From assembly GCA_001797815.1 (NCBI GenBank), contig MGQK01000045.1, forward strand, positions 1 to 25,078: a stretch of 25,078 nt of DNA, written 5' to 3'. The notes beneath the pieces were generated by a model that was not told the DNA's origin, ran no database searches, and was given only the letters and a program-made list of their open reading frames with translations. Every line of letters begins with the position of its first letter. The stretch's first letter is position 1. Positions 1 through 25,078 of the stretch are shown one piece after another. The stretch comes from Deltaproteobacteria bacterium RBG_13_61_14. Lineage in GTDB: Bacteria > RBG-13-61-14. Both the position numbers and the translations under genes were made by a program.

Positions 1-35
1 ATTTTGATAATATTCAAAACAAAACTGGTCGAAAG

Positions 36-1562
36 ATGGAATATATTTATACCCAAGAAAGCGCCCGGATCCTGGTGGTGGATGACGAGAAGGTGATCCG
101 GGACATCCTCGCCGATTTCCTCACCTCCGAAGGCTTTGTGGTGGTGACGGTGGAGAACGCGGAACAGGCCATGGCCGAGCTGACGGATAAGCATTACGAC
201 CTGATGATCACCGACCTGAAGATGCCGGCCATGGGCGGGCTGGAACTGCTGGAGGCGGTGCAGGAACAAAAGCTGCCGGTGGCCACGGTGATCATGACCG
301 GCTTTGCCACGGTGGAGACCGCGATCCAGGCGATGAAGCAGGGCGCGTATGACTACATCCTGAAGCCGTTCAAGGTGGACGAGGTGGTGCAGATCATCCG
401 CCGGGGCCTGGAAAAACAACGTCTGCAGCGGGAAAACGTGCAGCTCCGGGAGGTGATGAACCTCTATAAGGTGAGCGAGACCATGTCATCCTCGCTGAGC
501 CTGGACCGGATTCTGCAGATCTTGATCGAGACCATCCAGGCTGAGTTTAATGCCGATGCCGTGGGCCTGATCCTGGAACAGCCCTCGGAAGACGAGAACC
601 AAGCAAGCCATTACCTTTCCTATGGCATGAGCCGGGAATCGAAGGATGATGACTTCACCGGGGTGATCAACGAAGAGACCCTGCTGAACTCTTTCCATGA
701 ATCACCCTTTTTAATCGTGCACGGCGCCAAGGTCCGCCGCTATTTCCGCCGGCTGCCGGAGCATCGGAGTATCTCTTCGTTCCTGTCTGCCGCGCTGAAA
801 GCCAGGGACGAGATTATCGGCGCGGTCAACGTCTTTTCCTTCCGGCGCAACTTCAAGTTCAGCGAAGGCCAGGCCAAGGCGCTCATCATCCTGGCCAGCC
901 GGGCCGCCCAAAGCATCGAGAACGCCCGGCTCTATGAGAACCTCCAGCGCACTTTCCGGGAAACCATCGAGGGCCTGGTTTCCACCCTGGAAGCCAAGGA
1001 CAAGTATACCTCCGGTCATTCCCGGCGGGTCACCGAGTATGCCCTGCTCATCGGGCGGGGATTGAAATTCACCGAGCGGGAACTGGAGCGCCTGGACCGG
1101 GCCGGCCTGCTCCACGATATCGGCAAGATCGGCATCCGGCTGGAGGCGCTCAACAAGCCGGATAAGATCTCGCTGGCCGAGCATGAGATGTTCAAGGACC
1201 ACACCGTGGTGGGCAAGCAAATCCTGGAGAGCGTCCACTTCCTGCGCGAGATCGTGCCCCTGGTCTATTACCACCACGAGTGGTGGGACGGTTCCGGTTA
1301 CCCGGAGGGCATCAAGAGCGAGCACATCCCGCTCGGCGCCCGGATCTTGGCGGTGGCCGACTCCTACGATGCCATGACCTCGGACCGTCCCTATCGCAAA
1401 GCCATGCCCCAGTCGCGGGCCATCCAGGAGTTGCGTCGCTGCGCCGGCACCCAGTTCGACCCGCAGGTGGTGGAGGTGTTCATCCGGGAGTTGGAGATAA
1501 ACCGCGAGGAAGTGGAAAAGATCACTTCGGACTGGATGGGCATGGCCTACCGTAACCCCTGA
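36..1562 (+). CDS. Response regulator with GAF and HD-GYP domains (c-di-GMP phosphodiesterase)
   Basis: The 508-aa protein has three domains. The receiver domain (about 10-125) keeps acidic residues D16/D17, phospho-acceptor D60, T88 and K110. A GAF-like sensor (about 150-310) follows. The C-terminal HD-GYP domain (about 320-490) has H360-D361, a later HHE and the G421-Y422-P423 signature. HD-GYP proteins of this layout hydrolyse c-di-GMP, and phosphorylation by a partner histidine kinase would gate activity. No kinase gene is visible next to it, so it is an orphan here. The start is the first ATG; the preceding leader (1-35) is AT-rich with only a weak purine stretch as ribosome site. Domain assignment is firm; the signal it senses is unknown. 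Confidence 0.93.
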   Translation: MEYIYTQESARILVVDDEKVIRDILADFLTSEGFVVVTVENAEQAMAELTDKHYDLMITDLKMPAMGGLELLEAVQEQKLPVATVIMTGFATVETAIQAMKQGAYDYILKPFKVDEVVQIIRRGLEKQRLQRENVQLREVMNLYKVSETMSSSLSLDRILQILIETIQAEFNADAVGLILEQPSEDENQASHYLSYGMSRESKDDDFTGVINEETLLNSFHESPFLIVHGAKVRRYFRRLPEHRSISSFLSAALKARDEIIGAVNVFSFRRNFKFSEGQAKALIILASRAAQSIENARLYENLQRTFRETIEGLVSTLEAKDKYTSGHSRRVTEYALLIGRGLKFTERELERLDRAGLLHDIGKIGIRLEALNKPDKISLAEHEMFKDHTVVGKQILESVHFLREIVPLVYYHHEWWDGSGYPEGIKSEHIPLGARILAVADSYDAMTSDRPYRKAMPQSRAIQELRRCAGTQFDPQVVEVFIRELEINREEVEKITSDWMGMAYRNP

Positions 1563-1705
1563 GCAGTGGGTCTTCCGGAACGAGATTTCCGCTTCTTGCC
1601 ATCGTGCCTTCAGGTATTTTCCCGCGCCTGGCTGGGCAGGGGAGCATGCGGCCTCGGAGGGGGGATTTACGCACGCGCAATTCCCGAGCGGCCGTGGCAA
1701 AACCG

Positions 1706-1731
1706 CCCTCCGCCTTTGCGCGGGCGGAGGG
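1706..1731. terminator. Bidirectional intrinsic terminator between convergent genes
   Basis: A perfect 9-bp stem (ccctccgcc / ggcggaggg) encloses an 8-nt loop and is flanked by an A-run on the left and TTT on the right. It lies between the stop of the HD-GYP gene and the stop of the convergent nuclease gene, so it can end transcription from both sides. Confidence 0.75.
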
Positions 1732-1756
1732 TTTCAATACCGGATGAGCCTATCAG

Positions 1757-3160
1757 CTAAGCCAACTCCACCGGCTCGCCTTGGTGGAGGATCTCGACCC
1801 GCGCAAAGCCGTCTTGCTCCAGGACTTTTTTAAGGTTGGCTTGCGCCTCGGGCTCGCCGTGGACCAGGAAAATCCCTTTCAAGCGTTTGCGCTCGAGCCG
1901 CCGAAGGTAGGTGAGCATCTCCTCGTAGTCGGCGTGGGCGCTGAAGGCGTTCAGTATTTTCACCCGCGCGCGCAGGGGGTAGGTCTCGCCGAAAATCTTC
2001 ACCTGCTTCTCGCGGTCGGCCAGGCGCCGGCCCAAGGTGTTCTGCGCCATGAAACCCACGATGAGGATGGTGTCGCGGTGGTCCGGCACCGAGCGGACCA
2101 GGTGGTGGAGGATGCGGCCGGCCTCGCACATGCCGCTGGCCGAGATGACCACGTGCGGCAGCCGAAGCTCGTTCAGCTTCTTGGACTCCGCCAAATCGGT
2201 GACCAGGCTGAGCCGGGAAAACCCAAAGGGGTTCTGGGCATGGTCGGCAAAGGCGCGGCGGGTCTCGCCGTCGTAACACTCGGGATGGGCGCGGAAGATG
2301 GCAGTGGCGTTCACCGCCATGGGGCTGTCCACGTAGATCGGAATGTCCGGGATCCGCTCCTGGTCGTGGAGCAGGTGCAGGAAGTAGATCAGCTCTTGCG
2401 TGCGCTCGACCGCAAAGGCGGGGATCACCACCCGGCCGCCTTTCTTGGCAGTGGAGACGATCACCTCGGCCAGCTCGTCCATGGTCTGGCCCAGGGGGTC
2501 ATGGAGCCGGTTGCCATAGGTGCTTTCGCAGATCAGGTAATCCACCGGCGGCAGCACCTGCGGGTCGCGTAAAATCGGGAGCCCGGGCCGGCCCAGGTCG
2601 CCGGTGAAACCGATCCTCAACCCCTGGCCCTCCACCACCACCAGGGCCGAACCCAGGATATGGCCGGCATCAAGGAAGCTCGCCCGAATCCCGTCCGCCA
2701 CGGAAAAGGACCGTCCATAACCGGTAGTCAGGCAATGCTCAAGGGTATGGACCACGTCTTCTTCGGTGTAGAGCGGTTCGACCTCCACCGCGCTCCGGTC
2801 CTTGCCCCGCTTGCGCCGGTGGTTGACATACTCCGCGTCCTTGGCCTGGATGTGGGCCGAGTCGAGCAGGATCAGCGAGGCCAGGTCCCGCGTCGCCGGC
2901 GTGCAATGGATGGCGCCGTCGAAACCCGCCTTGACCAGGCTGGGCAGGTTGCCGCAGTGGTCGAAGTGGGCGTGGCTCAAGATCACGGCCTTCACCGCGG
3001 CCACGGCAAAGGGCAGGCTCAGGTTGCGCTTGCGCGCCTCCGCCCGCCTGCCCTGGAACATGCCGCATTCGAGCAGGACCTGACAGCCATCGAGATCAAG
3101 GAGATGCTTGGAGCCGGTTACTTCTTCCGCGGCCCCATGAGCGCAAATCGAAACCCGCAT
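1757..3160 (-). CDS. Metallo-beta-lactamase / beta-CASP RNA-processing nuclease
   Basis: The 467-aa protein belongs to the beta-CASP branch of the metallo-beta-lactamase fold (CPSF73/Ysh1-like, COG1236 type). The zinc-binding signature HAHFDH is at 63-68. A second metal-ligand region (DAGHILGSA, H167) and TGDLG (D188) follow, and the C-terminal motifs SAHADYEEM and FLVHGE complete the active site. Family members cut or trim RNA as endo- or 5' exonucleases; the natural substrate here cannot be read from sequence. No KH domain is present, unlike archaeal CPSF-like proteins. The start ATG has a strong upstream GGAGGGG at 9-nt spacing. It is monocistronic and convergent with the HD-GYP gene. Confidence 0.92.
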   Translation of the reverse strand: MRVSICAHGAAEEVTGSKHLLDLDGCQVLLECGMFQGRRAEARKRNLSLPFAVAAVKAVILSHAHFDHCGNLPSLVKAGFDGAIHCTPATRDLASLILLDSAHIQAKDAEYVNHRRKRGKDRSAVEVEPLYTEEDVVHTLEHCLTTGYGRSFSVADGIRASFLDAGHILGSALVVVEGQGLRIGFTGDLGRPGLPILRDPQVLPPVDYLICESTYGNRLHDPLGQTMDELAEVIVSTAKKGGRVVIPAFAVERTQELIYFLHLLHDQERIPDIPIYVDSPMAVNATAIFRAHPECYDGETRRAFADHAQNPFGFSRLSLVTDLAESKKLNELRLPHVVISASGMCEAGRILHHLVRSVPDHRDTILIVGFMAQNTLGRRLADREKQVKIFGETYPLRARVKILNAFSAHADYEEMLTYLRRLERKRLKGIFLVHGEPEAQANLKKVLEQDGFARVEILHQGEPVELA

Positions 3161-3279
3161 TTAATTTTTCCCCTCCAGCAAAAACCATTGCGCGCTTGGC
3201 CGGATTTGTCAAGCCCAAATACCATCCCCAACCGCACCCGCTTTTCATGCAAAAAGTGCGCAGCGGACAGTGTGCGGTC

Positions 3280-3326
3280 ATTTTGGATTTTAAATTTCGG
3301 ATTGGGGATTTCGGATTGGGGATTGG
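3280..3326 (+). repeat. Degenerate GATTTTGGATT-type short-word repeat, copy 1
   Basis: Near-tandem units such as ttttggatttt, cggattggggattt and cggattggggatt. The same word family, on the other strand, occurs inside the WaaP-like gene (15332-15364) and around 17847-17990. Confidence 0.7.
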
Positions 3327-3416
3327 CTGGCGACTCGCCGGCCTGACCAACGGGAAGGCCATATTTCAACCGGCGGCAGCCGGAAAACTGCAACATTTCT
3401 ACATATAATAGGGAAG

Positions 3417-3443
3417 GATGAAGAGTGAAGGGTGAAGGCTGAA
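3417..3443 (+). repeat. GTGAAGG-type heptamer-like tandem repeat
   Basis: Four imperfect units (gatgaa, gagtgaa, gggtgaa, ggctgaa) in a row with no spacer. Confidence 0.6.
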
Positions 3444-3643
3444 ATAAAACAATTCTTCCAGATGCTAACCCGGCAATTTATCAAGGCTTTTTTACCTATC
3501 CCCTTAGTTCCTCTGCTTCGCGGCTTGCGGCTCAACTTGGACAAAAAATCGCGCTTTATCTCCAAAGTTTCCACTTCTGTCCAGCCCTGCTTGACACTTT
3601 CTTCCTTTTCTTCCAATTACTCAATCTTTCTCCTTAGTTGCCC

Positions 3644-3675
3644 TTACGACATACGAAATACGACATACGACATAC
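3644..3675 (+). repeat. ATACGACATACGA-type tandem repeat, copy 1
   Basis: About four units of the word (c/a)atacga(c/a). A second block of the same family is at 5903-5930, near the other REPIN-like copy. Confidence 0.65.
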
Positions 3676-3726
3676 CCTCTTCAAACGTCCCCCCATTCTG
3701 CGCGGCAACCACCCCAGGCTGAAGCC

Positions 3727-3790
3727 GGTTGGCCGTTGACGGTTGGCGGTTGGCGGAAAGAAACCTTGACACCCTGACACCTTGACACCT
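3727..3790 (+). repeat. Two adjacent short-word repeat blocks
   Basis: 3727-3756 repeats variants of gttggcg (ggccgttgac, ggttggcggt, tggcgg). 3764-3790 repeats tgacaccct/tgacacctt three times. The word ggttggcggaaag occurs at both 3748-3760 and about 3798-3810. Confidence 0.65.
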
Positions 3791-3816
3791 CTGGATGGTT
3801 GGCGGAAAGCAAGAAG

Positions 3817-3899
3817 GTAGCCGCGACCGTTCGGCTGTCTTCGACCCTGAGGCTCAGACCGAAGGGAGCTCTCGGCCGAAGCCGCGCTTCGGTAGCGGG
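3817..3899 (+). repeat. REPIN-like 83-bp dispersed repeat, copy 1
   Basis: This 83-bp block matches the reverse complement of 5811-5893 with a single mismatch. Its core (3821-3898) starts with ccgcgaccg and ends with cggtagcgg, so it has 9-bp terminal inverted repeats with one mismatch (perfect in copy 2). It contains an internal hairpin, ccgaagc-cgc-gcttcgg, and the palindrome ctgaggctcag. Size and hairpins match REPINs moved by RAYT transposases. Confidence 0.85.
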
Positions 3900-3913
3900 C
3901 AGTGTTATACAAT

Positions 3914-3944
3914 AATGTAAAGTATTAAGTAAAGCTCTGACCCC
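3914..3944 (+). repeat. AATGTAAA...CTGACCCC motif, copy 1
   Basis: The block reads aatgtaaag ... taaagctctgacccc and is related to the reverse complement of 5773-5798. It sits 14 nt from the REPIN-like copy. Its end abuts the point where the transposase remnant becomes open (in-frame stop at 3938-3940). The ctgacccc core recurs at 4365-4372 after the remnant. Confidence 0.65.
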
Positions 3945-3991
3945 ATTCCTGCCGGGAAAGCCCCATTTTTTGGAAAGACTTTCGGGGAGAG

Positions 3992-4360
3992 GTGATTTTA
4001 GGCTCACGTGAAACCGTAAAGAAGATGATCATGGCGCATCGGCTCTCCGGTCAGGTAGAGACAGTGCCTGATTTTCGCCGAACCCTGAGGGGGGAGATTG
4101 ATCTGGACCGTGAAGTAGTTAAGGTGGCCGCGGCTTTTGGCGTGGCACCAGGGGAGCTTAAACACCGACGCCGCAACTTCCCGGCGCGGTCGGCTTTATT
4201 CTACCACCTCGTGGAGCACTGCGGTTTCACGATCACTCAGACCGCTCTCGCCATGGGCGTTCAAATTTCCTCCGCCTCCATGGCCGTGCGCCGAGGCAAA
4301 GAACTCATCCAAAAGAGCCGATCCATCCAAAAAATCGTGGAGCAGTTAAACTTTATTTGA
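3992..4360 (+). CDS. C-terminal remnant of a REP-associated tyrosine transposase (RAYT)
   Basis: The 122-aa product resembles only the C-terminal part of RAYT (Y1/HUH, IS200-like) transposases. The N-terminal ILGSRETV segment matches the LGS-x-x-x-V linker that follows the Y1 domain, and the rest is a DnaA-C/HTH-like region (ARSALFYHLVEH, TITQTALAMG, SSASMAVRRG). The frame stays open upstream to 3941 and encodes linker-like residues (KDFRGEV) before a stop at 3938, so the catalytic HUH and Tyr motifs are missing. GTG at 3992 has a purine-rich GGGGAGAG just upstream. CTGACCCC motifs lie on both sides. It is probably a decayed element rather than an active enzyme; a retained DNA-binding role cannot be excluded. 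Confidence 0.65.
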   Translation: MILGSRETVKKMIMAHRLSGQVETVPDFRRTLRGEIDLDREVVKVAAAFGVAPGELKHRRRNFPARSALFYHLVEHCGFTITQTALAMGVQISSASMAVRRGKELIQKSRSIQKIVEQLNFI

Positions 4361-4423
4361 AGGCCTGACCCCTTTGACACTGGAAATTTCCAAGGCGATA
4401 GTTTGGCAAATCTCCCCCCCCTT

Positions 4424-4466
4424 TTTGGAAATATGAAGAAAGAACTTCCAAATCCTCAATTTTTTT
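4424..4466 (+). terminator. Weak hairpin plus T-tract
   Basis: tttggaa (4424-4430) pairs with ttccaaa (4446-4452) across a 15-nt loop. A run of seven T (4460-4466) follows 7 nt later. The stem is AT-rich and the T-run is offset, so function as a terminator is doubtful. A perfect 12-bp palindrome, tggaaatttcca, lies just upstream at 4381-4392. Confidence 0.3.
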
Positions 4467-4476
4467 AAGGGAATCG

Positions 4477-5634
4477 TCAATCGCCCCGGAGATATTCCGC
4501 GACCGCACGGAATACCGCAAGGCACTCATCGTCGTTCATTGCCATATCAGCGCTGGTTTTCACGATGATGAGGTCCTCTTTGGGATAGACGTAGAGGTAC
4601 TGGCCGAAGATGCCCACCGCCATGAACTCGCCGTCCGAATCCTCCGGGATCCACCACTGGTACTGGTATCCCCAGCTATTCTCGGTCCGTCCCGGCTGTA
4701 AGTGTGGGCTGTCGGGCACGATCGATTCCAAGACCCAGCTTTCCGCGACAATCTGCTCCCCGTTCCAGTTCCCCCCGTTCATGTAGAGCCGCCCGAACTT
4801 CGCGTAGTCTTTCGCCGTCGCGTTCAGGCAGCAGAAGACCAACTCCACCCCCTCGCAGTCCACGTTCCAGAAGGCGTCCGACTCCATGCCCAAGGGATGC
4901 CATATCTTCTCCTCCAAGTATTCGGCCACCGGCCGACCCTTGGTCCGGCGGAGGAGCATTCCCAGCGCCTGGGTGTCAACCGAGGCGTAGTGGAACCGCT
5001 CGCCCGAGGGCTCCTTGGACTTGCGGTTTGCCATGTACTTATCCATCGGCCGGTCGAGAAATACCAGCCGGCCGGCCATCACCCAGAGGTCGCAAAAGGG
5101 GTTGTAGTAGTTCTCGCTGAACTTGACGCCCGAGGACATCTGGAGGACGTGCTTGATCGGCACCCCGTCATAGCCGGAACCTTTCAGCTCGGGCACATAC
5201 CTGGTAATCGGGTCGTCCACGCTCTCGATGTAGCCTTCCTCGATGGCGATCCCGACCAGGGCCGAGACAAAGGACTTGGCCATTGAAAACGAGGTGAGCC
5301 GCGAGCTTTCGTCCGCGCCCTGGAAATAACGCTCATACACTATCTCGTCGTTTTTCACCACCAGGAAGCTGGTGGTGGCGGTGCGCTTGAAGAACCGCTC
5401 GAGCTCATAGGTCCGTCCCTTGAATTCATAGCTCAGCTCGAGTTCACCCGGATTCTCTTCGAACCTAAAGGGCGTGTCCGAGGCGGTGATCGTCGCCACC
5501 TCGGTCACCCGGTCGGCCTCGCGGAAAAGTTTAACGAACCCGTAAGGAACGCGCCCCCCGCAAGCATTGAGGTTTAAAAGAATGAAAACCCCAATGAGCG
5601 CCACTGTAATTAATCGGATAAACCGGTTATTCAT
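4477..5634 (-). CDS. Serine hydrolase lipoprotein, beta-lactamase (class C) / PBP-like family
   Basis: The ATG at 5634 gives 385 aa and has a GGGAGGAG ribosome site 4 nt upstream; a longer frame reaching 5757 lacks one. The N-terminus is a lipoprotein signal: hydrophobic stretch 8-22, lipobox L-N-A-C with C25. The body is the COG1680 serine beta-lactamase-like fold, with SMAK (S117-x-x-K120) as nucleophile/base and YAS (Y216-x-S218) as second motif. Family members include class C beta-lactamases, D-aminopeptidases and esterases, so the substrate is not predictable; resistance should not be assumed. It would act in the periplasm or on the outer membrane. It lies within the segment bracketed by inverted REPIN-like repeats. 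Confidence 0.88.
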   Translation of the reverse strand: MNNRFIRLITVALIGVFILLNLNACGGRVPYGFVKLFREADRVTEVATITASDTPFRFEENPGELELSYEFKGRTYELERFFKRTATTSFLVVKNDEIVYERYFQGADESSRLTSFSMAKSFVSALVGIAIEEGYIESVDDPITRYVPELKGSGYDGVPIKHVLQMSSGVKFSENYYNPFCDLWVMAGRLVFLDRPMDKYMANRKSKEPSGERFHYASVDTQALGMLLRRTKGRPVAEYLEEKIWHPLGMESDAFWNVDCEGVELVFCCLNATAKDYAKFGRLYMNGGNWNGEQIVAESWVLESIVPDSPHLQPGRTENSWGYQYQWWIPEDSDGEFMAVGIFGQYLYVYPKEDLIIVKTSADMAMNDDECLAVFRAVAEYLRGD

Positions 5635-5772
5635 TAGACTCCTCCCGGAAAAAAATAGAGCGACCGACAGAACCACATATAACACGGTTGTCAGCGCCCG
5701 TCTAGGCCATACCACACCCATTGCCGGAGACGGATTTAAGGGGCAGCTCGCTGACAATATGGATTGTGGATT

Positions 5773-5798
5773 GGGGTCAGGTCTTTACATTTTACATT
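5773..5798 (-). repeat. AATGTAAA...CTGACCCC motif, copy 2
   Basis: Read on the - strand it is aatgtaaaatgtaaag then acctgacccc, the counterpart of 3914-3944. It is 12 nt from REPIN-like copy 2, in the same order and relative orientation as at copy 1. Confidence 0.65.
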
Positions 5799-5810
5799 GG
5801 GCTTTTCATT

Positions 5811-5893
5811 CCCGCGACCGAAGCGCGGCTTCGGCCGAGAGCTCCCTTCGGTCTGAGCCTCAGGGTCGAAGACAGCCGAACGGTCGCGGCTAC
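5811..5893 (-). repeat. REPIN-like 83-bp dispersed repeat, copy 2 (inverted)
   Basis: Inverted copy of 3817-3899 with one mismatch. Its core 5812-5889 carries perfect 9-bp terminal inverted repeats (ccgcgaccg / cggtcgcgg). With copy 1 it brackets the transposase remnant and the serine hydrolase gene. Confidence 0.85.
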
Positions 5894-5902
5894 TCTCCTC
5901 CC

Positions 5903-5930
5903 GATATACGAAATACGGAATACGAAATAC
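5903..5930 (+). repeat. ATACGAAATACGGA-type tandem repeat, copy 2
   Basis: Imperfect units gatatacgaa, atacgg, aatacgaaatac, of the same word family as 3644-3675. The remainder of the 5635-6029 gap holds the REPIN-like copy, its companion motif and a candidate promoter. Confidence 0.6.
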
Positions 5931-5991
5931 ACTTTCCGTTGACGTTCACGGGGCAAGAGCGTGGGTCGCGGCCCGGCCGCGGTTTGGCTGA

Positions 5992-6020
5992 TTGACTTTG
6001 CCCCGGGCTTGCTTTACCAT
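5992..6020 (+). promoter_or_regulatory. Candidate sigma70-type promoter for the large membrane protein
   Basis: ttgact (5992-5997), a 17-nt spacer and taccat (6015-6020). The ATG at 6030 lies 9 nt beyond the -10 box, so the leader would be only a few bases long. Confidence 0.4.
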
Positions 6021-6029
6021 GCGAAACTG

Positions 6030-8348
6030 ATGAAGCGGGACGCCCTTGGCTGGCTCGGTCCGGCGCTGGCCGCGGGGATTTTACTCGGCGCCGGCCTGGT
6101 CTTTTCCCAGACCTGGAATCCGCCGCTCGCCCTCCGCATCGCCCTCGGATTCCTTTCCCTCTTCCTCCTCCCCGGCTGGCTCCTCCATCAACTCCTCATC
6201 CCCAACTCCCGCTTCCTTTGGCTGGAGCGGATTCCCTTGGCGCTTCCGGAAAGCCTCGGCGTCTTCGCCTTCCCCGCCCTGCTCGCGTTCTACCTCGAAC
6301 TCTCCCTGGCCTGGGTGCTTAGCATCTTCGCCGTCATCCTCTTTATCCTCCTCCTCGCCGTGACCCTGCGCGCGCTCGAGCGCAAAAAAGAAACCACCGC
6401 CGAACTCGCTCGCCCGCCTCTTGCGCCAACCGCCTTAGTCAGCGTGCTCTTACTGGTCCTGGGTCTCTCCGTGCTCGCCTATTTCCTCCAGGCCTTCCGC
6501 GGCCTCGCCCTGGACTGGGACTATTTCAATTACATCTCCCAGGTGCGCAAGCTCGTTGACAACTTCGCGGCCTCGAACGCCCACTTCGCCTACCGGGACG
6601 CGCCGGCCGATCCGATCCACAGCTACAACCTCTGGGCCCTGCTCTGGGCCTTGATCGCCGGCTTTGGCCGGGTGGACCCGATCGTGCTTTATCTGAACGC
6701 GGCTTTCCTGACCGAGCCGCTGGCGGCGCTGGCTTTCTTCACCCTGGCCCGCCGCATCCTCGAACCCTCCGCGGCCCTGGCCGCCTTTTTCCTCTTTCTC
6801 GCTTACCACGTCATCTACGGCGGGCTGACCTTTCTGGGCGCGACCACCTTCTTCCCGGAAGACAGCATGTGGCTCCTGGCTTATCCCGGCCTGCTCGCCC
6901 TGCTCTTGGACTACCTGGAAAATTCCGGCAAAGGCGCGGCGATCACGCTCGCGCTGGCCGTGCTCGGCGTATCCATTGTCCACGTGCTCTGGGGCCTGGG
7001 CTTCTACCTCAGCGCCGGGTGTTTGATCCTGGGCTATGCCCTGAGCCGGGGCGATCTGGCTTCGAGCCTACGGTCTTTTTTCAAAAGCGGACCGGTCCGG
7101 CAGCTGCTGCTGTTGGCCACCCTGTTCGGGCTGCCGGTGGTCCTGGCCGTGGTCTTTTCCGTCCGCTTGGTCAGCGAAGAAGACCCCAACTGGTTCCTGC
7201 CCCTGATCTCGTTTTTGCCGATGGACCCCCTGTGGCTTTACCTCGTCCTTTTTCTCGGGCTGCCCTTGCTTCTCTTCCTGGTCTGGGTCAAGCCCTTTGA
7301 GTCCGGACGCGGGACCTGGCCGGCCCGCACCGCCGGCGAGCCGCCGCTCATCCGCCGCGGCCTAGCGCTCATCCTTTTGGCCGTGCTCGTCTCGCTGCCC
7401 TATATCTTGCTCCGCTACCAGGCCATCCAGATGACCCAGTGGCAGACGTTCGGCCGTAACCCCTACCGGGCCTTCCTCACCGGCACCCTCTTCTTCCTCA
7501 ACCCCTTCCGCTTCACCTGGTCCGACCCCAACCTGACCTCTTACCCTCTCTACCTCCTCGGCCTTTTCGCCCTGCCTCTCCTGTGGCGAAAGACCAGGAG
7601 CTGGCCCCTGCTCCTGGTTCTCACCGCCATCCCGGCAGTTATCGCCATCACCTGGGATGCGCCGCTGAGCACGCTGTTCGCCCGCTTTTTCAGCCTGGGC
7701 TATCTCCGCCGCCTGCTTCGGATTATCGGCATCCTCGCCTTCCTTCCCGCCGGGTTCCTCATCGCCCGGACCTGGGAGCGCCTCGCCTCTCTGGACAAGC
7801 GCGCCTGGCTCTTTTTGCCCGGCGCCTTCTCGCTCGCGGCGCTGCTCTGCCTGGCCGCCATCCCCTGGCCGGCCAAGCCCATCTACTACAACCACCTCTT
7901 CTCCAAGATGGTCACTTTGCTCCGCTCCGCGCCCCGCGACTCGCTGCTCTACGACGACACCCCTTTCCGCTTCTTGCAGGAGCGCCGCCTGGTCCAGCCG
8001 GGCGAGGTGGTCTTCTCGGATGTGTTCACCAGCTTTCGGCTCACCGCCTACCTCAACGCCTACGTGGCGGTGCAGCAAAAGCCGGGGGTGGGCGTCCCGG
8101 ACCAGGACCAGCGCCGGTTGGATGAAATCGAGTTTTTCCTGCCCACGACTTCACTGGAGCGCATCCGCCAATTGCTCGACCGCTATCACGCCGGCCTGGT
8201 CATCATCAACCGCAACCCTTCTTACCAGATCTATAATTACTCCTGCGGCCATCCCGAGACCATCGGCAAGCTCAAGCAAGATCCGGAGCATTTTACCCTG
8301 CTCCTGGACCAGGACGACTGGGCGATTTTCCGCTACTACTCTCTTTAG
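6030..8348 (+). CDS. Large multi-pass membrane protein, GT-C glycosyltransferase-like
   Basis: From the ATG at 6030 the protein has 772 aa. At least ten hydrophobic, Leu/Phe/Ala-rich segments fill residues 8-615, followed by a soluble C-terminal domain of roughly 150 aa. An acidic W-D-x-F loop motif (DWDYFNYISQ) after the first helices is typical of polyprenol-sugar-using GT-C enzymes. The family could not be named from sequence alone. The ATG at 5961 would add 23 residues of non-membrane sequence and is not favoured. No Shine-Dalgarno is seen at 6030. It heads the + strand envelope block, which fits a role in surface glycan assembly; that role is inferred from context. Confidence 0.75.
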   Translation: MKRDALGWLGPALAAGILLGAGLVFSQTWNPPLALRIALGFLSLFLLPGWLLHQLLIPNSRFLWLERIPLALPESLGVFAFPALLAFYLELSLAWVLSIFAVILFILLLAVTLRALERKKETTAELARPPLAPTALVSVLLLVLGLSVLAYFLQAFRGLALDWDYFNYISQVRKLVDNFAASNAHFAYRDAPADPIHSYNLWALLWALIAGFGRVDPIVLYLNAAFLTEPLAALAFFTLARRILEPSAALAAFFLFLAYHVIYGGLTFLGATTFFPEDSMWLLAYPGLLALLLDYLENSGKGAAITLALAVLGVSIVHVLWGLGFYLSAGCLILGYALSRGDLASSLRSFFKSGPVRQLLLLATLFGLPVVLAVVFSVRLVSEEDPNWFLPLISFLPMDPLWLYLVLFLGLPLLLFLVWVKPFESGRGTWPARTAGEPPLIRRGLALILLAVLVSLPYILLRYQAIQMTQWQTFGRNPYRAFLTGTLFFLNPFRFTWSDPNLTSYPLYLLGLFALPLLWRKTRSWPLLLVLTAIPAVIAITWDAPLSTLFARFFSLGYLRRLLRIIGILAFLPAGFLIARTWERLASLDKRAWLFLPGAFSLAALLCLAAIPWPAKPIYYNHLFSKMVTLLRSAPRDSLLYDDTPFRFLQERRLVQPGEVVFSDVFTSFRLTAYLNAYVAVQQKPGVGVPDQDQRRLDEIEFFLPTTSLERIRQLLDRYHAGLVIINRNPSYQIYNYSCGHPETIGKLKQDPEHFTLLLDQDDWAIFRYYSL

Positions 8349-8368
8349 CCGGGAACCTTTCTTGAGCT

Positions 8369-8396
8369 TGCCCGCTCCAAAGATCCAGGATATACT
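8369..8396 (+). promoter_or_regulatory. Candidate promoter giving a leaderless transcript
   Basis: ttgccc (8369-8374), a 16-nt spacer and tatact (8391-8396, one mismatch to TATAAT). The next ATG begins at 8403, where transcription itself should start, and no ribosome-binding site precedes it. Confidence 0.5.
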
Positions 8397-8402
8397 GTCG
8401 CT

Positions 8403-9485
8403 ATGATCAAGTGCCCCTACTGCCAAAGCGAGCTGCCGGATGAAGCCTTGACCTGCCCCCAATGCCACAGCCTCCTGGTGGAATCCGAAAAAGCCGGCCT
8501 GCCCAAGTCCAATCAACTCACGACCTGGGGTTACTTGACCCATCCCTGGGCGGCCCTGGGCTACCTGGTCATCCTCTCCTCCCTGATCCTGCTCGGGTTT
8601 CAATGGCCCTTTTCCCGTGCACCGGCTTCATCCCCTGCGCCCGGGGTGAGCCAAGTCGCTCAGGCTCCCGAATCCCAGCCAACTCCGAACGGGGACTTGG
8701 AGGAACCTTCTGCTCCGGGAACCGAGGAATTTTTGGGGGAACCAGAAATCCAGGTCCCGGAAAAACGCTGGAACCGGGGCAACCGCGACCGGACCGAGAT
8801 GAAGGGTTTGAGGGGGAAACGGCCTCGGGGGAAACGAGCGGTTCCGGACGTGGCGAGCTACGAGCAGGAGGTCAAAGGAGCCCTGGCCCAGGCGGATCAA
8901 CTGGTCGAAAAATTTAACGAGGCGGTGCGCCAAAGCGGGGGCAAAGCCGGGTCCCAGAACCTGAACGATATTTTAAGCGAGTTCCGCGATCTCCTGCAAG
9001 AGATGCGCTCGCTGGAGCCGCCGGCCGGGTTTGAACGCTGCCAGACCACCCTTTCCAACAGCATCGCCTTGACCCGCCGGGGTCTGCGCAGCAAGATGCT
9101 GTATCTCGAAACCGGCGAATCCGCCCAGTTGAACGAAGGCCAAAAGGACCTGGAGACCGCCCGGCAACAGCGGGAGCAAGGGCTCAGTCTGTTGGAGAGC
9201 ATCAAGCAGGATCTCGCCGCCGGTAAACCCGTCAAACCCGCACTGCCGGCGGGGCCACCGCCCCCGGAGCCGGACAGGCCCGCGGAATCGCGGCCCCAGG
9301 TTTCACCTCCCCCGCCGCCGCCTTCCCAGACCCCGGCCGAGGTGGCGCCTCCGGAACCCGAGCCAGAACCAGAGCCGGAATACGGTGAAACCCTGGACGA
9401 AAACATCGAAGAAGAAGAGCCCCTCGAAGACATGGAGCCGGGCCCTTATGACCAGGAAGAAGAACCCTGGCTCCAGGACTTCTGA
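8403..9485 (+). CDS. Zinc-ribbon, single-pass membrane protein with Pro/Glu-rich tail
   Basis: The 360-aa protein opens with a zinc ribbon, C4-P-Y-C7 and C18-P-Q-C21, then a single hydrophobic helix (about 49-66). A low-complexity Pro/Ser linker and a charged Arg/Lys/Gly patch (about 118-142) follow. A helical, coiled-coil-prone region spans about 150-275, and the tail is Pro-rich and strongly acidic (PEPEPEPEPE, then Glu/Asp runs). No enzyme motif is visible. This layout occurs in unassigned bacterial membrane proteins that may act as scaffolds; no function is assigned. The gene probably has a leaderless mRNA. It follows the membrane protein gene after 54 bp. Confidence 0.8.
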   Translation: MIKCPYCQSELPDEALTCPQCHSLLVESEKAGLPKSNQLTTWGYLTHPWAALGYLVILSSLILLGFQWPFSRAPASSPAPGVSQVAQAPESQPTPNGDLEEPSAPGTEEFLGEPEIQVPEKRWNRGNRDRTEMKGLRGKRPRGKRAVPDVASYEQEVKGALAQADQLVEKFNEAVRQSGGKAGSQNLNDILSEFRDLLQEMRSLEPPAGFERCQTTLSNSIALTRRGLRSKMLYLETGESAQLNEGQKDLETARQQREQGLSLLESIKQDLAAGKPVKPALPAGPPPPEPDRPAESRPQVSPPPPPPSQTPAEVAPPEPEPEPEPEYGETLDENIEEEEPLEDMEPGPYDQEEEPWLQDF

Positions 9486-9599
9486 GTTCGGCTCTCCCAG
9501 TCTTGGTGCCGCTCCTTTTTTACAACGCCCTGCCCTCTGCGCCTTTTACCGACCAACCCGCAAGCCGGCGGGCCGGCGGAACTCTTCAGCCGGCCGTCC

Positions 9600-9628
9600 T
9601 TGACAATTGCGATTGTCCATGGCAAAAT
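9600..9628 (+). promoter_or_regulatory. Candidate sigma70 promoter of the polysaccharide gene cluster
   Basis: A perfect -35 ttgaca (9600-9605), 17-nt spacer and caaaat (9623-9628). It lies in the 285-bp gap before the glycosyltransferase-like gene and marks a shift to AT-richer DNA. No other feature is seen in that gap. Confidence 0.5.
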
Positions 9629-9770
9629 ATCTTGATTAATTGAGGGATTCAAGCGGATTTAGGGTCAGCTTTGATCGTATTGGCGACGCGCGCATAAGCA
9701 ACTCAAATCGGGGGGATGGTTTTCCGGGAAAAAAACACTCCTGGCGACCGCTGCCAGGAAGAGGTGATGG

Positions 9771-10682
9771 ATGTCGAGTTCTTGCGCCAAGCAGGATGAG
9801 CCTCTGTCCCAGCGGAGGGCACCCTTTCAACAAAATGGCCGTTCTTCCAACCGCTTGCACTGCGAAAACCGGGAAGGTTATCAAGACTATAACATTCCTA
9901 GCCGCTATTATTCCGGACGCAAACCCGGGCTTTCGGCGATGATCCGGTTGAAAAACGAAGAGGAATGGATTCGGCCTTGTTTGCTTTCGATTCAAGAATG
10001 GTTTGATGAGTTGGCAATTTTTTTGCAGAATTCCACTGACCGAACCGAAGCCATTATTCGAGAAATGAAGTTGCCCCAGGTCCGGATTTATTATTATCCG
10101 TTTGATTCTTTCCCCAACGGCCCTGGCCATGGAAATTGGCCGGCAAACTCGATCTATAGCCGGGCTTATTTTTACAATTGGTGTTTGGCCAAAACTAGTT
10201 ATCAGTGGGTATCCAAATGGGACGGCGATATGGTGGCCGTGGACTGGCTGGGGCCAAGCATTCGCTCCTTGCTGGGTCATTGTGAGATCATTAAAATCTT
10301 TGGAGTGAATCTCGCCGGACCGAATCTCGACCGTCTCAGCGTTGATCCCACGACCGGATTGCATCCCCAGTTTTTCAAAGTCCGCAAAGGCACGTTCTTT
10401 ATCAACGGCGAGCTCTGCGAAAAATTTCGCTTTCCCCAACGGCGCTGTCTGGGGCTGTTGCCCACCAGGCAATCCATTATCAACCAACCGGCTTTTTTGC
10501 ATTTCAAATGGGTTAAATCCCTTGCCACTGCGACCCAAGCCTGGCCGAGTAATTGGCAGGAACTTCCCATTTTCCATGAAAGAATTAGGCGGAGGGAATC
10601 GGGATCCCGGTATCAAGGGGAGTATCCTTCCGTGATCAAAGAAATGATCGAGCAAAGGCAACGTCCGGAATGCGGCCCTTAG
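9771..10682 (+). CDS. Glycosyltransferase-like protein (GT-A / family 2-like)
   Basis: The 303-aa protein carries SAMIRLKNEEEWI (about 55-67), the opening beta-strand and KNEE motif of GT2-type nucleotide-sugar transferases. NSTDRTEAI follows, in the usual NxSxDxT position. WDGDM around W150 provides an Asp-x-Asp-like metal site. The first ~50 residues are Ser/Gln/Arg-rich and unlike the family. The ATG at 9771 has a GGAAGAGGTG purine tract 4 nt upstream. It is probably cytoplasmic and membrane-associated, adding a sugar to a surface glycan. It is the first gene of an AT-richer cluster with a methyltransferase, a sulfatase-like gene and a KpsC-like gene. Confidence 0.75.
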   Translation: MSSSCAKQDEPLSQRRAPFQQNGRSSNRLHCENREGYQDYNIPSRYYSGRKPGLSAMIRLKNEEEWIRPCLLSIQEWFDELAIFLQNSTDRTEAIIREMKLPQVRIYYYPFDSFPNGPGHGNWPANSIYSRAYFYNWCLAKTSYQWVSKWDGDMVAVDWLGPSIRSLLGHCEIIKIFGVNLAGPNLDRLSVDPTTGLHPQFFKVRKGTFFINGELCEKFRFPQRRCLGLLPTRQSIINQPAFLHFKWVKSLATATQAWPSNWQELPIFHERIRRRESGSRYQGEYPSVIKEMIEQRQRPECGP

Positions 10683-10759
10683 TCATACCCGGAACGGCGC
10701 AGAGGGGTTACCCCTGGGGATGAAAGACGAGGAAGAAGGTGTCGGACGCAGGTGATAAA

Positions 10760-11488
10760 ATGGAGAAGGAGCGCGAGTTTATAAAGTTCTGTAACTTCCG
10801 GGAATGGTATCAAAGGATTCATTACTTGGAGGGTGGCTCGAATCCGGAGCATCGCCGGGCCGCGGAAAGTTTGTATCAGGGCTCGCTCGAATTTCTAAAA
10901 AAACTTCCCCTTGGAAAAATCCAAAAAGTATTGGATGTGGGGATCGGATACGGGTATCATTGCCGCTGGTTTCGCCAGCAGGGTTTGGATACAACCGGCA
11001 TCGCGACCCAGTTCAGTGCCGAGATTCGTTCGGACGCCATCCAGTCTGGCTATCAGGCCCTCGCCATGGATCTTCACTTTCTCGACTTTGCCGATCATAC
11101 TTTTGATCTCGTCTGGAGCCATCATAGTCTGGAGCACAGTTTCAGTCCCCTGCTGGCTCTTCGGGAATGGCATCGCGTGCTGAAACCCGAAGGCTGGCTC
11201 GCGGTAACCGTGCCGCCGCATAAATCTCAGATCGTCAGTGGGCATTTCAACGTGGGGTGGAGCTTGGGACAATTGATCTATTTATTGGGAATTACTGGCT
11301 ATCAATTGCGTGGCGGAATTTTCCTTCAGCAGGGTTATAATGTTCGCGCCTTGGTGGTCAAACCCTCTCAGGATAGGGTTTATGACGGAATCAGCTGGTT
11401 GCATAAGCTCAAGGATCATTTGCCCGAATTTGTGAAACTCAAAGAAGCTCCGAAAAGTCTCGGGAGATTTTATTATGACGCCGGATAG
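10760..11488 (+). CDS. Class I SAM-dependent methyltransferase (Methyltransf_11-like)
   Basis: The 242-aa protein shows the Rossmann SAM-binding motif I VLDVGIGYGYH (about 57-67). Motif II is DLHFLDFADHTFD. The post-motif region WSHHSLEHSFSP is followed by the HRVLKPEGWLAV strand typical of Methyltransf_11 enzymes. It is likely to methylate a sugar or lipid-linked glycan, judging from its neighbours; the acceptor is not predictable. The ATG at 10760 has AGGTGA at 4-nt spacing. A GTG at 10739, preceded by GAGG, would add seven residues and is the alternative. It overlaps the next gene by 14 bp. Confidence 0.85.
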   Translation: MEKEREFIKFCNFREWYQRIHYLEGGSNPEHRRAAESLYQGSLEFLKKLPLGKIQKVLDVGIGYGYHCRWFRQQGLDTTGIATQFSAEIRSDAIQSGYQALAMDLHFLDFADHTFDLVWSHHSLEHSFSPLLALREWHRVLKPEGWLAVTVPPHKSQIVSGHFNVGWSLGQLIYLLGITGYQLRGGIFLQQGYNVRALVVKPSQDRVYDGISWLHKLKDHLPEFVKLKEAPKSLGRFYYDAG

Positions 11489-12296
11489 CCGCAGAAATCA
11501 AGCGCTCCTGGTATTTGACTCGCTGCGCTGGGACGTGTTCCAAAAAGCGAAAATTCCTTTTCTGAAAAAATTAGGAAAATGGAAATTGGCGTATACTCCG
11601 GGAAACTATACCTTCCCCGCCCATATGTCATTTTTCGTGGGCAAGATACCTCAAACCTTGGATAATACTCAATACTATGATACGGTCGCCACTCGCTTCG
11701 GGATTGCCGGTCGCAAGCCCAAGCCGGATCAACTCTGGCGGTTGGGAAACCCGGAAGCGCCCCGGCCCTCGAAATATACCCTGGAAGGCCAGAACATTAT
11801 CTCCGGATTCCGCGCCCAAGGATATTTAACGATTGGCACGGGCGCGGTGAATTGGTTCAATCCGGATTTGCCGGCGGGAAAATATTTAACTGAACTTTTT
11901 GAGCATTTTTTTTATAAGAGAGGACCGAATTATGCCTCCCATGAGTCGGCGGAGGAGCAGGTTCAGTGGGTTTTAGATTGCCTTCGGGTTGCAGATAAGC
12001 CTTACTTCTTATTTATCAATTTCGGGGAAACGCATCATCAGTATCTGTATAAAAATTGTCCTTGGCATGGTCAGCCCAATCCTTACGGCAATGCCCGCGA
12101 ATGCCGGCGGCGACAACAAGCCTGTTTAGAATATCTGGATAAACAAGTAGAACATCTCTTGACCCAACTCAAGAACCTTGACCTGGTGATTTGTTCTGAC
12201 CACGGAGAAGCCATGGGCGAAGATGGTCTCTGGGGTCATGGCTTTCATCATCCCAAAATCTGGGAAGTTCCCTTGTTGATCAAGGCGGGTTATTAA
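11475..12296 (+). CDS. Sulfatase-like / alkaline-phosphatase-superfamily hydrolase or transferase
   Basis: The 273-aa protein keeps the superfamily metal-site pattern: an early FDSLRWD (D15), YTFPAHMSFF with a Thr where sulfatases carry the formylglycine Cys/Ser, FGETHHQY, and a C-terminal SDHGEAMGEDG followed by HGFHH. Absence of the C/S-x-P-S-R sulfatase signature argues against sulfate-ester hydrolysis. A Thr nucleophile is used by phosphoethanolamine and phosphoglycerol transferases of this fold, but no membrane segments are present. It is also shorter than usual members. The ATG lies inside the methyltransferase gene with GGGAG 8 nt upstream, implying coupled translation. Modification of a surface glycan is the contextual inference. 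Confidence 0.8.
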   Translation: MTPDSRRNQALLVFDSLRWDVFQKAKIPFLKKLGKWKLAYTPGNYTFPAHMSFFVGKIPQTLDNTQYYDTVATRFGIAGRKPKPDQLWRLGNPEAPRPSKYTLEGQNIISGFRAQGYLTIGTGAVNWFNPDLPAGKYLTELFEHFFYKRGPNYASHESAEEQVQWVLDCLRVADKPYFLFINFGETHHQYLYKNCPWHGQPNPYGNARECRRRQQACLEYLDKQVEHLLTQLKNLDLVICSDHGEAMGEDGLWGHGFHHPKIWEVPLLIKAGY

Positions 12297-12392
12297 GAGC
12301 CAAGGAGTTTTTAGGTGAAGGTTTTACCTGGTTTCTCTTCGGGGAAGCATTTCCCCGGCGACCATTCTGAAATGTGTATCAAAGCCGGCCGG

Positions 12393-12419
12393 CGAAGCCC
12401 GGAACGAGCGCGGGCTTCG
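12393..12419 (+). repeat. GC-rich REP-like hairpin
   Basis: cgaagcccg pairs perfectly with cgggcttcg across a 9-nt loop, in the 242-bp gap before the KpsC-like gene. The hairpin core resembles the ccgaagc/gcttcgg hairpin of the REPIN-like elements. There is no T-run, so it is not a canonical terminator. Confidence 0.45.
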
Positions 12420-12538
12420 GCACTTTCGCTCAAGCCCCGCGCCCCAATCCTTCATAATAAATATTGCTGGATGATTTGCCGGCTAATTGCCGCTTCCCTG
12501 GATGCCTTATTCTAGTCGAGAGTTCAAGAGCTATTCCC

Positions 12539-14161
12539 GTGAAGCCGAACCAGAACCGTCAAGGCCGTTTATCCCTTCTTTCCTTTTGTTGGGGCAATCC
12601 TTCCTTAATTGATAGTTATTTGCAATTAATTGCCTATCTTCAAAAATGCGTCGAAATCGAACCTTATTTTATCACTAGTAATCCCACGGGGAAGCTCATC
12701 TTTTTGCAAAAAGGATATCAAGCGTTTACCGTTCGTGAATTATATAATCTTTCCAGGGATACAAACCCAATTCCTATTGAAGAAAAAGATCTAAAACCCT
12801 TATTGGATTATGAGCTACTTAATCAGAGATGGCTCCCGGATGAAGACCCCACCACCTCGCTGCCCGATTCTCAAATGAACTATTATCACTGGCAAGCTCT
12901 TCGTATTTTGACTGCCTATTCTGATTTATTCAACGCGATCCAGCCCCATGCGGTTCTCACTTGGAATGGCGCGCCCCTGTTAGCCTGGGCTCTCGTCTAT
13001 TTAGCTCGCCGGAGAGGGATTCCGGTTTTTTATTTAGAACGAGGATTATTGCCCGATACCTTGGTCGTAGATCCCCAGGGAGTCAATTATGGGAGTCACC
13101 TCGCCGGCGCCAATTGGGAAAAAATCCACGCGACCCAACCCACGGCCGAAGAGATGCGATCCTTGGAGCAGTTATGCCTGGAATTGCAAAACCAAAAACG
13201 GACGATTGTCCGCCAAGGCCAGGACATCTCCGCCACCGATCTGCGCATGAAATTAGGGATTCCGCCCCGCGCGCGAACGATCTTGATGCCTCTACAGATA
13301 GAAACTGACTCCAACATATTATCTTATTCTCCTTATTACAAGAAAATGGCGGATATTATCTCCGACCTCCAAAAGATATTGAAAAATTTCGAGGAGGTAA
13401 TCCTTCTCATCCGGCCGCACCCCGAAGATCGCAGCCGTTTAGCCGAACTCCGATCACTGGCGAATGGCAAAACCCGGGTGAACACTGACTTCAGCCTCCA
13501 CTCCCTCTTGGCCCTGGCCGACGTGGTGGTCACCGTCAATTCGACGGTCGGACTCGAAGCTCTGCTGCAACGCAAGCCGGTAGTGGTTCTGGGCCGCGCG
13601 ATTTACGGGGAAAAGGGATTCACTTTTGACCTGGACCATCCCGGCCAACTCGCCGAAAAACTCCAACTCGCCCTCCAGGCCGCGGAGACCCGGTCTTTTC
13701 CCCTCGAGGCGTTTTATACCTTTCTGAAATACCTGCTGGAGCATTCGCTGTTCAGCTTGTCCGAGCGGGATCCCTGGGCTAGTCGAAAAACGATCGCCGA
13801 CCGAATCATCGCCGCGGCCCGGAAAACCCCGCCCTCAACCGCCTCCGCTTCCCGGAACCTGGAACAACTGATCGGGGCGAATCAGACCCACATGGATTGG
13901 CTGCGCCGACCCGATTCGGCCATCGGCTTGACAAAACCCTCCATCCTGCTGGCCTTCCCCCCGAGAAGGCTCCGTCAGTTCCTGGTCCAAAATGTGGACC
14001 AAGCTCAAATCCAAATTCTGACCAGAAAAAATGCCTGGTGGCGAGTGTTCCCCCTTCTGGTTCATACTTACGATTCGGCCCTGTATTTTGGCGATTATCA
14101 CGGCTTGCCCTCCTGGGTCTGGTCGCTGGTGCGGGCGAAGCGCAAGGCGCAACTGGTGTAA
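12539..14161 (+). CDS. KpsC/LpsZ-like capsule polysaccharide (beta-Kdo) transferase
   Basis: The protein has features of the Capsule_synth (KpsC/KpsS/LpsZ) family: FYLERGLLPDT followed by GVNYGSH, a nucleotide-sugar region LLIRPHPEDRS, and the signature VTVNSTVGLEALL with PVVVLGRAIYG. Such enzymes add beta-linked Kdo to the phosphatidylglycerol linker of capsules. The start is uncertain. GTG at 12539 begins just before family-like sequence, giving 540 aa. An ATG at 12464 would add 25 residues with no similarity and no ribosome site. The last ~95 residues (WLRRPDSAI to the end) are outside the family core. GC content rises within the gene after about 13.4 kb. Confidence 0.8.
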   Translation: MKPNQNRQGRLSLLSFCWGNPSLIDSYLQLIAYLQKCVEIEPYFITSNPTGKLIFLQKGYQAFTVRELYNLSRDTNPIPIEEKDLKPLLDYELLNQRWLPDEDPTTSLPDSQMNYYHWQALRILTAYSDLFNAIQPHAVLTWNGAPLLAWALVYLARRRGIPVFYLERGLLPDTLVVDPQGVNYGSHLAGANWEKIHATQPTAEEMRSLEQLCLELQNQKRTIVRQGQDISATDLRMKLGIPPRARTILMPLQIETDSNILSYSPYYKKMADIISDLQKILKNFEEVILLIRPHPEDRSRLAELRSLANGKTRVNTDFSLHSLLALADVVVTVNSTVGLEALLQRKPVVVLGRAIYGEKGFTFDLDHPGQLAEKLQLALQAAETRSFPLEAFYTFLKYLLEHSLFSLSERDPWASRKTIADRIIAAARKTPPSTASASRNLEQLIGANQTHMDWLRRPDSAIGLTKPSILLAFPPRRLRQFLVQNVDQAQIQILTRKNAWWRVFPLLVHTYDSALYFGDYHGLPSWVWSLVRAKRKAQLV

Positions 14162-14168
14162 CTGTCGC

Positions 14169-14366
14169 ATGAAGGCCGCTTCCAGCCGTCCCCCCGTTTC
14201 CTTTCGCCGAGCAGCCATGCCTCTCGATCAACCGAGGCCGGCGAAGCTAAACCTTTCCAGGAAGATCGCCCAGGTCGTGGCGACCTCCCCCGACGCCGCC
14301 GTCCTCACCGAAGCGGCGAAAAGCCTGCAGCCGCCAATCGCGGCCTCGGTCCATTCAAGCAAATGA
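14169..14366 (+). CDS. Possible small gene of 65 aa, translationally coupled to the kinase gene
   Basis: An ORF from ATG 14169 ends at TGA 14364-14366 and overlaps the kinase start as ATGA. Third codon positions are strongly G/C, as in neighbouring genes. It starts 7 bp after the KpsC-like stop. The product (begins MKAASSRPPV) is basic and Ser/Pro/Ala-rich, with no recognised domain, signal or membrane helix. No clear ribosome site precedes it. It could be a chance frame that merely delivers ribosomes to the kinase start. Confidence 0.3.
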   Translation: MKAASSRPPVSFRRAAMPLDQPRPAKLNLSRKIAQVVATSPDAAVLTEAAKSLQPPIAASVHSSK

Positions 14367-15904
14367 AGGAAGAGAGACGGGCTTGGAGTCCGGGCTGGGT
14401 CTGGCGCTTGCGGCCGGACGCGCCGGACTGGCTCCGCTCATGCCTCGCCGCTATCCCGGGATTGGACCGCGAGGCCGGGGCCGAGCTGCTCAAGGAGACC
14501 GGCCGGCGCCGCTCGATCTGGAAGTGGCGGCCCGCCTCCGGCCCCCTGCTTTTCATCAAGCACTACGGCCGGCCGCGCTTCTGGAAACAGCTCAAGTATC
14601 TTTTCCGCAACTCCCGCACACAGCAGGAGTGGGAAGTGGCTCTGGCCCTCGAGGCTCGCGGCTTCCCGGTGGTCCGGCACTGGGCGCTGGGCGAAAAATT
14701 CCGGGCGGGTCTGCTAAAGGAAGATTACCTGGTCCAGGACTACTTGCCCGGCTTTCGGAACTTCGACCGCTTCTGGGAGGAAGAGCTGGTCGGGAAGCGG
14801 AAGCGGAAATTGCGGCAGGAGCGCAACGCCCTGATCGCGGAGCTGGCTCGCCTCATCCGCCGCTTGCACGACCAGGGAGTCTGGCAGCGCGACTTCAAGC
14901 CGGACAGCGTGATGGTGACCCGGATCGCGCAGGGGTTTGACCTCAAGCTGGTGGACCTGGAGCGCGTGCGCCTGCTTTCCCAGAGCCGCGGGCTTTCGCT
15001 CCGCCGGCGCCTGGACAACCTCGCCAAGGTGGACCAGACCTTCGGTTTCCTCGGCAACACCGCCGACCGCCTGCGCTTCTGGCGGACCTATTGGGAACAA
15101 CCCGGCTTGCCGCCCCTTCCTGGCAAAGAAGGGTTCGCCCGGGTCGGGGCCTTGGCCGAGGACAAGTTCCGCCGGCGCGCGCGGGAACGCGAGATTTGGC
15201 CGGTCAGCGTCAACTCGGTTTACAACTCTTTCGAGCAGGGACCCTGGCGGGTGCACTATCACCGCGAAATCCCCGAAGAGTGGCTCCGGGAGTTGGTCGC
15301 AGAGCTCGCCGCCTCGGGCGCCGATCTTTTTCAATCCAAAATCCAAAATCTAAAATCCAAAATTACCGGAAACCCCATCCGGCTGAGCCTCCGTCCCGCC
15401 CGGGGCGCTTTCCGCCCGGGCTGGCCTTGGGGTTTTGGCGGCGCTGGCTACGGCCTCAAGCTGGTCGCCCATCTCTATTACCGGCGGGTGCCGTTTGTAC
15501 CGGCCCGGGCCGCGCTGCTCCGAAAGCGCGGAGGTGATTTTTTCCCGGGTTACCTGGTCGCGCTCGATCCGGGCCCGCCCTTTCAGACCTGGAACCAGAC
15601 CGGGCCGGAGATCGCCGCGGAGGCGGGGGAATTCTTGCGGGTGCTCCACCGGATGGGCCTTACCCTGGGCCGGGTCCAGGCCGACAGCTTCCTGGTGGAC
15701 CCGGAGCGGCCCAAGGGCCGCCGACTCTACCTCTTTCGGGTGGAAGACCTGATCTTGGGCCGGACTCCAGACCCGGATGAGGCGGAGCGGCGGCTGGGGC
15801 AGGTGGTGGAGATGCTGGCCTGGCCGAATTACGCTACAATGGAATTGCGCAAAGCTTACCGGGGCGCGAGCCGGCGATGGTTTAAGGAGAAGGAACGGTG
15901 GTAA
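14363..15904 (+). CDS. WaaP/KdkA-like lipopolysaccharide kinase with a second, degenerate kinase-like domain
   Basis: The 513-aa protein starts with a WaaP/KdkA-type kinase domain (about 45-235): FIKHY with K66, WQRDFKPDS (D177, with Ser at the usual Asn position) and LKLVDLERV (D198) as metal-binding motif. Such enzymes phosphorylate heptose or Kdo of the LPS core at the inner membrane. After about 325 an 11-residue Lys/Gln/Ser-rich insert is encoded by the dispersed short-word repeat. The C-terminal half (335-513) aligns by eye with the first: VPFVPARAALL, EFLRVLHRMG, then LGRVQADSFLVD in place of the catalytic loop, without its Asp. It is probably a pseudokinase half. The ATG overlaps the preceding small frame by 4 bp, and the end overlaps the next GTG start. 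Confidence 0.78.
   Translation: MKEERRAWSPGWVWRLRPDAPDWLRSCLAAIPGLDREAGAELLKETGRRRSIWKWRPASGPLLFIKHYGRPRFWKQLKYLFRNSRTQQEWEVALALEARGFPVVRHWALGEKFRAGLLKEDYLVQDYLPGFRNFDRFWEEELVGKRKRKLRQERNALIAELARLIRRLHDQGVWQRDFKPDSVMVTRIAQGFDLKLVDLERVRLLSQSRGLSLRRRLDNLAKVDQTFGFLGNTADRLRFWRTYWEQPGLPPLPGKEGFARVGALAEDKFRRRAREREIWPVSVNSVYNSFEQGPWRVHYHREIPEEWLRELVAELAASGADLFQSKIQNLKSKITGNPIRLSLRPARGAFRPGWPWGFGGAGYGLKLVAHLYYRRVPFVPARAALLRKRGGDFFPGYLVALDPGPPFQTWNQTGPEIAAEAGEFLRVLHRMGLTLGRVQADSFLVDPERPKGRRLYLFRVEDLILGRTPDPDEAERRLGQVVEMLAWPNYATMELRKAYRGASRRWFKEKERW
15332..15364 (+). repeat. In-frame short-word repeat inside the kinase gene
   Basis: Units atccaaa, atccaaaatct, aaaatccaaaatt run through the coding frame without a stop and encode QSKIQNLKSKI. 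This is the same family as 3280-3326 and 17847-17990. It sits exactly at the junction of the two kinase-like halves. Confidence 0.8.
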
Positions 15905-17844
15905 GGATCAAGAACATGTCCGGGCGAAGGAAAATTCTGGCCGGCATCGCCCTGGCCGGATTCCTGGTGGCCTTCCCTGCCGATCCCGGTCTGGCCAAGC
16001 GGGTCTGGCGCGAGGGCCGCAAGGTGCGCAAGGCCGAGGCCCGACGGATGGACCTGCAAGCGGCCGAAGCCGCGGTGGCTGCCAAAGATTACGACGCCGC
16101 GCTCGGCCTCTACCAGACCTTCCTCCAGGACTTTCCCGAAAGCGACCGCGTCGCCCTGGCCCATGAGAAGATGGGCGAGGTTTACTTTCTCCAGGAAAAC
16201 TTCCCCGCCGCGCTCGGCGAGTTCCAATTCGTGGTGCACAATTTCCCCACCCGGCCCGAAGCCGTCGAAGCCGGCTGGGGACTGGCGCTCACCGCCTACA
16301 AGCTGGAAGATTTTTCCCAGGCCGCGGCTGCGGGCAAAAGCCTTTTTCCCCGGATGCGGGCCGGCGAGCGCAAGGACAAGGTGGCCATGCTCGTCGCCGA
16401 GTGCGAGATGCGGCTGAACTACTTCGTGGAAGCGGTCTCCTGGTATAGCCAGGTGGCCCGCGAGGGTGACGATCCGGCGCTCATGGAAAACGCCCGGTCC
16501 CAGGCGCTCAAGTTGATCGAATCGCGCTTGTCCATGGCCGAGTTGCAAAACCTGCTCCAGACCGAAACCGACCGCTTTCCCGCCGAGCCGGCGCTCAAGC
16601 AACTGGCCCTCAAAGCTTACGAAAACGGCGACCTCGAACTCTCCCAGAGCGCCCTCGACCGCCTGCTCCGGCAGTTTCCCGACAGCGATTTCGTTGACCA
16701 GGCGCGCGAGCTTTTGGAGAAGCTCTCCCGCCGGAAAAAAGTGGACCCGGGCCGGATCGGGGTCATCCTGCCCTTGAGCGGGCCCCGGGCCCTGGTCGGA
16801 CAAAAGGCTCTGCGGGGCATCGCCCTGGCCGCGGGCATTTTCGGCGGCGCCCAGAACCCCTATCCCCTCGAACTCTGCGTGCGCGACTCGGCCGAAGACC
16901 CGGCCCAGGCGGCCCGGGCCGTGGAAGAGCTGGTCATGGACGAGCACGTCCTCGCCATCCTCGGACCCCTGGTCCGGTCCGCCAGCGAGGCGGCCGCGGC
17001 CAAGGCCCAGGAGTTGGAGGTGCCGATCATCCTGCTCTCGCCGCTGGAGAATTTTTCTTACCCGGAAGGCGCGGTCTTCCTGGACTGCTTGACCAAAGCG
17101 GCCCAGGTCAGCGCCTTGCTGGATTGGGCGATGGGCGAGAAAAAACTCTCCCGCTTGGCCGTGCTCTACCCCGGCGATTCTTACGGTTTTGAATATTCCG
17201 AGCTTTTCGCCGCGGAGGTCATCCGCCGGCAAGGCACCGTGGTCAACAAGGTGGACTACCCGCCCGGGCAGACCGATTTCACCCCCGATATCCTGCGCCT
17301 GCTGGGCCTGACCGCGGAGGAATTGCGCAAGTACCGGGCGAGCAAGTCCGGCCCGCCCCTCGAGTTCGAGGCGCTGTTCATCCCCGACGCCGGCAACGTC
17401 ATCGCCATGCTCGCGCCCCAGCTCCGCTTCCACAAGGTCACCGGCATCCAACTCCTCGGCATCAACAGTTGGCACTCGGAGGAGTTGCTCCGCCAGACCA
17501 AGCCCGAAGATCTCGCCGGCGCGGTCTTTGCCGATACCTTTGCGCCCGAGCTCAACCGCCCCCCCTTCGTGGAATTCGATTACCGCTTCCGCAAGACCTA
17601 CGGCGAGCCGGCCACCTTGATCGAGACCCAGGCCTTTGAGGCGATGGCGGTCAGCCTGCACCTGATCCGCGACCTGCACGTGGAGAACCGCACCCAGTTC
17701 ACCCAGGCGCTGCATCAGGTGCGCGATTACCCCCAGGTGCTGGGGCCGATCACCGTGCAGCCCTCCGGCGAATGGAAAAAGCCGCTGGTGCTCTTTACTT
17801 TCAAGGACGGCCGGCTGGAAGTGGTGAAAGAGAAAGAACCTTGA
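15898..17844 (+). CDS. LpoA-like protein: TPR domain plus periplasmic-binding-protein fold
   Basis: The 648-aa exported protein has an N-terminal signal (basic 1-12, hydrophobic 13-27, likely cut after GLA). Tetratricopeptide-like repeats follow (about 50-275), with recurring DYDAAL, NFPAALGEF and DFPESD / NFPTRPE units. A type I periplasmic-binding-protein domain begins with RIGVILPLSGP at about residue 285 (Peripla_BP_6/LpoA-like). This order matches LpoA, the outer-membrane activator of PBP1a, and the penicillin-binding-protein activators annotated in deltaproteobacteria. Unlike LpoA it has no lipobox Cys, so it would be periplasmic. GTG at 15898 has AAGGAGAAGG upstream and overlaps the kinase stop; ATG 15916 is the alternative. 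An amino-acid transport receptor is less likely because no ABC genes are nearby. Confidence 0.82.
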   Translation: MVRIKNMSGRRKILAGIALAGFLVAFPADPGLAKRVWREGRKVRKAEARRMDLQAAEAAVAAKDYDAALGLYQTFLQDFPESDRVALAHEKMGEVYFLQENFPAALGEFQFVVHNFPTRPEAVEAGWGLALTAYKLEDFSQAAAAGKSLFPRMRAGERKDKVAMLVAECEMRLNYFVEAVSWYSQVAREGDDPALMENARSQALKLIESRLSMAELQNLLQTETDRFPAEPALKQLALKAYENGDLELSQSALDRLLRQFPDSDFVDQARELLEKLSRRKKVDPGRIGVILPLSGPRALVGQKALRGIALAAGIFGGAQNPYPLELCVRDSAEDPAQAARAVEELVMDEHVLAILGPLVRSASEAAAAKAQELEVPIILLSPLENFSYPEGAVFLDCLTKAAQVSALLDWAMGEKKLSRLAVLYPGDSYGFEYSELFAAEVIRRQGTVVNKVDYPPGQTDFTPDILRLLGLTAEELRKYRASKSGPPLEFEALFIPDAGNVIAMLAPQLRFHKVTGIQLLGINSWHSEELLRQTKPEDLAGAVFADTFAPELNRPPFVEFDYRFRKTYGEPATLIETQAFEAMAVSLHLIRDLHVENRTQFTQALHQVRDYPQVLGPITVQPSGEWKKPLVLFTFKDGRLEVVKEKEP

Positions 17845-17846
17845 TA

Positions 17847-17990
17847 ATTTTGGATTTTGGATTGGTGATTTTGGATTGTGAAGATGATCTCCCTTGGGCA
17901 GCCGCAATCTCAAGTCCTAAATCCAAAATCTAAAATCCAAAATCTAAAATTCTTCCAATCCCCAATCCAAAATCCAAAATCTAAAATTCT
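17847..17990. repeat. Inverted arrangement of ATCCAAAATCTAAAAT-type repeats
   Basis: 17847-17880 holds the TTTTGGATT orientation and 17915-17990 holds at least seven units in the opposite, ATCCAAAAT orientation, around a 34-nt GC-richer spacer. The two arms can pair into a long AT-rich hairpin directly behind the LpoA-like gene, which might also stop transcription. Confidence 0.8.
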
Positions 17991-17999
17991 GAGGGGGGC

Positions 18000-18027
18000 T
18001 TGACATTCCGAAGCGGAGTGGTATTTT
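18000..18027 (+). promoter_or_regulatory. Promoter of the tRNA-Val gene
   Basis: A perfect -35 ttgaca (18000-18005), 16-nt spacer and tatttt (18022-18027), ending 12 nt before the mature tRNA. Confidence 0.6.
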
Positions 18028-18039
18028 AGTAGGCGTTCT

Positions 18040-18114
18040 GGGCGATTAACTCAGCGGGAGAGTGCTACCTTCACACGGTAGAAGTCGCAGGTTCAAATCC
18101 TGCATCGCCCACCA
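18040..18114 (+). tRNA. tRNA-Val(CAC)
   Basis: The cloverleaf is complete: acceptor stem gggcgat/atcgccc, D-stem actc/gagt, anticodon stem ctacc/ggtag around loop ttcacac (anticodon CAC, reading GUG), and T-arm gcagg-ttcaaat-cctgc. Discriminator A is followed by an encoded CCA (18112-18114). It is a stand-alone gene with its own promoter. Its 3' end borders the accessory region on the right, a common attachment position for integrative elements. Confidence 0.96.
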
Positions 18115-18206
18115 TGAAACCCTTGTCCTTTCCAGGACTTGCCATACAAGCCGCTTTGGGTAGCATGCCTGTAGCACAATTTTCCAGAGAAAATACCAGC
18201 CCTGGA

Positions 18207-18353
18207 TCATTCCCGGCCCCCGAGCTCTTCCAACCGCGCCACCGCCCGGTCGAGCGCCAGCGAAAGCTGTCTATCGAATCGGCCAGGGATGATGCAACGC
18301 TCAAGCCGCCGAAGCCGCCAGCGCCACCACCAGCGCCGGAAAGCCAGGATCAC
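18207..18353 (-). CDS. Small basic protein (48 aa), third gene of a coupled trio
   Basis: This frame starts at GTG 18353, overlapping the preceding stop as GTGA, and ends at 18207. The product is very Trp/Arg-rich at the N-terminus (FRRWWWRWRLRRLE), then has an amphipathic Leu/Ala/Glu helix (LALDRAVARLEELG). No family is recognised. Overlapping starts and stops with the two upstream small genes are the main reason to call it. It ends 93 bp short of the tRNA. Confidence 0.4.
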   Translation of the reverse strand: MILAFRRWWWRWRLRRLERCIIPGRFDRQLSLALDRAVARLEELGGRE

Positions 18354-18502
18354 GCCTTCTGCTCCCCGCCGCTCCGCGCCGGGGCCGGGGCTGGGCCGCC
18401 GCCTTCCCGCAAGTTGTCAATGGCCTCGCGGGACACGCGCCACTGCCCGCGCCCGGTTTCTCGGACGCCGTGGAGTTTGGCAAGAAAAAGCTCCGTAGTC
18501 AT
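18350..18502 (-). CDS. Small HTH-like protein (50 aa), second gene of a coupled trio
   Basis: The ATG at 18502 overlaps the stop of the excisionase-like gene as ATGA. The segment KLHGVRETGRGQWRVSREAI resembles the second helix and wing of MerR/excisionase-type HTH domains: GQWRVSREAID parallels GRWEIDHEAAV in the upstream protein. The N-terminal helix of that fold is shortened, and the tail is a Gly/Pro/Ala linker. It could be a DNA-binding accessory factor or a decayed duplicate. Confidence 0.5.
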   Translation of the reverse strand: MTTELFLAKLHGVRETGRGQWRVSREAIDNLREGGGPAPAPARSGGEQKA

Positions 18503-18690
18503 GGCCGACCTTCACGTCGCGCTTCGCGTTCGTGTAGAAACTTGACCGCCGCTTCATGGTCAATTTCCCATCGGCCCCCGATTTTTTCCGCTGGAAGTTT
18601 ACGGTTCCATATCCATGAATAGACGGCTTGGTAGTTGACGCCAGCCTCGCGGGCTACCTCTCGAACAGAACTTTTGTCCTCGCGCTCCAT
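18499..18690 (-). CDS. Excisionase-like / MerR-type helix-turn-helix protein
   Basis: The 63-aa protein is a compact winged-helix: SVREVAREAGVNYQAVYSWI forms the HTH, and LPAEKIGGRWEIDHEAAVKF forms the wing typical of HTH_17/excisionase proteins. The ATG at 18690 has AGGAGG six nt upstream; an ATG two codons earlier directly abuts that site and cannot use it. Such proteins act as recombination directionality factors or small repressors. Its place 0.4 kb from a tRNA supports a mobile-element origin, although no integrase gene is present. Confidence 0.72.
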   Translation of the reverse strand: MEREDKSSVREVAREAGVNYQAVYSWIWNRKLPAEKIGGRWEIDHEAAVKFLHEREARREGRP

Positions 18691-18739
18691 TTTCATCCTC
18701 CTACAAGCGTAAATATATTACAGGTAGGAAGACTACTAT

Positions 18740-18765
18740 CCCACTTAATTCATTTTTTAAGTGGG
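18740..18765. promoter_or_regulatory. Inverted repeat between the 262-aa gene and the HTH gene
   Basis: cccacttaa (18740-18748) and ttaagtggg (18757-18765) form a perfect 9-bp stem with an 8-nt AT-rich loop. Outer arms agact/agtct extend it imperfectly. It lies 50 bp upstream of the HTH start and 25 bp past the stop of the preceding - strand gene, so it may be an operator for the HTH protein or a terminator. Confidence 0.5.
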
Positions 18766-18789
18766 AAGAGTCTGGAAAAAGAAGCGGAG

Positions 18790-19578
18790 CTAAAACTGTG
18801 CGGCGAGAAGGGTGATAACCAGCTTGGGAATCATCATGCAGATAAGGCTAGGACTGCCTGATTCAATTCGCGGGATAATTTTCTCGCGATAAAACTTATT
18901 CAGTTCGGTTTGGGTGGCTTCGAGTAGTTCCAAGCTCTGGCTTAAATGCAAGCCTCTCTCTTTTGCCGTATTCAGTAAAATCTTGGCAGTTCCCTTCCAC
19001 AGTTCTCTGAGAATGGATTTCTCAATAGATTCCAAGCTTCGAATCATTGAAAAGTCGGAGGGCGACATAACGCGGCCTGTGATATGTAGGGGATCGTTCG
19101 TATCATCATCTATACCCAGTATTTCCAGGGGGCCATATCCGAAGGGAGCCTCAGTAAAGAAAGAACGTCCCTGCATTACTCTCTCTATTGCGTGTTCAAC
19201 CTGCTTTTCCGTTATTTGCTTACCGAATTTATCATAAACCCTATCGGCAATAATTTTGAAGTTCATAGGTCGCGTTTTGCTCCCGCCCCGGAGATGTAGC
19301 CGGAAGCAATAACCGTCTATTGCGGCATTCCTTTTGGGTTTACGATTGAACCCCCTTGCGGTTTGAACGGCCCGTCTGATTTCAGAGAATACCTTATCCT
19401 CTCCCCCTTCCTCTTGAAATAGTTTCATGGGTGCCACCACAAGAATTGATTGGGTTGTATCTGGATTATCTCGATTGTGAACTAAGATTTTAACGGTTAG
19501 TTTTTTCGGGGCCAGGGTGTCAAAATCTCGTCCCCGTTCATTAAACCTTGAAACCGGAAAAGAAACAGCATACGTCAT
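18790..19578 (-). CDS. Hypothetical protein (262 aa)
   Basis: No family is recognised. The ATG at 19578 is chosen because GGAGG lies 5 nt upstream; a GTG four codons earlier is the alternative. The N-terminal half is beta-rich (TYAVSFPVSRF, LTVKILVHNRD, SILVVAP), the middle is basic, and the C-terminal half is helical (ESIEKSILRELW, SQSLELLEATQTEL). No signal peptide or membrane helix is evident apart from a hydrophobic last ~15 residues. The gene is clearly AT-richer than the chromosome around it, consistent with acquisition. It shares a leader element with the 189-aa gene upstream. Confidence 0.7.
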   Translation of the reverse strand: MTYAVSFPVSRFNERGRDFDTLAPKKLTVKILVHNRDNPDTTQSILVVAPMKLFQEEGGEDKVFSEIRRAVQTARGFNRKPKRNAAIDGYCFRLHLRGGSKTRPMNFKIIADRVYDKFGKQITEKQVEHAIERVMQGRSFFTEAPFGYGPLEILGIDDDTNDPLHITGRVMSPSDFSMIRSLESIEKSILRELWKGTAKILLNTAKERGLHLSQSLELLEATQTELNKFYREKIIPRIESGSPSLICMMIPKLVITLLAAQF

Positions 19579-19640
19579 GGTCGCCTCCACTCGCGTTTAT
19601 CCACGTGGTCATGGCCGGGGGCAGGCGGCGTGGATTTCCG

Positions 19641-19672
19641 CTTTTCGGGTGCTACCCTAGCCCCGGCCAAGC
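19641..19672 (-). promoter_or_regulatory. Shared hairpin leader element, copy B
   Basis: On the - strand it reads CTTGGCCGGGGCTAGGG, five spacer bases, CCCGAAAAG. It begins 62 nt upstream of the 262-aa gene's ATG. CGGG-GCTA can pair with TAGC-A-CCCG around a GGG loop. Alternatively, TGGCCGGGG can pair with CCCCGGCCA further down the leader (19611-19620). Confidence 0.5.
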
Positions 19673-19683
19673 TAATTGGTGCG

Positions 19684-20253
19684 CTATTCAAGCGAAGCTT
19701 CAGCAAATGATGTCATTTCCTTTACCAACTCCCAGATATAATCAAAGGTAAAATAAGTCAAATCCCAATCCTGTTCGTTACCAGGCTCTCCCCAACTTTT
19801 TGGAATTTCCTTGCCGCGCCATTGGGCTGGGAATCGTTTTGGAGAGGTCCTTTCATCAAAGAAAAATTTCCAATTATGCGCGGCACAATTTCTAAGATGG
19901 TAAGCAATATTATGCCAACTCTGTTCCTGCAAGAGTTTCTTTTGGTCTGTTTGTTTGCAATACCTCTCAATGATTGCAAATGATTCCAGAATAAGAACCC
20001 TAATAAGCATTTTGGCAAATTCAGTTTCTGAGCTTTTTCTTTGAGGGGGAAAATCCAGCCGGTGCCTATAATCAGAAATATCCAGAGTTTCGGGCACACC
20101 TCTTGGTCTATTGTTGATAAGTATAACAGACGGCCTAGCCAAGCTAACGTGTTGAGGATCCTGCCAAAGATCCATCGCATCGAATCCGAGAATAAATACA
20201 AGCTTTGCATTGATCAACCTATTGAGCATTTTTTGTTTTGCATCCGTTTGCAT
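19684..20253 (-). CDS. Hypothetical protein with HEPN-type RX4H motif (189 aa)
   Basis: The ATG at 20253 is preceded by AAGGGGG at 7-nt spacing; the frame is open further upstream but without a ribosome site. The helical region 78-130 ends in YHLRNCAAHN, giving R121-x4-H126, the catalytic signature of HEPN ribonucleases, with flanking helices of suitable length. HEPN proteins act in toxin-antitoxin, abortive-infection and CRISPR-associated systems. The rest is unassigned: a hydrophobic strand NAKLVFILGFDAMDLW (15-30) and an aromatic-rich C-terminus. The match is motif-level only. AT-rich base use matches the neighbouring 262-aa gene. Confidence 0.68.
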   Translation of the reverse strand: MQTDAKQKMLNRLINAKLVFILGFDAMDLWQDPQHVSLARPSVILINNRPRGVPETLDISDYRHRLDFPPQRKSSETEFAKMLIRVLILESFAIIERYCKQTDQKKLLQEQSWHNIAYHLRNCAAHNWKFFFDERTSPKRFPAQWRGKEIPKSWGEPGNEQDWDLTYFTFDYIWELVKEMTSFAEASLE

Positions 20254-20316
20254 ATCAATCCCCCTTATGCAATTCCCTGCGGAAATGAAACGTCTCGGGC
20301 AGGTGAGCGAGGGCCA

Positions 20317-20350
20317 CTTTTCGGGCACGTGTTCCCTAGCCCGACCAAGT
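20317..20350 (-). promoter_or_regulatory. Shared hairpin leader element, copy A
   Basis: On the - strand it reads CTTGGTCGGGCTAGGG, eight spacer bases, CCCGAAAAG. It begins 63 nt upstream of the 189-aa gene's ATG. TCGGGC pairs with GCCCGA inside the element around a 12-nt loop, or with a second GCCCGA further down the leader (about 20295-20301). A tatact -10-like box overlaps its 5' edge (20348-20353). Confidence 0.5.
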
Positions 20351-20376
20351 ATATCAAAAATCCTTTGCCTTCGCAC

Positions 20377-20680
20377 GCACGCGGGGCTGGTTTAGTAGTT
20401 TCCGGCCTTTATGGGCCTCATTCTTGGCCTTGGAACGCCCCTGAAACAGAGAGCGTTTAAGCCTTCTATCCCTTTCTAACAAGGTTCCCCTCAGACCATG
20501 CAAAAAAGATATCCCAGGCCGCTCAGGACGCCCCAGGACTTGCGGAAGTGTCGCGGCCAGGGATTGGGGGGGGGTATTTATTTTTGTATGGTCCAGCTCT
20601 CGCCTTGATCAAGCCTGACCGGCCCCTCGGCAGACCAGCTGATTATTGCTGAGGGAAGCGACCTGAAACCGATCTGACTA
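20377..20680. other. Gene-free stretch between the accessory region and the SNase gene
   Basis: No convincing ORF, RNA gene or terminator is seen. It contains an 8-nt G run (20568-20575 area), a cttgatcaag palindrome near 20611-20621 and scattered purine tracts. No second copy of the tRNA 3' end was found, so a right attachment site cannot be assigned. Confidence 0.5.
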
Positions 20681-21370
20681 TTATTGCGGTCTGGGGGACT
20701 GGTTTCTTCTTGCGGGTCTGCCGGTATTCTGGTCTTGGCGGTTGAAAGCCCGGGGCCCCGGGGGTTTCTGCCGGGGTCCGGCCTGATTATTGGGACGAGA
20801 ATAATCAGCCGGCAGATTTTGGGGCTGATATTGCGGCGGCGCCGCGTTGGGGGCCTGGACAGGGTTTGGTGAGGAAGAGATCGTCACCATGGGAACATGA
20901 ACCGCGTTTTCCCATTCCCAGGGCGGCACCGGGTTCGGGTCCGCCCAGAGGCCGCGCCGGGCGGCCCGCGCCTCTGCTTCCAGGCGTTGCAGTTCCCGGT
21001 CCTCGGGAAAGTTAGGCTGATCCCACCAGGCGAGACCGTTGAGCAGGAGTCCGTAAACGAGGTTGCGTCCATCGGACAGGATCACGTCGGCCATGGTCCG
21101 GTTGTAAAGATCACGATCGCGAATCATGACCGTGACCGTCTGGCCGGTCGCCACTCCGGAGATAAATTGTTCCGCCTCCACGGCAAAGGGTTGATCCTTT
21201 CCCGGACAGGCGACCCCGTATAAGACAATCACTTCGGGATTGAGGTCATGGAGCACGGTGAGCCGGTCCCCGGTGGAAACGCGCACCACCTTGCCGGTAA
21301 AGCCCTCGCCGGCGCCCAGGCAGAGGAGGATCAGAGCCGCCAGGCCCATCAGCCGGTAAACACGCTTCAT
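20681..21370 (-). CDS. Secreted SNase-like (thermonuclease-fold) protein, probably inactive
   Basis: The ATG at 21370 has AAGGAG six nt upstream, giving 229 aa. Residues 3-22 form a signal peptide. The staphylococcal-nuclease fold (about 24-145) is recognisable from VVRVSTGDRLTVL, EVIVLYGVACPG, DRDLYNRTMADV and the C-terminal EAEARAARRGLWA. Measured against the canonical nuclease, the Arg and Asp of the RLxGIDxPE segment and its catalytic Glu are absent (here VLYGVACPG); only the Arg of YNR (R91) remains. The last ~80 residues are Pro/Gln/Asn-rich and disordered. It is probably a binding or structural SNase-like protein in the periplasm. Last gene of the - strand operon, 58 bp after the Fe-S gene. 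Confidence 0.83.
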   Translation of the reverse strand: MKRVYRLMGLAALILLCLGAGEGFTGKVVRVSTGDRLTVLHDLNPEVIVLYGVACPGKDQPFAVEAEQFISGVATGQTVTVMIRDRDLYNRTMADVILSDGRNLVYGLLLNGLAWWDQPNFPEDRELQRLEAEARAARRGLWADPNPVPPWEWENAVHVPMVTISSSPNPVQAPNAAPPQYQPQNLPADYSRPNNQAGPRQKPPGPRAFNRQDQNTGRPARRNQSPRPQ

Positions 21371-21428
21371 CGGATACTCCTTTTCGTTGCCGGATCGTTC
21401 TCCGCCCTTCACTTCTGGAATGCGGACA

Positions 21429-22523
21429 TCACTTGCCCGCCGGCTGCTTTTTCTGCGCGCGCTCTTTGACCACGGCCATCCCCAGGTCGAGAAGGGTAGG
21501 AAAGGGTTTCAAGACCTCGGCATCAGGCCGGCGTTCGAGCTGCAAGGCGGAGGACTCGCAGGCGCTGACGCAGACGCCGCAGCCGATGCAGCGGTTGAGG
21601 TCGCGCTTGAGCTCGTCCCCCTCCATCCACAGCGCCCGGACCTGGCAGCGCTCGGCGCAGTCGCCGCAGTCGGTGCAGGCCGCCTCATCCACCGCCAGCC
21701 GATAGGGCGAATGGGCCACCGCGGCCGGCATCTTGAGCTTGGTGATGGTGCCCAGGAAACCGCAGCAGCAGCCGCAGCAATTGCAGATGAAGCTGATCCG
21801 GTCCACCAGGTTGTCGGAAAGGTGCACCAGGCCGGCCGCCTCGGCCACGTCCAAAGCGCGCAGCATCTCGTCGGCCGTGGTGCGCCGGGCAAAGCCGCGC
21901 TCGACCGCGAAGTCCACAAACGGCCCGAAGATCATGCACACCTCCTTGGGCCGGCCGCAGCCTTTGCCCAACAGCTCGTGCTCGTGCCGGCAAAAGCAGT
22001 TGGTGAGCGCGGAGTATTTCTGGCCCCGGATCAGGTCGCGGACCCGCTCGTAGGTCTGCACCTCCTGGCCGGCCGGCAGCTCCCGCTGGATGGGAATGGT
22101 CCGGGCCACCGCCGTCTTCATGCCGAAACCCTTCGCCCCCCAGCCGGAAAAATAATAGTCGTCGAAGAGCTTGGCCAACGCCCGCGCCTTGGGATCGGTG
22201 CGCGCGGTCATGAACTGGAGCTCGAAAATGCCCGGCACCAGCGGCAGCAGCGCGTAGGCCATTTCGCCCCCTTTTTCCCGGGCGAAGACCAGGCCCTTGT
22301 TGGCCATGGCCTCGAGCAGCGCCCGCGCCACACCCGGCTCGTAGCCGGTGCGGCTGCAGATCCGGGAGAGCGGCTCCCGGAAAGGCTGCAAGGACAGTTG
22401 GCAGGCCAGCTTCGCTTCCTCCACGCTGAACAGGGCTTCCACGATCTGCCGCAACTGCTCGGTACGGGGAGCGCCCGAGGGAAACTCGTCCAGCTTGGCC
22501 ATGACCGCTTCAAACACATCCAT
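21429..22523 (-). CDS. 4Fe-4S ferredoxin-type protein with winged-helix-like N-terminus and extra Cys clusters
   Basis: The 364-aa protein ends in two classical 4Fe-4S motifs, C283-x2-C286-x2-C289-x3-C293 and C312-x2-C315-x2-C318-x3-C322 (dicluster ferredoxin). Upstream are two further Cys groups: C176-x-C178 with C189 and C196, and a dense C247/C249/C250/C252/C253/C254 patch. Either could bind additional clusters or metals. Residues 30-95 look like a winged helix (ICSRTGYEPGVARALLEAMANKG, then a basic wing). This arrangement is seen in uncharacterised proteins of strict anaerobes; an electron-transfer or redox-sensing role is inferred. The ATG has AGGAGG at 7-nt spacing, 14 bp after the propeller gene. 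Confidence 0.85.
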   Translation of the reverse strand: MDVFEAVMAKLDEFPSGAPRTEQLRQIVEALFSVEEAKLACQLSLQPFREPLSRICSRTGYEPGVARALLEAMANKGLVFAREKGGEMAYALLPLVPGIFELQFMTARTDPKARALAKLFDDYYFSGWGAKGFGMKTAVARTIPIQRELPAGQEVQTYERVRDLIRGQKYSALTNCFCRHEHELLGKGCGRPKEVCMIFGPFVDFAVERGFARRTTADEMLRALDVAEAAGLVHLSDNLVDRISFICNCCGCCCGFLGTITKLKMPAAVAHSPYRLAVDEAACTDCGDCAERCQVRALWMEGDELKRDLNRCIGCGVCVSACESSALQLERRPDAEVLKPFPTLLDLGMAVVKERAQKKQPAGK

Positions 22524-22537
22524 GTCTTGCCTCCTAT

Positions 22538-23722
22538 CTATTCCGGATTTGCTTCTTCGGAAACATTTTCTTCCGCCAGGAAGATTTCAAAGCTGCCGTC
22601 GGAGTTGGCTCCTCGCGGATTCACATTCGCATAAAAGACCAGGCGCCGGCCGTCCGCGGAAAGCCGCGGCCCGTAGCTCCCGCCCTGCGCGGTTTCCGCC
22701 ACCAGCTCCGGCGGACCGGGGCGGTTGAGTTCGAGGATGAAAACCTCGGGGTTGTGGTCCGGGTTTTGAAACTCCCGGCCCCAGCGCGAGACAAAGGCCG
22801 CGCGGGAGCCGTTGCCGGAGAGGCTGGGCTGAAACGCTCCCTCGGCCAGGTCCCGGGTGACCTGCTCGATCCCGGTCGAACCGCGAACCAGGAACAGCTC
22901 GTGGTAGCGGTTCAAGTTTTTGCCCAGCGGGTTGCAATTGCCGCGAAAGAGCAAGAGGTCGCCGCCGGGGTTGAGCTGAGGCTCGCGGTTCTCGCAGTCG
23001 CGCGTGCGGGTGAGGGGGTTGAGCGCGCCCGTGGCCGAGCCGGCCAGGATCTCGAAGTTGCCCTCCGGGTTTTCTTCGCCCCGTCTCCCGTCGCAGGCCG
23101 CGGCCACCACGGCGTTGGCCAGGGTCGGCTCCTGGCATACGGACCGCTCCTCCGCGGTCGCCTGCTGCAGGGGGCGGTCCGGCATGGCGAGATCGAGCAG
23201 GAAAAGTTGCTGGCTGTGATCCGGGTTCCGGCCCAGCGGGTCGGCATTGGACAGGAACGCCAGCCAGCGGCCGGAAGGGGCCAGGGCGGGCCGGGTGTTG
23301 GCGCTGCCGGAGGTATCGGTGAGGAGTTGGATCTGTCCTTCACTCTGCAGCAGGGCGATCTCCAGGTTCTGATCGGCATTGGCCGGCGGAAACGAGCAGG
23401 TGGTCGCAAAGGCGATTCGCAAGCCTTTTGCCTCCAGGCTGGGCTCCAGGTTCTGGCAGCGCTCGGTGCGGGTCAGTTGTTCCAGGCCTTGGTTTTCCCG
23501 CCAGCGGAACAGCTCGCGGTTGCGGTCCGTGTTCTCGTCCGAGACCAGGTCGCAGGTGGAGACAAAGACCACGGTGCGGCCGTCCGCGGAGATCACCGGG
23601 TTTTCCGAGACGCCGCCCGTGCAATCGGTGAGCTGGCGGAGCTCCCAGCCGGCCGTGGCGGCCAAGGGCAGCGCCAGGAAAAGAACCAGGAGGCCTACCC
23701 TACCCGGAAGGATGGTTTTCAT
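22538..23722 (-). CDS. Secreted TolB-like (PD40) beta-propeller protein
   Basis: The 394-aa protein begins with a signal peptide (basic KTILPGR, hydrophobic core, cut near ATA). The mature part is a TolB/PD40-type propeller with alternating P-x-(L/I)-x-x-x-G-R strands (NPVISADGRTVVF, RPALAPSGRWLAF, GPRLSADGRRLVF). A distinct motif of the type N-P-D-x-N-x-E-(L/I/V)-F occurs seven times (for example DRNRELFRW, NPDHNPEVF, DGSFEIFLA), which suggests seven blades. Several Cys residues may form disulfides. It is likely periplasmic or surface-located and to bind protein or polysaccharide; it is not TolB itself, since no Tol-Pal genes are near. Its ATG overlaps the selenoprotein stop by 4 bp. Confidence 0.82.
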   Translation of the reverse strand: MKTILPGRVGLLVLFLALPLAATAGWELRQLTDCTGGVSENPVISADGRTVVFVSTCDLVSDENTDRNRELFRWRENQGLEQLTRTERCQNLEPSLEAKGLRIAFATTCSFPPANADQNLEIALLQSEGQIQLLTDTSGSANTRPALAPSGRWLAFLSNADPLGRNPDHSQQLFLLDLAMPDRPLQQATAEERSVCQEPTLANAVVAAACDGRRGEENPEGNFEILAGSATGALNPLTRTRDCENREPQLNPGGDLLLFRGNCNPLGKNLNRYHELFLVRGSTGIEQVTRDLAEGAFQPSLSGNGSRAAFVSRWGREFQNPDHNPEVFILELNRPGPPELVAETAQGGSYGPRLSADGRRLVFYANVNPRGANSDGSFEIFLAEENVSEEANPE

Positions 23723-24360
23723 TCCCGCTCCGAATCGCTGGAATTGGAGGAAGGGGAATAGGCCTGGGGCAGTTCCAGGGGCTTCATGAAGGTGTTGTTG
23801 AAGCGGTTGGCGAAATTGGCCGCAGTGATCCAGGCCTGGATCGAGCGCCGCTGCTCATCGGAATAGGAGCGCTCGAATTCAGCGGCCAATTCCTGGTCCG
23901 GGGTTTGGCCCTGGAACAGCGCCCAATCGCGGGCATAGGCCAGGGCCACCCATTCGCGCCGCTCAAACTGATCCGAAGGCAAAGCGGCCAACCGATAGAT
24001 CTCCTCTTCGCTCAATCCCGCCTTTCTCCCGGACCGGGAGTGGACTTGGTATCAGGCCGCGCAGTGGTTGGCCAGGGTCACCGTCAGCCAGAGTTTTTCA
24101 CGAAAGGCGGGCGTCATCCAGGAGAGGTCCGCCTTCCGGCCCTGGAACCGGCCGGCCATGATGCCCGCAAAGGTCGGCAACTCGCGGAAAAACTCGCCGA
24201 AGGAATGGAAGCCCGGATCAGGGACCGAAGTGCCGAAGTGCTCGCCCTCCGGAGTCTTGGCGCACTCTTTGCGACCGGCGCAGGCGAGGGTCAGACTCAA
24301 GGCCCCTACCCCCATGAATACTCCGATGAATCCAGCCACCCGTTGCCGAGATAACCTCAT
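23719..24360 (-). CDS. Selenocysteine-containing CMD/AhpD-like lipoprotein (UGA at 24052-24054 read as Sec)
   Basis: Read through one in-frame TGA, this is a single 213-aa protein. Residues 1-26 are a lipoprotein signal with C27 in LTLAC. The carboxymuconolactone-decarboxylase/AhpD-like domain holds the redox motif C100-A-A-U103-Y-Q-V-H107-S. In family members this is CxxCxxxH, so the UGA falls on the second cysteine. Downstream sequence (RKAGLSEEEIYRLA) continues the family pattern and is needed for the fold. A SECIS-like hairpin follows the UGA. The ATG at 24360 has GGAGG upstream and overlaps the thioredoxin-like stop as ATGA; the true stop overlaps the propeller start likewise. The predicted role is a thiol/selenol peroxidase or disulfide reductase in the periplasm, with the neighbouring thioredoxin-like protein as probable partner. 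Automated callers would split it in two. Confidence 0.87.
24026..24054 (-). promoter_or_regulatory. Bacterial SECIS-like element with recoded UGA
   Basis: On the - strand UGA (24054-24052) is followed 11 nt later by CTCCC-GGTCC-GGGAG (24040-24026), a perfect 5-bp stem. Its apical loop starts with GGU, the feature bound by SelB in known bacterial SECIS elements. The GGU starts 17 nt after the UGA, close to its position in E. coli fdhF. Confidence 0.8.
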
Positions 24361-24848
24361 TTTTCCTCCTCGCATTGTTTCTCAAATTCGCGGTAGGAGG
24401 TGGTTTGATATTTTCCTTCCCCGATGTAATGAATCACGCAGGAAAATTTTCCCGGACCGACATAGCCGATCAGGTAATCAATCGGCTTGGCTTCCGGGGT
24501 CATAAAGTAAAAGGTCGGCGGCCCCACCACCCGGTAGCGGCTGACCAGTTCGTTTTCTTGATCAAAGCTGATCCGGACCGGGACCAGGCGGGAGTTCAAG
24601 TAAGCCGCGATCTCCGGCCGGGCCAGGACTTTTTGCTCGAGCAATTCGCACTGGCGGCAGGCCTTGCCGAAGAAATAAAGCGCCAGCGGCAGACCCCTCT
24701 CCTGGGCCAGGCGCAAGCCCTGATCGTGCGGGTGCCAGGCAACGGCGCTCTCGGGCGCGGGCAAAGGGCCGGCCCAGGCGAGGGCCAGGGCCATGAGCAG
24801 GAGCAGGGGGAGAAAGCGCGGGGACCAATGCCGGGGCATCGGGATCAT
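24357..24848 (-). CDS. Exported thioredoxin-like protein
   Basis: From ATG 24848 the protein has 163 aa. Residues 8-25 form a signal peptide or membrane anchor. The thioredoxin fold shows LALYFFGKACRQCELLE with active-site C64-R-Q-C67, and a cis-proline loop VVGPPTFYF (P111). It resembles periplasmic thioredoxin-like and DsbD-C-terminal proteins that keep partner thiols reduced. ATG 24848 overlaps the upstream NUDIX stop as TAATG. ATG 24839, three codons on, is the alternative, because a perfect tataat ends 7 nt before it and could give a leaderless mRNA. Its stop overlaps the selenoprotein start, a strong hint that the two act together. Confidence 0.82.
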   Translation of the reverse strand: MIPMPRHWSPRFLPLLLLMALALAWAGPLPAPESAVAWHPHDQGLRLAQERGLPLALYFFGKACRQCELLEQKVLARPEIAAYLNSRLVPVRISFDQENELVSRYRVVGPPTFYFMTPEAKPIDYLIGYVGPGKFSCVIHYIGEGKYQTTSYREFEKQCEEEK

Positions 24849-24852
24849 TATA
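24847..24852 (-). promoter_or_regulatory. Possible internal -10 box (TATAAT)
   Basis: A perfect TATAAT overlaps the NUDIX stop codon and lies 7 nt before ATG 24839. No good -35 is found 16-18 nt upstream, so it may be chance or an internal promoter of the redox operon. Confidence 0.25.
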
Positions 24853-25078
24853 CCGCATTTTTCCCGGGGCGTCCGCGCGCCGAGAAAAAGCGCGGGGGAA
24901 CCCGCCGGCGGATGCGGGGTTCCAGCCGGCAAAGTTCCTGGAGCCGGTCCCGGGCGCGCCGGAGCAAGAGCCGGTGGTCAAAAGCCAGGGCCGGCGGATG
25001 CAAAAATGAAAACCACTTCACCGCGGCGGCATCGTCGCCGGCCCGCGGCCGCACCTGCTTCTTGTCCACCAGGGCCAG
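24848..25078 (-). CDS. NUDIX hydrolase, C-terminal part (cut by the window edge)
   Basis: The frame is open to the right end of the window, so its 5' part is missing. The visible 76 residues include RAGDDAAAVKWFSF and LAFDHRLLLRRARDRL. These are the C-terminal strands and helix characteristic of NUDIX enzymes of the ADP-ribose/nucleotide pyrophosphohydrolase type (GDDA-x-x-x-x-W-x-x-(x)-LAFDH). The Nudix box itself would lie outside the window. The stop overlaps the thioredoxin-like start, so it is probably the promoter-proximal member of this operon as far as can be seen. Confidence 0.75.
   Translation of the reverse strand: MALVDKKQVRPRAGDDAAAVKWFSFLHPPALAFDHRLLLRRARDRLQELCRLEPRIRRRVPPRFFSARGRPGKNAV

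Follow-up and report, generated by a model that had tools for sequence, protein, structure and literature searches.

The window analysed here, a stretch of 25,078 nucleotides from Deltaproteobacteria bacterium RBG_13_61_14, carries a gene that very probably encodes a selenocysteine (Sec)-containing CMD/AhpD-like protein and that is almost certainly intact despite an apparent stop at codon 103. An earlier note on this DNA had proposed a CMD/AhpD-like selenoprotein with a CxxU motif. This central proposal is supported by a complete set of sel genes in the genome, by homologues with Cys at the TGA position, and by the recurrence of TGA in a paralogue and five further genes. Almost certainly, SelB would insert Sec at UGA-103 by means of the organism's own SelD–SelA–SelB–tRNA(Sec) system, directed by a hairpin with its loop 16–17 nt past the UGA. 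Sec would thereby stand where CxxC has its second Cys, in an AhpD-type active site composed of E88, C100, U103 and H107. Automatic annotation would break such a gene in two at the TGA.

The gene lies on the minus strand, where the frame from the ATG at 24360 to the TGA at 23721–23719 contains a single internal TGA. Reading this codon as Sec merges two in-phase frames into a conceptual translation of 213 residues. In the ORF list, the apparent start of the second frame is a TTG at 24015; the 12 codons between the TGA and this TTG specify residues 104–115 (YQVHSRSGRKAG). The arrangement is as first described: two frames in phase around one TGA, a 12-codon gap to the TTG, and 4-bp overlaps with both neighbours, which are exact (24357–24360 and 23719–23722). 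An AGGAGG motif stands immediately 5′ of the ATG. The neighbours are a thioredoxin (Trx)-like gene upstream and a beta-propeller gene downstream (Table 1). A gene for a 4Fe–4S ferredoxin-domain protein follows on the same strand at 21429–22523, 14 bp past the propeller gene. The selenoprotein, propeller and ferredoxin-domain genes possibly form part of a longer operon.

Table 1. Coordinates of the predicted selenoprotein gene, its elements and its neighbours in the window
Feature	Position	Strand	Basis
CMD/AhpD-like selenoprotein gene, 213 aa, predicted Sec at residue 103	23719..24360	-	Translation, PF02627 match, paralogue, Cys homologues
TGA codon predicted to be read as Sec (U103)	24052..24054	-	TGA at same codon in paralogue and in five CMD genes (four further genomes); Cys elsewhere among homologues
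Active-site stretch E88 - C100xxU103xxxH107	24040..24099	-	Invariant in alignment A3; profile columns align with 1gu9 118/130/133/137
SECIS-like hairpin CUCCCG[GUC]CGGGAG (or 5-bp stem, loop GGUCC)	24026..24040	-	Paralogue hairpin at equal distance
Probable export signal, residues 1-27, ending LTLAC (possible lipobox)	24280..24360	-	Hydrophobic core, loose PS00013-type match
Trx-like exported protein, CRQC, upstream, ATGA 4-bp overlap	24357..24848	-	PF13098/PF13899; single genome copy
PD40/TolB-like beta-propeller, exported, downstream, ATGA 4-bp overlap, same gene string	22538..23722	-	PF07676; signal-like N-terminus

The joined product reads as one domain across the TGA, which bears out the suggestion that TGA replaces the second Cys of a CxxCxxxH motif in a CMD-like domain. 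PF02627 (CMD) matches residues 83–143 (E-value 4.5e-7; 30.2 bits, cut-off 23). The 213-residue product also matches the AhpD core domain model TIGR00778. In the motif C100-A-A-U103-YQV-H107, Sec occupies the second position of CxxC and the His follows four residues later. A profile match to 1gu9 places E88, C100, U103 and H107 on E118, C130, C133 and H137 of Mycobacterium tuberculosis AhpD; this correspondence was derived from reported match ranges, with the numbering and the proton relay taken from PMC3141380. The relay set of Glu, two Cys and His is thus present at AhpD spacing, with Sec for one Cys. Like AhpD (1gu9/1knc) and PA0269 of Pseudomonas aeruginosa (2o4d), the window protein combines a helical CxxCxxxH with an upstream Glu at equal spacing. 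However, the similarity is remote, those proteins carry Cys where the window protein has Sec, and the fifth relay residue (His132 in AhpD, Tyr50 in PA0269) is Ala102 in the window protein and Gly in its paralogue. The residue at the His132 position is not absolutely conserved (PMC3141380). Structure prediction from the single sequence gave a model of low quality (mean pLDDT 43).

What the protein does can be proposed from its family. A C100–U103 selenylsulfide cycle may well reduce peroxides or disulfides, a reading that we favour somewhat over others. The Trx-like protein with its CRQC motif is a plausible electron donor because its gene, also predicted to encode an exported product, overlaps the selenoprotein gene by 4 bp; tentatively, then, this co-encoded partner might re-reduce the selenoprotein. 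Taken one step further, an exported Sec-CMD protein served by its own co-encoded exported reductant could constitute an extracytoplasmic selenium redox relay in a phylum that has hardly been sampled, and the paralogue would add another exported Sec-CMD protein; we offer this fuller picture as speculation. If the Trx-like protein is the reductant, the two would form an extracytoplasmic selenium redox pair that is directly testable. A different function, such as a reductive dehalogenation-type reaction like that of the AhpD-fold protein Bmp8, is possible though less likely, and so is reduction by some donor besides the neighbour. The debrominase Bmp8 is among the PDB relatives, and Ala replaces the relay His/Tyr. 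Furthermore, the Trx-like gene is present in a single copy in the genome, with no second copy that could adjoin the paralogue, whose own partner is hidden by its position at the start of a contig. Against this, no substrate or halogen-related gene context was seen, and the closest characterised proteins, which are of the AhpD type with CxxC, show weak peroxidase activity (PMC3141380).

Export of the window protein is likely, judging from its N-terminus. The protein would quite probably act outside the cytoplasm, either tethered to the outer side of a membrane or free in the periplasm. The earlier description as a lipoprotein holds in part. LTLAC fits a loose PROSITE-type lipobox core but fails the strict pattern [LVI][ASTVI][GAS]C, and the paralogue has a signal-like N-terminus without a lipobox. 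Lipidation is therefore uncertain, and type I cleavage at A-C-A/G is also possible. We know of no export signal in AhpD or PA0269.

One line of comparative evidence comes from the same genome. A second CMD gene (G000:C55:207-860) is 47–48% identical to the window gene and carries TGA at the same codon, with NHCVGU HKAH facing NHCAAU YQVH and conservation on both flanks of the TGA. Its PF02627 score is 23.8 bits (cut-off 23). The gene lies at the very start of its contig, so that its upstream neighbour is out of view. DNA identity between the two genes is maximal right past the TGA (top of 135 18-codon windows); there, identical residues are encoded by identical codons at 9 of 10 positions, versus 33 of 66 elsewhere in the compared regions.

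Homologues in other genomes extend this pattern. A two-sequence profile built from the window gene and its paralogue and run over 386 genomes gave matches in 28 others, mostly CMD relatives. The earlier note had asked whether homologues carry Cys or Sec at residue 103 and had called the sequence after the TGA family-like. Most of the homologues examined have Cys at this position and family sequence beyond it. TGA occupies the equivalent codon in five CMD genes of unrelated lineages from four distant genomes: G152 (L042), G354 (L040), G276 (L048) and, twice, G086 (L031, L065). All four of these genomes encode selA. Among seven genomes with the Cys form that were checked for selA, two scored above the cut-off (G037, G259), four had none, and one (G137) gave a sub-threshold match only. 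Such Cys/Sec pairs form the pattern used for selenoprotein prediction. One further candidate that had been listed with a single TGA (G195, L053) proved not to be a CMD gene. Searches of the class and phylum, covering three genomes, found the gene only in the window's own genome; equivalent searches of the phyla of G152 and of G289 covered two genomes each. Two pattern scans of a set of contigs from 84,980 species, an insensitive approach, found no relative. A plasmid search yielded weak partial CMD matches only, and a phage search no match.

These comparisons bear directly on whether the gene is dead or artefactual, an ancestral Cys codon having become TGA by mutation or by a sequencing or assembly error. 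A single base change (TGC or TGT to TGA) would suffice, and Cys is what most homologues carry here. Nonetheless, such a history is very improbable: the TGA recurs at the identical codon in a 47–48% identical paralogue on another contig and in the five genes from four other genomes, all with selA. In addition, the frame past the TGA is conserved and free of further lesions, the 4-bp overlaps with the neighbours are intact, and the genome holds the whole Sec set.

Equally hard to credit is a true stop at the TGA, which would yield an exported protein of 102 residues and a separate protein of 98 residues initiated at TTG 24015. The mechanical ORF does begin at this TTG, and a G-rich stretch lies 5′ of it. 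However, a boundary here would cut a single CMD domain between C100 and H107, and H107, conserved in homologues, falls within the 12 codons outside the second frame. The second product would also be left without a signal.

Sec insertion demands a machinery, and the earlier note had proposed looking for selA, selB, selC and selD; all four were found above curated cut-offs. In the window's genome (4.74 Mb in 132 contigs), selA, selB and selD each exceed NCBIfam cut-offs, and tRNA-Sec exceeds the Rfam cut-off, with ARAGORN in agreement (anticodon TCA). The genes lie in the order selD-selA-selB-selC on one contig (C7). The selD gene is itself of the Sec type, with an in-frame TGA in KCKASGU (G000:C7:12752-13675, L022; TGA at locus 1531) and a hairpin, GGGGUC[CGGGU]GACCUC, 16 nt past this codon. 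The other two genomes searched in the phylum (G001, G002) lack both selA and a copy of the window gene, and Sec use thus appears patchy inside the phylum.

Some lineages decode TGA as Trp, and reading of codon 103 as Trp or another residue, through recoding or general suppression, has a negligible chance of being correct here: TGA terminates ordinary genes, including the selenoprotein gene and the Trx-like gene, Trp does not occur in any homologue at the position where Cys is standard, and Sec machinery is present. The pseudogene, two-protein and recoded-Trp readings were accordingly rejected on the paralogue and homologue TGAs, the unsplit CMD domain, the Cys rather than Trp of homologues, and the sel set.

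A bacterial SECIS element would be expected downstream of a Sec codon. The published bSECIS model (PMC13188914) calls for a loop of 3–9 nt, a stem of 4–16 bp, G in the first two loop bases, a position 16–37 nt after the UGA and a minimum free energy of at most -7.5 kcal/mol. The window hairpin, with a 5–6-bp stem, its loop 16–17 nt past the TGA and an energy of -8.1 kcal/mol, conforms to this model, whose specificity is weak when used alone. Thus, the claim of a SECIS-like hairpin at the right distance holds for presence and spacing, but the stability of the hairpin is ordinary. Its folding z-scores are near zero (0.45 and -0.53), and 42 of the 658 TGAs in the window (6%) are followed by a hairpin of -7.5 kcal/mol or lower. 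By itself the hairpin is not above chance, and comparative evidence carries the case. An Rfam scan of the locus gave chance matches only.

Across the family, the hairpin appears informative. A strict criterion (stem of at least 5 pairs, loop of 3–6 nt lying 16–24 nt past the codon, a G among the first two bases of the loop, -5 kcal/mol or lower) was passed by 7/7 TGA genes, 0/22 Cys genes and 80/1487 background TGAs, figures to be read in light of a criterion shaped partly post hoc, once genes had been seen, and of the shared ancestry of the genes tested. With thresholds relaxed to approximate the published model, 7/7 TGA genes, 4/22 Cys genes and 190/1487 background TGAs passed. The seventh TGA gene, the second of the two in G086 (G086b), fails a narrower version in which the loop has to begin with G[G/T], and passes under the published requirement for G within the first two bases. 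At an equal distance from its TGA, the paralogue has CUCCCA[GUU]UGGGAG in place of the CUCCCG[GUC]CGGGAG of the window gene. Both hairpins keep a 6-bp stem and the GU of the loop, and the loop-closing pair changes from G-C in the window gene to A-U in the paralogue. The codons across the hairpin change amino acids (R to Q, S to F). This paired change with altered amino acids is suggestive that RNA shape is what is kept, although it amounts to one double change. In the isolated paralogue segment, the lowest-energy fold is a different, competing hairpin.

The window gene joins a selenoprotein family that is already known; what is new is this member, from a poorly sampled phylum. CMD domain-containing CxxU selenoproteins were reported from the Sargasso Sea in 2005 (PMC1088965), the PF02627 CxxU family appeared as AhpD-like 2 in the GOS data (PMC2398784), and recent reviews list the CMD selenoprotein family (PMC9312934, PMC13188914). 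The window protein resembles these known members in its CMD domain, its predicted Sec at the second CxxC position and its putative bacterial SECIS past the UGA. It also has a probable export signal, ∼80 residues ahead of the domain, a paralogue encoded elsewhere in its genome, and a gene for a predicted exported Trx-like protein that overlaps its own. As had been anticipated, what is less familiar is export of such a protein together with a possible Trx-like partner; no link between CMD selenoproteins and lipoproteins was found in the open-access literature. The window gene and its paralogue add a pair of divergent CMD selenoproteins, both probably exported, and with them comes a complete Sec machinery from a phylum represented by three genomes in the searches; Sec/Cys pairs of the CMD family are supplied across several lineages.

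Among existing family models, NF053654 (GroundWater_YciW, YciW-related (seleno)protein) is likewise of the AhpD/CMD type and annotated as having Sec or Cys; the window protein is not a member, scoring 30.1 bits, below the equivalog cut-off of 310. Its nearest relatives among those searched are the Cys CMD proteins of G289, G375, G151 and G037 (L027, L028, L035 and L032) and the TGA form of G152 (L042). The window protein and these five share the E, NxCxx[C/U]xxxH, G, A and NxxxNT positions. The five are ∼23–26% identical to the window protein, with no exported N-terminus seen, and most have a hydrophobic C-terminal tail.
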